From the NCBI RefSeq assembly GCF_025698945.1, contig NZ_JAILWM010000003.1, forward strand, positions 1-64,000: 64,000 bases of DNA. Reading direction: 5' to 3'. Shown here in pieces: positions 1 to 64,000 of this stretch; position 1 is the first letter of the stretch, and each line of letters opens with the position of its first letter. The notes beneath the pieces are model-generated. The model was not told the DNA's origin, made no database searches, and saw nothing but the letters and a program-made list of their open reading frames with translations. The position numbers were made by a program, and so were the translations under genes. This stretch comes from Nitrosopumilus sp. (GTDB lineage Archaea > Thermoproteota > Nitrososphaeria > Nitrososphaerales > Nitrosopumilaceae).

Positions 1-331
1 CTTCAAAACCTACTCCCAGTCCTAGAGGTTCACTGCCAAAACAATCAGATGATGAGCTTCCACAAGAATTAGATCTTGCACCAGAACCAATAACAGAATC
101 TGATGATGAGGCAACTCCAGAGCAAATAGCTAGACTAGAACAATTAGAAAAACAACTTCAAGAATTAGAATCACTTTCTGTAGAGACACCAGAACCAGCA
201 ACTCCTTCAAAACCTACTCCCAGTCCTAGAGGTTCACTGCCAAAACAATCAGATGATGAGCTTCCACAAGAATTAGATCTTGCACCAGAACCAATAACAG
301 AATCTGATGATGAGGCAACTCCAGAGCAAAT
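1..331 (+). repeat. 204-bp-period in-frame tandem duplication
   Basis: Bases 1-127 recur without a mismatch at 205-331, a period of 204 bp or exactly 68 codons. The copy may extend further left, outside the window. The repeat keeps the reading frame of the surrounding gene and encodes a Pro/Ser linker, an acidic segment and the beginning of a coiled-coil module. Confidence 0.9.
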
Positions 332-848
332 TGCACAATTAAATGATCTTCAAGAACAAATTAATGAATTAGAAGATATGTTATCATCCATTATTTTCCC
401 AGAAACAAAACCCTACGAAGACGATGAGGCAACTCCAGAGCAAATTGCACAATTAAATGATCTTCAAGAACAAATTAATGAATTAGAAGATATACTTTCT
501 ACAAAATTAAATCCTGATTCAATGAAATCTACAAAAAAAATTACTAAAAAACAATCAAAAAAAGTCAAACCACAAGTTGACACTTTTGAAGTTAGAAAGA
601 AAATTATCCCTAGAATAAAAAAACAAAATAAAAAACTTGATTCTTTGGAGAAAAAACTACATAGTTCAACAATACAAGATAATGTATTAACAAATAATTC
701 TCCTGAGGCTTATTGTGTAAAATGTAAAACTAAGAGAAAGATTAACACTCCTCGAGAAACTATTATGAAAAATGGAAGAGCTGCTACTACGGGATTTTGT
801 TCTGAATGTGGATGTAAAGTTTTTAGAATTGGAAAAATGAAAAAATAA
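3..848 (+). CDS. Repeat-containing coiled-coil protein with C-terminal zinc ribbon (5' partial)
   Basis: The frame is open from base 3 to the stop at 848, so the start lies left of the window; the ATG at 378 is internal. The visible 281 residues consist of acidic, Pro-rich linkers alternating with heptad-like segments of the type ATPEQIAQLNDLQEQINELE, seen three times. A Lys-rich stretch follows, then a C-terminal zinc ribbon with Cys codons at 714, 723, 798 and 807 (CVKC and CSEC) plus another Cys at 813. The ribbon resembles the DUF5679 family, which I assign from pattern only. The repeats are perfect at DNA level, which suggests recent unequal duplication. No enzymatic motif is visible; a DNA-, RNA- or protein-binding scaffold is possible but unproven. 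Confidence 0.75.
   Translation, partial: SKPTPSPRGSLPKQSDDELPQELDLAPEPITESDDEATPEQIARLEQLEKQLQELESLSVETPEPATPSKPTPSPRGSLPKQSDDELPQELDLAPEPITESDDEATPEQIAQLNDLQEQINELEDMLSSIIFPETKPYEDDEATPEQIAQLNDLQEQINELEDILSTKLNPDSMKSTKKITKKQSKKVKPQVDTFEVRKKIIPRIKKQNKKLDSLEKKLHSSTIQDNVLTNNSPEAYCVKCKTKRKINTPRETIMKNGRAATTGFCSECGCKVFRIGKMKK
309..493 (+). repeat. 114-bp-period in-frame tandem duplication
   Basis: Bases 309-379 recur without a mismatch at 423-493, a period of 114 bp or 38 codons. It duplicates the coiled-coil module beginning ATPEQIAQLNDL inside the same gene and is nested after the 204-bp duplication. Confidence 0.9.
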
Positions 849-863
849 TTCTAACTGTTTGGA

Positions 864-1334
864 TTACATTTGACCAGATTGCCAGGCTTGGTTGAATTTT
901 TTAATTGCTTCTTGATATGCCTTTATTGAATCGTCACCAGACGTTTTGAGAAATTTTTCCCACTGTTCATTGAATTTTTTGATTGATTCAATATTGGTTT
1001 CTTTGAAAATACTCTCTATCATCTTTGTTTGTTGTTTGATATATTCTGGTCCTATTTCTTGCCAAGTATTTTCCCAACTTGAACTAACTTTTTTTAATAA
1101 TTCAGCATCTGATTCAATAGCTTTTTGGCAGGCATCATGATAAGTCATTAGTGTTTCATTAGTGGCTTTTTGCCATTGTGCTAGAGATTCTTTCCATCCC
1201 GTCAAGGCAGAATTATATTCTTTCCATGCTTTTTCAAATTCTGGTTTTTTTGATGGATTGCTAGTTTGTTTTTTTGGTTTTGATGTGGTCTTTTTTACTG
1301 GTTTCTTTTTTGTAGTGCTCTTTTTCTTAGCCAT
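864..1334 (-). CDS. Lys-rich-tailed coiled-coil protein, unknown function
   Basis: 156 residues. The first 30 are almost entirely Lys, Thr, Ser and Pro, like a histone-H1-style or PHA-granule (PhaM/PhaF-like) basic tail. The remainder is predicted helical, with many Trp and Gln residues (WKEYNSALTGWKESLAQWQK) and no Cys. Such an amphipathic helical protein with a basic tail could be phasin-like or nucleoid-associated; this is inference from composition only. It converges with the zinc-ribbon gene at 848, leaving 15 bp between stops. No membrane segment or signal peptide. Confidence 0.7.
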   Translation of the reverse strand: MAKKKSTTKKKPVKKTTSKPKKQTSNPSKKPEFEKAWKEYNSALTGWKESLAQWQKATNETLMTYHDACQKAIESDAELLKKVSSSWENTWQEIGPEYIKQQTKMIESIFKETNIESIKKFNEQWEKFLKTSGDDSIKAYQEAIKKFNQAWQSGQM

Positions 1335-1405
1335 AATATTCTCTTAAAATAGTAGATGTTAAATCTTTCAAAAAGATTCAGTGTGAAATAACTTTTGAAT
1401 ATTTA

Positions 1406-1564
1406 CTAAAATTTTGACGCCCGTGTAAAATTCACTCTGTGTTCTAGATCTTTTCCTTTGAATAATTTATAGTGGTTTTTACAAAGTTTTCTCGTTTCCC
1501 TAAAACTTATTTTTACAATTTCTATGGCTTGTTGTTTACACTCTGAAATACTACATTGCATCAT
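1406..1564 (-). CDS. Small zinc-finger-like protein (52 aa)
   Basis: Reads MMQCSISECKQQ... to a TAG stop at 1406-1408, 52 residues. Cys4, Cys9, Cys28 and His31 form a C-x4-C-x18-C-x2-H pattern ending in HY, typical of short treble-clef-like zinc fingers in archaeal and phage proteins. The protein is basic (pI looks high), which fits nucleic-acid binding. It fills most of the otherwise empty 1335-1651 interval. The coding call rests on the metal-ligand pattern; comparative evidence is not available here. Confidence 0.5.
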   Translation of the reverse strand: MMQCSISECKQQAIEIVKISFRETRKLCKNHYKLFKGKDLEHRVNFTRASKF

Positions 1565-1651
1565 TACAACTTTATTTTATTTCTTAATAAAACTTTGAAA
1601 TTATGTAATTACCTGTGCTAACTTTTTATCTGTGATTTGAATGAAAAAATT

Positions 1652-1861
1652 ATGAATGATGATGAGAAGGGTAAACGATTTTTAGAATTAATTGACGAAC
1701 AAAATAATATCCAATGGGGCATAGTTGCTAAATTATCTTCTTTAATTACGTCTAATTGGAATTCCGAAGAAAGAAAAAAAGAACTTGAAGAATTAGTTGA
1801 ACAACATTCTGTTATAACTAAAGAACTAAACAGTCTTGATGAGAAAAACAGTATTTTATAA
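1652..1861 (+). CDS. Small acidic helical protein, unknown
   Basis: 69 residues from ATG 1652; a TTG at 1637 would add five. I prefer 1652 because a TATA-like ctttttatc at 1622-1630 sits about 25 nt upstream, the usual spacing for a leaderless archaeal message. The product is Glu/Lys-rich and helical with a single Trp pair region (QWGIVAKLSSLITSNW) and a second helix of EERKKELEELVEQ. No family recognised. Its stop overlaps the convergent ctaB stop by 6 bp. Confidence 0.55.
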   Translation: MNDDEKGKRFLELIDEQNNIQWGIVAKLSSLITSNWNSEERKKELEELVEQHSVITKELNSLDEKNSIL

Positions 1862-2785
1862 TGCAGAGTCTATCATTAATGCAATAAATAATACTGCTAA
1901 ATATGGACTAGAAAACTTAAACAATGTCCATGAGGCCTTCTCCATTGGTTTTGCAATTACCCAAACAGAAAGTGCTATCATTAATGCCCCTGATGCAATT
2001 GCAGTCCACAAATAAACTCCTCCTACCATAGCTTCCCCGTTTTCTGTAGTGATAAAGAATGGAGCTAAAGAAAATAATACCATGACAACAGTTGAGCCGG
2101 CAATTGCTCTTGCAGATGTTTTCTCTGATTGTACTGCAGTTAACATTGGAACATTGACTTTATTGTAATCTTCTTTGAAATGTAATGTTAAAGCCCAAAT
2201 GTGCATTGGAATCCAAATAAACACTAATCCTGCCATAGCTAATCCCATTGTCCATAAATCTGACATACTTACTGCAACCCATCCAATCATTGGGGGTGAA
2301 CCTCCGCATAATCCTCCTAAAATTATATTTGTTCTTGAATTTCTTTTTAATGCATATGAATAAACAAGAATGTTATTTATCAATCCAAATGCAATGAATG
2401 TTGTAGCCCACAAACCCTGTTCTAATGTAGTGGTAAAAGAAATTGCAAAAGCTAAAACTAATGATATTCCTGCCAATGCTAATCCAAAGTTTCTTGCCTT
2501 CTCAGCAGGATGAATTCTTTTAGATGGTAGAGGTCTTCCCTTTGTTCTTTCCATTATTGCATCAATGTCTCTATCATGATAGTTAGTCAATGTGTTTGCT
2601 GCAGCAGAACCGGCAGCTACTGAAAATAACATCAAAACCCAAGTCGCTGGAGATATTTCAATTTCATAAATATTTGAGGCAGTTAAAGCTGCTCCAAATG
2701 CAGTAAAAACTAGTAAATACCAGATTTTTGGCTTTGTTAATTCATAGTATACTGCAACCCTGGACTCTGATTTTTGTTTCTGCAC
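1856..2785 (-). CDS. ctaB: Protoheme IX farnesyltransferase (heme O synthase)
   Basis: UbiA-family prenyltransferase of 309 residues with about nine hydrophobic segments. It transfers farnesyl from farnesyl diphosphate to heme b, giving heme O, the precursor of heme A for the terminal oxidase. The Mg-diphosphate site is visible as N68-YH-D71-RDI-D75 followed by ERTKGRPLPS, the signature of heme O synthase rather than of quinone prenyltransferases. The partner heme A synthase lies at 26541 beside the oxidase genes. The start is two bases downstream of an Lrp-family gene's stop on the same strand, so the two are probably cotranscribed. Confidence 0.92.
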   Translation of the reverse strand: MQKQKSESRVAVYYELTKPKIWYLLVFTAFGAALTASNIYEIEISPATWVLMLFSVAAGSAAANTLTNYHDRDIDAIMERTKGRPLPSKRIHPAEKARNFGLALAGISLVLAFAISFTTTLEQGLWATTFIAFGLINNILVYSYALKRNSRTNIILGGLCGGSPPMIGWVAVSMSDLWTMGLAMAGLVFIWIPMHIWALTLHFKEDYNKVNVPMLTAVQSEKTSARAIAGSTVVMVLFSLAPFFITTENGEAMVGGVYLWTAIASGALMIALSVWVIAKPMEKASWTLFKFSSPYLAVLFIALMIDSAL

Positions 2786-2787
2786 CG

Positions 2788-3246
2788 TTATTCACTATCC
2801 TTTGATGGCATATATGGCATTGCTTTCATTCGTGATTTCATTTCAATAAATGATTCTGAAGACTGAATTCCATTAATCCTACCTATTTTTTCAGAGATCA
2901 TCTTATGCATCTGATCTAAGGATTTTGAATACATTGTTACTAAAATATCGAATCTTCCTGTAACTTCTGCTACTTCTCTGACTCCATCTATCTTAAACAA
3001 CTCCTCAATAATGTGATCTCTTTTTTTTGTATCCATATTAATTCCAGTTAATGCTTTAACATTATATCCAAGCTCTACATCGTTTACCACAATTGTAAAT
3101 CGTTCAATTAATTTTCTTTTAACTAGTCTTTTGATTCGTGAATATACTACAGATGAATTTACATTGATTTTTTTTGATAATCTTGGAACTGAAATTGAGG
3201 CATCATTTGATAATTCGGATAAAATCTGTAAATCTAATTCATCCAC
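2788..3246 (-). CDS. Lrp/AsnC-family transcriptional regulator
   Basis: 152 residues: an N-terminal winged helix-turn-helix (about 1-60, opening MDELDLQILSELSNDASIS with the recognition region NVNSSVVYSRIKRL) and a C-terminal RAM/ACT-like ligand and oligomerisation domain (about 65-145, containing VREVAEVTGRFDILVTM). Full length for the family. It is the upstream gene of a two-gene unit with ctaB, which suggests but does not prove control of heme O synthesis. Ligand cannot be inferred. Confidence 0.9.
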   Translation of the reverse strand: MDELDLQILSELSNDASISVPRLSKKINVNSSVVYSRIKRLVKRKLIERFTIVVNDVELGYNVKALTGINMDTKKRDHIIEELFKIDGVREVAEVTGRFDILVTMYSKSLDQMHKMISEKIGRINGIQSSESFIEMKSRMKAMPYMPSKDSE

Positions 3247-3325
3247 TTTTGCCGTTCAAAACACCTGAGTCGATCTAGATTTCTGGTTCTTATAAAGTTA
3301 TTATTGAAAAAATTGCAAAAAAAAT

Positions 3326-4402
3326 CTAAATCTTTCCTTTTTTGTATAACATTTCTGCTAATAGAACAGCACCTTTAGCTGAACCCATTTTTTTGTTATG
3401 TGAGAACAACATGTACTTTAATCCATGATCAAATAGTTCTTCAGTCTCCACTCTTCCAATTGTTGTCGTCATTCCATCCCCAACTGTTCTCTCCATTCTA
3501 GGTTGAGGTCTTGTAGGATCATCATGAAATGCATAATATTGTGCAGGAGCAGATGGTAATCCTACCACTGAACTATCCTTGTTATATTGATTGTATGTTT
3601 CTTTAGCCATTATGGGATCAATCTGTTGCGTTGTTTCAACAAAAACTGATTCTGTATGTCCATCAATTACTGGGACTCTTGTACAAGTACAACTAACTCT
3701 AATATCTGCATCAACAATTTTTCCATCTACTAATTTTCCCAAAATTTTTCTTGTTTCAAGTCGTACTTTTCCCTCTTCTTTTGGGATATATGGAATAATG
3801 TTATCTGTTATTCCCATAGCTGACACACCCGATTTTCCACCCCCTGATATGGCTTGCATTGAGGTCATCATTACTTTTTTTGCACCGTATTTTTCAAGTA
3901 ATGGCTTTAGAGTGATAGCTAATCCAGTTGTAGTACAGTTTGGAAGTGGTGCAATCCAGCCTTTCCAATTTCTGTTCTTTTTTTGAATATCTAGTAAATC
4001 AGATTGTTCATCGTTAATTCCTGGAATAAGAATTGGAACATCATCTTCATATCTATATGCTGAACTAGTTGAGATTACTGGAAGATCTGCAGCCATTTTT
4101 GTTTCAATAGCTCTAGCTGCTTCAGATTCTACTGCAGAAAATACTAAATCCAATTTAGATACATCTAATTCATCAATTCTTTTTACAGTCATTTCTTTGA
4201 TATATTCAGGAATTTCTCCACTTACATCCCAAGCAACAATTCCACTTGGATCTCTAATTGCATCAAGATATTTTTTCCCGGCAGAACGCTCAGATGCAGC
4301 AATTTGTGTTACTTCAAACCATGGATGGTTATTTAATGACTGAACAAATTCTTGCCCAACAGAACCTGTAACACCAATTATTGCAACTCTTTTTTTATCC
4401 AT
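3326..4402 (-). CDS. asd: Aspartate-semialdehyde dehydrogenase (archaeal/fungal type)
   Basis: 358 residues from ATG 4402; a TTG at 4426 would add eight. ATG is favoured because a TTATTAAT element lies about 25 nt upstream. It reduces aspartyl phosphate to aspartate semialdehyde for Thr, Met and Lys synthesis, after the aspartokinase encoded at 32881. Visible motifs are the NADP-binding GVTGSVG near residues 10-16 and the catalytic Cys in LPNCTTTG (about C156). In Sulfolobales a paralogue of this family is malonyl-CoA reductase of the 3HP/4HB cycle, so that alternative should be kept in mind, but the sequence looks like ordinary ASADH. Confidence 0.88.
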   Translation of the reverse strand: MDKKRVAIIGVTGSVGQEFVQSLNNHPWFEVTQIAASERSAGKKYLDAIRDPSGIVAWDVSGEIPEYIKEMTVKRIDELDVSKLDLVFSAVESEAARAIETKMAADLPVISTSSAYRYEDDVPILIPGINDEQSDLLDIQKKNRNWKGWIAPLPNCTTTGLAITLKPLLEKYGAKKVMMTSMQAISGGGKSGVSAMGITDNIIPYIPKEEGKVRLETRKILGKLVDGKIVDADIRVSCTCTRVPVIDGHTESVFVETTQQIDPIMAKETYNQYNKDSSVVGLPSAPAQYYAFHDDPTRPQPRMERTVGDGMTTTIGRVETEELFDHGLKYMLFSHNKKMGSAKGAVLLAEMLYKKGKI

Positions 4403-4486
4403 ATTTTGATGAATGATCGCTTTCAATTAATAATCCTTTACTGATTTTACCAAAACATACTAAATCGGCTAATTCTATTTGGAACT

Positions 4487-5566
4487 GTGAAAATAACATC
4501 AAAATCTTCAATTCTCAATCATATTCCAGTCGAACATGGTGCCAGAATTCCATTAAATAATTCAAATTCTGTAATAGATTTTAGTTCAAATATCAATCCA
4601 CTAGGAATGCCAAAATCTGTAAAAATGATTCTTCAAAAAAATTTGGAAAATATTCAAAATTATCCCGATTTTGGCTCTTCAATTGTTTTCTCAAGCCTAG
4701 AAAAATACACTCATTTACCCAGATCCAATCTTACGGTAGGAAATGGCGCAATCGAGATCATCTATAATTTTTGTTTCGCATTTTTATCCAAAAAAACATC
4801 TGTCTTAATTCCTATTCCAACATTTCAAGAATATGAAACTGCCTCAAAACTACATAATTCAAAAATTTTATTTTTAAAAACTATGAATCTTGCAGAAAAT
4901 CTTGATTTATTTATTTCAAAAATTCCAAAAAATGGATGTGTGTTTTTATGTAATCCCAATAATCCAACAGGCAATCTCTTATCAAAAAACAAAGTACTTA
5001 AAATAATCAAATCTGCAAAAAAACTTTCTTCAATAGTATTTGTTGATGAATGTTTTATTGAATTAGTTCCAAATTATAATGAATCTGTAATATCTTATGT
5101 AAAGAAATATGATAATTTGATAGTTTTACGTTCCTTGACAAAATCTTATGGACTTCCAGGTATTAGAATTGGTTATGCAGCAGGATCTAAAAAAATTATT
5201 GATATATTGGAAAAAATAAAAATTCCATGGAGTGTAAATTCTTTAGCACAACAAGCCGCTAGTAATGCTCTGAGAAATAAACAACATCTAAAAAAATCTA
5301 AGATTCTAATTCAAAAAGAATTGAACTATCTTAATGATCAATTCTCAAAATTAAAGGGTTTTGAATATGTTGATTCATATACAAATTTTATTTTAATAAA
5401 AACAATTTATGATTCAACTAAATTACAATCAAAACTACTTAAACACAAAATCTTGATTAGAGATTGTAAAAATTTTAGAGGATTAAATAACCACTATATC
5501 CGAATTGCAGTTAAGTCACATAAGGAGAATCTAAAACTAATTCAAGCTTTGGAGAAAATAATATGA
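4487..5566 (+). CDS. cobD: Threonine-phosphate decarboxylase / class II PLP aminotransferase fold
   Basis: 359 residues from GTG 4487. Fold type I PLP enzyme of the histidinol-phosphate aminotransferase family: NPNNPTG near residues 156-162, Asp in VDECF (about D187), and the PLP lysine in SLTKSYGLPGIRIGY (about K219). As first gene of a cobalamin operon it most likely decarboxylates L-threonine phosphate to (R)-1-amino-2-propanol phosphate, the linker of the nucleotide loop. Its stop overlaps the next start by 4 bp. An HisC role is possible by sequence alone; operon context decides. Confidence 0.82.
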   Translation: MKITSKSSILNHIPVEHGARIPLNNSNSVIDFSSNINPLGMPKSVKMILQKNLENIQNYPDFGSSIVFSSLEKYTHLPRSNLTVGNGAIEIIYNFCFAFLSKKTSVLIPIPTFQEYETASKLHNSKILFLKTMNLAENLDLFISKIPKNGCVFLCNPNNPTGNLLSKNKVLKIIKSAKKLSSIVFVDECFIELVPNYNESVISYVKKYDNLIVLRSLTKSYGLPGIRIGYAAGSKKIIDILEKIKIPWSVNSLAQQAASNALRNKQHLKKSKILIQKELNYLNDQFSKLKGFEYVDSYTNFILIKTIYDSTKLQSKLLKHKILIRDCKNFRGLNNHYIRIAVKSHKENLKLIQALEKII

Positions 5567-6402
5567 AATCATTAATGATACAGGGAACTTCTTCAGGTAC
5601 TGGAAAAACCACACTAGTTGCAGGACTATGTAGAATTTTTTCTGATAAAGGATATTCTGTTGCTCCATTCAAATCTCAAAATATGTCTAATTTTGCCTAT
5701 CTCACGCCTGATTTTGAGATATCTCGTGCTCAAGCAATCCAGGCTATTGGAGCTAGATGCAAAATAACTCCTGACTTGAATCCAATATTGCTCAAGCCCT
5801 TGGGGAATTACAACAGTATGGTGTATCTTAATGGAAAACGCTACAAGAAGATGCATGCCAAAGAATATTATGAAAAATTTGTCAATTCTAATGGAATTAA
5901 AATTGCAACTAAATCTTTGAAGATACTTCAGAAGAATTATGATTTAGTAATATTGGAAGGAGCAGGTTCTCCTGCAGAAGTAAATTTACAAAAATATGAT
6001 ATTGCAAATATGAAAATTGCAAAGGAAGCTAACGCTTCTGTTTTATTGGTTTCGGATATTGATAAGGGTGGTTCTTTTGCAAGTTTAGTAGGAACTATGG
6101 CATTGCTTGAGAAAAAATATCAAAAATTTGTTAAAGGATTTGTGTTTAACAAGTTTAGAGGAGACATTAATGTACTAAAACCTGGATATCAAAAATTAAA
6201 AAAAATTACAGGAATACCTGTAATAGGTACAATTCCATTAATTTCATTGAATTTACCAGAAGAAGATTCTCTAAATTGCAATCCTAAAGAATTTTCATGG
6301 AGTGATAAAAATATTTCAAAAATTGATAAAGAATTAGATGATTTGGCAAAAATTGTTAAATTAAATCTAAATATCAAATCTATTGAGGCAATGCTAAAAT
6401 GA
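5563..6402 (+). CDS. cobQ: Adenosylcobyric acid synthase-like protein lacking the glutaminase domain
   Basis: 279 residues matching the N-terminal ATP-dependent synthetase (BioD-like) half of CobQ/CbiP: P-loop GTSSGTGKTT (8-17), FKSQNMSNF (35-43), LEGAGSPAEVNL and VSDIDKGGSFASLVGTM. Known CobQ proteins are about 480-510 residues, with a C-terminal class I-like glutamine amidotransferase domain; here the protein ends after a short tail and cbiB starts 4 bp before its stop, so no second domain is encoded. Neither a frameshift nor a relic of the missing half is visible. It may use free ammonium or a separate glutaminase. Function as amidating enzyme is inferred. Confidence 0.85.
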   Translation: MKSLMIQGTSSGTGKTTLVAGLCRIFSDKGYSVAPFKSQNMSNFAYLTPDFEISRAQAIQAIGARCKITPDLNPILLKPLGNYNSMVYLNGKRYKKMHAKEYYEKFVNSNGIKIATKSLKILQKNYDLVILEGAGSPAEVNLQKYDIANMKIAKEANASVLLVSDIDKGGSFASLVGTMALLEKKYQKFVKGFVFNKFRGDINVLKPGYQKLKKITGIPVIGTIPLISLNLPEEDSLNCNPKEFSWSDKNISKIDKELDDLAKIVKLNLNIKSIEAMLK

Positions 6403-7370
6403 TTATAGAATCAATATTGGTAATCTCTCTTGCATTACTTCTTGATATGAATTTAGGTGATCCAAAAAATAAATATCATCCAACGGCTTGGATTGGGAAA
6501 CTTATTTCTGTTCTGACACCACTTGCAAAAAACCAATATTCTAAATTAGAAATTCTTGGAGGAATTGTCATTATTGTAATTAGTTCAGGCATTGTAATTC
6601 TATTAACATCGACATTAACAGTTGGGTTATCATTACTCTCACCAGATATTTTCTCATTAATACTAACTATAGTAATTAGTGGATTGCTTCTCAAAACAAC
6701 AATTGCAATTCATGGAATGGAAAAACATGCTAATGCGGTACTAGAATCACTTGGTAAGAATAACCTTGATCAAGCAAGGGAGTGTCTATCTATGATTGTC
6801 AAACGTAATACTAAGAATTTAGACAAAAATCATGTAATTTCAGGCGTACTTGAGAGTATTAGTGAAAATACTGTGGATGGAATAACAGGCCCCTTGTTCT
6901 ATTATGCGCTTTTTGGTTTACCTGGTGCGTTTATGTATCGAGTAGTAAATACTGCTGATTCTATGATTGGATACAAATCTCAAATTTTTAAAAATATAGG
7001 CTGGTTTGCAGCTTCCTGTGATACTATTCTTAATTATATTCCTGCACGACTTACAGGATTAGTTATGATTCTATCAGCAGCAATTTTACAAAACGATTGG
7101 AAAAAATCATTTAAAACTATGATTAGAGATGGTAAAAAAACTGAAAGTCCAAATGCTGGATATCCTATGGCTGCATTGGCAGGAGCTCTTCAAACTAAAT
7201 TTGAAAAAATTAATCATTATCAATTAGGAAATGACGAAATTACATTGACAGAAGAGCATATCTATTCTGCAATTAAAATAATGAAGCTTACTTCGATTCT
7301 ATTCTTTGGAATAATTACTATTCCGATAATTTCTATTTTATCTATTCTTGGATGGTGGATTCATGCTTAA
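6399..7370 (+). CDS. cbiB: Adenosylcobinamide-phosphate synthase
   Basis: 323-residue membrane protein of the CbiB/CobD family. It joins aminopropanol phosphate to adenosylcobyric acid. Family signatures seen are LDMNLGDPKNKYHPTAWIG near the N terminus, KRNTKNLDKNHVISGVLESISENTVDGITGPLFYY split over two segments in the middle, and ESPNAGYPMAALAGAL towards the end. Several hydrophobic helices flank these. ATG overlaps the cobQ stop (ATGA) and its own stop overlaps the start of cobS, so translation is coupled through the operon. Confidence 0.93.
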   Translation: MIIESILVISLALLLDMNLGDPKNKYHPTAWIGKLISVLTPLAKNQYSKLEILGGIVIIVISSGIVILLTSTLTVGLSLLSPDIFSLILTIVISGLLLKTTIAIHGMEKHANAVLESLGKNNLDQARECLSMIVKRNTKNLDKNHVISGVLESISENTVDGITGPLFYYALFGLPGAFMYRVVNTADSMIGYKSQIFKNIGWFAASCDTILNYIPARLTGLVMILSAAILQNDWKKSFKTMIRDGKKTESPNAGYPMAALAGALQTKFEKINHYQLGNDEITLTEEHIYSAIKIMKLTSILFFGIITIPIISILSILGWWIHA

Positions 7371-8088
7371 GGAAATAGGATCAGTATTTTCTTTTTTGAC
7401 AATATTTCCATCATCAAATGCAACATTAGAAACAATTGCAAAATACATGTTTGTATTTCCAATTGTTGGGATTGTAATTGGATTAATTATAGGTTCAATT
7501 GGATTAGGATTGTCATTCTTTTTAGATCCTTTACTTGTTAGCTTGTTAGTGGTAGCATCCATTGCAATTGTCACTGGAATTCATCATGCAGATGGTCTAG
7601 CTGATTTTGCAGATGGTCTTATGGTAAAAGATACTAAAGAAAAAAAATTACAAGCAATGAAAGATCTTTCTACCGGATCTGCAGGAATAGTCAGTATTGT
7701 TTTGTATTTACTTGGATTAATTATTACAATTTCATTAACAAGTGGATTTGAACTTTTTCGTGCAATCTTGATTAGTGAAATTTTAGCAAAATTTTCTATG
7801 GTGTTAATGGCAAGCCTAGGAAATTCTGCCTCTCCAGGCTCAAATTCTCCATTTGTAGCAATTATGAAGGATAAGAAAAAATTAGCTGCGGCATTTTTCA
7901 TTATGATAATTCCAGTTATACTACTTGGAGAAACAACTGGTTTTGTAATGTTAGGTGTGACTGTGACTCTAACACTATTCATACTTGTATTATCTACTCG
8001 TAGTTTTGGAGGAATAACCGGTGATGTTCTTGGTGCAACAAATGAACTTACAAGACTAGCTTCTCTTATGGTGTTTGTTTCAATATGA
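7363..8088 (+). CDS. cobS: Adenosylcobinamide-GDP ribazoletransferase (cobalamin synthase)
   Basis: 241 residues from ATG 7363; a TTG at 7348 would add five. Polytopic CobS-family protein with the metal-binding HHADGLADFADGLM motif at about residues 74-87 and a C-terminal RSFGGITGDVLGATNE motif. It condenses AdoCbi-GDP with alpha-ribazole (phosphate), the last assembly step, at the membrane. The start overlaps the cbiB stop by 8 bp and the stop overlaps the cobY start by 4 bp. Confidence 0.93.
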   Translation: MLKEIGSVFSFLTIFPSSNATLETIAKYMFVFPIVGIVIGLIIGSIGLGLSFFLDPLLVSLLVVASIAIVTGIHHADGLADFADGLMVKDTKEKKLQAMKDLSTGSAGIVSIVLYLLGLIITISLTSGFELFRAILISEILAKFSMVLMASLGNSASPGSNSPFVAIMKDKKKLAAAFFIMIIPVILLGETTGFVMLGVTVTLTLFILVLSTRSFGGITGDVLGATNELTRLASLMVFVSI

Positions 8089-8669
8089 TCGGTCTTGTGA
8101 TGGCCGGTGGTAAAGGCACACGTATGAAATCATCTGAGGAAAAATTATTACTCAAATACAAAAAACCAATAATTCTTCATGTATTTGATTCACTAAAAAA
8201 TTCAAACTGTTTTTCAAAAATTATTGCAGTTACCAGTTCTAATTCACCTAAAACTAAAAGACTTCTTCAAGAAAATAATGTTGAGACATTTGACACGTCT
8301 GGAATAGGATATGTTGAAGATCTAAATTCAGTTTTAAAAATTTTTAATGATTTGATATTTGTTACATCTGGAGATTTACCATTGTTAGATAAAGAAATAA
8401 TTCAAGGAATTGTAAATAGATGTGATTCTCAAAATGTTTGGATCAGTATTCTTGTTACAAATAAATTTCTTAACTCTCTAGGTATTACTTCAGATTATTC
8501 TGTAAATTTTAACGGTGAGAAATGTCATTACTCAGGAATATCTTTAGTGGATGCCAAAAAAATCTCATCATTAGATAAGGTTGATGAAAAATATGTTGTA
8601 ATTGATGACAAGAGAATTGCTTTTAATCTAAATACTAAAAGTGATTATGATTTACTCAGCACTGCCTGA
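8085..8669 (+). CDS. cobY: GTP:adenosylcobinamide-phosphate guanylyltransferase
   Basis: 194-residue nucleotidyltransferase with the N-terminal LVMAGGKGTRMKS loop (about residues 4-16), a PIILHV segment and an SGDLPLLDKEI metal-site region. This is the archaeal, non-orthologous replacement for bacterial CobU: it guanylylates AdoCbi-P but carries no kinase. Last gene of the cobalamin operon. Its final 18 bp overlap, on the opposite strand, the 3' end of the S27e gene. Confidence 0.88.
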   Translation: MIGLVMAGGKGTRMKSSEEKLLLKYKKPIILHVFDSLKNSNCFSKIIAVTSSNSPKTKRLLQENNVETFDTSGIGYVEDLNSVLKIFNDLIFVTSGDLPLLDKEIIQGIVNRCDSQNVWISILVTNKFLNSLGITSDYSVNFNGEKCHYSGISLVDAKKISSLDKVDEKYVVIDDKRIAFNLNTKSDYDLLSTA

Positions 8670-8849
8670 GACTTTACCATTTATTTGTGCTTTTGAGCCT
8701 GTTGGTTCTGCAATTGCATTTCCACATGAATTACATGATACTTGTGTTGATGCATGAGAGTATACTACTTGTAATTCACCACATTCATTACAATTGACTT
8801 TTTGGAATTTACTTGCTGGTTTTGGAATTTCGATATGATCTTTCTTCAT
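8652..8849 (-). CDS. rps27e: 30S ribosomal protein S27e
   Basis: 65 residues, the usual archaeal size, with a C4 zinc finger at Cys20, Cys23, Cys39 and Cys42 (CNEC ... CNSC). It overlaps the L44e gene stop by 4 bp upstream, an arrangement conserved widely in archaea (L44e-S27e). Its 3' end runs 18 bp into the end of the convergent cobY. Confidence 0.95.
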   Translation of the reverse strand: MKKDHIEIPKPASKFQKVNCNECGELQVVYSHASTQVSCNSCGNAIAEPTGSKAQINGKVSGSAE

Positions 8850-9127
8850 GCTGCCACCAACTCAAATTTCTTAATTCTAACACCTTGTTTATTGTATTTC
8901 TTTTTGCAAACTGTACATGTCATAATGGGGGTAACTTTCTTGGTAACTTTTGCTGGCTTTGCTAATTTTGGGAATTTTTGTCCACCATACCCTTTTTTAC
9001 GTTCTGCGTGCCTTCTTTCTCCTCTTGCAGAACCTCGTCTTTTTCCAGCTTTGTAAATGGAGACCTTTTGTTCAGTATGTGTTTTACATTTAGCACAATA
9101 CTTTCGGATCACCTTTGGTATGTTCAT
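8846..9127 (-). CDS. rpl44e: 50S ribosomal protein L44e
   Basis: 93 residues with zinc ligands Cys11, Cys14 and Cys71, Cys74, flanking a highly basic loop (RRGSARGERRHAERKKGYGGQ, positions about 30-50). Length and motifs match archaeal/eukaryotic L44e (L36A in eukaryotes), which sits near the ribosomal E site. First gene of the L44e-S27e pair; divergent from the adenine deaminase gene. Confidence 0.96.
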   Translation of the reverse strand: MNIPKVIRKYCAKCKTHTEQKVSIYKAGKRRGSARGERRHAERKKGYGGQKFPKLAKPAKVTKKVTPIMTCTVCKKKYNKQGVRIKKFELVAA

Positions 9128-9200
9128 ATCAACAAAACCTTTTCAACCGTAATTTAAGCATTGAATCTATAATAGGTTCAAAATTTAATTAATTATCGTG

Positions 9201-10961
9201 ATGTCGAGCCTAGCACATTCGATCTCTTCATTGAATTCTGTAGCAATGGGAGACAAAAAAGCCGATCTTGTTTTCAAAAACTGCAGTTTATTATCCGTTT
9301 ACACAAGAGAAATTATCCCAAAAATTCAGATTGCAATAATCAAAGATAGAATTGCATATGTTGGACCAGATGCATCTCACACAATTAATTCTAAAACTAT
9401 AGTCATTGATATAAAAGACAAGTATGTTTCTCCAGGATTTGCTGATCCTCATCTACATATTGATCAATTTGTTTTACCATCTGAATTTGCAAAAAAATCA
9501 CTCCTATGTGGTGTGACTTCTCTATTCTCTGATCCTATTGATATTGTTAGTGCAACAGGTTTCAAAGGATTTCAGGAATTTCTTAAACTTGGAGAAGATC
9601 TACCAATCAGAATTTTTCAAGTTGTTCCTGGTGGTCTTCCTGTTGATGCAAAATTTAGTAATTGTAAAACTTTATCACCTTCACAAGAAAAATCTGCTAT
9701 AAAACATCCACATGTTCTTGGAATGGGTGAAGTTTTTTCATGGACAAAAGTAACTCTTAGAGAACCTAAAACAATGAGATCACTTTCTACAATGCTAGAG
9801 TGTGATTGTATAATTAATGGACACACCGCAGGGGCTAGTGAAAAAAAACTTAATGCATATGTTTCATCAGGAATTCTCTCATGTCATGAGCCAATAAATT
9901 TTGATCAAGTTTTGGAAAGATTGCGTCTTGGAATGTGGATAATGATCAGAGAGGGTTCTATTAGACGTGATTTAAAAGAAATAATCCCACGTGTTTTATC
10001 TCATGGAACTTATCTTGATCGATTAATGTTTTGCTCTGATGGACTTGATCCACTAGATATTTTACATTTTGGTCACATTGATCATTGCATACGAAAATCA
10101 ATTAACCTTGGATTATCTCCAATTGATGCAGTAACAATGGCCTCAAAGAATAATTTTGATTATTACAATATGGGTAAAGATCTTGGAGGAATTGCACCTG
10201 GAAAATTAGCTGATATTTTAATTTTTGATGATTTGAAATCATTCAAGCCAAACAAAGTCTTTGTTGGCGGAAAATTAGTAGTATCAAATGGAAAAATAGT
10301 AACTAAAATTAAGAAAAAACCTATCTCTCCTTGGATTAAAAAAACAGTAAAATTAAAAAAATTTTCAGAAAATGATTTTGAAATTAAATCAAAAAAGGAC
10401 CAAGTTACAGCAAACACAATTTTTATGCAAACTGAAATTATCACTAAACTTGGATCAGCTAATTTACAATCTAAAGAAGGAAGCATTTCTGCATCTTTAG
10501 ATTCTGATATTTGGAAAGTTGCTGCATTTGATAGAACTCAAGGAACCAATCATCATGCAATAGGATTTCTTGAAAATTTTGGTGCTGATATTGGCGCATT
10601 TGCTTCATCTTGGAGTTTTCATGAGAATAATTTGATCGTTATTGGTTCAAGTGATTCTGATATGGCACTTGCTTCTAATCATATTATAAAGAATCAGGGA
10701 GGTCTTGTAGTAGTAAAATCTGGAAAAATTCTTGCATCAATGCCATTGCAATTTGGAGGAATCATATCAACAGATTCTTTTGAAACTGTTTCGTCAAATT
10801 TTGAAAATATTACAAACTCAATTGTTGATTCAGGATGTAAATTCACAAGACCTCACTTAATTCCATTATTCTTGCCATTTTTGGCATTACCATCAGTAAG
10901 AATTCTAGCAGGCGGAATTGTTGATGTGAAAAAACGTTGTTACATTCCACCGATCATCTAA
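9201..10961 (+). CDS. ade: Adenine deaminase
   Basis: 586 residues from ATG 9201 (a GTG codon immediately precedes). Amidohydrolase-superfamily enzyme converting adenine to hypoxanthine and ammonia. Seen: N-terminal beta-sandwich segment, metal-binding FADPHLHIDQF (His84, His86), INGHTAG and SCHEP histidines, catalytic CSDG, then the distinct C-terminal domain with DRTQGTNHHAIGFLENFG, usual for this family. Total length agrees with adenine deaminases. For an ammonia oxidiser the released ammonia could feed energy metabolism, but purine salvage is the family role. Confidence 0.9.
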   Translation: MSSLAHSISSLNSVAMGDKKADLVFKNCSLLSVYTREIIPKIQIAIIKDRIAYVGPDASHTINSKTIVIDIKDKYVSPGFADPHLHIDQFVLPSEFAKKSLLCGVTSLFSDPIDIVSATGFKGFQEFLKLGEDLPIRIFQVVPGGLPVDAKFSNCKTLSPSQEKSAIKHPHVLGMGEVFSWTKVTLREPKTMRSLSTMLECDCIINGHTAGASEKKLNAYVSSGILSCHEPINFDQVLERLRLGMWIMIREGSIRRDLKEIIPRVLSHGTYLDRLMFCSDGLDPLDILHFGHIDHCIRKSINLGLSPIDAVTMASKNNFDYYNMGKDLGGIAPGKLADILIFDDLKSFKPNKVFVGGKLVVSNGKIVTKIKKKPISPWIKKTVKLKKFSENDFEIKSKKDQVTANTIFMQTEIITKLGSANLQSKEGSISASLDSDIWKVAAFDRTQGTNHHAIGFLENFGADIGAFASSWSFHENNLIVIGSSDSDMALASNHIIKNQGGLVVVKSGKILASMPLQFGGIISTDSFETVSSNFENITNSIVDSGCKFTRPHLIPLFLPFLALPSVRILAGGIVDVKKRCYIPPII

Positions 10962-11005
10962 GTAATGTTAAAAAGGGGGATTCAGGGGATTGTAGCTGAA
11001 CCTAA

Positions 11006-12628
11006 ATGGCATCAATTCAACAAGGCCCAAATGGACCTGTATTAGTTCTCAAAGAGAGTGCATTACAGCAAAAAGGCAAAGATGCTCAACATAACAATAT
11101 AGCTGCTGCAAAACTTGTAGCAGAATTGGTAAAAAGCAGTCTTGGCCCAAGAGGTCTTGATAAAATGCTAGTTGATTCTCTAGGTGATGTTACTATTACA
11201 AATGATGGTGCAACAATTCTCAAAGAAATTGATGTTCAACACCCAGCTGCTAAAATGATGGTTGAAATTTCAAAAACTGTTGATAATGAAGTTGGAGATG
11301 GAACTACTTCATCTGTGGTGTTTGGTGGTGCTCTTTTAGCTAAAGCAGAAGACCTGCTCAAAAAAGATGTTCATTCTTCAACAATTATTGATGGTTATCA
11401 AGCAGCTGCAGAAAAAACTCTAGAAATTTACTCTGAATTATCCAAGAAAATTAAACCTGATGATAAAGAATCTCTTCTTAAAATTGCCACAACAAGTATG
11501 CAATCTAAATTAATCTCTGAAGATAGTGACACGCTATCAAAAATTGTAGTTGATGCAATTCTAAGAATTGCAGTAAAGAAAGGAGAAGAATACACAGTTG
11601 ATCTTGAAAACATTAAAGTTGAAAAGAAGGCTGGCGGTTCAATCCAAGACACCCAAATTGTTCAGGGAATTGTTTTGGATAAAGAAATTGTACATAGTGG
11701 AATGCCTACAAAAATTGAGAAAGCACAGATAGCATTAATCAATTCAGCATTAGAAATTGAAAAAACAGAAATGAGTTCTGAAATTCGAATTACTGATCCT
11801 ACCCAAATGCAGATGTTCCTAGAGGAAGAAAATAGAATGCTAAAGTCTATGGTTGAGAAATTACATGATGTTGGTGTCAATGTTTTGATTTGTCAAAAAG
11901 GAATTGATGATATTGCACAGCACTATCTTGCAAAACATGGTATTATGGCAGTTAGACGTGTAAAAGAAAGTGACATGATCAAACTATCCAAAGCAACAGG
12001 TGGACGTGTTATTAATAATCTAGATGATCTTTCGGAAAAAGATCTTGGTACTGCAGATTTAGTTCATCAAAAGAAAGTAGAATCTGACAAATGGGTATTC
12101 ATTGAGGGGTGTAAACATCCACAATCTGTAACTTTGTTGATTCGTGGTGGTTCTCAAAGAGTAATCGATGAAGTTGATCGTTCTATTCATGATTCATTAA
12201 TGGTTGTAAAAGACGTAATTGAAAAACCAGAAATTGTAGCTGGTGGTGGAGCTCCAGAATCTTATGCTGCATCATTGCTAAAAGATTGGGCAGATAATTT
12301 TGATGGAAGAGAACAACTTGCCATTAAAAAATATGCTGAAGCACTTGAAACAATTCCATTGACAATTGCTGAAAATGCTGGAATGGATCCAATTGATACT
12401 ATGGCAAATCTGAGAGCAAAACAATCTCAAGGTCGTAAATGGACTGGAATTGATGCACGAAACACAAAGATTGCAGATATGATGACCATAAACGTAGTGG
12501 AACCAATTGTAGTTAAAGAACAAATTATCAAATCTGCAACTGAAGCTGCATGCATGATTCTTAGAATTGATGATGTGATAGCCGTATCTGGTGGTTCAGG
12601 TGGCGGCGGTATGCCTTCAATGGGTTAA
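11006..12628 (+). CDS. thsA: Thermosome subunit (group II chaperonin)
   Basis: 540 residues. ATPase motifs: [12 protein letters not shown] (about 43-54), [10 protein letters not shown] (63-72), GDGTTSSV (97-104) and the C-terminal equatorial VVAGGGAPE-type segment (VAGGGAPES). The protein ends in a Gly/Met tail [12 protein letters not shown], characteristic of chaperonins that line the cavity. It assembles an ATP-driven cytosolic folding chamber, probably with other subunits encoded elsewhere. A TATA-like gttaaaaag lies about 35 nt before the start. Confidence 0.97.
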
Positions 12629-12667
12629 AGCAATTAACTTAAGCAATATTATTTTAATAATTATTTG

Positions 12668-13531
12668 ATGACTAAGGTTGGAATAGATTTAGGTGGAACA
12701 AAAACTGAAGTAATTGTTCTAGATGATGCACTCAATGTTATAGAAAGAAAAAGAGTTTCAACTCCAAAAAATGATTATCAAGAAATTATCAAAACTATTT
12801 CAACACTAATTTCAGATGTAACAAAAAATATTTCTGATTTTACAATTGGTGTATGTACACCTGGTGCAATATCTAAAAAGACTGGGCTAATAAAAAATAG
12901 TAATACTCAATGTTTAATTGATAAACCTCTCAAAGAAGATTTAGAAAATATTTTAGGAAAAAGAATCTCCATGGGAAATGATGCTAATTGTTTTACAATT
13001 GCTGAATCTAACATGGGATCTGCAAAGGGCTTTGGTTTAGTCTTTGGAGTAATCATGGGAACAGGGATAGGTGGTGGTATTGTGTTTAATGGAAATTTGC
13101 ATACTGGTCCAACAAATATTGCTGGAGAATGGGGACATCATACTCTACATCGAAATGGAAATGCTTGCTATTGTGGGAAAAATGGATGTGTAGAAACTTA
13201 CATCAGTGGACCATCTTTGGAAAATCAATGGACCAAACTTACCGGAAAATCGTTAACACTCACAGAAATCCTTGGAAATATTGATGATGATGTTGGTAGA
13301 AAATGGAAAAATGAGTTTTTAGAAAATTTTGGATATGGATTAGCTAATGTAATTGATATCTTAGATCCCGATGTAATTGTTTTAGGTGGTGGATTATCAA
13401 ACATAGATTTTCTTTACACTGAAGGAAAAGAATCTGTTTATTCTAAAGTTTTTTCAGATTCAATTGAAACCCCCATTTTAAAAAACAAACTAGGTGATTC
13501 TGCAGGTGTTTTTGGAGCATGCCTACTTTAA
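12668..13531 (+). CDS. ROK-family sugar kinase
   Basis: 287 residues from ATG 12668. ROK signatures: N-terminal phosphate loop GIDLGGTKTEVIV, sugar-binding GNDANCF, GTGIGGGI, and the zinc site with CYCGKNGC after GEWGHHTLH. The last D-P-D-V-I-V-LGGGLSN segment binds adenosine. Likely a glucokinase or N-acetylhexosamine kinase; substrate not decidable from sequence. Located 37 bp after the thermosome stop on the same strand. Confidence 0.88.
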   Translation: MTKVGIDLGGTKTEVIVLDDALNVIERKRVSTPKNDYQEIIKTISTLISDVTKNISDFTIGVCTPGAISKKTGLIKNSNTQCLIDKPLKEDLENILGKRISMGNDANCFTIAESNMGSAKGFGLVFGVIMGTGIGGGIVFNGNLHTGPTNIAGEWGHHTLHRNGNACYCGKNGCVETYISGPSLENQWTKLTGKSLTLTEILGNIDDDVGRKWKNEFLENFGYGLANVIDILDPDVIVLGGGLSNIDFLYTEGKESVYSKVFSDSIETPILKNKLGDSAGVFGACLL

Positions 13532-13615
13532 ATAATTAATTCCATTTTGGAATCATTTTAACGTAAAAATGTCGATTATAGATATATCTTAACTAATCTT
13601 TAAAAAATTGACATA

Positions 13616-14257
13616 TTGATTTCAAAGATTATTGGATTATTTTCCATTTTGATGTTATTGCAAATATCCTCAGTTTATGCAGCAGAGGATTTACCAATCA
13701 TAACAATAGATTTTATTTCAGGAAATGTTATTGATTTAGATAAAGGCTCAACAATGATTAGAGCTAATATTCAAATTGAAAATTATGACCCTCAAGATGG
13801 ATATCACTTTATGCAAATAATTAGATTAAGTGATGGAAAAATCATCAAGGATACTGAAATTCTACCCAAAGTAATTGAAGATGACTTATTTGGAGTTCAA
13901 ATTTTACACTATCTTGATCCTGATCAAAATGAAGAAGAAATTTTAGGTGACTATGGCTTTAGAATTTACTCTGAATATGGAAGTAGTGAAACTGTATCGA
14001 CATTTTCTATTATTAAATCAAGTATGCCATTAACTGTAACTCAAAATACTATTGAAGAATTAGAAATTCCTGAAGAAATAGTAGAATCAAATACTATTGA
14101 AGAACTAGAAATTCCTGAAGAGCCTGAATCTAAAATTCCTAGTTGGGTTCATGATGTTTTCATCTGGTATGCTGATAAAACCATTACCGAAAATGAACTA
14201 CTTACTGCACTAGAGTATCTAATTTCACAAGGAATTCTTGATGTTAATTCTGATTAA
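13616..14257 (+). CDS. Secreted protein with C-terminal helical motif typical of thaumarchaeal exoproteins
   Basis: 213 residues starting at TTG 13616. A signal peptide (LFSILMLLQISSVYAAED, cleavage probably after YAA or similar) precedes a beta-rich domain of about 110 residues. Then comes a duplicated acidic segment, NTIEELEIPEE twice with a 45-bp period (14045-14134), and a C-terminal helix pair IPSWVHDVFIWYADKTITENELLTALEYLISQGIL (split here by residues 173-208). That last module recurs in many thaumarchaeal secreted proteins as I know them, and is probably a protein-interaction or anchoring element. No enzymatic residues recognised. Confidence 0.75.
   Translation: MISKIIGLFSILMLLQISSVYAAEDLPIITIDFISGNVIDLDKGSTMIRANIQIENYDPQDGYHFMQIIRLSDGKIIKDTEILPKVIEDDLFGVQILHYLDPDQNEEEILGDYGFRIYSEYGSSETVSTFSIIKSSMPLTVTQNTIEELEIPEEIVESNTIEELEIPEEPESKIPSWVHDVFIWYADKTITENELLTALEYLISQGILDVNSD
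14045..14134 (+). repeat. 45-bp in-frame duplication
   Basis: Two adjacent 15-codon units starting at 14045 and 14090, each reading NTIEELEIPEE at its start. Third-position differences (gaattag/gaactag) show the copies have begun to diverge. It lengthens an acidic linker in the secreted protein. Confidence 0.75.
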
Positions 14258-14288
14258 TTAAATATACCTGCAAATTACATATTTTAAG

Positions 14289-15347
14289 TTGGAAAATTCA
14301 AAAAACAATAATCCCTTACGTACGGTAGAGTGGAAAAACAATAAAGTAATAATGATTGATCAAACTAAATTACCAAATGACTTGGTATTTGTAGAATATG
14401 ATGATTTTAATCAGGTAGCTAACGCAATCAAAACTTTGATAGTAAGAGGTGCACCTGCAATTGGTGTATCTGGTGCATTTGGATTGGGTTTAGCTGCCTT
14501 ACAAAGCAAAGCGACAACAAAAGAAGAATTACTCTCAGATTTGGAGAATGCAAGAAAAATTCTCTTTGCAACAAGACCAACTGCAGTAAATCTTGGATGG
14601 GGATTAGAAAAAATTATGAATGTCGCTAAAACTGGCGAAACAGTTGAACAAATAAGAGAACTAGTAATCTCTACTGCCAAAAAAATGGCAGATGAAGATA
14701 TTGAAATTAACAAAACCATGGGAAAAAATGGTTCTATTCTTTTTGATAATAATGATACCATAATGACTCATTGCAATGCAGGAGCATTAGCTACTGTTGC
14801 ATATGGAACGGCATTAGGTGTAATTAGAGCAACAAGAGAAAGCGGAAAAAATATCAAAGTAATTGCAACTGAAACTAGACCTATTCAACAAGGTTCTAGA
14901 TTAACTGCATTTGAGCTAAAACATGATGGATTTGATGTAAGTTTGATTCCTGATACTGCAGTTGGGTATTCAATGGCAAATGGTCTTGTAAATAAAGTAG
15001 TAGTTGGTGCTGATAGAATTGTCAAAACTGGTCATGTATTTAATAAAATTGGAACATATCAGGTAGCAACAATGGCCAAACAACACGGAATTCCATTTTA
15101 TGTTGCAGCTCCATTATCAACAATTGATCTCAAAACAAAGGCTGAAGATGTTATTATTGAGATGCGTAAGGGAACAGAAGTTACGGGAATTGGTGATAAA
15201 AAAACTGCACCAGATGATATTGGAGTTATTAATCCTGCATTTGATATGACTCCTCCAGAATTAATTTCTGGAATAATTACTGAAAAAGGTGTGGCTACAG
15301 CCCCCTATGAGAAATCAATCCCAAAATTATTTGAAGCTAATAATTAG
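14289..15347 (+). CDS. mtnA: S-methyl-5-thioribose-1-phosphate isomerase
   Basis: 352 residues from TTG 14289. eIF2B-like fold enzyme with RGAPAIGV (53-60), THCNAGALAT containing the catalytic Cys162, TETRPIQQGSRLTAFEL and VVGADRIV with the catalytic Asp242. This set matches MtnA of the methionine salvage pathway, which isomerises the aldose phosphate left by methylthioadenosine phosphorylase. Archaeal ribose-1,5-bisphosphate isomerases are relatives, but their motifs fit less well. A TATA-like ttaaatatacc at 14257-14267 precedes the start. Confidence 0.9.
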   Translation: MENSKNNNPLRTVEWKNNKVIMIDQTKLPNDLVFVEYDDFNQVANAIKTLIVRGAPAIGVSGAFGLGLAALQSKATTKEELLSDLENARKILFATRPTAVNLGWGLEKIMNVAKTGETVEQIRELVISTAKKMADEDIEINKTMGKNGSILFDNNDTIMTHCNAGALATVAYGTALGVIRATRESGKNIKVIATETRPIQQGSRLTAFELKHDGFDVSLIPDTAVGYSMANGLVNKVVVGADRIVKTGHVFNKIGTYQVATMAKQHGIPFYVAAPLSTIDLKTKAEDVIIEMRKGTEVTGIGDKKTAPDDIGVINPAFDMTPPELISGIITEKGVATAPYEKSIPKLFEANN

Positions 15348-15383
15348 AAAGTTTTTATTGTTTTTCAAACTGCATTATACAAT

Positions 15384-16022
15384 ATGAGTACTGTTTCTGC
15401 ACAAGCAATTGAAGATTCACTAAAACAATGCATGGATCCTGAAGTTCCACTAAACATTGTAGAAATGGGATTAATCTATGGAATTGATGTGGCAGAAAAC
15501 AATGATGTTAATATCAAAATGACAATGACTACACAAGGATGCCCACTTCATGAAACCTTGGTTTCAGATGCAACCAGATATGTCAAAAAAGTTCCAGGAG
15601 TAAATAATGTCAAAATAGATATTGTATGGGAGCCTGCATGGTCGATGGATAAAATGTCTGAAGAAGCGAAAATGAAAATAAAGAATATGGGTGCTGCGAT
15701 GAATACTCCTGCACCAATTAACTATGAAACTGCAATGCCACAAGGAGTTGGAAAACTAGTCCAACAGGAAGATGGTTCTATGGTATTAGCAAATGAACAT
15801 GAGCAAGGATTCATGGTTAATCAGGCAATTGTAGACTTTTGGAAATCTTGTAATGGACAACGTAAAGTAACAGATCTCGTTGAAGTGTTTGCTCAGCAAA
15901 CAGGACTACAAAGAAATCAAGTTGAAAAAGAAGTAATGCAATTACTACAGCAACTACGTGATGGAGGATTAATTGCTATTGCAGGTCAACCAGACACTCC
16001 AAATGTAGAATTTAAAAAATAA
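15384..16022 (+). CDS. MIP18/SufT-like (DUF59) protein fused to a PqqD-like domain
   Basis: 212 residues. The first 100 form a MIP18-family domain (DPEVPLNIVEMGLIYGI, MTTQGCPLHETL with the single conserved Cys), involved in iron-sulfur cluster assembly or transfer in characterised members. The last 90 residues (GKLVQQEDGSMVLANEHEQGFMVNQ ... FWKSCNGQRKVTDLVEVFAQQ) look like a PqqD/RRE-type winged-helix domain, which binds peptides or radical SAM partners in other systems. The fusion is seen directly; a role in handing clusters to a partner is inference. Starts 36 bp after mtnA. Confidence 0.82.
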   Translation: MSTVSAQAIEDSLKQCMDPEVPLNIVEMGLIYGIDVAENNDVNIKMTMTTQGCPLHETLVSDATRYVKKVPGVNNVKIDIVWEPAWSMDKMSEEAKMKIKNMGAAMNTPAPINYETAMPQGVGKLVQQEDGSMVLANEHEQGFMVNQAIVDFWKSCNGQRKVTDLVEVFAQQTGLQRNQVEKEVMQLLQQLRDGGLIAIAGQPDTPNVEFKK

Positions 16023-16024
16023 TA

Positions 16025-16669
16025 CTAAAAAATATAGTTTGAGTTTGCACCATCAAAGTTTATTGTAACACCTGATAGATACTTTATATTATTTTCAATT
16101 ATTGATTTTACAAAGTTTCCTATCTCTTGAGGCTCTCCTAGTCTTTTCATTGGCAGCGATTCCTTGAATTGATCAACATTATCAATTAATTCTCTAGTTC
16201 TATCTGTATTAATTGGACCTGGTGCAATGTTTATGCAACTAATATTTTTTTGGGCATATTCTTTACTTAATACTTTGAATACCTCACTAAATGCCGCACG
16301 ATACGCTGATGATATTATTAGTTTAGCATTTGGCTCTTTTATGACATTTGAGCTAATCAAAAAAATGTATCCTCCATCATTAACTTTGATATTTTGTAGT
16401 ATGGTGCAAAATCCTAAAAATAATTGATTGTGATATAATTTCCAATCCTCTTCAGTAATTGTTGCAAATGGTTTTGGAGCAGGACCACCAGTGTTTAGCA
16501 CAAGAATGTCTGTTTGATTGTGATTTTTTACAAACTCTCTAACACTGTTCAAATCCGAAGTATCAATGTCGCTTTTAGAGGCTGCAAAAACATCAATCTC
16601 GATTGATTTTAGTGAATCTGAAATTGCTTTTCCTATTCCTCTAGAACCACCAAGAATTATTGCTTTCAT
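16025..16669 (-). CDS. Atypical short-chain dehydrogenase/reductase
   Basis: 214 residues, Rossmann fold with N-terminal GGSRGIGKAI and LNTGGPAPKPF. The usual catalytic Y-x3-K is not intact: the segment reads SSAYRAAFSEV, so Tyr123 is kept but the Lys position is Phe127. The downstream APGPINTDRTREL resembles the atypical SDR subfamily with LPGxIxTDRxREL, which also lacks the canonical Lys. Substrate unknown. It converges with the MIP18-PqqD gene, 2 bp apart. Confidence 0.8.
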   Translation of the reverse strand: MKAIILGGSRGIGKAISDSLKSIEIDVFAASKSDIDTSDLNSVREFVKNHNQTDILVLNTGGPAPKPFATITEEDWKLYHNQLFLGFCTILQNIKVNDGGYIFLISSNVIKEPNAKLIISSAYRAAFSEVFKVLSKEYAQKNISCINIAPGPINTDRTRELIDNVDQFKESLPMKRLGEPQEIGNFVKSIIENNIKYLSGVTINFDGANSNYIF

Positions 16670-16785
16670 ATTAGTTTCACAATAACACTTGATAATTAAT
16701 TTTCTTTATTGAATTAAATTGAAATTCTGAAAATCTTTTCTTATACCTATTACTTTGCAATACTACTGATCTTTTCTGCCTGATG

Positions 16786-16794
16786 GTTATATAC
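16786..16794 (+). promoter_or_regulatory. TATA-like box of a leaderless secreted-protein gene
   Basis: gttatatac lies about 25 nt before the ATG at 16815, so transcription would start at or next to the initiator codon. No Shine-Dalgarno sequence is visible between them. Confidence 0.5.
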
Positions 16795-16814
16795 AATTTT
16801 GAGATTTCTCAATC

Positions 16815-17636
16815 ATGCAAAAACTTTCAGGATTGTTCTTGTTTGCAGTATTGATCTCAGGAACATTCTCATCTGGGTTGGCTTTTGCTCAAGATCCAAT
16901 AGCTAATGATGATTCTATTACTATTTTAGAAAATACACCAATCATCATTCCTGTATTAGCAAATGATGTTGATGTTGATGGGGATTTATTGACAATTATC
17001 TCTGTTATTCAACCATTTTCAGGCTCTGTTCTAATTTTGTCTAGCTCAACTCAGGTAGAATACACACCTAACAACAACTTTGTTGGAAATGATACTTTCT
17101 CTTATGTTGTATCAGATGGACAAGGTGGAAATGATACTGCAACTGTCACGGTAAATGTAGAACCAAATAATGATACTATAATTGAACAACTCTTAGCACA
17201 AATTCAAGATTTACTGGATAAAATTCTAAACTTGGAAAATGAAATTACAACACTACAAGAAGAGAACACTGCACTTGCTTTGAGAAATGCAGAACTTGAA
17301 GATATTATTGCTAATGGAACATCAACTAATGATGACAGTAATGATAAAGTAATTTTATGTCACAAAGGAAAGAACACTCTTTCAGTCTCTCAGAATGCAG
17401 TATCTGCACACCTCAAACATGGAGATGAGATTGGAAAATGTGATGATACAGAAATCTCTCCAAAAAAAGTGATTAAAAATGAGATTAAAGAATTAAAGTT
17501 CGAGTATAAAATTGCAGCAAAGGAACTAAAGAACGACTTTAAGGAACAAGAAAAAGACCTCAAAAAACAGTACAAAGATCTAAAGAAGGATAAAAAATCC
17601 GAAGACAAAAACCATGACGAAGATGATGAAGATTAG
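16815..17636 (+). CDS. Secreted cadherin-like/tandem-95 domain protein with coiled coil
   Basis: 273 residues. Signal peptide with LFLFAVLISGTFSSGLAFAQD; one Big_9/cadherin-like domain (about 27-115: ANDDSITILENTPIIIPVLANDVDVDGD ... NNFVGNDTFSYVVSDGQGG, with Ca-binding Asp clusters); a Leu-zipper-like coiled coil (about 122-165); a two-Cys motif of the form CHKGKNTLSVSQNAVSAHLKHGD ending in GKC; and a tail made almost only of Lys, Asp and Glu. The CH-x-GK...HLKHGD-x-x-GxC motif is recurrent in secreted proteins. Probably cell-surface; adhesive or structural role inferred. Confidence 0.82.
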   Translation: MQKLSGLFLFAVLISGTFSSGLAFAQDPIANDDSITILENTPIIIPVLANDVDVDGDLLTIISVIQPFSGSVLILSSSTQVEYTPNNNFVGNDTFSYVVSDGQGGNDTATVTVNVEPNNDTIIEQLLAQIQDLLDKILNLENEITTLQEENTALALRNAELEDIIANGTSTNDDSNDKVILCHKGKNTLSVSQNAVSAHLKHGDEIGKCDDTEISPKKVIKNEIKELKFEYKIAAKELKNDFKEQEKDLKKQYKDLKKDKKSEDKNHDEDDED

Positions 17637-17662
17637 TCTGACACTTCATATCTAGAATCATT

Positions 17663-17684
17663 TTTAATTAGAAATTTTTTACTA
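17663..17684. repeat. 22-bp repeat, copy 1
   Basis: Sequence tttaattagaaattttttac plus ta, identical to 18489-18510. It sits 27 bp after the stop of the cadherin-like protein gene and contains a six-T run, so it may act as a terminator. Confidence 0.7.
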
Positions 17685-17802
17685 AGGTATCTTGATAGTC
17701 TAAATACCACTCATCTAAACATACTAGTCAATTACCTGATCATCTGTTGATCACAAACTTTGAGTCACAGAATTATGAATCCACTTTATAATCACCCTCA
17801 GA

Positions 17803-18468
17803 ATGAAATCCTACCTAGTTTTCTTATTGCCTTTTTTCTTACTCATGTTTAACCAAACCGTTTTTGGCTTAGATTCTTCTGTTCAAAACTCTACTGCTAA
17901 TAATTCAACTTTAAACATCCCAATAGATTTAGCCCCTCACCAAATCACCAAATCATTTAATGAATTTACAGTGTTGATTAATGATCAAATCAGCAATAAT
18001 CCATTATCTCTATTTATTTTACAAAACATGGAAAAGCAAAAACTAGAACAGTCACAACCCCAAAAAATCTCTCCAAAGGTTGATCCATTAAGTAATACAA
18101 GAAAACTTGCCAATGAAAATCTACAAAATGATCTTAGATCAATGGAAAAAGAATCAGTCTATAATTCTCCACAAGTAGCATTTTCACGATTTATCAATAC
18201 TGTAGATAGTTCAGTAAAACCAATTTTTTGGGGACAATTTAATTTTACATCAAATTTACATGATGAGGGATTAAAAGCAAAATCTGTATCTCTCAAAAAT
18301 GGGGGAACTTCCCTTGATGCTACAAAAGAATTTCAACGAAAGGCATCTAGTTCTAGATCTGAAATAATCCAGATTAATCAGGATTTAAACATGAAATATT
18401 CAAACTCATCAAAAATTATCCAAAGCCAATTTGATAAAAATGGAAAACTTCCTAGACCTAATGGTTAG
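17803..18468 (+). CDS. Secreted protein of unknown function
   Basis: 221 residues. N-terminal signal peptide (LVFLLPFFLLMFNQTVFGLD), then a Asn/Ser/Gln-rich chain with no Cys and no transmembrane segment. No domain recognised. It is flanked on both sides by a 22-bp identical AT-rich repeat (17663 and 18489), and lies between another secreted protein and a small cytosolic protein gene read from the other strand. Confidence 0.65.
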   Translation: MKSYLVFLLPFFLLMFNQTVFGLDSSVQNSTANNSTLNIPIDLAPHQITKSFNEFTVLINDQISNNPLSLFILQNMEKQKLEQSQPQKISPKVDPLSNTRKLANENLQNDLRSMEKESVYNSPQVAFSRFINTVDSSVKPIFWGQFNFTSNLHDEGLKAKSVSLKNGGTSLDATKEFQRKASSSRSEIIQINQDLNMKYSNSSKIIQSQFDKNGKLPRPNG

Positions 18469-18488
18469 ATTCTACACTAAAATTTTGA

Positions 18489-18510
18489 TTTAATTAGAAA
18501 TTTTTTACTA
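18489..18510. repeat. 22-bp repeat, copy 2
   Basis: Identical to 17663-17684, located between two convergent gene ends. A shorter version, gaattagaaattttttg, occurs at 19924-19940. The recurring T-run supports a shared terminator-type element. Confidence 0.7.
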
Positions 18511-18511
18511 C

Positions 18512-18772
18512 TTAGATTTCTTTTATTTCTGTAATAGTTCCCAGAACTGAATCCATTTTGATTATTGCTCTCTTTTCATCCCAACCAAGTGCAACATACC
18601 AATCTCCAGCAGCATCATCATACTTTGTCTCTAATGTTTTAGTTTCTTCAGGTTTAATGTTGTATTTTTTAGCAATTCCAGATATTGCTAATGCAATTGC
18701 ATCTTTTTCTTTCTCAAGACGTCTCTTCATTAATCCTATACCTGGACTCATAATTACTGTTAATTTTATCAT
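18512..18772 (-). CDS. Small protein, unknown
   Basis: 86 residues, mixed alpha/beta character, with an N-terminal MSPGIGLMKRRLEKEKDAIALAISGIAKKYNI helix region and a C-terminal strand-rich part (DWYVALGWDEKRAIIKMDSVLGTITEI). No Cys, no signal peptide. An internal ATG eight codons in is an alternative start. Not recognised; coding is supported by codon periodicity and by its clean fit between neighbours. Confidence 0.6.
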   Translation of the reverse strand: MIKLTVIMSPGIGLMKRRLEKEKDAIALAISGIAKKYNIKPEETKTLETKYDDAAGDWYVALGWDEKRAIIKMDSVLGTITEIKEI

Positions 18773-18869
18773 CTAATATAGTTAATTCACAAAATTAGCC
18801 TTAATGTTGAATTTTTCTAATTGATATGCTTTACAATATTTCAAATAACCCAATCATTGTGAAATTAAC

Positions 18870-19463
18870 ATGAAATTAATTCAAAGAATTTCAAATTCGT
18901 CATTTGTAAAACCAAACTTTCTACTTTCATTTGTAATCATTCTAGCAGTGATTGGACCAGTTGTAGTGGTATCTGCTGGATTTTGGGATGCAATATCTCA
19001 TTTACAAAAAGAACCTGAATTATTTTGGAGTCCATCACACATTGTAGTGTATACAGGAGTTTCAATGACTGCAATTGCTGCAATAATGGGTACCATTCTT
19101 TTGATTCAAAAATCAGTTCATGGTTCTCTTAAAACTGGAATTAAACTAGTGATGGTGGGTTCTATTCTTCAGATAATTTCAGGATTTGGCGATTCGCTAT
19201 CTCATGAAGTTTTTGGAATTGATGGATTGATATCTTGGTCTCACCAACCACTTGAATTGGGTCTAGTTTTAGCATCATTAGGTGGAGTTTTAATTTTAAA
19301 AAATAGAGAAAACACCAAACTAAGAATTTTACTCCCCCTCTCAATTATAACATTTTTGTTCTTTACAACTTGGCTTGTCTTTAATTTGGTTCTAATTTTT
19401 GGACATACCATTCAATGTATTCCAGTCTATGAGATATTCTCATCAGGCTGCTCTATATTGTAA
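18870..19463 (+). CDS. Five-helix integral membrane protein, unknown
   Basis: 197 residues with five clear hydrophobic helices (about 17-40, 57-80, 92-110, 130-147 and 155-180). Polar motifs between them include FWDAISHLQKEPELFWSPSHIVVY and SGFGDSLSHEVFGIDGLISWSHQP, giving several conserved-looking His, Asp and Trp residues inside or near the membrane, a pattern seen in metal- or heme-interacting membrane proteins. No family name can be assigned. Its last 37 bp overlap the convergent gene. Confidence 0.65.
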   Translation: MKLIQRISNSSFVKPNFLLSFVIILAVIGPVVVVSAGFWDAISHLQKEPELFWSPSHIVVYTGVSMTAIAAIMGTILLIQKSVHGSLKTGIKLVMVGSILQIISGFGDSLSHEVFGIDGLISWSHQPLELGLVLASLGGVLILKNRENTKLRILLPLSIITFLFFTTWLVFNLVLIFGHTIQCIPVYEIFSSGCSIL

Positions 19464-19918
19464 TTTTTAATTTTAAAAAAGGCTATCACAATTACTGTTA
19501 TTGCTCCAACAAATAACAAAACTCCTGCAGGAATCATTTGTTTTGAATTTGTATCTCCAAACTCTATTTGCAAATAAATTGGATTCTTTGAAATATTTGT
19601 TAGTTTTATAGTATAACTTCCATCTTTATCAAAGTCAAAATATCCTACTGACATCTTTGTTTGAATAGATTGTTCTTCTATTACATTATCATTAGTGTCA
19701 AGAATTTGCACAAATACCTCTTCTCCTACAAATTCAGGCATATAGACTTTGTAAAATCCAATATCTGCACCCATAAATTCTGATTTTAATTCAAATGAAT
19801 TTGATTCTTTTAGAATTATTTCATCGTGAATCTTTTCAGTTTCTACAAAAATAACTCCTATCCAAATTGCACTAACTAAAACTAATGTAAATCCAATTTT
19901 TAATAGTGAAACCTTCAA
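19427..19918 (-). CDS. Membrane-anchored extracytoplasmic beta protein, unknown
   Basis: 163 residues: an N-terminal membrane helix (FTLVLVSAIWIGVIFV), an external beta-rich domain of about 100 residues with GFYKVYMPEFVGEEVFVQILDTN and GSYTIKLTN segments that recall GOLD/emp24-like domains, and a C-terminal helix (AGVLLFVGAITVIVIAFF) ending in a short charged tail. No catalytic motif. It overlaps the preceding membrane-protein gene end by 37 bp on the opposite strand. Confidence 0.65.
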   Translation of the reverse strand: MKVSLLKIGFTLVLVSAIWIGVIFVETEKIHDEIILKESNSFELKSEFMGADIGFYKVYMPEFVGEEVFVQILDTNDNVIEEQSIQTKMSVGYFDFDKDGSYTIKLTNISKNPIYLQIEFGDTNSKQMIPAGVLLFVGAITVIVIAFFKIKNYNIEQPDENIS

Positions 19919-19959
19919 TGAATGAATTAGAAATTTTTTGCCTAATAAGATAATCTAAA

Positions 19960-20033
19960 GGGCTCGGAGGGCTTCGATCCCTCGACCTAGCGGTTCGAAG
20001 CCGCTCGCACTATCCAGGCTGTGCAACGAGTCC
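19960..20033 (-). tRNA. tRNA-Arg (anticodon TCG)
   Basis: Cloverleaf on the minus strand: acceptor GGACTCG/CGAGCCC, D stem GCAC/GTGC with loop AGCCTGGATA, anticodon stem AGCGG/CCGCT with loop CTTCGAA (anticodon TCG), T stem GAGGG/CCCTC. Two oddities: an A3-C70 mismatch in the acceptor and a T loop ATCGAAG with A instead of T at position 54. CCA is not encoded. No intron. Confidence 0.9.
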
Positions 20034-20077
20034 AAACAAGTAAGAATTTAACAGGCCTAAATATTTGTCTAGATACT

Positions 20078-21259
20078 TTGAAAGTATCAAAAAAAGTAGC
20101 AGGTGTAGAGTATGCAATTAGAGATATTGTTCTTGCTGCAAGAAAAGTTCAACAAAAAGGAATGCAAGTTGATTATCTAAATATTGGTGATCCTGTACAA
20201 TTTGGATTTCAACCACCTGATAATGTACGACAAGCTTTGATTGATGCAATCAATAACGGTGAAAATTATTATTCATCCTCTGAAGGATTACTTGAATTAC
20301 GTCAAGAGATTGCAAAAAAAGAAAATTCTAAAGGACTCTCAATTGGGGCTGACGAGATTTTAGTTACAAACGGAGTCTCTGAAGGACTAGACATGGTAAT
20401 ATCCTCAATTGTTGAAGAAGGCGACGAGGTACTACTTCCAGGTCCATACTATCCACCATATGCCTCATACGTTCGACTACACGGTGGAATTCCTGTAGAG
20501 TTTGCAGTTGATTTGAATAATTCAACTCCTGACATTGAGGATATTAAATCAAAGATTACTCCAAAAACTGTTGCAATTTGTTTGATTAGTCCTAACAATC
20601 CTACAGGTGTTGTATTTAATGAAAAATCACTAAAGCAATTAGTTGATATTGCAAATCAAAATAATCTATACATTATTTGTGATGAGATTTATGATCAAAT
20701 AATTTTTGATGAGAAATTTGTAGGTATTGGTAAAGTTGCAGGAGATTCACCTGTAATTGTTTTGAATGGTTTCTCAAAAGTCCATCTAATGTCTGGCTGG
20801 AGAATTGGATACATTGCATTTAATCAATCTCCACAACTAGATGCGCTACGTGAGAATCTTCCAAAACTAGCTAGAGTAAGAATTGCAACTAGTTTGCCTG
20901 TTCAATATGCTGCCTTGGAATCGCTTCGTGGCCCACAAGACTACATTCATGACTTTGTATCAGAGGTAAAAAAGCGAAGAGACTTGGTTGTTAAACGTCT
21001 CAATGACATTCCAGGACTGTCTTGTCCTAATCCAAAAGGTGCATTTTATGCATTTCCAAAGATTGAAGACAAAAAATTTGGAACAGACAAAGAATTTGTC
21101 ACCAATTTATTAGAATCAAAAGGTGTACTGACAGTTCACGGGTCTGGATTTGGAGAAAAATATGGAAGTGGACATTTTAGATTGGTGTATCTTCCAAGTC
21201 TACAAGTTTTAGATTCAGCAATGAATAAAATTGAAGACTTTGTTAGTAATTCCAAATAG
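20078..21259 (+). CDS. PLP-dependent aminotransferase (class I, alanine/aspartate type)
   Basis: 393 residues from TTG 20078. The frame is open further up to a GTG at 20021, but that overlaps the tRNA-Arg gene, so 20078 (LKVSKKVAGVEYAIRDI) is preferred. Fold type I signatures: YLNIGDP near the start, SPNNPTGVVF, CDEIYDQIIFDE, and the PLP lysine in NGFSKVHLMSGWRIGY. Sequence resembles archaeal AspC/AlaT-like transaminases acting on 2-oxoglutarate. Substrate assignment is uncertain. Confidence 0.85.
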   Translation: MKVSKKVAGVEYAIRDIVLAARKVQQKGMQVDYLNIGDPVQFGFQPPDNVRQALIDAINNGENYYSSSEGLLELRQEIAKKENSKGLSIGADEILVTNGVSEGLDMVISSIVEEGDEVLLPGPYYPPYASYVRLHGGIPVEFAVDLNNSTPDIEDIKSKITPKTVAICLISPNNPTGVVFNEKSLKQLVDIANQNNLYIICDEIYDQIIFDEKFVGIGKVAGDSPVIVLNGFSKVHLMSGWRIGYIAFNQSPQLDALRENLPKLARVRIATSLPVQYAALESLRGPQDYIHDFVSEVKKRRDLVVKRLNDIPGLSCPNPKGAFYAFPKIEDKKFGTDKEFVTNLLESKGVLTVHGSGFGEKYGSGHFRLVYLPSLQVLDSAMNKIEDFVSNSK

Positions 21260-21644
21260 AATACTTTGTTGGAGTAATCTCTATGATACAATCAGTATCA
21301 TCTAGTAACTCTTTTGCTGATTTATTCTCTAGAGAATCAAAGTATCTTGCAAGTATTTTTTTTGCAATTCTTTTTACCTTAGAGTTTTCTAAAATTAATT
21401 TTGCATCTCCTTGACCCATGACACCATAGATATCAGGTGCATTGATTCCAACATCAATACAAAATGCTACTCTCTTTGATTTTTTTGCATTTTTTGCCTT
21501 TGTTGTCTTAGAATTTGTTCCTACATAGAACCTTTTTGTACTATACAAATACCAAACAGGCACAATATGTGGAGTTTTGTCTTTGCCGACTGTTGCAAGA
21601 CGCAATACTTTTTGTGATTTTAAAAATTCATCTTTTTTGTTCAT
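21243..21644 (-). CDS. Pyridoxamine-5'-phosphate-oxidase-like flavin/F420-binding protein
   Basis: 133 residues with the split-barrel PPOX fold: LRLATVGKDKTPHIVPVWYLY, then FYVGTNSKTTKAKNAKKSKRVAF and a terminal SIWNY. Such small proteins use FMN or F420 to reduce or oxidise small molecules. An F420-NADP oxidoreductase is encoded two genes upstream on the same strand (21881), so an F420H2-dependent role is plausible. It overlaps the small membrane-protein gene by 17 bp and ends inside the convergent aminotransferase gene by 17 bp. Confidence 0.82.
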   Translation of the reverse strand: MNKKDEFLKSQKVLRLATVGKDKTPHIVPVWYLYSTKRFYVGTNSKTTKAKNAKKSKRVAFCIDVGINAPDIYGVMGQGDAKLILENSKVKRIAKKILARYFDSLENKSAKELLDDTDCIIEITPTKYSIWNY

Positions 21645-21861
21645 GCTTTCTAAATCCTAATGCTATCATAAATAACCCAAATGCAAGCATTGCCATTGAG
21701 ACTTTTTCATTTGTAATTTCTCCATTAAACAAAAATTCCTCAAAAAAATCAATCCCCCAAACCAATAACTGCTGAATAATTACTATGCTGGCCATTACAC
21801 AAAACAAAACACCTATTGCTGTAAACCAATTCTTGCCCCGTCTATAATATTCGTGACTCAT
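21628..21861 (-). CDS. Small two-helix membrane protein
   Basis: 77 residues with hydrophobic helices at about 12-37 and 53-70 and a Tyr/Arg-rich N terminus (MSHEYYRRGKN). Ends in FRKHEQKR. No family recognised. It sits between npdG and the PPOX gene on the same strand and overlaps the latter by 17 bp, so the three probably share a transcript. Confidence 0.6.
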   Translation of the reverse strand: MSHEYYRRGKNWFTAIGVLFCVMASIVIIQQLLVWGIDFFEEFLFNGEITNEKVSMAMLAFGLFMIALGFRKHEQKR

Positions 21862-21880
21862 GATAAATGAAAATACAGAC

Positions 21881-22552
21881 TTAGATAATTTTGATTCCAG
21901 GATTTTTTATCTTGTTTTGAATCATTGCATTTAGCAATAATGGTGTGGACATTTCAGCAAGATAAGACAACTCAATTGGTCCCAAGTAAATTGATCTTAA
22001 ACCCTTAATTTCATCAATCAAAGTGTTTACTTTGGCAACTGAATCTTTATCATCACCACAAACAAAAATATCATAATCTAATTCTAGTGTAGGATTCACT
22101 AGCTTTTTCTCAGAAATTACATGAAATGCTGATACTAGTTTTGATTTGTCTTTCATGTGGTTTGATACAAGCTTGTATGAGAATGGTTTGTTATCTTTAA
22201 TTGCTACACATTCAAAGCCAACATCTGTCTTTATCATTGGAACTATTGGAGATACAACAACACAACTATCACTAACTTCTGGTAAAATTCCTGAGCATAC
22301 TGAATCAATATTCTCATATGGAATTGATAAAATTAAAACATCACTTTGTTTTGCAACTGAAACATTATCATTTCCAGTTACACTTCCATTTATTTTTCCA
22401 AATGCTTCTTTTGCAAGATTTGTATATTCTGCTGCTGATTCAGATGCTCTTGCAGCATCTCTAGATCCAATAATAACATCATGATTTTGAGACCATCTAA
22501 GTGCAAATCCTTTACCCATTCCACCTGTTCCGCCAATTATTCCAACTTTCAT
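21881..22552 (-). CDS. npdG: F420H2:NADP oxidoreductase
   Basis: 223 residues. N-terminal Rossmann motif KVGIIGGTGGMGKGFALRWS with a following IGSRD (2'-phosphate of NADP), and SDVLILSIPYENIDSV, VVVSPIVPM further on, matching archaeal NpdG/Fno. It transfers hydride between coenzyme F420 and NADP+. Thaumarchaea are known to make F420. First gene of a three-gene unit with a small membrane protein and a PPOX-fold protein. Confidence 0.88.
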   Translation of the reverse strand: MKVGIIGGTGGMGKGFALRWSQNHDVIIGSRDAARASESAAEYTNLAKEAFGKINGSVTGNDNVSVAKQSDVLILSIPYENIDSVCSGILPEVSDSCVVVSPIVPMIKTDVGFECVAIKDNKPFSYKLVSNHMKDKSKLVSAFHVISEKKLVNPTLELDYDIFVCGDDKDSVAKVNTLIDEIKGLRSIYLGPIELSYLAEMSTPLLLNAMIQNKIKNPGIKII

Positions 22553-22602
22553 GATATCTATCTGACAATCTTATTATTATCTCTATTTGAATTTCGATCA
22601 AG

Positions 22603-23226
22603 TTGGGACAGATCATTTTTCTAAGGCACGGTCAGGCCAAAAATAATACTGAAAGAATTTTAGCTGGAAGAACAGATGGTATACCATTAACTGAAACTGG
22701 AATTCAACAAGCAGAGCATACTGCTGAATTAGTTAAACACATGAATATCTCTGCAATTTATTCCAGTCCAATTCAGAGAGCAAAACACACTGCTGAAATT
22801 GTTGGAAAACATAATTCAATTGATGTTAAAATTGATGAAAGACTAATTGAACTTGATATGGGAAAATTTACCGGAATGCCATATGATGAAATTTTTAACA
22901 GCCATGGAAATGTCTTTATGAAATTCTATAATGGTGAGCTAGAAATTGCTCATAATGGTGTTGAGACCTTCGCTGAAGTCAAAAAGCGAGTTTTAGGAAT
23001 AGTTGATCATGTAGTTGAAAAACATCCCGATGAAAATGTACTACTTGTTACACACATGGATCCAATCAAAGCAATGATATCTACAATAGTTGATCTATCA
23101 CCGACAAATCTCTTTGAATTAATCATTGCAAATGCATCACTTAACATCTTCAGAGAAAAAGAACGAAAGTTCTCCCTTTCAGGACTTAACGTAATGCATC
23201 CGTCAAGATTCGATCAAGGTTGGTAG
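22603..23226 (+). CDS. Histidine phosphatase-family protein (phosphoglycerate mutase-like)
   Basis: 207 residues from TTG 22603. Catalytic LRHGQAKNN carries the phospho-accepting His; ETGIQQAEHTAELV and YSSPIQRAKHTAE supply the Arg; LLVTHMDPIKAM supplies the second His. Full-length branch 1 family member. Substrate (phosphoglycerate, alpha-ribazole-5'-P or another phosphoester) cannot be chosen; CobC-type alpha-ribazole phosphatase is possible in a B12 producer, but the gene is far from the cob operon. Confidence 0.85.
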   Translation: MGQIIFLRHGQAKNNTERILAGRTDGIPLTETGIQQAEHTAELVKHMNISAIYSSPIQRAKHTAEIVGKHNSIDVKIDERLIELDMGKFTGMPYDEIFNSHGNVFMKFYNGELEIAHNGVETFAEVKKRVLGIVDHVVEKHPDENVLLVTHMDPIKAMISTIVDLSPTNLFELIIANASLNIFREKERKFSLSGLNVMHPSRFDQGW

Positions 23227-23244
23227 CTAATAATCTTGAAAACC

Positions 23245-23253
23245 CTTAAATAG
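23245..23253 (+). promoter_or_regulatory. Probable TATA-like box of the terminal oxidase operon
   Basis: cttaaatag, preceded by a purine-rich aaaacc (BRE-like) stretch, lies about 34 nt before the ATG at 23283. Expected transcription start is about 23272-23276, giving a short leader. Confidence 0.45.
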
Positions 23254-23282
23254 AAATTATTGACCACGTCAGTCAATCGCTA

Positions 23283-23543
23283 ATGAAGGGTATTGTAGGA
23301 TTATTCTTAGTATTGGCAGTTTTAGTATTAATTCCAGCTTTAGATTCTGTATTTGCAGCAGGTGATGAACCAGGCGAATACCTTGATCGTAGAGTTATCA
23401 TTTGGAATTTGTTTTTTAGAATGATGACAGTGGCTTTTACTGTGGGTGCAGTAGTTTCTGGAACAATTATCTGGCTTGTATGGAGATTCCGTGAATCCCA
23501 TCCAAAAGCAAAACCAACACCATATGAGGGGACTGACTGGTAG
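23283..23543 (+). CDS. Terminal oxidase small membrane subunit, N-terminal half of a split subunit II
   Basis: 86 residues: a signal-like hydrophobic segment (LFLVLAVLVLIPALDSVFA), then a transmembrane helix after EYLDRRVIIWNLFFRMMTVAFTVGAV and a cytosolic RFRESHPKAKP. In ordinary subunit II this is the first membrane helix region preceding the CuA domain protein; here it is a separate gene, two bases before the next ATG. The residue pattern WRFRE after the helix fits subunit II topology. The split call is interpretation from order and topology. Confidence 0.75.
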   Translation: MKGIVGLFLVLAVLVLIPALDSVFAAGDEPGEYLDRRVIIWNLFFRMMTVAFTVGAVVSGTIIWLVWRFRESHPKAKPTPYEGTDW

Positions 23544-23545
23544 AC

Positions 23546-23974
23546 ATGGGTGGACACTCAAATTGGCCTGAATGGATTTACGTTGCAGTAGTTATTGCAT
23601 TAATGACTTGGGTTGGTGCAGAAGCTTGGGAAGCAGAAAGATTAGTTGAACATGTTCCTGAAGATGCTGAAGTAATCAAAGTAACAGGCCAACAATGGTT
23701 CTGGACTTTTGAACATGAGGATGGAACAAAAGAGATTGGTGAGCTACATGTTGAAGTTGGCAAGGCATACAAATTTGAAGTAATGTCAAAAGATGTCAAT
23801 CACTCTTTTAACATTCATGATTATGTTGTTTTAATGGATGCAATTCCTGGTAGAGTAAACACAGTTTGGTTTGCACCAGATGCACCAGGTGTTCATGACA
23901 TTCAATGCAGAGAGTATTGTGGTTTAATTCACTATAACATGCGTGGAACACTCTATGTGGAGGATCACAGTTGA
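23546..23974 (+). CDS. coxB: Cytochrome c oxidase subunit II, CuA domain
   Basis: 142 residues: one N-terminal membrane helix (WIYVAVVIALMTWVGAEAW) and a cupredoxin domain carrying a full binuclear CuA site: His86, Cys121, Glu123, Cys125, His129 and Met132 (CREYCGLIHYNM). GQQWFWTFEH is the family's aromatic electron-entry patch. It receives electrons from a small copper protein and passes them to subunit I. It lacks the first of the two usual helices, which the preceding ORF supplies. Confidence 0.93.
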   Translation: MGGHSNWPEWIYVAVVIALMTWVGAEAWEAERLVEHVPEDAEVIKVTGQQWFWTFEHEDGTKEIGELHVEVGKAYKFEVMSKDVNHSFNIHDYVVLMDAIPGRVNTVWFAPDAPGVHDIQCREYCGLIHYNMRGTLYVEDHS

Positions 23975-24023
23975 TAACGCTTTTATCACAACTCTCAATT
24001 GCTTTTTGTGAGGAGATTAACTA

Positions 24024-25550
24024 ATGGTTCTAGAATTACAAAAGCCACGACCAATCTGGCAAATTATGTTCTCAACACACCACACTGATGTTGGTTTACT
24101 ATATCTAATTACATCACTAGCATTCTTATTCTTAGGTGGAACTCTTGCACTAGCAATCAGAGCAGAACTGTTCTTGCCAGGATCACAAATCATTGCAGAT
24201 TCTATGACCTTTAACAGAATCTTTACAGTTCATGGAACTACTTTGATCTTTTTGTTTATCATTCCATTTGCATCTGCAGTTGGAAACTATTACGTTCCAA
24301 TCATGGTCAGATACAAAGACATGGCATATCCAAAACTTAATGCAATTGCATTTTGGATGATTCCACCTGCAGGTGCTCTTATCTGGTTAGGCTTTGCAGA
24401 CTTTACATGGTATGCAACTCCACCATACTCTATTATCAGTGCTCCTGGTCCTGCTGCTGACATGTGGATATTTGGACTAAAGATTTTAGGAATTTCATCA
24501 GTACTTGGCGCAATTAATTTTATAGTAACTATTCTCAAATGTAAACATCCAGACATGTCCATTGGACAAGTGCCATTATTAGCTTGGTCATTTTTATCAT
24601 CATCTTTGATTATCATTGTTGCAATTCCAACATTTGCAGCAGCACTACTCATGCTACTTACAGATAGACTTGGAGTTAGTGGGTTCTTCAATCCTGCAAT
24701 GGGTGGAGATCCAATTGCATATGCTCACCTATTCTGGTTTACATTCCATCCTGAAGTGTATGTTTTGGTAATTCCAGCAATTGGTATGATGTATGAGATA
24801 ATTCCAAGATTCTCAAGAAAACCAATCTTTAGCTACAACTCTGGAGTATTTGCATTTGTATTGTTATCTATTGTAGGATTCTCATCATGGGCTCATCATA
24901 TGTATGCAACAGGAATGTCATTTACTGAGAAAACAGTCTTTATGGTAGGAACTCTTGCAGCAGTTCCAGCATCTGCAATGCACGTCTTTAACTTTATTGC
25001 AACAATGTGGAATGGCAGAATTAAATTCCTAACCCCAATGATGTGGTCAGTTGGAGGAATTGCTTTATTCTTTTCAGCAGGAGCCGGTGGTGTGGTTAAC
25101 AGTGCAATGCCATTAGACTTTACAACACACGATACCTATTGGGTAGTTGGTCACTTCCATCTATTTGTGATGGGAACAATTGCATTTGGATCAATTGGTT
25201 ATCTTTACTACATGTTCCCATATGTAACTGGAAGAATGTACAATGAAACTATGGGCAAGATTCACTTTATTTTATCATTTATTGGAACAGTACTGGTATT
25301 CTTCACACAACACGTACTAGGACTATATGGAATGCCAAGAAGAATTTTTGATTATCCACCAATCCCAGAATGGATTGCAATGAACCAAATCGCATCTGTA
25401 GGTGCAATGATTATTGGTGTAAGCATGGCGATATTCTTAGCAAACATGATCCACAGTTCTGGAAAAGGAAAACTTGCAGACATTCACGACCCATTTGGTC
25501 TTGGAGGCAAGTACTACTATCCATTTGAGGCAAAGAACCCATCCCACTAG
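24024..25550 (+). CDS. coxA: Heme-copper oxidase subunit I
   Basis: 508 residues with about 12 membrane helices. Heme and CuB ligands are all present: low-spin heme His in FTVHGTTLIF; CuB His with cross-linked Tyr in FHPEVYVLVIPAIGM; the HH pair in SWAHHMYATGM; and heme ligands in HDTYWVVGHFHLF. The Tyr in the HPEVY motif marks a type A oxidase. Terminal reduction of O2 to water with proton pumping. Preceded by GAGGAG at 24010-24015, a good Shine-Dalgarno site. Confidence 0.97.
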   Translation: MVLELQKPRPIWQIMFSTHHTDVGLLYLITSLAFLFLGGTLALAIRAELFLPGSQIIADSMTFNRIFTVHGTTLIFLFIIPFASAVGNYYVPIMVRYKDMAYPKLNAIAFWMIPPAGALIWLGFADFTWYATPPYSIISAPGPAADMWIFGLKILGISSVLGAINFIVTILKCKHPDMSIGQVPLLAWSFLSSSLIIIVAIPTFAAALLMLLTDRLGVSGFFNPAMGGDPIAYAHLFWFTFHPEVYVLVIPAIGMMYEIIPRFSRKPIFSYNSGVFAFVLLSIVGFSSWAHHMYATGMSFTEKTVFMVGTLAAVPASAMHVFNFIATMWNGRIKFLTPMMWSVGGIALFFSAGAGGVVNSAMPLDFTTHDTYWVVGHFHLFVMGTIAFGSIGYLYYMFPYVTGRMYNETMGKIHFILSFIGTVLVFFTQHVLGLYGMPRRIFDYPPIPEWIAMNQIASVGAMIIGVSMAIFLANMIHSSGKGKLADIHDPFGLGGKYYYPFEAKNPSH

Positions 25551-25562
25551 GAGAAAAATGAA

Positions 25563-26528
25563 ATGAGTCACGATAATTCCCAAACAGTTTACAGAACAAC
25601 TACTACCAGAACCGGAAAGATGATGGCAATCATGCTTGGAATCTGTATTGTTGGTGGAGTGATCTTCTTTTCAATGTGGGACTATTGGATTTCACAACCA
25701 GCCCCAGTTGTGGGAATGATGAGTGAAACCATTGAGCATGATGTACAAGCAGCTTTTACTGGAGTTCATATTCCAGTTGAACTTTCATTTATAGAATCTC
25801 CGGACTTTAGAACTTTAGCGTTTAATGCATTACCTGGTGAACCAAATCACAATCCAACCATTACAATGGATGTTGGTGATGAAATTAATTTCTCTGTTGT
25901 TAATGAAGGTAAATCATTTCATGCATTTGGTGTTACAGCCGCAGATGAAGGGTTTGGAGGAATTATTCCAGGAAGTGAAATTGCAGCACCCTCTAATCCA
26001 TTAAAACCAGGAGAAGGTGGAGAATCTAAATTTATTGCGGGTGAAGAAGGAGTATACTATTACATTTGTACAGTTCCTGGTCATAGAGAACAAGGAATGG
26101 TTGGTAGAATCGTTGTTGGAGGTGCTTCAGTTGAAGATCTAGTAGAGACCGCACCAACACCAGAAGTAATGAAAGAAATTGCAGCACCAGAAGTAATGAA
26201 AGAAATTACAGCATCAGTACCTGTAACATATGATGGAGTAATTTCTATTCCAGATGGTTCAGGAATTCCTGGTTGTGATGAAACAAACGAATGTTATCTT
26301 CCAAGTCATGTTGTAGTTTCAGCAGGTGAGGAAATTACTTGGTCCAATGATGACACAGCAGCTCATACGGTAACCAGTGGAACCCCTGCAGATGGTGCTG
26401 ATGGAAAATTTGACAGCAGTTTGTTTATGGCAGGTGGTACATTTTCAGTAACATTAGATGAAGCAGGTGACTATCCATATTTTTGTATGGTACATCCTTG
26501 GATGACTGGTGTCATTACAGTTAACTAG
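25563..26528 (+). CDS. Membrane-anchored double cupredoxin, oxidase accessory subunit
   Basis: 321 residues: one N-terminal membrane helix (about 20-37) and two type 1 copper domains outside. Domain 1 (about 85-187) has His120, Cys169, His174 and Met179 (CTVPGHREQGM); domain 2 (about 220-321) has His268, Cys308, His311 and Met314 (CMVHPWM). They are joined by an acidic linker with PEVMKEIAA duplicated. Lies 12 bp after coxA. Probably replaces cytochrome c as electron donor to CuA; this is inferred from the oxidase operon and the absence of c-type heme motifs. Confidence 0.9.
   Translation: MSHDNSQTVYRTTTTRTGKMMAIMLGICIVGGVIFFSMWDYWISQPAPVVGMMSETIEHDVQAAFTGVHIPVELSFIESPDFRTLAFNALPGEPNHNPTITMDVGDEINFSVVNEGKSFHAFGVTAADEGFGGIIPGSEIAAPSNPLKPGEGGESKFIAGEEGVYYYICTVPGHREQGMVGRIVVGGASVEDLVETAPTPEVMKEIAAPEVMKEITASVPVTYDGVISIPDGSGIPGCDETNECYLPSHVVVSAGEEITWSNDDTAAHTVTSGTPADGADGKFDSSLFMAGGTFSVTLDEAGDYPYFCMVHPWMTGVITVN
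26160..26213 (+). repeat. 27-bp in-frame tandem repeat in the cupredoxin linker
   Basis: Two adjacent nine-codon units at 26160-26186 and 26187-26213 encode PEVMKEIAA and PEVMKEITA. The near identity indicates recent slippage. It spaces the two copper domains. Confidence 0.8.
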
Positions 26529-26540
26529 AATCGAAAAATT

Positions 26541-26984
26541 TTGGCAATCCAATACTTAGCACTGGCAACAATGATAGTTTTGTATTCATTGATGTTTATT
26601 GGTGGATATATATCAGCAGCTGGACTTGGATTGACTTGTCCTGAATGGCCTTTATGTCCAAACGGTGTGATGCCTTCTGAAGAATATCTTATTGAATGGA
26701 TTCATAGAACAACTGCTGCAACAACTGGAATACTAGTTGTTTCAACAATGATTGCAAGCTTGATAAACAAAAACTCTGATCTGAAAATAAAAATTACTAG
26801 CTCCCTTGCAACTGCCTTAGTAATTACACAAATTACACTTGGCGCTCTAGTCATTGATACAAAACTTCACGCAGTACTAGTTGCAGTTCATTTGGGAATT
26901 GGAATTTGGTTATTTGCAATGGTGTTGCTTACAACATTGTTTGCATTTAGAATCTCAAGAATTCCTCTAAAGACTAAAGTTTAG
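26541..26984 (+). CDS. ctaA: Compact heme A synthase (half-length CtaA/Cox15)
   Basis: 147 residues from TTG 26541, with four membrane helices. Heme ligand histidines appear in EWIHRTTAATTG and KLHAVLVAVHLGIG; the paired-cysteine loop GLTCPEWPLCPNG is also present. Bacterial CtaA is about 300 residues with two such four-helix bundles; half-length versions are known in archaea such as Aeropyrum and probably dimerise. It oxidises heme O to heme A for the adjacent oxidase. Confidence 0.85.
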   Translation: MAIQYLALATMIVLYSLMFIGGYISAAGLGLTCPEWPLCPNGVMPSEEYLIEWIHRTTAATTGILVVSTMIASLINKNSDLKIKITSSLATALVITQITLGALVIDTKLHAVLVAVHLGIGIWLFAMVLLTTLFAFRISRIPLKTKV

Positions 26985-27492
26985 ATTTTTTAAACATCTT
27001 TGGTAGGTAAATGTATATCATCATTCCTCCAAAACATAGAGCACCTACTGTAATTGCTGCAATGAAAATCATTCCAAATGGACTTTGAGTTCCCATGTTA
27101 AATGTATAAGTTAAAACTCCTGACTTTCCTCCCATATCATACAAATCTATCTTTACAATATGGTTTCCTTGATTTCTCCACACATAATCAAAATCCCAAT
27201 GACCACCTTCAATTGATTTTGGTGGAATTGTATCTACTTGTTGTTCATTGAAAAAAACTCTGATTCCCATTGTAAATCTGTCAACTTCTTTAAAATCTGA
27301 ATCAGTGACTCTTACCAAAAATTGTGATGGCTCGCCAATCTGTGGAAATTCTGGAGCAGTAGCTACCTGAACTCTATACCCTGCATAGAACTCTTCAGCT
27401 GAATTAAACATTGAATGAGCATATACATCATGAAATAATGGAATCAATAGTAGCAAAAACAAGATCAGAAATATTGATCGCTTTTTTGTCAT
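26974..27492 (-). CDS. Extracytoplasmic membrane-anchored protein, unknown
   Basis: 172 residues: signal peptide (FLILFLLLLIPLFHDVYAHS), a beta-rich external domain of about 100 residues (RVQVATAPEFPQIGEPSQFLVRVTD, GHWDFDYVWRNQGNHIVKIDLYD) and a C-terminal membrane helix with basic tail. The external part resembles small immunoglobulin-like or YtkA-like beta sandwiches. Converges on ctaA with an 11-bp overlap. Might assist oxidase assembly; inference from location. Confidence 0.65.
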   Translation of the reverse strand: MTKKRSIFLILFLLLLIPLFHDVYAHSMFNSAEEFYAGYRVQVATAPEFPQIGEPSQFLVRVTDSDFKEVDRFTMGIRVFFNEQQVDTIPPKSIEGGHWDFDYVWRNQGNHIVKIDLYDMGGKSGVLTYTFNMGTQSPFGMIFIAAITVGALCFGGMMIYIYLPKMFKKSKL

Positions 27493-27588
27493 CTCAATAA
27501 TGTTGATTTTCGATGAATATATTGTAAATCAATTTCCTTTGGAAAATCTTCAAAACCTTTAAATCCTAATTGGCAAGACACAGAAACG

Positions 27589-28191
27589 TTGACACTCGTT
27601 TCAAAATCAATCGATATTAAAACACCTGTCGAGAATGTATTTACTTATTTTGCAAGACCAGAACACGTTTCTGACCAGATAAAATCTGATGCTGTAGGCA
27701 TGACTGTCGTTCCTATGGATATTAAGGAAGGAATGGGCGTAGGTACAACCTTTAGAATTATCGGTGACTTTAGTGGTAAACGATTAGAGTGGGATTGTGA
27801 GACAACTGAATTTGTTAGAAACGAAAAGATTTCTGCAAAACAAATTGAGGGTCCATTTAAGAAATGGCAAATCACAAATGAATTCAAGGCATTAGGTGGT
27901 AATCTTACCAGAGTAACAATGTCCGTAGATTATGAGATGCCATTTGGCCCACTAGGTGCAATCTTAGATAAAGCAAAGTTTGCAAAATCAGCTGAGAAAG
28001 GAATGGAGACTGCTCTTTACAACGTTAGAGGGTTACTAGAAGGCAATGGTTCAATTCCAGTTTACATCACACTAGATGCATACCAAAAACTTTTAGCTGA
28101 AAAGAAAAAGATGAATGATGTTCCAGTTTCAACTGCACTTACTGCAATCTTAGAAAAATACAGCGAAATCGAAGCTAAAGCACAAAACTAG
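27589..28191 (+). CDS. SRPBCC-fold protein with C-terminal helical extension
   Basis: 200 residues from TTG 27589. Residues 1-145 show the START/Bet v1-like (SRPBCC) pattern: VSKSIDIKTPVENVFTYFARPEHV, EWDCETTEF and ITNEFKALGGNLTRVTMSVDYEMP. The last 55 residues are Lys/Glu-rich and helical. A hydrophobic-ligand binding or enzymatic function is typical, but the ligand is unknown. It is the gene immediately before tRNA-Lys. Confidence 0.75.
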   Translation: MTLVSKSIDIKTPVENVFTYFARPEHVSDQIKSDAVGMTVVPMDIKEGMGVGTTFRIIGDFSGKRLEWDCETTEFVRNEKISAKQIEGPFKKWQITNEFKALGGNLTRVTMSVDYEMPFGPLGAILDKAKFAKSAEKGMETALYNVRGLLEGNGSIPVYITLDAYQKLLAEKKKMNDVPVSTALTAILEKYSEIEAKAQN

Positions 28192-28250
28192 ATTTTCTTT
28201 TATTTTATAATCTTAAGATTAATAACAACTCTGGGCATAGCTCCGTTGGT

Positions 28251-28324
28251 GGGTCTATGGCGCAGCCAGGTAGCGCACCGGACTCTTAATCCGGTTGTCG
28301 AGGGTCCGAATCCCTCTAGACCCG
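28251..28324 (+). tRNA. tRNA-Lys (anticodon CTT)
   Basis: Acceptor GGGTCTA/TAGACCC, D stem GCGC/GCGC, anticodon stem CCGGA/TCCGG with loop CTCTTAA (anticodon CTT), T stem GAGGG/CCCTC with loop TCCGAAT, discriminator G at 28324. No CCA encoded and no intron. A second position-54 T is normal here, unlike the tRNA-Arg. Confidence 0.94.
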
Positions 28325-28368
28325 CTTAAAAATAATATCAAACTAATCTAAAATGTTTTGAGAAAAAA

Positions 28369-28740
28369 CTAGTGTTTAACTTCTGTATACTTTTTTGCAA
28401 GAACAAGCAATTCATCAACACCTAATGGTTTTGAAATTACTTTGATTAATCCCTGTTTGACTGCTTCTTGATTTTTTGGTTCAAACTCTGAGAAACCAGT
28501 TACAATCACAACATTAGCATTTTTGTCAATCTCTTTGATTTGTTTGAATGCTTCATATCCATCAAGAATTGGCATATCTCCATCCATAATTACTAGGGAT
28601 GGTTTTGACTGTCTGAATTTTTCAACGCCTTCTTGACCATTCATTGCAGTTTCAACATTAAACTCATGTAATTCCAAGATTTCTTTGTAAATTCCAATTA
28701 AATCCTCATCGTCCTCTACCACCAGTACCAATCTTTTCAT
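28369..28740 (-). CDS. Single-domain response regulator (CheY-like)
   Basis: 123 residues from ATG 28740. Receiver domain only: acidic pocket EDDED near residues 9-13, phospho-acceptor Asp53 in VIMDGDMP, Thr in VIVTG and the conserved Lys104 in ISKPLG. No output domain. It is divergent from a histidine kinase gene 177 bp away, so the two probably form a two-component pair whose output goes through protein interactions. Confidence 0.88.
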   Translation of the reverse strand: MKRLVLVVEDDEDLIGIYKEILELHEFNVETAMNGQEGVEKFRQSKPSLVIMDGDMPILDGYEAFKQIKEIDKNANVVIVTGFSEFEPKNQEAVKQGLIKVISKPLGVDELLVLAKKYTEVKH

Positions 28741-28916
28741 GCCCAAATAATACTCTCATACTATCCTATTAAAGACTCCGTCTGTAGAAAATATTACGTA
28801 TTGATGATTATGTATTATTTTTGTCAAGAATTTTTGAGGCAATAAGCGATTGAAGATTGATGAGAAGATATATCCATCTATAATAATAAAAAATATGATG
28901 TTAAGAGGTTTAGAAA

Positions 28917-30713
28917 TTGCGTACTGATCTTGTAAGAAAAACTTCTGGAAATGAGAATAGATCAATTCTCATTGGTTTAGTTATTGTTTTGCTGATCTTT
29001 ACTGCAATTTATCAACTAAGACCATTTTTGGATGATGAAGAATTCATGTGGATCTCTATTCCTACATATGCAATTACTCCTGCAGTGCTAACTGCATACT
29101 CTTCAATTCTTGCAGTAAAATTATTTAAACAAAAACATTTTCAGGCAAAAGCCTTTGCGCTATTTGCTATAGGGGCAGCATTTTGGTTTGTTGCTGAACA
29201 AATTTGGCAAGCATATGATCATGTTTGGGAAGGAGAACCATTCCCATCTGAAGCTGATATTTTCTATGTTGGCGCTTATCCGTTAATGATCGCATTTTTG
29301 TTCATGTCGTTAAAGCCTGCAATGAAATCTATCAAAAAACCTGTCTGGCTGTTTGCTATCGGATTATCATTTTCATTTTTAATTCCATCTATAATGGCTG
29401 CATATGATGATATGGAAGGAGAAGATCTATTTCCAACATCAATAGCTCTTGCATATCCAATTTTAGCTTCCATTCAGCTTGTTCCGGCAATTGTTGGAAT
29501 AATGTTTCTAACTAAAAGAGGAGCAAACTTTTCTTGGATGCTTATTTTATTTGGATTTATAGTATACAATATCTCTGATACTTTCTTTTTATTCGCAGAA
29601 TTAGATGGAAGCTACTATGATGGTCATCCAGTTGATCTAATGTATGTCTATAGCTTTGTTTTACTAATTTTTGCTTTTCATATACGTCTCCAAATTGCAA
29701 ATAATCCAACTGAAGAAAATAGGGCAATGTTTTTTTCAGAAAATATTCAATTTGAGACAATTAGTAGATTTGGAATTCCGTTGACTTTGGCAATTGTTTG
29801 TATGGTGATTCTTATCTCTTTAGTTAATGCAATATTTCTAGAAACAGATGAGGATATCTCTGCTCAAAATTTGATGGTTGGAGTTGTAGCTATGTTAGCT
29901 GTTTTTGCAGTAATTGTAATTACAATTAACAAAAATCTTTCTCGTCTAGTTAGAATGAGAACTCAAGAGTTAATTGAACAAAGAGATAATCTTGAGGATC
30001 TTGTGGAAGAAAAAACTCATGAAATTCTCAAATCGGAAAGATTATCTGCTATAGGTGAATTATCTGGGCGTCTAGCACATGATTTGAGAAATCCATTATC
30101 TGTAATGAAAATGTCAATTGATCTTCTCAAACAAAATCCTGCTGATACTAAAATATCTGATGAAAAAGTAACTAAGAGAATTGATTTAATTGAGAAGAGC
30201 ATTGATAGAATATCTCATCAAGTCGATGATGTTTTAGAATATGTTAGAAATTCTCCGTTAAAATTAATCTCACTTAATGTTAAAGAATTGATCCAAAGTT
30301 CTGCTGAAAAAGTTAACATACCTGATGATGTAACATTGAATATTTCTGGAAACGATGTAAAGATAAACTGTGATCCAATAAAACTCGATGCTGTATTCAT
30401 TAATCTCATCATTAATTCGATTCAGGCAATGCATGAAGGTGGTAAAATTGACATAAAAATCTCTGAAAAAGAAAAATATGCAATAATTCAGGTTATTGAT
30501 TCTGGGGAAGGAATATCTGAAGAGAACATGGCAAAAATATTTGAACCTCTATTTACCACAAAACAAAAGGGAACTGGTCTTGGATTGGCAAGCTGCAAAA
30601 ATATTGTTGAGCAGCATGATGGTGAAATATCTGTAACAAACAACCCAACTACATTTACAATAAAAATCCCAACTACTCTTTCAGTATCAATTCCAAAACC
30701 TAAAACAACCTAA
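28917..30713 (+). CDS. Polytopic membrane histidine kinase
   Basis: 598 residues from TTG 28917. About ten membrane helices (MASE-like 7TM-type sensor region, residues about 15-345) precede a short coiled coil, a HisKA domain with H388 in the AHDLRNPLSVM box, and a HATPase domain (NLIINSIQAM N box, DSGEGI G1 box, GTGLGLASC G2 box). No periplasmic ligand domain is seen, so it likely senses membrane state or a hydrophobic signal. Probable partner: the single-domain regulator at 28369. Confidence 0.9.
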   Translation: MRTDLVRKTSGNENRSILIGLVIVLLIFTAIYQLRPFLDDEEFMWISIPTYAITPAVLTAYSSILAVKLFKQKHFQAKAFALFAIGAAFWFVAEQIWQAYDHVWEGEPFPSEADIFYVGAYPLMIAFLFMSLKPAMKSIKKPVWLFAIGLSFSFLIPSIMAAYDDMEGEDLFPTSIALAYPILASIQLVPAIVGIMFLTKRGANFSWMLILFGFIVYNISDTFFLFAELDGSYYDGHPVDLMYVYSFVLLIFAFHIRLQIANNPTEENRAMFFSENIQFETISRFGIPLTLAIVCMVILISLVNAIFLETDEDISAQNLMVGVVAMLAVFAVIVITINKNLSRLVRMRTQELIEQRDNLEDLVEEKTHEILKSERLSAIGELSGRLAHDLRNPLSVMKMSIDLLKQNPADTKISDEKVTKRIDLIEKSIDRISHQVDDVLEYVRNSPLKLISLNVKELIQSSAEKVNIPDDVTLNISGNDVKINCDPIKLDAVFINLIINSIQAMHEGGKIDIKISEKEKYAIIQVIDSGEGISEENMAKIFEPLFTTKQKGTGLGLASCKNIVEQHDGEISVTNNPTTFTIKIPTTLSVSIPKPKTT

Positions 30714-30716
30714 ATT

Positions 30717-31271
30717 CTATAATTTTCTTAATAAGGTGAATCTACTCTTATCGGGATCAATTTCCTCATGCATATCCACATTGCTAACAATTTTTACGTT
30801 ATAATCAAGCCACCTCTGTTTCATATTACGAAATTTATGGAACTCGTCAATTTGTTTTTCTGATTCTTCAAATTTTTCACAATTCATAATGTATTTTCTT
30901 GCAACTCTATGCATCTCTGAAACTCCTTTCTTTAGAGTCTCATCGTCAAGATAATTCAATAACTGGTGTGTAAAAACAAAATCTATTGATGAATCTTCAA
31001 ATGGCAACTCTGCAATATTTCCAATTCTAAAAGTTGCATTTGGTTGCTTTTCTCTTGCAATTTCTAACGCGTTCTCATTTAGATCTATTCCATTTACATC
31101 AAAAGAATCAGGAAATAATCTTAGATCTATTCCTGTTCCACATCCAATCTCTAAAACACTAATGCATCGAAGTGATACTGCTAAATCTTTTGTAAATTTT
31201 GCAAATTCTTCATTATATCTTTCTTCATTTGCATTTGTATACTTGTCCCAAAATTCTTTGTTGTAAGTCAT
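30717..31271 (-). CDS. Class I SAM-dependent methyltransferase
   Basis: 184 residues with motif I LEIGCGTGIDL, the acidic GIDLNENAL, and FVFTHQLLNYLDD. Rossmann-type methyltransferase domain of normal length. The acceptor is not predictable. The C-terminal DEIDPDKSRFTLLRKL-like tail resembles sugar- or small-molecule methylases. It converges with the kinase gene, 4 bp apart. Confidence 0.82.
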   Translation of the reverse strand: MTYNKEFWDKYTNANEERYNEEFAKFTKDLAVSLRCISVLEIGCGTGIDLRLFPDSFDVNGIDLNENALEIAREKQPNATFRIGNIAELPFEDSSIDFVFTHQLLNYLDDETLKKGVSEMHRVARKYIMNCEKFEESEKQIDEFHKFRNMKQRWLDYNVKIVSNVDMHEEIDPDKSRFTLLRKL

Positions 31272-31309
31272 AAGATATTTTGATTATAGATGTATTTGAT
31301 ATTAGATGT

Positions 31310-31471
31310 TTAGTGCGTACATTTGCATGGCACAAGCTTTGTATCAAATGTACAATCGTGTGGGCCATCTGATTTTCCTTGGGTTGGAATCTCTTTCATA
31401 CACTCATCATGTCTGCCTTTTCTGCAAAACCAGCAGATCTCCTCTGTATCCCCTGTTGCACAAGAGTCCAT
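31310..31471 (-). CDS. Small Cys-rich protein (53 aa)
   Basis: 53 residues beginning MDSCATGDTEEICWFC and ending KLVPCKCTH, stop TAA at 31310-31312. Cysteines at 4, 13, 16, 24, 40, 49 and 51, with His21 and His38 in between, arranged as CxxC, a CM and a CxC. Such a density is unlikely by chance in this low-GC region and points to a zinc-binding or redox-active mini-protein. It lies between the methyltransferase and ilvE, all on the minus strand. Confidence 0.6.
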   Translation of the reverse strand: MDSCATGDTEEICWFCRKGRHDECMKEIPTQGKSDGPHDCTFDTKLVPCKCTH

Positions 31472-31510
31472 GAATAATTATCGTTATTTGGAGGTAAAAA
31501 ACTTCGTGAA

Positions 31511-32425
31511 TTAGACAAATGTCAACCATGGCAAGAATCTTTCATCTTTTGCCATTACTACATCTGTAAATGATTTTTGTAGTTGCTTTGTTATATTTCC
31601 CATATTTCCTGTTCCAATCTTTACCTTGTCAACTTGAGTCACTGATTTTACCTCAGCTGCAGTTCCCGTCATGAAAATCTCATCTGCTGTATAGAGATCA
31701 TCTCGTTCCAAGTCTCGTTCAATTACAAAGCCACCATTTTCTTCTATTAATTGGATTATACTGTCTCTTGTAATTCCCTCTAGTCCTCCAGCTGATAGAG
31801 GTGGTGTTTGAATAATGTCATCTTTTACAACAAAGATATTTTCTGCACTTCCTTCTGCGATCTTTCCATGTGAGTTTAACATAATTGCCTCATCATACCC
31901 ATTCTCTAATGCCTCCATTCTTGCAAGTGCTGCATTAGCATAGTTTGATGCAGCTTTTGCTTGCATTGGTTGAGATCTTGAATCAATTTTGATCCAACTT
32001 GAAACTTTGCATTTTGCACCAGAGAACTTTCCTGCCTTTGATTCTCCCATTTTCCATTCCCAACATGCAATGGAGACATCTACTTTATTCTCTGTAGGAG
32101 TAAGACCCATTGTTCCATATCCATAATATGCTAGTGGTCTGATGTAACACTCTTTGAGACCACTTGTCTTTACGGTTTTAATTATTGCATCTGAAATTTG
32201 TTTTTTTGTAAATTGCATTTTCATTGAATATAATTTTGCAGACTTGAAGAATCTGTCCACATGTTCTGGTAATCTGAAAATAACTGATCCTTTTGGAGTA
32301 TTGTAACATCTAATTCCTTCAAAGATTGATGTGGAATAATGTAATGCATGTGTCAATACGTGAACTTTGGCATCTTTGAATGGTACTAGTTTTCCATTCA
32401 TCCAAATTTTACCAATCTCCTTCAT
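31511..32425 (-). CDS. ilvE: Branched-chain amino acid aminotransferase
   Basis: 304 residues, fold type IV PLP enzyme. HALHYSTSIFEGIRCY at the N terminus, catalytic Lys157 in QPMQAKAASNYANAAL, EGSAENIFVVKDD and GITRDSIIQL later are all class IV signatures. It makes leucine, isoleucine and valine from their 2-oxo acids. Full family length. Confidence 0.94.
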   Translation of the reverse strand: MKEIGKIWMNGKLVPFKDAKVHVLTHALHYSTSIFEGIRCYNTPKGSVIFRLPEHVDRFFKSAKLYSMKMQFTKKQISDAIIKTVKTSGLKECYIRPLAYYGYGTMGLTPTENKVDVSIACWEWKMGESKAGKFSGAKCKVSSWIKIDSRSQPMQAKAASNYANAALARMEALENGYDEAIMLNSHGKIAEGSAENIFVVKDDIIQTPPLSAGGLEGITRDSIIQLIEENGGFVIERDLERDDLYTADEIFMTGTAAEVKSVTQVDKVKIGTGNMGNITKQLQKSFTDVVMAKDERFLPWLTFV

Positions 32426-32509
32426 AGGAGAGGAAAAAAAACATGCTAATTTAAAGAATTATCTTTTGCAGGAATATCTTGGATGATTTGTAAAGTAAAT
32501 AACTGATGA

Positions 32510-32731
32510 ATGGGAAATTCTAACATGGAATGGATATTAGGCTTTGTAGCAATTGCATTACTAGTTGTAGGCTTGGTTGGACAGGCTTTTGAGATGAGAA
32601 AGATTCGAAAGTCAACATACAAAGACGATGAGCTAGCCTCAGCTAATATTTTTATGAATAAGAAGAATCTCAAGTGGTACGCATTACTTGGAGTTGGAAT
32701 TGTTTTGTGGTACGCAGCTGAGCGTATGTAA
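32510..32731 (+). CDS. Small two-helix membrane protein
   Basis: 73 residues; helices at about 7-25 (WILGFVAIALLVVGLVGQAF) and 56-70 (WYALLGVGIVLWYAAE), separated by a basic and acidic loop. No family recognised. Stop codon is followed two bases later by a perfect 16-bp palindrome. Confidence 0.6.
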   Translation: MGNSNMEWILGFVAIALLVVGLVGQAFEMRKIRKSTYKDDELASANIFMNKKNLKWYALLGVGIVLWYAAERM

Positions 32732-32733
32732 AA

Positions 32734-32749
32734 TGATCTATATAGATCA
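32734..32749. repeat. Perfect 16-bp palindrome
   Basis: TGATCTATATAGATCA is its own reverse complement. It lies directly after the preceding gene's stop and before a GC-rich structured stretch. It could be a dimeric protein site or a small hairpin; its position after a stop and between convergent genes is noted without choosing. Confidence 0.6.
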
Positions 32750-32782
32750 GGTCTAAATACTAGAAATTCTAACATATAATAT

Positions 32783-32878
32783 CGCGTGTTTTGGGTAACG
32801 CCCGGACTAAATCTAGATAACGGTCCAAGAACAAACCCTTAGTGGTGATACTGGTGAAAACCGGTAAAACCACACTTA
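32783..32878. ncRNA. Candidate structured non-coding RNA
   Basis: Between two convergent genes lies a GC-richer block in an otherwise AT-rich intergenic region. On the plus strand a hairpin is clear: GTGGT (32842-32846) with ACCAC (32869-32873), then ACTGG (32850-32854) with CCGGT (32861-32865), loop tgaaaa. GGGT/ACCC (32793-32796 with 32835-32838) can enclose GGAC/GTCC (32804-32807 with 32823-32826). A TATA-like acatataat at 32772-32780 could drive it. GTGT 32786-32789 can alternatively pair with ACAC 32872-32875. No known RNA family was recognised. Confidence 0.3.
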
Positions 32879-32880
32879 TC

Positions 32881-34296
32881 CTAAATAAAATTAATCTCTA
32901 AAACTTCTTTGTGTACTGCACTGATTGCTTTTCTAATGTTGTCATTAGTATCTTCTACTACGATAATTATTCTTGATGTCTCTTCTTGTGCATCCATGTT
33001 TAGTATGTTTAATCCAGCTTGGCCAATCTTTGCACTAGTCCTTGATGCAACCTGCTGAACTCTCCACATCTCATCACCAATTAATGTAATTACTCCTCTG
33101 TTGTAGGTAATTGTAGCTAGAGAATCAAAACCTAGGAGATATTTTTCATTTCTCTTTACATATTCTCCATCAAGAAATAGAATTCTTGAGAAATCTATTC
33201 CGTCTTTTGCAAATGGTGATAGTATGATAAACTCGCTGTATCTCTTATCTTTCTCAAGTGATGTAAGTAGTCTTTGAATGCAATTAGTTTCAATTCTAAA
33301 TATTGCGCAATTCTCTTTTCCTGTAACGATCTTAATTGGATGACCCTTTTGCTCATCTAAGACTCTCTTAATTGTTGTAGTCTTTGATGGATCTTTCATA
33401 TTTGTAATCGTAATTGGCATGTCTACTCCGTTTTCAACTATCTCTTTGATAGCAATTGGATCTAGGATTTTCATTCCAAACATCCCAGCTAGTCTTGCCT
33501 CATTGTATGAGAGCTGCTCAACTTCGGTTAATCCTGACTCTACTATCTTTGGATCAGCTGATACTACTGAGCTATCCTTCTCAAAGTCTATGCTTGTTTG
33601 ATATTTTTTGTAAAATAATATTCCAAGATCAGCTGCTGTTCTATCAGAGCCTCCACGCTCATATGTAGTCGTAACATTATCTACTGTCTTTCCGATAAAT
33701 CCTCCAATTGTAACCACCTCGTTATTCTCAACCATTTCTGCCATCTTGCCAATCTTCTCACGTGATTCAGAAATTTTAAAATTCGTTGATTCTATGTTGT
33801 TATCCGTAATAATTGGCCAATCCTCAAAACTTACAGCATCACTCTTTCTGCCATTGCTTCTTAGAATGTAGTTCATAACATGAGACATCAATATCTCACC
33901 AGAGAATGCTAATGCCCTTGAGCGTACCTCGTCAGCAAATTCTTTGTTTGATAATGCCTCATCAAGTGCCTTTTGTGCATTTTGTAGATATGATTCAACT
34001 GTTTTTTTGCACTGGCTTATGTTCTCAGCATTTACCATTTCTAGAATTTTCTGATATGTTGCCTTGACATCATCTAATGATGGTGTGATACCATTCTCAG
34101 CATTTTGCCCTTGTTTTATTATAACATCAGTTAGTGAGCGCTTTTTTCCATCAATGATAGTTAGTGGTGCAGAAAACACCGCAATTACTTTGGAGTCTTT
34201 TTTTAAATCATTAATTCTAGATACAATTTCTGGAATTGATGTTCCGTTTGGGCCAATAGCACTTCCTCCAAACTTTGCAACTACTAACTTAGTCAT
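32881..34296 (-). CDS. lysC: Aspartokinase
   Basis: 471 residues. N-terminal amino acid kinase domain with VVAKFGGSAIGPNG, the regulatory TIGGFIGKT and the GGSDRTAADLG aspartate/ATP site, followed by two ACT domains (about residues 310-470, including VQQVASRTSAKIGQAGLNIL). First step of aspartate-family amino acid synthesis; its product is reduced by the ASADH at 3326. ACT domains imply feedback control by an amino acid. Confidence 0.93.
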   Translation of the reverse strand: MTKLVVAKFGGSAIGPNGTSIPEIVSRINDLKKDSKVIAVFSAPLTIIDGKKRSLTDVIIKQGQNAENGITPSLDDVKATYQKILEMVNAENISQCKKTVESYLQNAQKALDEALSNKEFADEVRSRALAFSGEILMSHVMNYILRSNGRKSDAVSFEDWPIITDNNIESTNFKISESREKIGKMAEMVENNEVVTIGGFIGKTVDNVTTTYERGGSDRTAADLGILFYKKYQTSIDFEKDSSVVSADPKIVESGLTEVEQLSYNEARLAGMFGMKILDPIAIKEIVENGVDMPITITNMKDPSKTTTIKRVLDEQKGHPIKIVTGKENCAIFRIETNCIQRLLTSLEKDKRYSEFIILSPFAKDGIDFSRILFLDGEYVKRNEKYLLGFDSLATITYNRGVITLIGDEMWRVQQVASRTSAKIGQAGLNILNMDAQEETSRIIIVVEDTNDNIRKAISAVHKEVLEINFI

Positions 34297-34326
34297 GGTA
34301 TTTTTTCAAAGCTTTATGGCCTTCTA

Positions 34327-35352
34327 TTAAGCATTTGATTGGATTATCTCTGAAATGATATGAGCTGTTTTTTCTGCACCATTTGTATTGATCTGATTTC
34401 TTTTTTCTTCAAGTTTTTCTAAAATTAAAGAGTCTAGTCTGTTTATATCCTCAAAGACAAATCCTTGTTCTTTTGCATTGTCTTCTTGCTCAAAATGACC
34501 CTTTATTGGAATGAATATTGAGGGTGTTCCATAATATCTGGCCTCATCTATGGTTGATTTTCCTGCAAGAGATATCAAAACATCTGCAGCATAGATGTAT
34601 TCATGTAGGTTATTTACAAATCCTTCATTTCGTACATTTTCAAATTTTCTACTAACGGCAGGACCTGCTACTAGAATAATTTCAAAATCTTGATTGATCT
34701 TTGAGATTGCATCTAGGGCTTTTTGTATGAGAAAAATTCCTGAACTTGTTCCACCAATAGATATGAGAATTGTTTTTTTTACAAATGAGAACTTTTCTCT
34801 TAATTGTTCTCTTGTTGAATTTGTTTGTCTAACTATTGGTCCGACTCTTCTGATATTATCATGATTATCACCAACTTCTGGAAGAATAACTATGTCGCAT
34901 TTTTTGATTAAATCTCTCATTGATTTGTTCATCTTTTTCTCAATTAGCGATGCTAATCCTTTGGTGAATCTAGTCTCTAAAATATCTGTGATTAGAACAG
35001 TTGGAATTTTTTTATGTTGTGCATTGCTTAGGGATGCAAAATCCTCGTCACTAACTACCAAATCCGGTTTGTCATGCTCTAGAATCTTTTGAGAAGTGCT
35101 TTTGCAGTCTTTATAGTATTGATAATAATTCCACAACCACTTTGCTGTACTTTGCAGTGTTCCATTATTAATAATAAAATCTGGTGGATTGTATACGTCT
35201 TGTACATTAAAATCTAAATTCTTTAAAATTTTAGCAGCTCCACTACCTGTAACAAAATTTATTGAAATGTTTTGGAAATTATTTACAATTGCAATATCTC
35301 TTGTTACATGACCTAATCCAATTGGACTAGAAAAAAAATTCAAAGCATTCAT
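34327..35352 (-). CDS. Glycosyltransferase, GT28/MurG-like fold
   Basis: 341 residues. N-terminal FFSSPIGLGHVTRDIAI matches GT-B enzymes that move over lipid-linked acceptors, and the C-terminal half has ISIGGTSSGIFLIQKAL and the nucleotide-sugar-binding ISLAGKSTIDEARYYGTPSIFIP. Similar archaeal proteins act on cell-surface polysaccharide or glycolipid synthesis. Donor sugar unknown. It begins 81 bp before tRNA-Val on the other strand. Confidence 0.82.
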   Translation of the reverse strand: MNALNFFSSPIGLGHVTRDIAIVNNFQNISINFVTGSGAAKILKNLDFNVQDVYNPPDFIINNGTLQSTAKWLWNYYQYYKDCKSTSQKILEHDKPDLVVSDEDFASLSNAQHKKIPTVLITDILETRFTKGLASLIEKKMNKSMRDLIKKCDIVILPEVGDNHDNIRRVGPIVRQTNSTREQLREKFSFVKKTILISIGGTSSGIFLIQKALDAISKINQDFEIILVAGPAVSRKFENVRNEGFVNNLHEYIYAADVLISLAGKSTIDEARYYGTPSIFIPIKGHFEQEDNAKEQGFVFEDINRLDSLILEKLEEKRNQINTNGAEKTAHIISEIIQSNA

Positions 35353-35432
35353 GAATTTCTTTGAAATTTAATCAAATTTCTAGATTCTGACTTGTCTCAA
35401 AGTTTAAATGGTTTTTAGAAAGGTAGGTTTCT

Positions 35433-35507
35433 GGGCTCATAGTCCAGGTCGGTTATGACGTCGCCCTTACACGGCGAAGATCCGGGGTTCAAATCCCCGT
35501 GGGCCCA
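35433..35507 (+). tRNA. tRNA-Val (anticodon TAC)
   Basis: Acceptor GGGCTCA/TGGGCCC with G-U pairs, anticodon stem TCGCC/GGCGA with loop CTTACAC (anticodon TAC), T stem CGGGG/CCCCG with loop TTCAAAT, discriminator A at 35507. No intron. The last 16 bases of the gene recur at 37520-37535, marking a possible integration site. Confidence 0.94.
35492..35507 (+). repeat. Putative attachment-site copy inside the tRNA-Val 3' end
   Basis: aatccccgtgggccca, the last 16 bp of tRNA-Val (T-arm 3' half, acceptor strand and discriminator), matches 37520-37535 exactly. tRNA 3' ends are the classical targets of archaeal integrases. Confidence 0.6.
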
Positions 35508-35636
35508 TATTAACTTCATAAAGTAATACTTTTTAGTGATTTTTATGCTTAGAATTACTCAATTTGTAACATTGATCGCATTACACTTTACTGCAAATAA
35601 ATTACATTTAATTAATTTCATCATTTCATACTCTTA

Positions 35637-37427
35637 ATGACTAAAACAACGCAAATAACTACCGTAATGATCGCAGTACTCTTACTTGGAAGTACAACAG
35701 GACTTTCATTTGCACAAAATGATTTTTCTGTAACAAAAACTGCAAACCCTATTGATATCAATGTGTTAGGTTCTGGAATTGATGAAACCACTACAATCAC
35801 TATTACCGTTACTGGTTTTGGTGGAGAAACTATCAATGAGATAGATGGAGACATTATGTTGGTCTTAGATGAATCTGGAAGCTTAGACTCAAATGAGTTT
35901 AACCAAATGAGAAACTTTGCAATAGCACTTGTAAATGCATTTGATTTCACTAACACCAATACTCAAATGGGGGTTGCATTGTTCTCTGGAAATTCAATTT
36001 CAAGCACTGATGGAAAACTTTCTAGAGTTCTTGTATCTTTAACTGATGATAAAACTACTCTTCTTAATGCACTCAATGGTATGACCTCTCAAGGGGGATT
36101 CACATGCATTGGATGTGGTCTTGAAAGAGCAGTAGATGAGTTTACAGCTAATGGAATTCCTGGTAATGTTCCAATCACAATAGTCTTGACTGATGGTCAA
36201 AACAACAGACCTATCTCAAATCCTTCGACATTTCTTAATCAACAAGTACAAAGCTTAGCTAATCTTGGTTCTGTAAATGTTGCAATAGGTATAGGTAATG
36301 GTGTGGACCAATCTGAACTCCTAACTATCGCTGGAGATCCTTCAAGAGTATTCCTGAGTCCTAATTTTGCAGAACTACAGGCACTTATTGATACCATTCT
36401 TGAAGATGTTGTTGTTAACAATGCACCTTCACAAGTTTCACTTGTAGAAACGACCAATGAGTATATTGTTAACCATTCAACTATTGTGCCAAGTCCAGAT
36501 TCACAAACCACTTTAGTTGGTGGTCAAGTTCAACTTGTCTGGAATGATATTGGTTCTAAAACTGATGTTGGTGACACTGATGGATTATTAGAAGAAGGTG
36601 AAACATTTACAGTTTCATTTGATGTTCAGTCTAATCAAATCGGAGACAATCTTGATGTAAATGATCTAACCAATTCTGAAATTACTTTTGTAAGTGCAGA
36701 TAGTACACCTGGTTCATCTCCTCTTGTTCAGACAACCATTAATGTCAATGGAGCACCAATTGCAGATCCACAGTTTGTTTCTATAGATGAAGACACACCA
36801 AAAGACATTGTACTTACAGGAAGTGACCCAAATGGTGATGTGTTAACATTTACGATCGATACAAATCCAATGTTTGGAACACTATCTGATTTCAATGCAA
36901 ATACCGGACAAGTAAAGTATACTCCAGATGAGAACTTTTGGGGTTTTGATTCATTTACTTTTACTGTAAATGATGGAACTCTTACTAGTATTCTAGCTAC
37001 TGTTGATATTGAGGTAATTGCAGTAAATGATCCACCAACATGTGATGATGCAACAGCTTCTGTTGTGTCACTGTGGCCACCAAATCATAAATTCAGTGAT
37101 GTTACTGTCAATATGAGTACTACAGATGTGGATGGTGATTCAGTACTTGTAATGATCTCAAGCATATTCCAAGATGAACCAGTTGACGGTACCGGTTCTG
37201 GTGATACTGCACCTGATGCAGAATTTTCTGATGATGATATGTTGTCAGTAAAATTGAGAGCAGAACGTTCTGGTAATGAAAACGGAAGAGTTTACACCAT
37301 TTCAGTAATAGCTGATGATGGTCATGGAGGTAGTTGTACTGGTCAAGTTCTAGTTGGTGTACCACATGACAAGAAGGATATTCCTTTCAATGATGGTGCA
37401 ACATACGACTCGACACAAATCCCATAA
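35637..37427 (+). CDS. Secreted von Willebrand factor A and cadherin-like domain protein
   Basis: 596 residues. Signal peptide (MIAVLLLGSTTGLSFAQND). vWA domain (about 70-270) with intact MIDAS residues Asp78, Ser80 and Ser82 (LVLDESGSLDS) and later TDGQ, indicating metal-dependent adhesion. A DUF11/CARDB-like beta domain (about 290-370), a Big_9/cadherin-like domain (about 375-470) and a C-terminal domain opening DPPTCDDATASVVSLWPPNHK follow. Probable surface adhesin or extracellular matrix protein. It lies between tRNA-Val and a copy of the tRNA 3' end. Confidence 0.85.
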   Translation: MTKTTQITTVMIAVLLLGSTTGLSFAQNDFSVTKTANPIDINVLGSGIDETTTITITVTGFGGETINEIDGDIMLVLDESGSLDSNEFNQMRNFAIALVNAFDFTNTNTQMGVALFSGNSISSTDGKLSRVLVSLTDDKTTLLNALNGMTSQGGFTCIGCGLERAVDEFTANGIPGNVPITIVLTDGQNNRPISNPSTFLNQQVQSLANLGSVNVAIGIGNGVDQSELLTIAGDPSRVFLSPNFAELQALIDTILEDVVVNNAPSQVSLVETTNEYIVNHSTIVPSPDSQTTLVGGQVQLVWNDIGSKTDVGDTDGLLEEGETFTVSFDVQSNQIGDNLDVNDLTNSEITFVSADSTPGSSPLVQTTINVNGAPIADPQFVSIDEDTPKDIVLTGSDPNGDVLTFTIDTNPMFGTLSDFNANTGQVKYTPDENFWGFDSFTFTVNDGTLTSILATVDIEVIAVNDPPTCDDATASVVSLWPPNHKFSDVTVNMSTTDVDGDSVLVMISSIFQDEPVDGTGSGDTAPDAEFSDDDMLSVKLRAERSGNENGRVYTISVIADDGHGGSCTGQVLVGVPHDKKDIPFNDGATYDSTQIP

Positions 37428-37428
37428 C

Positions 37429-37444
37429 CTTTTTTTCTTTTTTT
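37429..37444 (+). terminator. T-rich terminator
   Basis: Two runs of T separated by a C (ttttttt-c-ttttttt) begin two bases after the stop codon of the vWA protein gene, typical of archaeal oligo-T termination. No stem is needed or seen. Confidence 0.55.
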
Positions 37445-37519
37445 GAATTTTTAGAAAAACAATTTCAAAGATCATTTCACGCCTAAATGCGTCCATTTTA
37501 ATCCCCAAAACAGTAGGTG

Positions 37520-37535
37520 AATCCCCGTGGGCCCA
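37520..37535 (+). repeat. Second copy of the tRNA-Val 3' end
   Basis: aatccccgtgggccca, 16/16 identical to 35492-35507, with no surrounding tRNA structure: the upstream sequence cannot form the T stem or anticodon arm. The 2.0 kb between the copies holds only the vWA gene and terminator. This is the expected outer boundary of an integrated element. Confidence 0.6.
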
Positions 37536-37578
37536 CTTTTTTAGGAATAAAATTAGACGCAAATTCTTGACTTTTGTT

Positions 37579-37764
37579 ATATGTGTTGCCAGTGGAACTT
37601 TCAAAAATGGTTCAGGCCTTTGTTGATTTATGATCCCAATTGGTGGTTGAAGACCAACACAGACTGATGAAATTGTTGTAATTGATACAAATAGCCTGGA
37701 AATTATTGATAGATTATCTCTTGATAAAATTCCTTTTTGGATTGAAGTTCCAGGAAATCAATAA
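37579..37764 (+). pseudogene. Degenerate beta-propeller-like gene remnant
   Basis: An open frame reads ICVASGTFKNGSGLC-stop-FMIPIGG-stop-RPTQTDEIVVIDTNSLEII ... PFWIEVPGNQ-stop, with in-frame stops at 37624 and 37648. EIVVIDTNSLEIIDRL and IPFWIEVPGN resemble YVTN/NHL beta-propeller repeats. Only the last blade or two is left, without start or upstream blades. It lies directly behind the second tRNA-end copy, fitting decay of a formerly longer gene there. Confidence 0.5.
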
Positions 37765-37788
37765 TATGAATTAAAAATAAAAAAGAAA

Positions 37789-38814
37789 TTATTTTGTAAG
37801 TACTATGGAGTAGCTTACAGTGAATGGTTCTGAGTTCATTGTATGAAGTGCCAAAGCATTTCCTGAGAACATTGTAGAGCCAGCAGCCTTTGATGGTACC
37901 AATATTAGAGCATAATATGTTTCTCCATCAGGAGTCCAATATGGAAGTCCCATTAGCTGAGCTTTTGACATTGGTCCGAGTAATGTAACAATTTGAACAG
38001 GCTCAGATGCATCGTATGTCAGATGTCCTGCATATGATTTCTCATTAGGCCCTAACAGAACTGCAAGTTGATGAGTTTCATGTCCAACACCAGGATCTTG
38101 TTTTGATGTCATAGTTCCTTTTACCACTCTCTCACCTGAAGTAGAATGCTCAGTGTATGTTACAGAGTAGCTTACAGTGAATGGCTCAGTGTTCTTTGTA
38201 TGAAGTGCTATTGCATTTCCTGAGAACTGCCATACACCTGAAGAAGTTTCTCTATCTACAAATGTTAAACCAAACTTTGTTTTACCATCAGTAGACCAAA
38301 TTGCTTGTCCTTTATCCATTCCTTTTTTCAGTGGACCATGCAGTGCTACAAGCTGAACATTTTCAGATGCAGTATATGTAATGAATCCACGATAAGTGTT
38401 CTCACTTGGGGGAAGAATTATTGCAAGTTGATGATTCTCATGCCCTTGACCAGGATCTTGTACTGATGTGATAATACCATTTACAGTCTTTGGTACTTTT
38501 AATTGGGCTTCTTGTTTAGCTTTCTCCATTGTTTCAGCTTTTGCGTCTTTCTTTGGTACTTCTTTAGCTTTTTCAGCAGATTCTGTTTTCTTTTCAGATT
38601 TTACCTCTTCTTTCTTTTTTACCTCAGATTTCACTTCTTTTTGAGGTTCAGAACAGAGTCTATCACCGCAGACCTTTTTTGAGTTAATTACACTTGATGA
38701 AGTTCCTTTGCTTTTTAGAGCATCTGCAGAACCAATTAATCCCATTGGGGCGGCAATTGTACCTGTAAGTAATACAGCAACTGTGAAAATTGCTAAAAGT
38801 ATTATTTTTGTCAT
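37789..38814 (-). CDS. Secreted protein with two tandem beta domains
   Basis: 341 residues from ATG 38814; an ATG at 38832 would add six, but a TATA-like tttttataagg about 26 nt before 38814 favours the shorter form. Signal peptide, then a Lys/Glu-rich flexible linker of about 80 residues, then two homologous domains of about 110 residues, each beginning G(I/T)(I/M)TS(V/K)QDPGxGHExHQLA and ending in NAxALHTxNxEPFTVSYS. No family name known to me. No Cys in the domains. Likely surface or matrix protein; ligand unknown. Confidence 0.75.
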   Translation of the reverse strand: MTKIILLAIFTVAVLLTGTIAAPMGLIGSADALKSKGTSSSVINSKKVCGDRLCSEPQKEVKSEVKKKEEVKSEKKTESAEKAKEVPKKDAKAETMEKAKQEAQLKVPKTVNGIITSVQDPGQGHENHQLAIILPPSENTYRGFITYTASENVQLVALHGPLKKGMDKGQAIWSTDGKTKFGLTFVDRETSSGVWQFSGNAIALHTKNTEPFTVSYSVTYTEHSTSGERVVKGTMTSKQDPGVGHETHQLAVLLGPNEKSYAGHLTYDASEPVQIVTLLGPMSKAQLMGLPYWTPDGETYYALILVPSKAAGSTMFSGNALALHTMNSEPFTVSYSIVLTK

Positions 38815-39122
38815 TATGCTATGATTTTTCATACCTTATAAAAAAGATCAAAAACTAATCAAAATTCATTTTCAAAAAGCATACCACAAACTGTCCGTTA
38901 TAGCCAAATATTTTTTTCCTGTTGATTAATTATGCAAACTGCTACCCAGTGCAAAATCGTCCAAAAGTCATTCCTGCAATCAACTCTAGTTAGAAGAGAG
39001 AATCAAACCTCTTTTCTATCTAGAGGTCAAATGAATTTTGATGATATTATGGGATTCTCCGATATCGATAACCCTTTGAGAAATTTTACTTATCAAATTA
39101 AGAGGAGGTGTATTTGATAATA
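38815..39122. other. Intergenic region with no supported gene
   Basis: The interval holds divergent promoters for the flanking genes. A short frame from ATG 38932 to 39117 (61 codons) is possible, ending in NFDDIMGFSDIDNPLRNFTYQIKRRCI at the SD of the next gene, but it has no domain or Cys signature and I do not annotate it. A good Shine-Dalgarno gaggaggt occurs at 39102-39109. Confidence 0.5.
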
Positions 39123-39413
39123 ATGAAAACAATCATGGCAATATCTGTAATGACAATCTTGGCTGCAGGAATGATTACTCCTGTTTTGCAAGACGTCTAT
39201 GCATATCCAACTAAAGCACAACTAAGTGATGAAAAACTCAAAGCAAAATCATATGGTATTAAAACAAAAGATAAGATACCATTCAATGATCCACACACTC
39301 TAAAGCATGATGCATTTGGAAATGTAAAGAAAGAAGAAGTAAAGACATACAAGAAAATAGTTGAACAATACAATGCAAAACAGATTCTCAAAAATCTATA
39401 CAAACTAGGATAA
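39123..39413 (+). CDS. Small secreted protein, unknown
   Basis: 96 residues from ATG 39123. GTG 39108 and TTG 39114 are alternatives, and the Shine-Dalgarno gaggaggt at 39102-39109 is best spaced for the TTG. Signal peptide (MAISVMTILAAGMITPVLQDVYA) then a Lys-rich helical chain with KDKIPFNDPHTLKHDAFGNVKKEEVK. The IPFND string also appears at the C terminus of the vWA protein (37789's neighbour at 35637). Terminates in a T run at 39414-39420. Confidence 0.7.
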   Translation: MKTIMAISVMTILAAGMITPVLQDVYAYPTKAQLSDEKLKAKSYGIKTKDKIPFNDPHTLKHDAFGNVKKEEVKTYKKIVEQYNAKQILKNLYKLG

Positions 39414-39585
39414 TTTTTTTCCTATCTTCATCCTTTTTCCCCAGAAATGATCAATTTGTTCCATTTGGAACTCATAATATGTAAAAAATTGTCAAACACC
39501 ATAAAAAAAATTCCTATTTAGTTATCCTACCGTCTTTACGCTTGAATCAGCAAAATCCTGAAATTTGATTAATTATAAAAAAATT

Positions 39586-39621
39586 TTTTGTTGCTAGCCT
39601 AGTAAACCGCTAGCAACAAAA
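39586..39621 (-). terminator. Perfect 13-bp inverted repeat at a stop codon
   Basis: ttttgttgctagc at 39586-39598 and its exact complement at 39609-39621, loop of 10. On the minus strand it spans the end of the coding region and stop of the small membrane protein and is followed by a T run, fitting a hairpin-assisted terminator. Alternatively a DNA-binding palindrome with GCTAGC core. Confidence 0.55.
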
Positions 39622-39743
39622 TATGCACCAGCACCCATTCCAATTACAGCACCAATTGCCATACAAATAAGATCAAACTTTACGACCTTCTTGAATGGGG
39701 CATGTACCATTTTATCCCATGTTGAGATTTGTTTTGTGTTCAT
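39594..39743 (-). CDS. Small single-helix membrane protein (49 aa)
   Basis: 49 residues, MNTKQISTWDKMVHAPFKKV then a hydrophobic Gly-rich helix (LICMAIGAVIGMGAGAYFVASGLLG). One membrane span with a basic cytosolic N terminus. Stop TAG at 39594-39596. No family known. The start is preceded by an AT-rich stretch with a possible TATA element. Coding is supported by the hydrophobic pattern and ATG; moderate confidence. Confidence 0.5.
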   Translation of the reverse strand: MNTKQISTWDKMVHAPFKKVVKFDLICMAIGAVIGMGAGAYFVASGLLG

Positions 39744-39849
39744 GATTAGTAATACTCACAGTAATTCATCAAATTTGGTAAAATCCCTAAATGACTGGTA
39801 AGCTAATTTGTTGACTGGGGTTAATGATACAAAAAAACATACCATATTC

Positions 39850-40014
39850 ATGAATACCTCATGTAGAAAATGTGGATCAGAGCTTGAGCCAATAAAGAAT
39901 TGTCTTGTATGTGATCAGAGCACGCAATTTGAATGCAGAAAATGCCAAACACAGACTGAGGTTCAAATTCACTCATTGTGTGCATATGACAAGCCAAAGA
40001 TGAGCATAGCCTAG
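39850..40014 (+). CDS. Small multi-zinc-ribbon protein (54 aa)
   Basis: 54 residues from ATG 39850 (ATG 39808 would add 14). Six main Cys in three CxxC pairs, CRKC, CLVC and CRKC, plus a terminal C: MNTSCRKCGSELEPIKNC... A compact zinc-ribbon protein, likely binding nucleic acid or a partner. No longer domain. Followed 59 bp later by a transcriptional regulator gene. Confidence 0.6.
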   Translation: MNTSCRKCGSELEPIKNCLVCDQSTQFECRKCQTQTEVQIHSLCAYDKPKMSIA

Positions 40015-40073
40015 TGATTTCTTAGTTTTAGCTTATTTTCCACTAGTTTTTTAGTAAAAACCACCGGTACATC

Positions 40074-40877
40074 TTGTTGACAGACTTAATTGATGAGACT
40101 GCAGATTATGTTTTGGAGCTTGCAAGCCCTCAAAGATTAAACATTCTATTTGGACTCTTAAGCAAAAATCTGACACCAACTGCTTTTGCAAAAGAGATCA
40201 AGGCAACAAAACAAGAAGTTCATAGAAATTTTGTTAGATTAGAAGAGAGTGGATTGATAAAAAAGAATGTTAATGGTACCTATTCTCTGACTACCTTTGG
40301 ACAAACTGTTTGCACACAAGTTCCATCGCTAGTATTTTTGTTGCAGAACAGAAAATACTTTGAAGAGCATAACTTTGGAGACGTTCCTCAGAAATTTCAG
40401 ATGCGTTGTGGTCAACTTGCAGTTAATCAACACATCAAAGGATTCTCAAAAGTTCTAGAACAGTGGAAGACTGTCTACAAAAACTCCAAGGAATACATCT
40501 ATGAGATACTAGCTGAAGTTCCACTTGACTTGATTGAACCTCTTGTAAAACAAGTAAAAAAGGGAATCAAATTCAATTACATTTTCTCTGAATCATCTAT
40601 TGTTCCAAAAGGAAGAAAGGCTTTGTTAAAAAAACTTGGATATGATAAACTTGTGGAGAAGGGATTAATTGAGAGAAAGATGGCAAAAAATGTTCAAACA
40701 ATGCTAGTGATGAATGAAAAAGAAGTTTGCATCATGTTTCCAAACACTGATGGTGAAGCAGATCTTAGTGAGATGTTTTACTCTGATGATTCAATGTTTC
40801 ATGAATGGTGTTTGGATTATTTCAGATATTGCTGGTATGGCTCTGATGTGTTTTTGGAAAGCAAGCTAAAAGAGTAA
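40074..40877 (+). CDS. HTH transcriptional regulator with FilR1-like C-terminal domain
   Basis: 267 residues from TTG 40074. N-terminal ArsR-like winged helix (about 10-75: ELASPQRLNILFGLLSKNLTPTAFAKEIKATKQEVHRNFVRLEESGLI) and a C-terminal part with KQVKKGIKFNYIFSESSIVPKGR and a final DYFRYCWYGSD, similar to the DUF1724/FilR1 domain of methanogen regulators. Ligand unknown. Expanded in Thaumarchaeota. Regulates an unidentified target. Confidence 0.78.
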   Translation: MLTDLIDETADYVLELASPQRLNILFGLLSKNLTPTAFAKEIKATKQEVHRNFVRLEESGLIKKNVNGTYSLTTFGQTVCTQVPSLVFLLQNRKYFEEHNFGDVPQKFQMRCGQLAVNQHIKGFSKVLEQWKTVYKNSKEYIYEILAEVPLDLIEPLVKQVKKGIKFNYIFSESSIVPKGRKALLKKLGYDKLVEKGLIERKMAKNVQTMLVMNEKEVCIMFPNTDGEADLSEMFYSDDSMFHEWCLDYFRYCWYGSDVFLESKLKE

Positions 40878-40944
40878 TTTTATTCCTAAATACTGATAAT
40901 CTGAAAAATAAAACTCTAATTACTTTGAAATTTAGTAATTCCTA

Positions 40945-41304
40945 ATGGACTATGAAAAGTTCTGCTCTGAGATTCTAGCAAAGGATCCTAAGATTAGATT
41001 TGCAGCAGTCTATGATGAATGGGCTGAAAAGGTAGCTGGTGGAATGAGAGATGGTGTAAAAAGTATGCTCTCTGATCATGCAGAGAATCAATTGGTTAAT
41101 CAATCAATTCTTGATTGGAAATCAAGAAAAGAGATGGCGAAATATCTTGGAAAAACAATCTACACGTTATCTGATTATGAAAACATCAAACGATTCTCAT
41201 TTTATCTAGGTGATGATTTTTTACTTCTAGTCAGTACTGCAAAAGATGCCGAAACTAAAGTTGTAGTTGATCAAGTAATCAAACTTTACTATGAAAATCA
41301 ATAG
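40945..41304 (+). CDS. Small conserved-type protein (DUF6659-like)
   Basis: 119 residues; alpha/beta, no signal. Segments MAKYLGKTIYTLSDYENIKRFSFYLGDDFLLLVSTAKDAETKVVVDQVI match, from memory, thaumarchaeal DUF6659 proteins, for which I know no function. Placed between the FilR1-like regulator and the CcdA operon. Confidence 0.6.
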   Translation: MDYEKFCSEILAKDPKIRFAAVYDEWAEKVAGGMRDGVKSMLSDHAENQLVNQSILDWKSRKEMAKYLGKTIYTLSDYENIKRFSFYLGDDFLLLVSTAKDAETKVVVDQVIKLYYENQ

Positions 41305-41363
41305 TAACTGTCTAAAATTTCTATTTGATCTCGGATTAAATATTTGATACCGCCATTATTGAC

Positions 41364-42350
41364 ATGTCAGTACAACTAGCACCAAAAAAATTACTAATTT
41401 TTGCTCTATTTGTAATGTTTTCACTAATCTTTATTGGTGGAATATTTTATGCCACTAATGAAATTGCTATTGGCGCAGGTCATGAATTATCGTATCCTTC
41501 TTGGTTGATTATAGCATATCTTGCTGGGCTATCTATGATTATTCTACCATGTACACTTCCTCTAGTCTTTATCATAATTCCACTTAGTATGGGAAAAGGA
41601 GGAAAGAAGGGCCTTTCAATGGCATTATTGTTTGGAGCAGGATTGACAATTACTATTGCACTTTATGGTATAGGAATTGGCGCATTAGGCGAATCTACAA
41701 ATCTAGATCAAATTTCAATTTACATGTTTTTGATTGCAGGTATTGCAGCTTTTATTTTTGGATTATCACAGTTGAAAATCTTTGAATTAAAACTGCCAAC
41801 ATATTCTGGTACTCCAAAATTTATTCAGAATCGCGGAGACTATTCAAAATCATTTTTCATGGGACTGCTTTTAGGTAATGCTGGAGTTGGATGTCCAAAC
41901 CCAATGTTTTATTGGCTTTTAATTTATGTTGCAAGTACTGGTAGTATAGAAATTGGAGCAAGTCTTGGTGCAGTCCATGGTGTGGGAAGAGCAATTCCAC
42001 TAATTTTACTATCAGTTCTTGCAATTCTTGGAATAAATTACACAAAAGTAATAACCACAAATAGAGAAAACATTGAAAAAATTACTGGTTGGATGCTAAT
42101 AATTTTAGGTGCATTTTTAATTATTCAAGGAATTCCTGGAGGTCATGAATGGTATGAGAGTACCATGATACACATTGCATGGAACAATCTAGTATCCATG
42201 ACTTCGCTTCCACCTGAATTTCATATAAGTCAGCATACTCATGATTATAAAATTTGGATATCCGAAGAGTTTGTTCCAATATTATTTGGAGCATTAATTA
42301 TATTCCCAATAGTATGGTATTTTACTAAACGGAGAAAGATTACATCATGA
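41364..42350 (+). CDS. ccdA: CcdA-like membrane thiol transporter
   Basis: 328 residues, about eight helices. The two membrane-embedded Cys typical of CcdA/DsbD are visible: Cys63 in ILPCTLPLVFI and Cys177 in GVGCPNPMFYW. Such proteins carry electrons from cytosolic thioredoxin to extracytoplasmic thiols. The C-terminal part adds an external His-rich loop (GGHEWYESTMIHIAWNN and PPEFHISQHTHDY), not part of usual CcdA, which may bind copper. Operon with a YHS protein and a thioredoxin-fold protein by ATGA overlap. Confidence 0.8.
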   Translation: MSVQLAPKKLLIFALFVMFSLIFIGGIFYATNEIAIGAGHELSYPSWLIIAYLAGLSMIILPCTLPLVFIIIPLSMGKGGKKGLSMALLFGAGLTITIALYGIGIGALGESTNLDQISIYMFLIAGIAAFIFGLSQLKIFELKLPTYSGTPKFIQNRGDYSKSFFMGLLLGNAGVGCPNPMFYWLLIYVASTGSIEIGASLGAVHGVGRAIPLILLSVLAILGINYTKVITTNRENIEKITGWMLIILGAFLIIQGIPGGHEWYESTMIHIAWNNLVSMTSLPPEFHISQHTHDYKIWISEEFVPILFGALIIFPIVWYFTKRRKITS

Positions 42351-42484
42351 AGGATCCTGTTTGTGGAATGGATGTAGGAGAGAAAGGAGAATCGTTAATA
42401 CATGATGGTAAGGAATATCGTTTCTGTTGTGCCTCATGTAGATGGGCCTTTGAGAAGAATCCGGAACAATTTTCAGAGAAATGA
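42347..42484 (+). CDS. YHS-domain mini-protein (45 aa)
   Basis: 45 residues, MKDPVCGMDVGEKGES ... EYRFCCASCRWAFEKNPEQF. Cys6, Cys27, Cys28 and Cys31 match the YHS metal-binding domain (DPVCGM and YFCC-xx-C), found on copper and heavy-metal ATPases. The start overlaps the CcdA stop (ATGA) and its own stop overlaps the next ATG, so it is translationally coupled in a three-gene unit. Confidence 0.8.
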   Translation: MKDPVCGMDVGEKGESLIHDGKEYRFCCASCRWAFEKNPEQFSEK

Positions 42485-42711
42485 AAGTACAAGTTCTGAC
42501 CACTCCTGGATGTTCTAATTGCAATGTTTTAGAAAAAATGTTAAAAAAACTTGGAGTGTCTTTTGAATTAATTGATGTTACAGAAAAACCAGAATTTCTA
42601 GAAAAATATCCTATATTTACAGCGCCTGGATTGGTGATTAATGAGAAATTAGAGTTTACAGGTATTCCAAAACTTGAAGAACTTGAAAAGAAACTTTTCC
42701 ATAACAGGTAA
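42481..42711 (+). CDS. Small thioredoxin-fold / glutaredoxin-like protein
   Basis: 76 residues with redox motif C11-SN-C14 (TPGCSNCNVL) and cis-Pro region TAPGLVIN (about 47-54), fitting small thioredoxin/glutaredoxin proteins. Probably the cytosolic electron partner of the CcdA-like transporter. It starts 4 bp inside the end of the YHS gene. Confidence 0.83.
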   Translation: MKVQVLTTPGCSNCNVLEKMLKKLGVSFELIDVTEKPEFLEKYPIFTAPGLVINEKLEFTGIPKLEELEKKLFHNR

Positions 42712-42744
42712 TGTTTTTTACTCTGCAAAAATCTGTATTCTCAA

Positions 42745-42996
42745 ATGACGGATTATTCGATGAATGAAAAAATGGTAATTGTTCAATATGGTATTAAAAA
42801 ATATGAAAAAGAAGAGGAACTAATTGAGAAATTACAATCTATTTTGTCAGAAAAAGACATTCATCAAAGTATTGACACCTTAATTGGAACACAAAAGGTT
42901 CGACGTATTGGCCCTGAAATCCTCCAAAACAATGAAAGCCATACTGAGCTGCCTGAATTGCCAGAAAACCTTAAACCAGTAATTGATAATCTTTAA
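42745..42996 (+). CDS. Small acidic protein, unknown
   Basis: 83 residues, helical, Glu/Lys/Ile-rich, opening MTDYSMNEKMVIVQYGIKKYEKEEELIEKLQSILSE. An ATG five codons inside is an alternative. No Cys and no domain recognised. Possibly the fourth gene of the CcdA operon (33 bp gap), but that is not certain. Confidence 0.6.
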   Translation: MTDYSMNEKMVIVQYGIKKYEKEEELIEKLQSILSEKDIHQSIDTLIGTQKVRRIGPEILQNNESHTELPELPENLKPVIDNL

Positions 42997-43036
42997 ACTA
43001 CTAAATTCTTAAATTACTCCAGCGAATTCTTGTGAT

Positions 43037-43495
43037 ATGAGCAAGTTTGTTTTGTTTTCAAGTTTATTGACAGTTAGTATTCTTCTATCTCTTTCAGTTG
43101 GTTTTGCATATGCACATCCACATATTGGGCAAGTAATGATCAATGGGCACACTCATGAGCCACAAACCGAAATCTATCCATTAAATGACATGATAGCACT
43201 TGAAAAATCGACTATTTTCTTTCATGCTTCTCCATCAAACACTCTTCCATGGGGATTTGTTGAAGGAAACGTTGCAAATCATGTAGCAGGATATCCGGTA
43301 ATAATTCAAATCTTCCAAGATGATTTAGCAGTTCACTTTGCTCAAACCAATGTTGCCGAGGATGGTGACTATGAATACAAGTTCAGAGTTCTAAATGCTG
43401 ATAATGAAAAAACCACTAAAATCTTTGAAGGAGATTACTCAGTTAGAATTTTCAAAGTTGTTTATTTAGATCAGGATAACTTAGAATCCACGTAG
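43037..43495 (+). CDS. Secreted copper-site-like protein, unknown
   Basis: 152 residues: signal peptide (LLTVSILLSLSVGFAYA), then a short His-rich start (HPHIGQVMINGHTHEPQTEI) and a beta-rich domain. The His/Met cluster at the mature N terminus could bind copper(II) or copper(I). No family recognised. Ends within the convergent radical SAM gene by 15 bp. Confidence 0.68.
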   Translation: MSKFVLFSSLLTVSILLSLSVGFAYAHPHIGQVMINGHTHEPQTEIYPLNDMIALEKSTIFFHASPSNTLPWGFVEGNVANHVAGYPVIIQIFQDDLAVHFAQTNVAEDGDYEYKFRVLNADNEKTTKIFEGDYSVRIFKVVYLDQDNLEST

Positions 43496-44362
43496 TCCCT
43501 GTGGTCGCATAATTTCTGGATGCTGCTTCATCCAATCTATTTTGTCTAACATCTCTTGTTTATCTTGAGGAAAAGTTCCTTTGATTGTGTATGCATTAGA
43601 GCCATGGTTTGCCCTAAAGATAATTTCTTCTTTTGTGTCTATTTGATTGATTAATTCGCGTAACTCTTCTAGTGATTCATCATCATCAATTCTAACAAAC
43701 TCTCCTTGGTATTTCTCCAAAAACTCTTGTTTTATTCCATTTTCCAGATACAGCGTTAATGCTCCCACATAATTTGGTGAGCATGCACTGATCACTTCAG
43801 CTGTGCCCTTGATGTGCTCTTTTGAATATTTTTTTCCTCCAAGTCCCAAAATTACCATGCATGACATGATATATCCTGCATCCTTTGCTTTGTTGACTGA
43901 CTTTATGATAGTTTTAGCTAGTGCACCCTTTGTGACTTTTTTTAGAACAATATCTGAACCACTCTCTATTCCCAAATAGAACATGTCTAATCCAGCCTCA
44001 TTCATTTTTTTAAGTTCTTCAGGTGTCTTCTTTAGAATGTTCATTGGCATTGCATAGCAAGAAATTCGCTCAATATTTGCAAATTTTTCTCTAATATACT
44101 TTACAATTTTAATCATATATTCTGCATCGAGATTTAATGCATCACCGTCTGCAAGAAATACTCGTCTAGTTTCTGGGAGATATTTTGCCATCATGTCAAT
44201 CTCTTCTTTTACTTGTTCCCATGGTCTCTCAGAGTATTCTTTGGATCTGTACATGTCACAAAAAGAGCACTCATTAAATGAGCAACCAAGAGTAACTTGG
44301 AAAATCAGTGATCTAGCTTCTGATGGTGGTCTATACAGCGGTGCATCATAGTTTAACATCAT
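43481..44362 (-). CDS. Radical SAM protein
   Basis: 293 residues. The iron-sulfur cysteines are C27-x4-C32-x2-C35 (GCSFNECSFC), a spacing used by a subgroup of radical SAM proteins rather than the usual C-x3-C-x2-C. SAM-binding GIESGS, IVLGLGG and related strands follow. Family members of this shape are Elp3-like or coproporphyrinogen-oxidase-like; substrate unknown. No auxiliary cluster motif is evident. Confidence 0.85.
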   Translation of the reverse strand: MMLNYDAPLYRPPSEARSLIFQVTLGCSFNECSFCDMYRSKEYSERPWEQVKEEIDMMAKYLPETRRVFLADGDALNLDAEYMIKIVKYIREKFANIERISCYAMPMNILKKTPEELKKMNEAGLDMFYLGIESGSDIVLKKVTKGALAKTIIKSVNKAKDAGYIMSCMVILGLGGKKYSKEHIKGTAEVISACSPNYVGALTLYLENGIKQEFLEKYQGEFVRIDDDESLEELRELINQIDTKEEIIFRANHGSNAYTIKGTFPQDKQEMLDKIDWMKQHPEIMRPQGLRGF

Positions 44363-44463
44363 TTTAATTCAATGAAAATGGTTTGATTTGTTTTTTATAC
44401 TTTCTATTTTTATCTACACACAAAATACCTTTTAGGAGTAAATGAGAACAATTTTCATTACTC

Positions 44464-44766
44464 ATGGCAAATGATCCTGATGCAAAAAGACTGCTTTGGT
44501 TTGTTTTTGCAGGTTCACGTGGAGGATTAAATCGATTAAAGATTATCTCTGAATTAAAGCAAAACCCAAAAAATACTAATCAATTAGCAAATGATATTGG
44601 TCTTGATTACAAGGCAATTCAACATCACATCAAAGTATTAGAAAAAAATAATTTGATTACTAGAGTTGGAGAAAAGTATGGTGTAATGTACTTTATCTCT
44701 ACATATCTTGAGGTAAACATGGAGACATTAGAAGAAATTGAAGAAAAATTGGATAAAAGTAAATAA
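44464..44766 (+). CDS. ArsR-like winged-helix regulator
   Basis: 100 residues with a single wHTH: LNRLKIISELKQNPKNTNQLANDIGLDYKAIQHHIKVLEKNNLITRVGEKYG. Typical of thaumarchaeal small HTH proteins. Upstream of two small membrane-protein genes on the same strand, 25 bp from the first, which suggests it controls them or the membrane proteins modulate it. Confidence 0.82.
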   Translation: MANDPDAKRLLWFVFAGSRGGLNRLKIISELKQNPKNTNQLANDIGLDYKAIQHHIKVLEKNNLITRVGEKYGVMYFISTYLEVNMETLEEIEEKLDKSK

Positions 44767-44791
44767 AAGCTCAAGAGGTGTTTTTGTCTAA

Positions 44792-45076
44792 ATGGAGTCT
44801 ACTTCACTAATTTTGTCTATTGTATCTATTGCAAATATGGGAATTCTTGGAATTTTAATTTGCATTTTTGGCAAAATGTATGGCAAAACTAGAGCACAAC
44901 TTCCATTGGGCATGATTGTAGTGGCAGCAATGCTGTTTTTGCATAATGTCATTGGCGCATTTGCTTACTTTTCTATGGAAGAGATATTCTCACATGAAAT
45001 TTTCCCATATATGTTGGGAGTTGGAATTGCAGAACTTGCAGGTTTGTTGATATTCCTAAAGATTACATTGGACTAA
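44792..45076 (+). CDS. Small three-helix membrane protein
   Basis: 94 residues; helices at about 4-27, 35-58 and 68-90. Polar residues are few. No domain recognised. Paired with the HTH regulator upstream and another membrane protein downstream. Confidence 0.6.
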   Translation: MESTSLILSIVSIANMGILGILICIFGKMYGKTRAQLPLGMIVVAAMLFLHNVIGAFAYFSMEEIFSHEIFPYMLGVGIAELAGLLIFLKITLD

Positions 45077-45111
45077 TCTTAGTTTATTTGGAACAACAAT
45101 AATTTTCTGAT

Positions 45112-45555
45112 GTGCTTCAAGAATATTTGAGATTAAATAAAAATATTCTAATTGCATTTGCTGCATCAATTACAATTTCAGCAGTTATTGCACAGCTTCT
45201 AGCTGAGCAGGCAGCCTATCTTAACACAACTTATACTACAATTGTTGATTATGTGATTTACTTTTCTGTGTTTAGTGGATTATTCTATCTTGATAATAGA
45301 AAGAAATATCGACTTGAATCAGGTGGAATTGACTCAGCTAAACTAAAACATGATCTTAAAAAATTAATTACATCACTTGGAATTGCAGAAATAGTATATA
45401 CTGCAGTAAGATGGATTCTGCAATATTATTTTTTAACAATCAACTACGATCCATACCTGGCATCAATTGTATCACAAGGATTATCTACAATCATTTACAT
45501 GTTAGTAGTGAATTTTATTGTTAAGATAACGAGGCTGTACAAAGATGGGAATTAG
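45112..45555 (+). CDS. Four-helix membrane protein, unknown
   Basis: 147 residues from GTG 45112. Helices at about 8-30, 41-60, 85-105 and 114-135, with a basic loop (DNRKKYRLESGGIDSAKLKHDLKK) between the second and third. No family known. Overlaps the RNase HI-like gene start by 11 bp. Confidence 0.62.
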   Translation: MLQEYLRLNKNILIAFAASITISAVIAQLLAEQAAYLNTTYTTIVDYVIYFSVFSGLFYLDNRKKYRLESGGIDSAKLKHDLKKLITSLGIAEIVYTAVRWILQYYFLTINYDPYLASIVSQGLSTIIYMLVVNFIVKITRLYKDGN

Positions 45556-45901
45556 TGTTTATGTTGATGGCTCTGGAGGCCCTGGTGGTGGATTTGGTTA
45601 CTTTGTTAAAGAGACTGGTGAATCATTTTATAAAAAAAAACCTGAGATAACAAACAATCAAGCAGAATACATGGCAATTATTTCTGCACTAAACAAGTTT
45701 GCAAATTCTTCTGAAGAGATTACCATTTACAGTGATTCAAAAAATACTGTAAACCAACTTAATCATGAATTTGCAATTAATAATGAACAACTTCGTGACT
45801 TGGCACGTGAAGCTTGGTCAATTATGGGTAAAATTTCAAACCTTTCAATTGTTTGGGTTCCAAGAAAAGATAATCTTGCAGGGAAAATGCTGGGAAGCTA
45901 G
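45545..45901 (+). CDS. rnhA: RNase HI-like protein
   Basis: 118 residues. RNase H fold with catalytic Asp8 (VYVDGSGG), Glu41 (NNQAEYMAI) and Asp64 (IYSDSKNT). The fourth conserved acidic residue, normally in an N-x-x-A-D-x-LA motif, is replaced: the C terminus reads DNLAGKMLGS, with Gly113 where Asp would be. E. coli RNase HI tolerates some change there. Probably cleaves RNA of RNA-DNA hybrids; activity should be tested. A normal archaeal RNase HII is expected elsewhere. Confidence 0.78.
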   Translation: MGISVYVDGSGGPGGGFGYFVKETGESFYKKKPEITNNQAEYMAIISALNKFANSSEEITIYSDSKNTVNQLNHEFAINNEQLRDLAREAWSIMGKISNLSIVWVPRKDNLAGKMLGS

Positions 45902-45933
45902 AAAAATAGAGATCAGAAATTTCTATGAATAAC

Positions 45934-45943
45934 TTTATTATAC
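45934..45943 (+). promoter_or_regulatory. TATA-like box of the 4-hydroxybutyrate-CoA ligase gene
   Basis: tttattatac lies 25-34 nt before ATG 45968; expected transcription start about 45964, hence a leader of a few bases at most. No Shine-Dalgarno sequence seen in between. Confidence 0.5.
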
Positions 45944-45967
45944 AAATTCCTTTGATCCAACATAACT

Positions 45968-48064
45968 ATGGCTGAATCTGTAATTTTATCGCCAAAATCA
46001 ATTGCAGTTATCGGTGCATCTGACAAACGTGGAAGTGTTGGAGCTACTATTACATCAAACATTATGAATGGATTCAAAGGAACTGTTTATCCAATTAGTC
46101 CATCACGTGATATTGTATTTTACAAAAAAGCATACAAGAGTGTCTTGGATGTTCCTAAACCAATTGATCTTGCTGTGATTGTTATTAAAAACACTCTAGT
46201 TGCACCAGTTCTAGAAGAATGTGGAAAGAAAAAGATCAAAGGTGTTGTAATCATTACAGCAGGATTCAAAGAAGTTGATGAAGAAGGAGCTAAACGTGAA
46301 CAAGAAATTAAAGATATTGCAAAAAAATACAAAATCCAAATCATTGGCCCAAACTGTCTTGGAGTCATGAATCTTGATCCAAAGACAATGATGAATTCTA
46401 CTTTTCTTAAAGTTACACCAAAATCTGGAAAGATTGCACTTGTATCACAAAGCGGTGCAATTTGTGCAGCATTAGTTGAGGATGCAAGTGCTCAGGGAAT
46501 TGGATTCTCTGCAGTTGTAAGTCTTGGAAACAAAGCTGTAATGAGCGAAGTTGATATTCTAAAAGTTCTTGCAAATCACAAGCAAACAAGAGTTATTGTA
46601 ATGTATCTAGAAGACATGGGGGATGGACAAGAATTCCTCAAAGTTTGCAAAAATATTACTAAAAAACTCAAAAAACCAATACTTGTATTAAAATCCGGAA
46701 GAAGTCCAGAAGGTGCAAAGGCTGCAATGTCTCATACTGGTGCCCTGATGGGCTCAGATGAAATCTACGATGCCCTACTAAAGCAATCAGGTGCAATACG
46801 TGTTGATACTATGGAAGAATTATTTGATTATGCTACAGCATTTTCAAAACAACCACTACCATCAACTGGTGATCTTGTAATTGTTTCAAATGCAGGCGGT
46901 CCTGCAATTATTTCAACTGATGCATGCTCTAAGATGAAGATAAAGATGGCTGATATTACAAGTATTAGGAAAAAAATTGATGAGGTGATTCCACCTTGGG
47001 GAAGCTCTAGAAATCCTGTTGATATTGTAGGAGATGCTGATTTTAATCGATTCCATAACGTACTTGATAGAGTACTAAAACACCCAAAAGTTGGCTCTGT
47101 AATCTCAATGTGTACTCCTTCTGGAACCCTGAACTATGACAAACTAGCAGAAGTAATTGTTGAGATGTCAAAAAAATACAAAAAGACAATGCTTGCAAGT
47201 CTGATGGGACTAGATGAGGGAATTACAAATAGGGAAATTTTAGCAGAAGGGAACATTCCATACTATACATATGCAGAAGGTGCAATCAGAACTCTTGCCT
47301 CTATGATTAGATTTTCTAATTGGATTAAAGCCCCTGATGGAAAAATTACAAAATTCAAAGTAAACAAAGCAAAGGCAAAGAAAATTTTTGATAAAGTAAA
47401 AAAAGAAAAGAGACCAAATCTTCTAGAAGAAGAAGGACAAGAGGTTCTCAAAGCATATGGGTTACCATTACCAACAAGTGCATTAGCTAAAACAGAAGAT
47501 GAAGCAGTCAAAATTGCAAAGAAGATTGGATATCCTGTTGTAATGAAGATTGCATCACCGCAAATCATCCACAAATCTGATGCAGGCGGTGTCAAAGTTA
47601 ACTTGACAAATGATTCTGAAGTAAGAGATGCATTCAAAACAATAATCAAAAATGCAAAAAATTACAACAAGAAAGCCGAGATCAAAGGTGTACTAATTGT
47701 AGAGATGGTAAAAGGAGGAAAAGAACTAATCATAGGCTCAAAACTTGAACCTGGATTTGGTCCCGTCATCATGCTTGGAATGGGGGGAATCTATGTTGAA
47801 GTTCTCAAAGATGTTACATTCAAGCTTGCACCTGTAACTAATCTAGAAGCTGATGATATGATAGCCTCAATTAAAACACAAAAACTACTTCAAGGAGTTA
47901 GAGGAGAAAAGCCTTCAGATATTGCAAAACTTTCTGAATGCATTCAAAGACTATCACAACTAGTTACCGACTTTAAAGAGATCAAGGAACTTGACATGAA
48001 TCCTGTACTAGTCATGGAAAAAGGAAAGGGCTGTCGCATTTTAGATGTCAGAATTGGCCTTTAA
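45968..48064 (+). CDS. 4-Hydroxybutyrate-CoA ligase (ADP-forming)
   Basis: 698 residues: N-terminal CoA-binding domain (about 1-135, VIGASDKRGSVGATI, AVIVIKNTLVAPV), ligase-CoA domain with phosphorylated His256 in MSHTGALMGSD, and a C-terminal ATP-grasp domain from about 470 (KKIGYPVVMKIASPQIIHKSDAGGV, GGKELIIGSKLEPGFGPVI). This is an acyl-CoA synthetase that makes ADP, not AMP. Together with the dehydratase 73 bp downstream it matches the thaumarchaeal 3HP/4HB cycle pair known in Nitrosopumilus maritimus. A related 3-hydroxypropionate enzyme exists, so the substrate is inferred from context. Confidence 0.88.
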   Translation: MAESVILSPKSIAVIGASDKRGSVGATITSNIMNGFKGTVYPISPSRDIVFYKKAYKSVLDVPKPIDLAVIVIKNTLVAPVLEECGKKKIKGVVIITAGFKEVDEEGAKREQEIKDIAKKYKIQIIGPNCLGVMNLDPKTMMNSTFLKVTPKSGKIALVSQSGAICAALVEDASAQGIGFSAVVSLGNKAVMSEVDILKVLANHKQTRVIVMYLEDMGDGQEFLKVCKNITKKLKKPILVLKSGRSPEGAKAAMSHTGALMGSDEIYDALLKQSGAIRVDTMEELFDYATAFSKQPLPSTGDLVIVSNAGGPAIISTDACSKMKIKMADITSIRKKIDEVIPPWGSSRNPVDIVGDADFNRFHNVLDRVLKHPKVGSVISMCTPSGTLNYDKLAEVIVEMSKKYKKTMLASLMGLDEGITNREILAEGNIPYYTYAEGAIRTLASMIRFSNWIKAPDGKITKFKVNKAKAKKIFDKVKKEKRPNLLEEEGQEVLKAYGLPLPTSALAKTEDEAVKIAKKIGYPVVMKIASPQIIHKSDAGGVKVNLTNDSEVRDAFKTIIKNAKNYNKKAEIKGVLIVEMVKGGKELIIGSKLEPGFGPVIMLGMGGIYVEVLKDVTFKLAPVTNLEADDMIASIKTQKLLQGVRGEKPSDIAKLSECIQRLSQLVTDFKEIKELDMNPVLVMEKGKGCRILDVRIGL

Positions 48065-48104
48065 TTGCGAATAAACCTAATTTTTTCCTTGTTCCTAATT
48101 TAGA

Positions 48105-48114
48105 ATATTTATAC
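48105..48114 (+). promoter_or_regulatory. TATA-like box of the 4-hydroxybutyryl-CoA dehydratase gene
   Basis: atatttatac lies 24-33 nt before ATG 48138, so the message is essentially leaderless. It gives the dehydratase its own promoter in the 73-bp gap after the ligase. The aaggtgg at 48121-48127 is too far upstream of the start to be decisive. Confidence 0.5.
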
Positions 48115-48137
48115 CCGAGAAAGGTGGATAAAGTTAC

Positions 48138-49664
48138 ATGGCTAATGTCTTAAAGACAATTAGATCAGGGGAAGATTACATTGAGAGCTTGAGAGGACGT
48201 GATCTCAAAGTTTACTTGTTTGGAGAATTAGTAAAAGAGCCAGTCGATCATCCTATGATTAGACCATCAATTAACGCAGTTGCAGAAACTTATGATCTTG
48301 CAATGCGCGAAGAAGAATTGGCTTCTGCTGATTCATCACTTACTGGACTTAGAGTTAACCGATTTTTGCACATTGCAGAGAGTGCACAGGACTTAGTAAT
48401 GCAAAATAAGATGCAGAGAAAACTAGGACAAAATACTGGTACATGTTTCCAGAGATGTGTTGGAATGGATGCACTCAATTCATTGCATTCAACTACTTTT
48501 GAGATTGATGAGAAACATGGAACTGATTATCATAAACGATTCTTAGAATTTGTAAAGATGGTTCAAAAAGAAAATCTTGTAATCGGTGGTGCCATGACTG
48601 ATCCAAAAGGAGACAGAAGCAAAGGACCCGCAGAACAAGACGATCCTGATTTGTTTACTAGAATAGTTGACAGAGACGAAAAAGGAATCTATGTATCTGG
48701 TGCAAAGGCGCACCAAACTGGTTGTATCAACTCACACTGGATTATTTTAATGCCAACAGTTAGACTAACTGAAAACGATAAAGATTGGGCAGTAGTTGGA
48801 GCAATTCCAGCTGATGCACCAGGAGTTACTTACATCTATGGAAGACAATCTTGTGACACACGAAGTATGGAAGAAGGAAACATCGATGTTGGAAATGAAA
48901 AGTATGGTGGACAAGAAGCATTGATGATTCTAGATAGAGTGTTTATTCCATGGGACAAAGTTTTCATGCATGGAGAATTTGAATTTGCATCTATGTTAAT
49001 TGAGAGATTTACTTGCTATCACCGACGCAGCTACGTTTGCAAAACTGGTCTTGGAGATGTACTAATTGGTGCAGCAGCAACAATTGCTGATTACAATGGT
49101 GTTCCAAAAGTCTCTCACATTAAAGACAAAATTATTGAAATGACTCATCTTAATGAAACAATATTTGCAGCAGGAATTGCATCATCGCATCAGGGACAAA
49201 AAATGAAGTCAGGTGTATATCTAAATGATGACATGCTAGCACAAGTATGTAAACACAATGTAACAAGATTCCCATATGAGATTAGCCGACTTGCACAAGA
49301 CATTGCAGGTGGTCTAGTAGTTACTTTGCCATCTGAGAAGGACTTTAGACATCCAGTTGCTGGTCCATTACTCAAAAAATACTTGGCAGGAAGAAAGGGA
49401 GCAGATGTTGAAAATAGAATGAGAATATTGAGATTAATTGAAAATATGACTCTTGGAAGAAATGCTGTAGGATATCTTACTGAATCTATGCATGGTGCAG
49501 GCTCACCACAAGCACAAAGAATTCAGATTCAGCGACAAATGCAGGTCGGTTACAAAAAAAATCTTGCAAAACATTTAGCTGGTATTACAAATGATGTGGA
49601 AGAGCCAAAAGAGCCATCTGAATATTTTAAACGAGTATTCAAAACCAAAGATTCTGTTCTATAA
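48138..49664 (+). CDS. 4-Hydroxybutyryl-CoA dehydratase
   Basis: 508 residues. It dehydrates 4-hydroxybutyryl-CoA to crotonyl-CoA, the key step of the 3HP/4HB cycle, using FAD and a [4Fe-4S] cluster. Cluster ligands are visible: Cys103 and Cys107 (GTCFQRC), His295 and Cys301 (CYHRRSYVC). The FAD-fold residues TGCINSHWIILMPT and the acyl-CoA dehydrogenase-like helices AIADYNG match the family. The His-Cys spacing is six, one shorter than the pair reported for Clostridium aminobutyricum (H292/C299). Oxygen-tolerance of the thaumarchaeal enzyme is known from literature, not visible here. Confidence 0.92.
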   Translation: MANVLKTIRSGEDYIESLRGRDLKVYLFGELVKEPVDHPMIRPSINAVAETYDLAMREEELASADSSLTGLRVNRFLHIAESAQDLVMQNKMQRKLGQNTGTCFQRCVGMDALNSLHSTTFEIDEKHGTDYHKRFLEFVKMVQKENLVIGGAMTDPKGDRSKGPAEQDDPDLFTRIVDRDEKGIYVSGAKAHQTGCINSHWIILMPTVRLTENDKDWAVVGAIPADAPGVTYIYGRQSCDTRSMEEGNIDVGNEKYGGQEALMILDRVFIPWDKVFMHGEFEFASMLIERFTCYHRRSYVCKTGLGDVLIGAAATIADYNGVPKVSHIKDKIIEMTHLNETIFAAGIASSHQGQKMKSGVYLNDDMLAQVCKHNVTRFPYEISRLAQDIAGGLVVTLPSEKDFRHPVAGPLLKKYLAGRKGADVENRMRILRLIENMTLGRNAVGYLTESMHGAGSPQAQRIQIQRQMQVGYKKNLAKHLAGITNDVEEPKEPSEYFKRVFKTKDSVL

Positions 49665-49780
49665 TCATAGAATAAGTTTTAATTTTGTTATCTGTTCGAT
49701 TTTGATTAGTACTTTTTCAAAGTGACTGTTATTTTTCTAACTAACAGGCTTTTAAGTAATAAAAAAATTTGTTTTAAACA

Positions 49781-50614
49781 ATGACGACATCAAAGAAAAT
49801 CTTCCGAATGACAACTTTGATTCCCTTGCTGATCGCAATTGGATTGATGATTACTGTTCCTATGACAGTATCTGCAGCAAAACCAAATCAAATTCCAAGC
49901 GAGGCACTGCTTCCTGAATTGCAGGCAGTTGTTCCAGATGGAGTTCAAGTTGTTCATAAGCAACAATCTGATACGCTTAGATTTACCAATGGTATTGCAA
50001 ATACCGGAGAAGGTCACTGGCAGATGGCACCAACTTTTCCAACAAATCCTGATGATGATGTAATTGCTACACAACAATTACTTGATGCTGATGGAAATAT
50101 TGTATACGAACAAGTTGTAAGCATATTTGAATTCCATGAGGAACACAATCATTGGCACATTGCTGATGTAACTGAATTTAGTGTTCATCAAGGTTCTCCA
50201 GATGGACCACTTGTTGGTGATTCAAACAAAGTTACATTCTGTATTGAAGATGTATACAATATGATTGAAAATACCAACACTGCCGATAGAATATTTTGGG
50301 ACTGTACAGTTAGTCTCCAAGGAGTACAAGCAGGTTGGGCTGATCAATATCACCAATCAACTCCAGGAAATCAAGTTGATATCACAGGAATTACTCCAGG
50401 AATATACTATCTGGTACACAATGTAAATCCTGATGGCACATTCATAGAGAGAGACTCTACAAACAACAAAGCATGGACTGAGTTACTTGTTTTTGAGAAA
50501 AACAATGGTCAAATCGATGTAGTTGAAACTGGAATTACTTCTTGTTCTCTACTTGATCCAACTGATCCTTATACACCAGCTCTATGTGGAGAAGTAACTG
50601 CTAATCGCGGTTAA
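49781..50614 (+). CDS. Secreted lysyl oxidase-like copper protein
   Basis: 277 residues with a signal peptide (LIPLLIAIGLMITVPMTVSA). The copper-binding motif of the lysyl oxidase family, H-x2-H-x-H-x-H, is present as His119, His122, His124 and His126 (FHEEHNHWH). Further family segments are GWADQYHQSTPGNQVDITGI and RDSTNNKAW. Lysyl oxidases deaminate Lys side chains to aldehydes, crosslinking extracellular matrix and releasing ammonia. Whether the Lys and Tyr for the LTQ cofactor are present is not decided. The 5' end has a TATA-like cttttaagtaat about 27 nt before ATG. Confidence 0.85.
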   Translation: MTTSKKIFRMTTLIPLLIAIGLMITVPMTVSAAKPNQIPSEALLPELQAVVPDGVQVVHKQQSDTLRFTNGIANTGEGHWQMAPTFPTNPDDDVIATQQLLDADGNIVYEQVVSIFEFHEEHNHWHIADVTEFSVHQGSPDGPLVGDSNKVTFCIEDVYNMIENTNTADRIFWDCTVSLQGVQAGWADQYHQSTPGNQVDITGITPGIYYLVHNVNPDGTFIERDSTNNKAWTELLVFEKNNGQIDVVETGITSCSLLDPTDPYTPALCGEVTANRG

Positions 50615-51485
50615 TCCTATCTTTTCTTTTATTTTTTATTTGATAGATTAGCATAGCTGGTGCTATACCGTACATTCCAATGTTGAGCAGTATTACTCCA
50701 ATTCCTAATGATACAATTTCAAATTCTGAATCGGCAAGTGACATTATTGATAGTGATGATAGCATTGGTGTGATTCCAATCTTTACCATTTCCTTGAATG
50801 CTGGATTTTCTCGCTCCAAATCTGCAATGTATGGTGAGAATGAATAATACAATTGGTTAAAGCCGCTCATAAATGAAGCTCCAGATTCTGTATTCATTAA
50901 TTGATTGTCCCTGATTTCTCTGAGGAGTTGTACTTGTGGTGCCATCTCAGAGCCATATGTTGCAGTTGCAATTAGACAACCTCCGCCTTCATCATTTTGG
51001 TTTATGTTCACTTGAATATTTTCAACTTCGACAATTTCTGATTCTGTTTCTTCGTTAAATTTTTCTTGTTCCTTTTGTTGTGCCTCGATTTTCTGCTGTT
51101 CAATCACTTGTGGAATCTCTTTAATGTTAACTGATTTAGGATCAATTATTCCTTGTTTTGATTCATCCATACTTTCTTGAATCTCTAAATTATAGTATAC
51201 TCTGCTTTGCTCAATTAGTTTTTGATATCTGTCAGGACCATCATATAACCAAATTTCGTCGTTATACAAATTACCACACAATCTTGATTCAATTGAATGC
51301 TTGTGATGCTCAAAGAAATCATTTCCCATGAAATAATATAGTTGATAGTTTTCTTCACACCACTCTATTCCATTTTGTGTAAGTCCTGCCATGTCTCTAA
51401 ATGGTGTTTGTGCATATACAGTACTAACTAGTAATACCATAGAAAGCATTGCAAAATATTTCACGCATGGATTATTTTTATCCAA
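50601..51485 (-). CDS. Secreted/membrane protein with CFI-box C-terminal domain
   Basis: 294 residues. Signal peptide (FAMLSMVLLVSTVYAQ), a region with ENYQLYYFMGNDFFEHHKHS and RLCGN, an acidic coiled stretch, then GGGCLIATATYGSEMAPQVQLLREIRDN and SPYIADLERENPAFKEMVK, the so-called CFI-box C-terminal domain, and at least one C-terminal membrane helix before a basic tail (KNKRKDRINRD). The function of the CFI-box is unknown; it occurs at the ends of many exported proteins. It converges on the lysyl-oxidase-like gene. Confidence 0.75.
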   Translation of the reverse strand: MDKNNPCVKYFAMLSMVLLVSTVYAQTPFRDMAGLTQNGIEWCEENYQLYYFMGNDFFEHHKHSIESRLCGNLYNDEIWLYDGPDRYQKLIEQSRVYYNLEIQESMDESKQGIIDPKSVNIKEIPQVIEQQKIEAQQKEQEKFNEETESEIVEVENIQVNINQNDEGGGCLIATATYGSEMAPQVQLLREIRDNQLMNTESGASFMSGFNQLYYSFSPYIADLERENPAFKEMVKIGITPMLSSLSIMSLADSEFEIVSLGIGVILLNIGMYGIAPAMLIYQIKNKRKDRINRD

Positions 51486-51561
51486 TTCTTAAGTTATTCT
51501 ACTGATAGAACTGATAATTTCTGAGAATGCTTTTTTAGGAAAAAAGATGTAATTATACTAC

Positions 51562-51620
51562 CAAGCAAGTAGGACGATCTATTGCTTTTATAAAAAGAGC
51601 ATATGTGAACCTGCTTGCCT
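51562..51620. repeat. Imperfect inverted repeat
   Basis: gcaagtagg and cctgcttgc, 9 bp arms with one G-T, separated by 40 bases that can themselves form gcttttat/aaaaagagc. Sits between the signal peptidase stop and the CFI-box gene start on the minus strand. Could be a structured leader or terminator; nothing else recognised. Confidence 0.35.
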
Positions 51621-51624
51621 GAAT

Positions 51625-52320
51625 TTAACTGAATTTACTTTTGTCATTATCTGTTGACATATCTGATTCTTCATGTTTGTTTTCAGATTCATCAATATCT
51701 AATTTTCCTAAATTCTCTGAATACTCCAAGTCTTTTTCTACTTTGGAAATATCTGACAACTCTTCAATTGTATCTGGATTGTCTTTTTCAAGTGGATCCG
51801 ATAGTGAAAGTACTTTCTCGTTTTTTCTCTTTGCCATCTGTTTTACTACCATTATTCCAATTACAATTGCAATTATGACATAGTTGATTGGTGGCTTTAG
51901 CAATTGAGTGACATATCCAATTTGTGGAATAGTATAGGCTACTTTCCCAATGTATTCTTCTTGAGTAATTGGAAAGTCAGTTCCTGGAATTGATGCTGGA
52001 TTTGCATCACCTTTTGTTCTAATTGTTTTAGGATCCTCATTTAGAATCGAGGCAACTCTGTGAACTATTACTCTGTCATGATCTGAGGGTCGATTAAATA
52101 CAATGATATCTCCCACATCAATTTCCTCAAAAGTCACATGGCCTGATACTATCAAAACATCATAAACTTGTAAAACTGGAATCATACTTCCACTTGCAAC
52201 CACATAGAAAGGATTTTGAGTTCCAAATGCTACCTGCAAACCAATCCAAATTACTAGTACTCCTACACCGACAATTATGATATCTTTGATGACGCCTTTG
52301 GAGATGGATTTTTTTGCCAA
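51625..52320 (-). CDS. Signal peptidase I (archaeal Sec11-like)
   Basis: 231 residues. N-terminal helix (IIIVGVGVLVIWIGLQVAF), catalytic Ser45 in VASGSMIPVL, His87 in VIVHRVASIL and Asp105 in TKGDANPA; archaeal and ER-type signal peptidases use a Ser-His(-Asp) arrangement instead of Ser-Lys. A second membrane helix (VIIAIVIGIMVVKQM) precedes a long acidic cytosolic tail. It removes signal peptides of secreted proteins, many of which are encoded in this window. Confidence 0.9.
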   Translation of the reverse strand: MAKKSISKGVIKDIIIVGVGVLVIWIGLQVAFGTQNPFYVVASGSMIPVLQVYDVLIVSGHVTFEEIDVGDIIVFNRPSDHDRVIVHRVASILNEDPKTIRTKGDANPASIPGTDFPITQEEYIGKVAYTIPQIGYVTQLLKPPINYVIIAIVIGIMVVKQMAKRKNEKVLSLSDPLEKDNPDTIEELSDISKVEKDLEYSENLGKLDIDESENKHEESDMSTDNDKSKFS

Positions 52321-52363
52321 TTACATAATCGCCTATAGTGTCATTGATTAAATTTGCTAGCTA

Positions 52364-53104
52364 TTAGAGCTTGGATCCACATTCTTCGCAGAATTTAGAG
52401 CCTACTTTGTTTCCAAACCCACAATTAGAGCATTTTCCTGGTTGATTTTGTTCAACTGTAGTTTCAGGATTTCCTAATAGGATAACTTCGCCAACTTTTT
52501 TGATATTACTCCAAGGAATACTTCCTTCTGTTCCATCATTTTTAGTGATAACTAAAACCATTGATTGTGTTGAATCAATTCCAACTTGTTTTGCAATTCC
52601 AATCTTGTTTGCATTCTCATCAAATACTGTTCTTCCTTCAATAGAACTAACTGAAGTTGTAGTACTTGGTTGGGCTGTCTCTTCTTTTGGTGTTTCAGGT
52701 GTTGCTTGTGGAGGTGCTACTTGTTCTGGTGCAGTTTGTACAGCAGGGTCTAATGGTTTTGCACTTCCAACATCACCTGCTTCATCTTGTTTTTTGAATT
52801 CCCTGTATTCTGCTATTGTTGAATTACATGAATTACAGATGTATTGTCCTTTTTCTGCAAGAATAAGATTTTCTGCAACTTCTTCATTTGGATTCTCAAA
52901 TTCTATCTTTGGAGAACCCTCAAACTCTTTTTCACAAGTATTGCAAAAATGCTTTGAAATTTTATCATCAGTTAATCTGCCAATTGGCGCTAAAAACAGA
53001 TCAGGGCCTCCTAGGTTTCCCTTCATCTGTTGCTCATCAGTTACACTGGCCATTACATAGCCACCAGAACCTCGTAATTTTTTTAGTCTAAGTTCTGAAC
53101 TCAT
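52364..53104 (-). CDS. PRC-barrel-like protein with C-terminal zinc ribbon
   Basis: 246 residues from ATG 53104; ATG 53128 is possible but the TATA element tatatac lies too near it. An N-terminal Cys-containing region (CNTCEKEF ... CNSC) may form a first zinc ribbon. It is followed by a Pro-rich linker, a PRC-barrel-like domain with EGRTVFDENANKIGIAKQVG ... SIPWSNIKKVGEVILLG, and a final ribbon CSNCG-x8-FCEECGSKL. It is divergent from thioredoxin. Function unknown; the tail resembles two neighbouring proteins. Confidence 0.72.
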   Translation of the reverse strand: MSSELRLKKLRGSGGYVMASVTDEQQMKGNLGGPDLFLAPIGRLTDDKISKHFCNTCEKEFEGSPKIEFENPNEEVAENLILAEKGQYICNSCNSTIAEYREFKKQDEAGDVGSAKPLDPAVQTAPEQVAPPQATPETPKEETAQPSTTTSVSSIEGRTVFDENANKIGIAKQVGIDSTQSMVLVITKNDGTEGSIPWSNIKKVGEVILLGNPETTVEQNQPGKCSNCGFGNKVGSKFCEECGSKL

Positions 53105-53219
53105 ATCTGAGATTTGAGAAAACGTCATTTAAGTATATATCAAAATTATTTTTCCCACAAAAACTAGGGTGCTAATTCTGGTGAACGTTTTTAGGTACGG
53201 ATGATAAAATAACATTACA

Positions 53220-53546
53220 ATGGGAATAACACAAGTTTCAGATGCAAAGTCTTGGGAAGTCGACGTGATAAATTCTGACATTCCTGTATTTGTAGACTTT
53301 TGGGCCGAATGGTGTGGTCCATGTAGAATGGTAGGTCCTGTAGTTGAAGAATTGGCAAGTGACTATGAAGGCAAAGTAAAATTTGTCAAGGTTAATGTTG
53401 ATGAGGCCAATGAATTGGCATCAAAATACAATGTATTTAGTATTCCAACCTTAATCCTCCTTAACAAAGGCGAGATAGTTAGCCAACAAGTAGGTGCTGC
53501 TTCAAAAGAATCATACAAAAATATGATTGATAGAGCACTTGCATAA
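53220..53546 (+). CDS. trxA: Thioredoxin
   Basis: 108 residues, classic thioredoxin: W31-CGPC active site (Cys32, Cys35), FVDFWAEWCGPCRMVGPVV, VNVDEANELASKYNVFSIPTLILL with cis-Pro. It reduces protein disulfides using thioredoxin reductase. Probably reads from its own promoter. Located among zinc-ribbon proteins, which could be its redox targets, although this is only positional. Confidence 0.96.
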   Translation: MGITQVSDAKSWEVDVINSDIPVFVDFWAEWCGPCRMVGPVVEELASDYEGKVKFVKVNVDEANELASKYNVFSIPTLILLNKGEIVSQQVGAASKESYKNMIDRALA

Positions 53547-53613
53547 ACTCAAACACGTTTTCCTTCTTTTTTGATCCTAAAGTAATTAATATTCCAAAAG
53601 ATTAAGCTATCAC

Positions 53614-54147
53614 ATGTCATTTGGTGAAGTAGACACACTTAACATGCTCTTTGACAAACTTCAGAGTTTGTTTGATGAATCCCAAGGATACTATGAATCC
53701 TTTCTTGATACCAATAACATGTACAAAAAAGGTCAACTAAGTGATAAAGAATTCTTCCAAAAGTTAGGTGATTATGTAGTTGCATACTCTGCATTAGAAT
53801 TTCTAGCTATCAAAGTAATGTTTGAATTAAAAAAATCTATAGGAAAAGGTTCTGGAGGTACACAGTCTCCTGGATTGATGCCTGGTATGGGAAATCCTGG
53901 AATGATGGCAGGAGGAATGGCAGGAATGCCAAGAGCTGGTTCTGCAGAAAACCCTGTTGGGGGACCCCCTGGAATTGTTTCAGCTAAAGAAGCATTTGGG
54001 GATGTTGGAACTTTACCATCACCTGATCCATCTTTAATGCCAAGACAAAGAGTTTCACCACAATCTGAAAACGGATGTTCTTCATGTGGTGCAGAATTAA
54101 GAGCTAATGCAAAGTTTTGCACAAAGTGTGGAGCTAAAGCATTATAA
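53614..54147 (+). CDS. Coiled-coil, Met/Gly/Pro-rich protein with C-terminal zinc ribbon
   Basis: 177 residues. Helical N-terminal region (about 1-75, FDKLQSLFDESQGYYESFLD), then a Gly/Met/Pro-rich low-complexity segment (GLMPGMGNPGMMAGGMAGMP), then zinc ribbon CSSCGAELRANAKFCTKCGAK. The tail is of the same type as those at 52364 and 54292. Function unknown; adaptor or scaffold likely. Confidence 0.75.
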   Translation: MSFGEVDTLNMLFDKLQSLFDESQGYYESFLDTNNMYKKGQLSDKEFFQKLGDYVVAYSALEFLAIKVMFELKKSIGKGSGGTQSPGLMPGMGNPGMMAGGMAGMPRAGSAENPVGGPPGIVSAKEAFGDVGTLPSPDPSLMPRQRVSPQSENGCSSCGAELRANAKFCTKCGAKAL

Positions 54148-54150
54148 AAT

Positions 54151-54246
54151 TTAAGAAATTTCTAATGAGCATTTATCAGAGCAAATTCTTCTGTTAAACA
54201 CATCTTCAAATTCCCTACCACAATGTGCACAATTTCTAAATGACAT
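54151..54246 (-). CDS. Tiny zinc-knuckle protein (31 aa)
   Basis: 31 residues, MSFRNCAHCGREFEDVF ... ICSDKCSLEIS, with ligands Cys6, Cys9, Cys22 and Cys26 (CAHC, CSDKC). A TATA-like ttaaatac about 24 nt before the ATG fits a leaderless message. Its stop lies just after that of the zinc-ribbon gene on the other strand. Very short, so coding is uncertain. Confidence 0.4.
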   Translation of the reverse strand: MSFRNCAHCGREFEDVFNRRICSDKCSLEIS

Positions 54247-54291
54247 ACATTCAATAGGAATTTTTTGTATTTAACCCTGATTAAATGAAAA

Positions 54292-54651
54292 CTATTCTTG
54301 TGTGGTGCCACATTCAGGACAGAACTTTGCAGTTGCTGAAAGACTGGTTCCGCATTCTGAGCAAAACTTTCCGTCTGACTTTACTTCCTTGTATGCATTT
54401 CCATATGGTGCAGATGCTCTAACTGCACCTGATGGTTCGTATTTGTCATCATCAATTAAGACTGGCTCAAAGTCTTGTTCTGTCAAAAAGGTCATCATTC
54501 TTGGGATTCCTTTTCCCTCATTTTTTGGATCTGGAACAGAATCTCCTAACCAAAATGCAAATCTCATTAGAGTAAGCTCTGGTGTAGAAAATGCTAGTGT
54601 GTGCTTTGACATGTATTCCTGTGCGGCTTTTTTACCGTCAAAAACTTCCAT
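54292..54651 (-). CDS. Zinc-ribbon tail protein, unknown
   Basis: 119 residues; helical N-terminal part with MRFAFWLGDSVPDPKNEGKGIPRMMTFLTEQDFEPVLIDDD and a C-terminal zinc ribbon CSECGTSLSATAKFCPECGTTQE. Closely related tail to the proteins at 52364 and 53614, differing in the rest. No enzymatic motif. tRNA-Ala lies immediately upstream of its start on the same strand. Confidence 0.75.
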   Translation of the reverse strand: MEVFDGKKAAQEYMSKHTLAFSTPELTLMRFAFWLGDSVPDPKNEGKGIPRMMTFLTEQDFEPVLIDDDKYEPSGAVRASAPYGNAYKEVKSDGKFCSECGTSLSATAKFCPECGTTQE

Positions 54652-54696
54652 GACAATGGTATTTTTTTATTTATGTATAATAGTTTCTGGGAAAGA

Positions 54697-54768
54697 TGGA
54701 CCGGGGGGGAATCGAACCCCCGACATCCTCGTTGCGAACGAGGCATTATACCCCTAAACCACCGGCCC
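54697..54768 (-). tRNA. tRNA-Ala (anticodon CGC)
   Basis: Acceptor GGGCCGG/CCGGTCC with the G3-U70 pair that is the alanine identity element, anticodon stem CCTCG/CGAGG with loop TTCGCAA (anticodon CGC), T stem GGGGG/CCCCC with loop TTCGATT, discriminator A at 54697. D arm GTTT with loop AGGGGTA. No intron, CCA not encoded. Confidence 0.93.
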
Positions 54769-54842
54769 TTGAATTACCTGATTGGTTGTGTTTTTATTCA
54801 TTTTCTCAACGCATAATAGACTGCAAACTATGTAATTTCGTG

Positions 54843-56246
54843 ATGACGTATGATACTGTGATTACTGATTCCCATGTTGTTCTACCACAAGGAATGGTTG
54901 AGAAAAATATTCTAATTGATGAAGGACAAATTGTAGGGTTTTCTAGCGATGTTCCATCTTGTGATCACAAAATTAATGGTCGTGGATTAGTTTCAATTCC
55001 AGGTCCTATAGATACTCATGTTCACTATGGAGTTTATTCTCCAATTAATGAAGCAGCAAAAACAGAATCACATGCAGCAGCAATTGGAGGAATCACAACA
55101 ATGATGAGGATGCTTCGATTAAAAGATCCATTTACGAAATCATTACAAGAACAATTAGAATCTTCAGCTCAAAATCATTATGTTGATTATACAATTCATG
55201 CATCTATTTTTACACCAGAACAAATTAGTGAAATGAATTACTGTATAGAAAATTCAATTACATCATTCAAAATTTACATGAATCTTGGAGGTGAAGTTGG
55301 ACATGTATATATGGACATGCCCCCGAACTCTCCTGCTCTTGTTGAAGCAAATGTTAATGTAACTAATGACATAGTAGAGCAAACAGTAAAGAACGCAGCT
55401 TTACTTGGATGTCCAGTACTTGTACATGCAGAAGACTATGAATCCTGTGGATGTGGAATCAAAACTGCAAAGGAGAAAAATCAAGATGGTTTGTCTGCCT
55501 GGTCTGAAAGTCGTTCTCCTGAATTTGAAGCTAAAGCAATAAAGACAGTATGTAAGTTTGGACGTGATTATGATTGCGTAATTTACTTTGTACATGTTGG
55601 ATCAGAGCGTGCCTTAAAACAGATTGAAGAAGAAAAAATTCTTGGAACAAAAATTTTTGTAGAAACCTGTCCTCATTATCTTACACTATCTTATGAGAAG
55701 CAGGAGGGATATCTTGCCAAAGTCATGCCTCCAATTCGAACAGAAAGAGACAGGCAGGCAGTCTGGAATGCATTGTCAAATAATCTAATAGATACTATAG
55801 GCACAGATCATGTGGCCAATCAGCTTAAACTCAAGTTAGGAGGTGAAAATGTTTGGGGTGCACTAGCCGGCTTTCCAGGAATTGGAACCGTTTTACCAAT
55901 TCTACTCAATGATGGAGTAAATCAAAATAAAATAACACTAGAACAATTTGTAAATTTTACTAGTTGCAACGCATCTCAAATATTTGGAATGTATCCGCAA
56001 AAAGGAACACTAGAAAAAAACTCTGATGCTGATATTACAATGATTGATTTGAAAAAAGAAAAAACTGTTACATCAGAATTGTTTGGTGGATTCTCCGATT
56101 ATATTGTTTATGAAGGAAGAAATCTCAAAGGCTGGCCCGTTAAAACAATTGTTAGGGGAGAAATAGTGGCTGAAGACTTTGAAGTGATTGGTAAACTTGG
56201 TCATGGAAAACTAGTTGAGAGAAATATCAACCTGTTTTCAAAATAA
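54843..56246 (+). CDS. Dihydroorotase/hydantoinase-family amidohydrolase
   Basis: 467 residues from ATG 54843. The frame is open upstream into the tRNA-Ala gene, so that extension is rejected. Cyclic amidohydrolase signatures: DTHVHYG metal site, carbamylated Lys in SFKIYMN, HAEDYESC, FVHVGS, GTDHVAN with the catalytic Asp. Could be dihydroorotase for pyrimidine synthesis or a dihydropyrimidinase/allantoinase; length and motifs alone do not decide. Confidence 0.85.
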   Translation: MTYDTVITDSHVVLPQGMVEKNILIDEGQIVGFSSDVPSCDHKINGRGLVSIPGPIDTHVHYGVYSPINEAAKTESHAAAIGGITTMMRMLRLKDPFTKSLQEQLESSAQNHYVDYTIHASIFTPEQISEMNYCIENSITSFKIYMNLGGEVGHVYMDMPPNSPALVEANVNVTNDIVEQTVKNAALLGCPVLVHAEDYESCGCGIKTAKEKNQDGLSAWSESRSPEFEAKAIKTVCKFGRDYDCVIYFVHVGSERALKQIEEEKILGTKIFVETCPHYLTLSYEKQEGYLAKVMPPIRTERDRQAVWNALSNNLIDTIGTDHVANQLKLKLGGENVWGALAGFPGIGTVLPILLNDGVNQNKITLEQFVNFTSCNASQIFGMYPQKGTLEKNSDADITMIDLKKEKTVTSELFGGFSDYIVYEGRNLKGWPVKTIVRGEIVAEDFEVIGKLGHGKLVERNINLFSK

Positions 56247-56305
56247 ATTAATTATTTTTGAAATTATACGATTCCTTTTTATGAGAAAAAATTCAATTAC
56301 TTGTA

Positions 56306-57229
56306 TTGCAGATTTTGTTAATTTTACTACTAACAAGTTTAGCATTATTTTCACTTTTCACTATTTTTGAAGATACATTTGCACAAGAAATGTCTATACA
56401 TCAACAATGGAAAAAATTTTCAGATCTTGATTTACTAAAATGTAATCAAGGACATATTTTACTGCAAAAAAATGATGGAACTCCTGCATGTGTGTTGCCT
56501 TATACCTATGAAAAACTAATTGATCGTGGGTATACAAAATTTGATTTATCTCTAATGAGTAAACGTCCAGACATGATGAATCAATTAATGGATCATATGA
56601 TATCAAATGAAAGCTTGATGCACCATTGGCATAATATGCTACAAAAAAACCCATCACTAATGATGCAAACTATGAATGATTTTACAATTCATATGAAAGA
56701 AAATCCAGAACTACTCAAAAATATGCTAGGACCCATGACTAGTGTGCCTGAATTACGGGAAAAAATGATTCAAACAATGAAACATCATTCACAGATGGAA
56801 TCTTCGCTAAAACAAAATTCCATGTGGATGAATTCTGTTCATCAGCCCATGATGAGCTCAGGAATGGGTAATCAAGGCGATTCTGTCATGAATTGTCAGA
56901 TGTGCCAAAACATGGACAAAACTAGTTGTTCTTGGTGTCCAGAATATCAAATGCATTCAATGTCTAAAATAACTGTATTTTCACACTCAGAGAGAATGAT
57001 GGATATGATGCATGAGATTTGGATTAATTCAGATATGACCAGTGAAATTCATAGAGAGATGTTAAAGAATCCATCCCATATGGCTTTAATGTCCCAAGAT
57101 ATGATGGAGCCATTACTTAATGCAGTGATGGATGATGATCAATTACGTCAGCAAATGATTGCTCTAATGCTTGAACATGAGAATTTTATGAATACAATAC
57201 GACATGAAAATCCATCTGATCAACATTAA
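56306..57229 (+). CDS. Met/His-rich secreted protein, probable copper binder
   Basis: 307 residues from TTG 56306. Signal peptide (LLILLLTSLALFSLFTIFEDTFA), one Cys pair (LLKCNQGH and ACVLPYTY), then about 250 residues with exceptionally many Met, His, Asn and Gln residues, in clusters such as MMNQLMDHM, LMHHWHNML and MMDMMHEIW, plus CQMCQ and CSWC in the middle. Methionine/histidine clusters bind copper(I) and copper(II) in known copper-resistance proteins. No known domain. Likely periplasmic copper store or chaperone. Confidence 0.78.
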   Translation: MQILLILLLTSLALFSLFTIFEDTFAQEMSIHQQWKKFSDLDLLKCNQGHILLQKNDGTPACVLPYTYEKLIDRGYTKFDLSLMSKRPDMMNQLMDHMISNESLMHHWHNMLQKNPSLMMQTMNDFTIHMKENPELLKNMLGPMTSVPELREKMIQTMKHHSQMESSLKQNSMWMNSVHQPMMSSGMGNQGDSVMNCQMCQNMDKTSCSWCPEYQMHSMSKITVFSHSERMMDMMHEIWINSDMTSEIHREMLKNPSHMALMSQDMMEPLLNAVMDDDQLRQQMIALMLEHENFMNTIRHENPSDQH

Positions 57230-57238
57230 AAATATTTG

Positions 57239-58066
57239 TTATACGAATTTTATTGCTGCATATCCAACAACTGATGAATTATTTCCAGATACATCTCCAC
57301 TAGTTGAATAACTGAGAAGTTCTCCCCTTGTAGCTCCTAATTTTTTACATGCTATCATTGTAGATGCAATTGCACCATATCCACATGCAGTAATTTTCTT
57401 TTCTTTGAGTACTTTATAGAATTCTTTAACATCTAATTTCAAAATTGGCTCAATCAACGCTTTGTCCTGACTATGTGCAAAAGAATTTTTTTCATAGTGT
57501 GTAAAGTCTGATGAACCAATAATTATGGCATTTCTATTTTTTGCAATCTCTGAGACTGCATCTCCAACTATTTCTGCAGTATTCATATCTTGTGCTCTCA
57601 GTATTATTGGAAGAATTTTAAATTCAGTAGTTAAAAATGATTGAAGCATTGGAATTTGTACTTCTAGACTATGATCTTGTGAATGCGAATACGAATCAAT
57701 CTCAATTAATTTTGACTGTTCTGATACTTGTTTTGTCAATTCAGTATCTACTGGAACCAAACCCAAAGGGGTTGACCATTTGACATCTGCAGAAATTGCA
57801 GCATCTCTTCCAATTCCATAATGATTTGGTCCAATTACTATTGCAAGTTCTGGATTTAGTGGTGATATTGCCTTAAACGAGTGACATGCAGTTGGACCAG
57901 AGTAAACATATCCTGCATGAGGAACAATCACTCCAAAAATTTTCTCTTCTTTTACTTTTGTAGTGCTAGGACCGAACTTGCTTTCAATGCATGATTTTAT
58001 CATTTTTTCAAGATCATCTTTCTCTTCAGGATAAAATTGACCTGCTACTACTGGTTCTCTTATCAT
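57239..58066 (-). CDS. MEMO1-family protein (AmmeMemoRadiSam system protein B)
   Basis: 275 residues from ATG 58066 (GTG 58072 also possible). MEMO fold with VPHAGYVYSGPTACHSF, VIGPNHYGIGRDAAIS, HSQDHSLEVQIPMLQ and SSDFTHYEK, all conserved metal-site-like residues. Family members resemble class III extradiol dioxygenases; in archaea they always accompany AMMECR1 and a radical SAM enzyme. Precise reaction unknown. It is in the same orientation as the AMMECR1 gene, 65 bp downstream of it. Confidence 0.88.
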   Translation of the reverse strand: MIREPVVAGQFYPEEKDDLEKMIKSCIESKFGPSTTKVKEEKIFGVIVPHAGYVYSGPTACHSFKAISPLNPELAIVIGPNHYGIGRDAAISADVKWSTPLGLVPVDTELTKQVSEQSKLIEIDSYSHSQDHSLEVQIPMLQSFLTTEFKILPIILRAQDMNTAEIVGDAVSEIAKNRNAIIIGSSDFTHYEKNSFAHSQDKALIEPILKLDVKEFYKVLKEKKITACGYGAIASTMIACKKLGATRGELLSYSTSGDVSGNNSSVVGYAAIKFV

Positions 58067-58131
58067 AATCACACAAAAACCGTCATTTTATAAAAAATTG
58101 TTATGTGATTTTCATATGAAATTTTAACAAA

Positions 58132-58701
58132 CTATTCTTTAAAGATAATTCCCTGAAATCTTGAAATTTTTGTAGACTTGTCTTTCCAAGCATCTTTTGG
58201 AAGTCCTGCCTTTTGACATGTGTATTCTAGGAATTCTCTAGTATTCCAACCATATTCAGTTGGAACTTGTGGCAATAGCAAACCTGAGGCATATTGGTTC
58301 TCTACAATTAATCCATCTTTTCCTATCTTAATTATTGATAGATACTGCTCTGGATCATCTACTTTAATCTCTACTGGAGGAGTCAATACTGTCACCTCAA
58401 AGACAAGCTCATCCAACTCATCAATCTCTACCGGCGAAAATCTAGTATCTCTTGTTGCTGCAGAAATTGCAGCATCAACTAATCCTTCTGATAATTTCTT
58501 GATAGGAAGTGGATAACCGATACATCCTCTAAGTGAACCTTTTTTGTTAATAGTTACAAATACTCCTGAACTAAAATCAAATTTAGAATTAAACTCTGAA
58601 TCATTAATCTTTGAATTTGTTCTAAGAAATTCTGTAACTGCTTTTCTTGCCATTCTGACTAGTTCTACTCCATCAGAATTTGAAATCTGGGTTTTTGTCA
58701 T
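58132..58701 (-). CDS. AMMECR1-domain protein (AmmeMemoRadiSam system protein A)
   Basis: 189 residues from ATG 58701. The frame is open to 58857, but that would overlap the divergent radical SAM gene, and the domain starts after MTKTQISN. Typical motifs: GVFVTINKKGSLRGCIGYPLPIKKL (with the invariant Cys), SAATRDTRFSPVEIDELDEL and VPTEYGWNTREFLEYTCQKAGLP. Function unknown; probably modifies or scaffolds the system's substrate. Confidence 0.92.
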   Translation of the reverse strand: MTKTQISNSDGVELVRMARKAVTEFLRTNSKINDSEFNSKFDFSSGVFVTINKKGSLRGCIGYPLPIKKLSEGLVDAAISAATRDTRFSPVEIDELDELVFEVTVLTPPVEIKVDDPEQYLSIIKIGKDGLIVENQYASGLLLPQVPTEYGWNTREFLEYTCQKAGLPKDAWKDKSTKISRFQGIIFKE

Positions 58702-58735
58702 ACGTGTTAAATATGTTAAAACGCAATAAAAAACA

Positions 58736-59806
58736 TTGACAGCTATTCTTGGCAAAGAAGCAGAATTGTATGAGAAATTACCAAATGATAAGGTAAAGTG
58801 TACTGCATGTGCAAGATACTGCGAAATTGGAAGAAACCAAATTGGTTTGTGTGGCATTCGTGGAAACGAAGGTGGTAAATTACAATTGTATGCCTATGGA
58901 AAAGTAATCTCAGGCCATGTTGATCCAATAGAGAAAAAACCACTAATTCATTATTGGCCAGGCAGTAAAATCTATTCTATTGCAACAACTGGATGCAATT
59001 GGCTTTGCAGATATTGTCAAAACTCTGACATTAGTCAGAGACGTAAAGTTGAAGGAATAGATATGACTCCTGAAGATGTAGCAAACACTGCTGTAAAATA
59101 TGGAGCGCATGGAATTGCTTACACATACAATGAACCATCAATCTTCATTGAATTTGCAAGAGACTGTGGATTGGCTGCAAGAAAAAAAGGATTGTTTAAT
59201 GTATTTGTCTCAAATGGATACGATACTCCTGAATCTGTTTCAATGATGAATCAATTCCTAGATGGAATTACTGTAGACTTTAAAGGAAATGCCGAGAAAG
59301 AATTTACAAGAAAATACATTGGAGTGCCCGATCCACAACCAATCTTTGATACTCTTTTAGAGATTAGAGACAAGACAAAGATCCATGTAGAGATCACTGA
59401 TCTTATTGTTCCACAAGTAGGAGATGATTTGGGACATGCAAAAAAACTCTCCAAATTCATTTATGATGAGTTTGGACCAGAGATGCCAATTCATTTTTTG
59501 AGATTCCATGCAGATTACAAAATGATGGAGTTTCCTAGCACTCCAGTTGAAACACTAGAGAAGCATTATCAGGTTGCAAAAGATGTAGGTCTAAAGTATG
59601 TGTACTTGGGAAATGTTCCAGGACACAAGTGGGAGCACACTTACTGTTCTGGATGCAATGAGATTGTGGTTAATCGCTATGGGTTTAACATTAGAGAATG
59701 GCATTTGGATAAAAATAACTGCTGCAGTTTCTGTGGAAACAAAATTCCTATAGAAGGTAAATTACAAAAAGGATACAAACAAGATCGATTTCAAATGGTA
59801 TCCTAA
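58736..59806 (+). CDS. amrS: AmmeMemoRadiSam system radical SAM enzyme
   Basis: 356 residues from TTG 58736. Radical SAM cluster cysteines at 87, 91 and 94 (CNWLCRYC). An N-terminal CTACARYC / LCGIRGNEGG motif probably binds a second metal, and a C-terminal zinc finger has CSGC and CSFC. Divergent from AMMECR1, with 35 bp between starts, so a shared bidirectional promoter controls the whole system. Confidence 0.92.
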   Translation: MTAILGKEAELYEKLPNDKVKCTACARYCEIGRNQIGLCGIRGNEGGKLQLYAYGKVISGHVDPIEKKPLIHYWPGSKIYSIATTGCNWLCRYCQNSDISQRRKVEGIDMTPEDVANTAVKYGAHGIAYTYNEPSIFIEFARDCGLAARKKGLFNVFVSNGYDTPESVSMMNQFLDGITVDFKGNAEKEFTRKYIGVPDPQPIFDTLLEIRDKTKIHVEITDLIVPQVGDDLGHAKKLSKFIYDEFGPEMPIHFLRFHADYKMMEFPSTPVETLEKHYQVAKDVGLKYVYLGNVPGHKWEHTYCSGCNEIVVNRYGFNIREWHLDKNNCCSFCGNKIPIEGKLQKGYKQDRFQMVS

Positions 59807-59855
59807 ATCGATCACACATGAAATTCTTAAATCTCAAAATCGCGTATAATACCCC

Positions 59856-60053
59856 ATGGCAACAAGGGATGATCTGAGAAATGATATTCTCAAGGCCACC
59901 GAAGAGCAGCAAAAATTAATGGAGCAAAGAAAGCCGTATTTGGGTTCAAAAAACAATGAGGATCAAATGAACGCATTCAGACTAACTACAATGATAATGA
60001 AATATGAGGATTTTATCCGTGATACTGAAAGACAGCTAAGAACTATGGCTTGA
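59856..60053 (+). CDS. Small helical protein, unknown
   Basis: 65 residues, coiled-coil-like, MATRDDLRNDILKATEEQQKLMEQRKPYLGSKNNEDQMNAFRLTTMIMKYEDFIRDTERQLRTMA. No Cys. Convergent with rpiA, 2 bp apart. Small conserved thaumarchaeal type; no function recognised. Confidence 0.65.
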   Translation: MATRDDLRNDILKATEEQQKLMEQRKPYLGSKNNEDQMNAFRLTTMIMKYEDFIRDTERQLRTMA

Positions 60054-60055
60054 GG

Positions 60056-60730
60056 CTAAATTATATCGAATTTACCGCCAGTCTTTGCTTTGTAAATGAC
60101 ATCCGGTTTTCTGAGAAAAATACCAGATTCTAAAACGCCAGCCGTCTGCTTTATTTTATGAGATAGATTCTTGGGATTCTTGATTACTCCAAAATCACAA
60201 TCCAAGATTATGTTGCCATTTTCTGTAAAGAATGGGTATCCTCTATCAAGTGATCTTATCTGTGGTTTTCCACCAAGTTTTTGAAGTGATTGTATGACTG
60301 AACTTCTAGCTAGTGGATGTATTTCTACTGGAACTGTTCTTGTGAAATTTTTTACAAATTTTGTCTTGTCTGCCATCACAACAACTTTTTTTGCAAGACT
60401 AAACAAAATGTTCTCTCTAAGCAATGCACCTCCACCACCTTTGATTACATATTTTTGTGAATCAATTTGATCTGCACCATCAAATACTACATCAATGTGA
60501 TTTACTTGATCAGCTTCAATCAGTGGTATTCCAACTTTTTCAGCAATCAATTTTATTTGCATTGATGTTGGAACTCCAACTATTTTGTAATCTTTAAGTT
60601 TGATTAGTTTTCCAAGTGATTCTACAAGAGCAGTAGCTGCTCTGCCACTTCCTAAACCTACAATATAATTATTCTTAACACACTTGAGTGCATCACTTGA
60701 TAATGCCGAAATGGCATCATCATAAGACAA
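60056..60730 (-). CDS. rpiA: Ribose-5-phosphate isomerase A
   Basis: 224 residues with VGLGSGRAATALVESL, VFDGADQID, KGGGGALLRENIL and VMADKTKFV motifs of RpiA. It interconverts ribose-5-P and ribulose-5-P for nucleotide synthesis. Ends the minus-strand gene string at 60730 and touches the coiled-coil gene without gap. Confidence 0.94.
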   Translation of the reverse strand: MSYDDAISALSSDALKCVKNNYIVGLGSGRAATALVESLGKLIKLKDYKIVGVPTSMQIKLIAEKVGIPLIEADQVNHIDVVFDGADQIDSQKYVIKGGGGALLRENILFSLAKKVVVMADKTKFVKNFTRTVPVEIHPLARSSVIQSLQKLGGKPQIRSLDRGYPFFTENGNIILDCDFGVIKNPKNLSHKIKQTAGVLESGIFLRKPDVIYKAKTGGKFDII

Positions 60731-61714
60731 TTACTCTACCTCTGCTTGGTCTAGCTTTGATAGAACTCTCATGATGTCTCCTTTGATCTTATCTAAATCA
60801 TCAGAGTCTTCGTCAAAGTCATCATCTGCAGATGTTGGCTTTGGTTGTTGTTTTGGTTCTGGAAGTGCCTTGTGTTCTGTAATCTTTGCAACTTCTTTGT
60901 TAATGTCAGGTTTTGTATCAAGTGTTTGTTTTGATTCTACTGTTTTTGGACTAACTGACTGAATGATTTCAATTTTGTCTTCCACTTTTGGTTTAGGCTG
61001 AATTATTTCTTTGACAATTTCTTCTTTAGGTTCGATTAGTTGTGTTTGCACAACTTTAGGCTTTGGAATCTCTTGTTTTGTTTCTTTTTCAAATAATGGG
61101 AATTTGGGTTCTATTCTTGAAGAACTAGTTAGTGTTGTAAATTCAAATGATCTTCTGTGTCTTGTTGGTGGAATAATGATTGATTCAGCAGATTCTTTTG
61201 GTTTATCAAAAGAAAATGTCTGCTTGATTGATTGTGAGATTGGTTTTGATTCTTTCTTTGGAATCTCTTTCTCTTGTGTCTTTGGTGTTGGAACTTCTGG
61301 TGTTTGAGGTTTAGAGCTTACAATCTTTGATGATAACTCGTAGAGTCTGTCATCTAATTTTGATAGTTTTTGATCCATCAAAGTGATCAAGCCATCTCCA
61401 ACTGGTCCCAAGTCTGGATGTTTACTTGCTTGCTCTAGTTTTTCTAATCTAGCCAAGATAACTCCAAGTTGATGTTGATATTTCAGTAATAATTTGTCTT
61501 TTTGAATTTTAGAAAACTCAGATTCTGATTGGTATAGTCTTGTAATTGTTTTAGTAAGGATATCTTTTTCAATTTTTAGTGCACTTATCTGACTTTTGAT
61601 ATGTGAACTTGCACCAAGACTAAGTAATTGATTTTTGTCTCGTGGCATTTTACGTACGGCAGCGGCCGTAGCAACGCCGGCTAATGAACTAAGAATAAGG
61701 GCAATTTCTTGCAT
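60731..61714 (-). CDS. Coiled-coil protein with N-terminal hydrophobic helix
   Basis: 327 residues: N-terminal Ala/Leu-rich segment (IALILSSLAGVATAAAVRK, possible membrane anchor), a coiled coil (about 35-145: ISALKIEKDILTKTITRLYQSE), a Lys/Pro/Glu/Thr-rich low-complexity middle (about 150-300) and a C-terminal acidic amphipathic helix (DDFDEDSDDLDKIKGDIMRVLSKLDQAEVE). Possible scaffold or cell-division-type protein; not identified. Confidence 0.7.
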   Translation of the reverse strand: MQEIALILSSLAGVATAAAVRKMPRDKNQLLSLGASSHIKSQISALKIEKDILTKTITRLYQSESEFSKIQKDKLLLKYQHQLGVILARLEKLEQASKHPDLGPVGDGLITLMDQKLSKLDDRLYELSSKIVSSKPQTPEVPTPKTQEKEIPKKESKPISQSIKQTFSFDKPKESAESIIIPPTRHRRSFEFTTLTSSSRIEPKFPLFEKETKQEIPKPKVVQTQLIEPKEEIVKEIIQPKPKVEDKIEIIQSVSPKTVESKQTLDTKPDINKEVAKITEHKALPEPKQQPKPTSADDDFDEDSDDLDKIKGDIMRVLSKLDQAEVE

Positions 61715-61882
61715 CTATGTATACCATTTAATCCAGGAATACTTTCTGCGTTTAGCCTCTGGGAATCCACAACTTGCACATTGGTGATGTCGCTTGTGAA
61801 GTGAGTTCTTACCACATCTTCTACATCTGATGTGAACTTTCTTCTTTGTAAAACCACCCATAGAAGTTGTGCCTTTAGTCAT
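61715..61882 (-). CDS. rpl37e: 50S ribosomal protein L37e
   Basis: 55 residues: [52 protein letters not shown]. Four zinc cysteines (CRRC, CASC) and the basic arms match archaeal L37e exactly. It lies between the Sm-like gene (10 bp gap) and the coiled-coil gene (0 bp), a ribosomal-protein/RNA-binding pair often found together in archaea. Confidence 0.95.
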
Positions 61883-61892
61883 CTCAAATCAC

Positions 61893-62129
61893 CTAATGCT
61901 GTGCTGGTGGAGGGGATATCATAACCACATTGTCTCCTCTAACTACAATGGATCCAAGGCTTTTAGAATCGCCTTCAGTAGGAATCTCCTCTGAAGAATC
62001 GAGTAGCAGGTTCATGTGTTGGTCAAACCCTAAGAGATTACCTCTGATGGTCTTTCCACCTTTGAGTTTTATCAATACAACTTGATTGATACTCTCATCC
62101 AATACTTTTACTGCCATATCAACGGACAT
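61893..62129 (-). CDS. Sm-like (LSm) RNA-binding protein
   Basis: 78 residues with Sm1 VVLIKLKGGKTIRGNLLGFDQHMNLLLDS and Sm2 GSIVVRGDNVVMI. Forms heptameric rings that bind U-rich RNA. Gene order LSm-L37e is common in archaea, which supports both calls. Confidence 0.94.
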   Translation of the reverse strand: MSVDMAVKVLDESINQVVLIKLKGGKTIRGNLLGFDQHMNLLLDSSEEIPTEGDSKSLGSIVVRGDNVVMISPPPAQH

Positions 62130-62186
62130 CTATTTCACTTATTGGCTTTGATATTGAGGGATTATATTAAAATTTCATTGGTGTAA

Positions 62187-62909
62187 CTATGAGCTATGCC
62201 CAGTAAGGCAAGTTTGACACTTTTTTGCAAGATTTTCAATGATTTCAGCTAAAAATCGATTACCTTGACTCTTTGTTGCATCTCTTGGATCACCCCAAAC
62301 TCCGTTTTTAGTTACTTTTGGAAATGATTTACTAGCTAGTTTTCCTAGTTTTGCAACTTCTTGTTTTGACATAGAATCAGTGATTAGTCCTTTTTGAGCA
62401 AATTTCATTTTGACATTCTTTGATATTGCAAGCATTAGAGACGTTTCTACAAATCCTGCATGATCAAAATCTCTTTTCATAAAATGCCAATAAGATAATG
62501 GAAAAACTTTGAGTTTGTTTTTTGATAATTTTCCAAGTTTTACATCAATATCCTTTATTGCATTTTGATTTCCATGATGTCCATTAATTATGAAAACAGT
62601 TTTGATATTATTTTTCAACAATGATTCACACAAATCAATTAGAATTTTTTGCAGAGTTGATTTTGATATACTCAATTGAAAATATGGGGCATGCTCATAT
62701 GAGACTCCGTACGAAATAGTTGGCAAAAGTAGGTAGCCATTCTTTTCTGCTAGTCTTTTTGAGACTTCAGTCACGATATCTGTATCAGTTGAAATTGGTA
62801 GATGTGCTCCGTGCTGCTCAATTGAGCCGACAGGAATGATTGCAATTTGTTTTTTCTTGACAATTGATTCTCTTATAATGGGATCAAATTGGTCTTGGAT
62901 TTTTGTCAT
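62187..62909 (-). CDS. Creatininase-family hydrolase
   Basis: 240 residues from ATG 62909 (an earlier ATG at 62945 would overlap the upstream gene by 31 bp). Metal-binding motifs: GSIEQHGAHLPISTDTDI, YEHAPYF, INGHHGNQNAI and HAGFVETS. Family members include creatininase and the archaeal FAPy deformylase ArfB, which acts in riboflavin and F420 biosynthesis. In an F420-making archaeon ArfB is the likely function, but the motif set does not separate the two. Overlaps the PurU-like gene tail, same strand. Confidence 0.8.
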   Translation of the reverse strand: MTKIQDQFDPIIRESIVKKKQIAIIPVGSIEQHGAHLPISTDTDIVTEVSKRLAEKNGYLLLPTISYGVSYEHAPYFQLSISKSTLQKILIDLCESLLKNNIKTVFIINGHHGNQNAIKDIDVKLGKLSKNKLKVFPLSYWHFMKRDFDHAGFVETSLMLAISKNVKMKFAQKGLITDSMSKQEVAKLGKLASKSFPKVTKNGVWGDPRDATKSQGNRFLAEIIENLAKKCQTCLTGHSS

Positions 62910-62914
62910 TTGAT

Positions 62915-63784
62915 TCACTTGGATTTTATGTGAACCTTTCTCCAACGAACTTCTAGCTTGTTATCAAGATGCATCTTCATTGCTTTGACTAGTGTGTCTG
63001 CTTCAAGCTTCTGTCCCTTTGTTTTTATTTTCTCTAGTGTATCATTTGGATCTACTTTAAAGGAGTCCTGAAAAATAATTGGTCCTTGGTCTAAGTTTTC
63101 AGTTACATAGTGAGATGTTACTCCCACAATTTTTGTTCCTCTCTCATATGCTTGTGCATATGCCAAAGCCCCTGGAAATGCCGGAAGCAATGAGGGATGA
63201 ATGTTAATTATTCTATTTGGATATCTCCAAACAAAGTTAGGACTAAGTATTCTCATGTATCTAGCTAGTGCGATCAAATCAATATCATACTTTTTGCAGA
63301 TCTGAATTATTTTCTCTTCTGCTTTTTGCTGGTCCTTATCATCAACTAAAACAAATGGGATCTTTGCTTTCTTTGCCAATAACTCTAGCGTCTTTTCAGT
63401 TCCAACAATTACTGATATTCTTCCTTTCAGTGATTTTGAGTTTGCAAGTATTGTTTGAAGACAAAGTGGCTCTTTTGTAACAAACACTGCAATATTTTTC
63501 TGCGAATTTGTCTCATGATGTGTACTTACATCCATCTTTTCTTTTTTAGCTAAGCTTTGAATCTCTGAATCAAATTTCTTTATATCGAATGATTTTGTAA
63601 ATGATACTTCTAGATACATTCCAAAAAGTCCTTTAATGACATTTTGATTTACTTTCTCAATATTTCCACCCTTTGAGAATGCAAAGTTAGTAAATGCAGC
63701 TACGATTCCCTCTCTGTCTTTACCTACTACTGTAATTCCAACAACTGTTTTTTTCATGACTTTGTTTGCTGAAGATTTTCTCAT
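62915..63784 (-). CDS. purU: Formyltetrahydrofolate deformylase / PurN-like formyltransferase
   Basis: 289 residues: N-terminal ACT domain (about 12-85, VGITVVGKDREGIVAAFTN) and a formyl transferase domain with NIHPSLLPAFPGA (catalytic Asn and His) and TENLDQGPII (catalytic Asp). This combination is that of PurU, which releases formate from 10-formyl-tetrahydrofolate; archaea may use the fold differently with tetrahydromethanopterin-type cofactors. Starts 30 bp after the tRNA-Leu gene. Confidence 0.85.
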   Translation of the reverse strand: MRKSSANKVMKKTVVGITVVGKDREGIVAAFTNFAFSKGGNIEKVNQNVIKGLFGMYLEVSFTKSFDIKKFDSEIQSLAKKEKMDVSTHHETNSQKNIAVFVTKEPLCLQTILANSKSLKGRISVIVGTEKTLELLAKKAKIPFVLVDDKDQQKAEEKIIQICKKYDIDLIALARYMRILSPNFVWRYPNRIINIHPSLLPAFPGALAYAQAYERGTKIVGVTSHYVTENLDQGPIIFQDSFKVDPNDTLEKIKTKGQKLEADTLVKAMKMHLDNKLEVRWRKVHIKSK

Positions 63785-63814
63785 TATTAATCATTCACAG
63801 AAAAATCAAAATGG

Positions 63815-63899
63815 TGCGGGAGGTGGGATTTGAACCCACGAACTCCTAAGAGATAGGGTCCTAAGCCCTACGCCTTTGACCAGGCTGGGCGACTCCCGC
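63815..63899 (-). tRNA. tRNA-Leu (anticodon TAG)
   Basis: Acceptor GCGGGAG/CTCCCGC, D arm GCCC with loop AGCCTGGTCAAA, anticodon stem TAGGG/CCCTA with loop CTTAGGA (anticodon TAG), an 11-14 nt variable arm (TCTCTTAGGAG) typical of class II tRNA-Leu, T stem GTGGG/CCCAC with loop TTCAAAT, discriminator A. No intron. Confidence 0.95.
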
Positions 63900-63946
63900 A
63901 ACGACCTTGCCATTAAACACAAATTTATCTATTATTGCATAATGAT

Positions 63947-64000
63947 GTGGCGAAATATTTTGGAACAAATGGAATTCGTGGTGTATTTGATGAAGACTTT
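63947..64000 (+). CDS. Phosphohexomutase (phosphoglucosamine/phosphomannomutase), 3' truncated
   Basis: Begins at GTG 63947: VAKYFGTNGIRGVFDEDF, the N-terminal signature of alpha-D-phosphohexomutases (KYFGTNGIRG). A TATA-like tttatc about 25 nt upstream fits a leaderless start. Only 18 codons lie in the window, so substrate specificity cannot be judged. Confidence 0.85.
   Translation, partial: MAKYFGTNGIRGVFDEDF

Follow-up and report, generated by a model that had tools for sequence, protein, structure and literature searches.

The integrated elements of thaumarchaea are the described systems closest by host (Krupovic et al. 2019, PMC6563490). In brief, that paper gives tRNA 3' ends as the target of 39 of 68 mapped elements, with att repeats of a median 17 bp. 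In the cryptic integrated elements of the same source the integrase is by definition the most conserved protein, and the smallest is 2.6 kb. The units described here are found in the same hosts and are similar in their tRNA 3'-end targets, short att repeats, tyrosine integrases and accessory cargo. Compared with the cryptic elements as presented there, they differ in being one-gene units without integrase, with a common right-end site and a head-to-tail array organization.

Additive flexible genomic islands, known from Alteromonas (PMC4119200) and Methylophilaceae (PMC10872708), are built from successive cassettes with partial tRNA repeats at a conserved tRNA. The repeats of the Methylophilaceae island fGI-2 are copies of the last 20 bp of tRNA-Lys (PMC10872708). 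Variable cassettes with partial repeats of a single tRNA are also present at tRNA-Val in Nitrosopumilus. The additive islands are however bacterial, and the passages considered report no conserved extended site common to tRNA and non-tRNA arrays.

The tycheposons of Prochlorococcus are compared here by secondary description, from PMC10872708 and PMC11389934. They are tRNA-bounded tyrosine-recombinase islands with environmental cargo and, like the units described here, occur in marine picoplankton. Tycheposons span 4-200 kb and carry a recombinase, whereas the present units are mostly 1-5 kb without one. The unit studied here has the tRNA-fragment boundaries and lacks the recombinase.

Integrons and CALINs, archaeal ones included (PMC9668308), combine a single primary site with cassettes that bear a site on one end, and also form clusters lacking integrase; in all this they resemble what we describe. 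Here, however, the primary site is a tRNA gene, the integrase is not IntI and the site is not attC-like. We found no description of the cassettes or of their approximately 65-bp site in the open literature (subscription papers were outside the scope of the search), and their novelty is thus provisional.

The tRNA-Val locus and its insert

The window is the whole stretch of 64,000 bp that was analysed, from Nitrosopumilus sp. We suggest that the 2,028 bp at 35508-37535 are an integrase-less cassette, inserted in the 3' end of tRNA-Val(UAC) by an integrase supplied in trans and belonging with integron-like arrays. We give this reading a probability of roughly 0.7. The features of the locus are:

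34327..35352, minus strand: conserved upstream flank, GT28-like glycosyltransferase
35433..35507, plus strand: tRNA-Val(UAC), the target gene (ARAGORN; the call spans 35432-35508, plus strand)
35492..35507, plus strand: attL core, the final 16 bp of tRNA-Val, AATCCCCGTGGGCCCA; exact 16-mer with two copies in the genome
35508..35583, plus strand: cassette left end of the short left-end type, TATTAACTTCATAAAGTAATAC... (TATTAACTTC); 27 bits with a model built partly from this same sequence
35637..37427, plus strand: cargo, secreted 596-aa protein, the sole plausible gene between the two cores
37475..37535, plus strand: candidate recombination site at the right end, arm GCCTAAATGCGTCCATTTTAATCCCCAAAACAGTAGGTG plus core; scored at 61 bits (E 5e-18 in the window) by a model whose training sequences, this copy included, were then also scanned
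37520..37535, plus strand: attR core, second copy of the tRNA-Val 3' end, AATCCCCGTGGGCCCA, exact 16-mer
37536..37564, minus strand: inverted arm AGGAATAAAATTAGACGC, 31.8 bits on the minus strand
37536..40944, no strand assigned: variable flank that separates attR from the first conserved gene, with homologues at other loci in relatives; it also holds a 101-aa ORF and a zinc-ribbon-like ORF
37789-38832, minus strand: secreted repeat protein of 347 aa with an internal duplication, in the variable flank
40074-40877: HTH regulator, in the variable flank
40945..42996, plus strand: conserved downstream flank, with a 119-aa gene, a DsbD-like gene, a thioredoxin-like gene and an 83-aa gene

An earlier note on this DNA had claimed an exact second copy, at 37520-37535, of the final 16 bp of tRNA-Val (35492-35507). 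The duplication at the far boundary of the insert is indeed exact over 16 bp. AATCCCCGTGGGCCCA is confined to these two positions in the 1.75-Mb genome at up to two mismatches, and a third copy is absent from the window even at up to three. Base composition predicts 2.7e-8 copies in 2 kb of one strand and 5e-5 in the whole genome, ruling out a chance repeat. Presence of the 16-mer at many unrelated loci had been named as evidence against integration, and it is not scattered in its own genome. A core of 16 bp is also seen at most occupied sites of relatives.

The single exported adhesin-like gene that the note placed between the repeats was confirmed. In brief, the 596-aa product has a signal peptide, a VWA domain (Pfam, 2.7e-26) with the metal-site motif DESGS (DxSxS), an Ig/cadherin-like Big_9 domain (1.3e-14) and a conserved C-terminal domain. 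As cargo, this secreted, adhesin-like protein represents an accessory surface trait. Matches occur in 9 of 95 genomes, its own included, and are all partial outside its own genome; none of the 94 congeners has a full-length homologue. The same gene and repeat in all relatives would have pointed to vertical inheritance. We found the vWA gene at tRNA-Val in no congener among the 95 genomes, which rules out a vertical gene kept by all relatives.

The integrase was correctly said to be absent, as no tyrosine-recombinase fragment was found in 35508-37535 or onward to the conserved flank. Beyond what the note described, the second core ends a longer conserved site at 37475-37535, followed directly by the inverted arm at 37536-37564. 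The scan with the site model gave this as the single strong site in the window. The inverted arm resembles the left end of integrase-bearing elements, and suggests that the DNA after it is, or was, another element.

The short left-end type seen at 35508-35583 also adjoins the core at a few other loci. Its core-anchored alignment with the left end of a vWA unit in genome G001 is weak, being equalled by 9 of 2000 random windows, and we take the likeness as a lead, not proof.

Close homologues of the gene at 37789-38832 (75-85% DNA identity) are located at other loci in many congeners. Genome G030 matches 39571-41303 at 85%, with a different gene upstream, and its contig ends short of the tRNA. 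By eye, 39421-39449 (CCTATCTTCATCC-TTTTTCCCCAGAAATG), approximately 120 bp before the G030 homology resumes, resembles a decayed arm. Its model score is around 0 bits, possibly chance, and we do not claim a second degraded site there. The sequence AAAAATGGTTCAGGCCTTTG at 37600-37640 resembles a second short motif, GGTTCAAGCCTCTAYGGA, which is partly self-complementary and often found 3' of sites in relatives.

tRNA-Val as an integration site in relatives

tRNA-Val is present in 86 of the 95 congeners, with approximately 37 loci at 100% identity. Across relatives, the conserved flank lies anywhere from less than 0.1 kb to more than 16 kb away from tRNA-Val; in the most compact ones it begins 48-133 bp past the tRNA. 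Second exact or near-exact cores are located 0.9-16.5 kb downstream of tRNA-Val in G001, G010, G016, G040, G045, G054, G071, G073, G074, G082 and G092.

The sequence after attR in G001 aligns with that after the tRNA in G037 at 90.2% over 6.0 kb, starting 1-2 bp off the core. Similar alignments were obtained for G040 with G027 (110 of 119 bp), G082 with G007 (110 of 120) and G016 with G015 (107 of 119); their scores were 182-200, whereas controls reached at most 39-98. In G040, 877 bp separate the last core from the first conserved gene, which equals the tRNA-to-gene distance in G027. Judged from these alignments, the junctions in the four species pairs are exact empty and occupied sites. The search for an unoccupied site proposed in the earlier note thus succeeded in other species pairs, and found none for the window species among approximately 40 tRNA-Val loci, where the best flank matches were within the control range. 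The locus closest to the window by flank, that of G030, ends at a contig edge before the tRNA.

A tyrosine recombinase of approximately 390-400 aa begins 44 bp past tRNA-Val(UAC) or its core in G001, G054 and G040, the G040 copy having one stop. Related integrases directly follow tRNA-Val(CAC) in G094 and G041, and tRNA-Arg genes in G050 and G033. The full elements at tRNA-Val are 11.8-16.5 kb, and their cargo includes secreted genes. The proposed look for an integrase therefore gave nothing in the window insert and integrase-bearing elements at the same tRNA in relatives. These elements and the exact empty sites support the note's interpretation as a footprint of tRNA-targeted integration.

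The left end of the integrase-bearing elements, TACCCTATATTGGGACTAAAATAGGACGCAC, is an inverted form of the right-end arm, as for paired recombinase binding sites. From this we infer that an integrase recognising its own element should also recognise the cassette site. It should be noted that the left end of the window cassette lacks the arm of these elements, so that its recognition by the Val integrase is putative.

We looked for a cognate integrase in the window's own genome and rejected the candidates. These were a gene at C2:131117-132403, whose product is 36% identical to the Val integrase, and a Phage_integrase match at C1:281886-282359; neither has a site or a tRNA gene within approximately 10 kb. 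One of these two tyrosine recombinases adjoins a Thi4-like gene. As no close relative of the Val integrase is left in this genome, the window cassette is probably stranded. Neither the site pattern nor the integrase was found in IMG/VR, and a viral origin was rejected on these grounds.

Genome G091, with a reported contamination of 9%, has two near-identical tRNA-Val loci (L072 and L073) on different contigs, due to either duplication or mixed strains.

The conserved site and recurring cassettes

More than 100 copies of the conserved site of approximately 65 bp were found, in Nitrosopumilus and a small number of related genera. Essentially a single family of the order has it, mainly the own genus along with two or three more. 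The arm, with the consensus TTTTCATGCCTATCTGCGTCCATTTTTATCCCCAAAATGGTGGCTG, precedes the core at most occupied loci. Its 22-bp heart is found in 46 of 95 congeners at up to three mismatches, the reversed pattern almost never. At least one site is present at 24 of 63 tRNA-Val loci; the loci were picked partly by tRNA or motif match, and fractions apply to the loci fetched.

The sites at tRNA-Val share one direction, with 45 on the plus strand against a single free-standing one on the minus strand, and the remaining minus-strand matches are left arms touching a core. This is the head-to-tail organization of integron arrays, with one site per cassette. Same-direction arrays are also located away from tRNAs; arrays were found in G092, G036, G008, G033 and G094. 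At loci L105, L064 and L075, cores outside tRNA-Val are followed by TATGAACTTCTTATG, a second left-end type. A G073 copy of the TATGAACTTCTTATG-type core bounds a cassette common to G092.

Most cassettes are one- to few-gene units without integrase, and several recur in more than one place. The three-gene unit at the first position in G010 is the third in the G016 array (81.5%, 1.9 kb). The tRNA-Val unit of G073 matches, site to site, a unit of the G010 array at 1.35 Mb (79%, 2.3 kb), an array far from that genome's own tRNA-Val at 0.08 Mb. Contig 9 of G073 carries the cassette that comes first in G092 (86.7%, 1.4 kb). A gene with GYD repeats is carried by cassettes at tRNA-Val in G036, G053 and G082, and in the non-tRNA array of G008. 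The cassettes also encode cupredoxin, metallo-beta-lactamase-fold, pyridoxamine-oxidase-like, glyoxalase, sodium-sulfate-symporter-like and methyltransferase genes.

Relatives of the adhesin end at such sites as well. In G001, two same-direction sites flank a two-gene unit that encodes the C-terminal domain and a VWA protein, and the second of these sites is located 38 bp past the VWA stop. In G065, a gene for the C-terminal domain is followed by a site within approximately 30 bp. The adhesin family thus fits the cassette pattern.

Alternative readings and proposed mechanism

The insert may be what is left of a larger integrase-bearing element at tRNA-Val that lost its integrase and most of its genes, with no need for mobilisation in trans. 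Full elements of 11.8-16.5 kb with secreted genes among their cargo do occur at the same site, and integrase fragments beside the tRNA in G045, G074, G040, G049, G082 and G091 demonstrate such decay. The 5' integrase fragments or truncated genes that remain in G045, G074, G091 and G049 indicate that decay also happens, and some integrase-less segments in these four genomes are plainly decayed elements. In G040 (locus L063), 0-2.5 kb past tRNA-Val, two tandem integrases of different subfamilies each follow a core. The first of them is truncated, the second interrupted by one stop, and they are stacked elements in decay. The window insert, however, contains no integrase fragment, its left end differs from that of the integrase elements, and units of one gene with a clean right site are seen repeatedly, at several positions and loci. 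We therefore consider a deletion remnant, the main alternative, unlikely here. The adhesin may still be cargo of a lost or trimmed element, as the earlier note had it, but integrase-less units recurring at varied array positions and loci fit a mobile cassette better than a one-off remnant.

A dispersed repeat, such as a terminator-like or 3'-UTR element that resembles the tRNA by its end and does not recombine, is far less probable still. The sites are intergenic in 87 of 88 cases, 57 of 84 come after a gene on the same strand, and copies exist away from tRNAs. Unlike terminators, however, the other 27 of the 84 are preceded by an opposite-strand gene. A complete GGGCCCA acceptor end is largely a feature of tRNA-Val and of similar arrays or contig fragments, while sites elsewhere mostly end differently. 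Moreover, flanks match empty sites to 1-2 bp and cassettes recur with both ends at sites. A terminator or 3'-UTR repeat is thus unlikely. Many sites are nevertheless diverged and distant from any tRNA, so that some may be relocated or decayed repeats, or may serve a different function, which weighs against the cassette reading.

A true integron or CALIN, with attC sites and IntI, would account for arrays in which units of one to a few genes, with an approximately 65-bp site at one end, share one orientation, many of them without a nearby integrase; archaeal integrons have been reported (PMC9668308), and the window site folds as a hairpin of the right arm with the inverted arm (z = -3.2). Two other tested sites (z = 0.47 and -0.32) fold no better than shuffles, and the consensus lacks the conserved attC-type GTTRRRY end. 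The Val integrase has weak Phage_integrase and XerA similarity, and at E <= 1 it matched no integron-integrase model besides archaeal XerA (31.7 bits against a cut-off of 220). As the junction is a tRNA 3' end, and IntI and general attC folding are both lacking, an integron is ruled out on the tested features and is the least probable reading.

Returning to the cassette mobilised in trans, we propose the following, for which the evidence of recombination is comparative throughout. A tyrosine recombinase from the tRNA-Val/tRNA-Arg integrase clade would insert a circular cassette, consisting of gene, arm and core, at the 3' end of the tRNA by a crossover inside the core. This would restore the tRNA on the left and leave the site on the right. 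Repeated insertion beside the tRNA would then produce head-to-tail arrays in which older cores decay. We infer that both the circular intermediate and a trans-acting enzyme take part, the latter probably encoded by integrase-bearing elements that occupy, or once occupied, the same tRNA.

Ammonia-oxidising archaea rank with the most abundant microbes of the sea. How genes for surface, copper and transport functions enter their streamlined genomes is, to our knowledge, poorly understood. We tentatively speculate, at somewhat less than even odds, that Nitrosopumilaceae have separately evolved an integron-like form of gene capture. A tRNA would be the primary site, and a tRNA-specific tyrosine integrase would act in trans to shuffle small, circular cassettes without integrase across species, in tRNA and non-tRNA arrays. 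Each cassette would have an approximately 65-bp site whose end is the 3' sequence of the tRNA. Surveys of archaeal mobile elements that start from the integrase would miss such integrase-less cassettes. Their common site would allow cassettes to be listed mechanically, and gain and loss to be searched for between pairs of strains.
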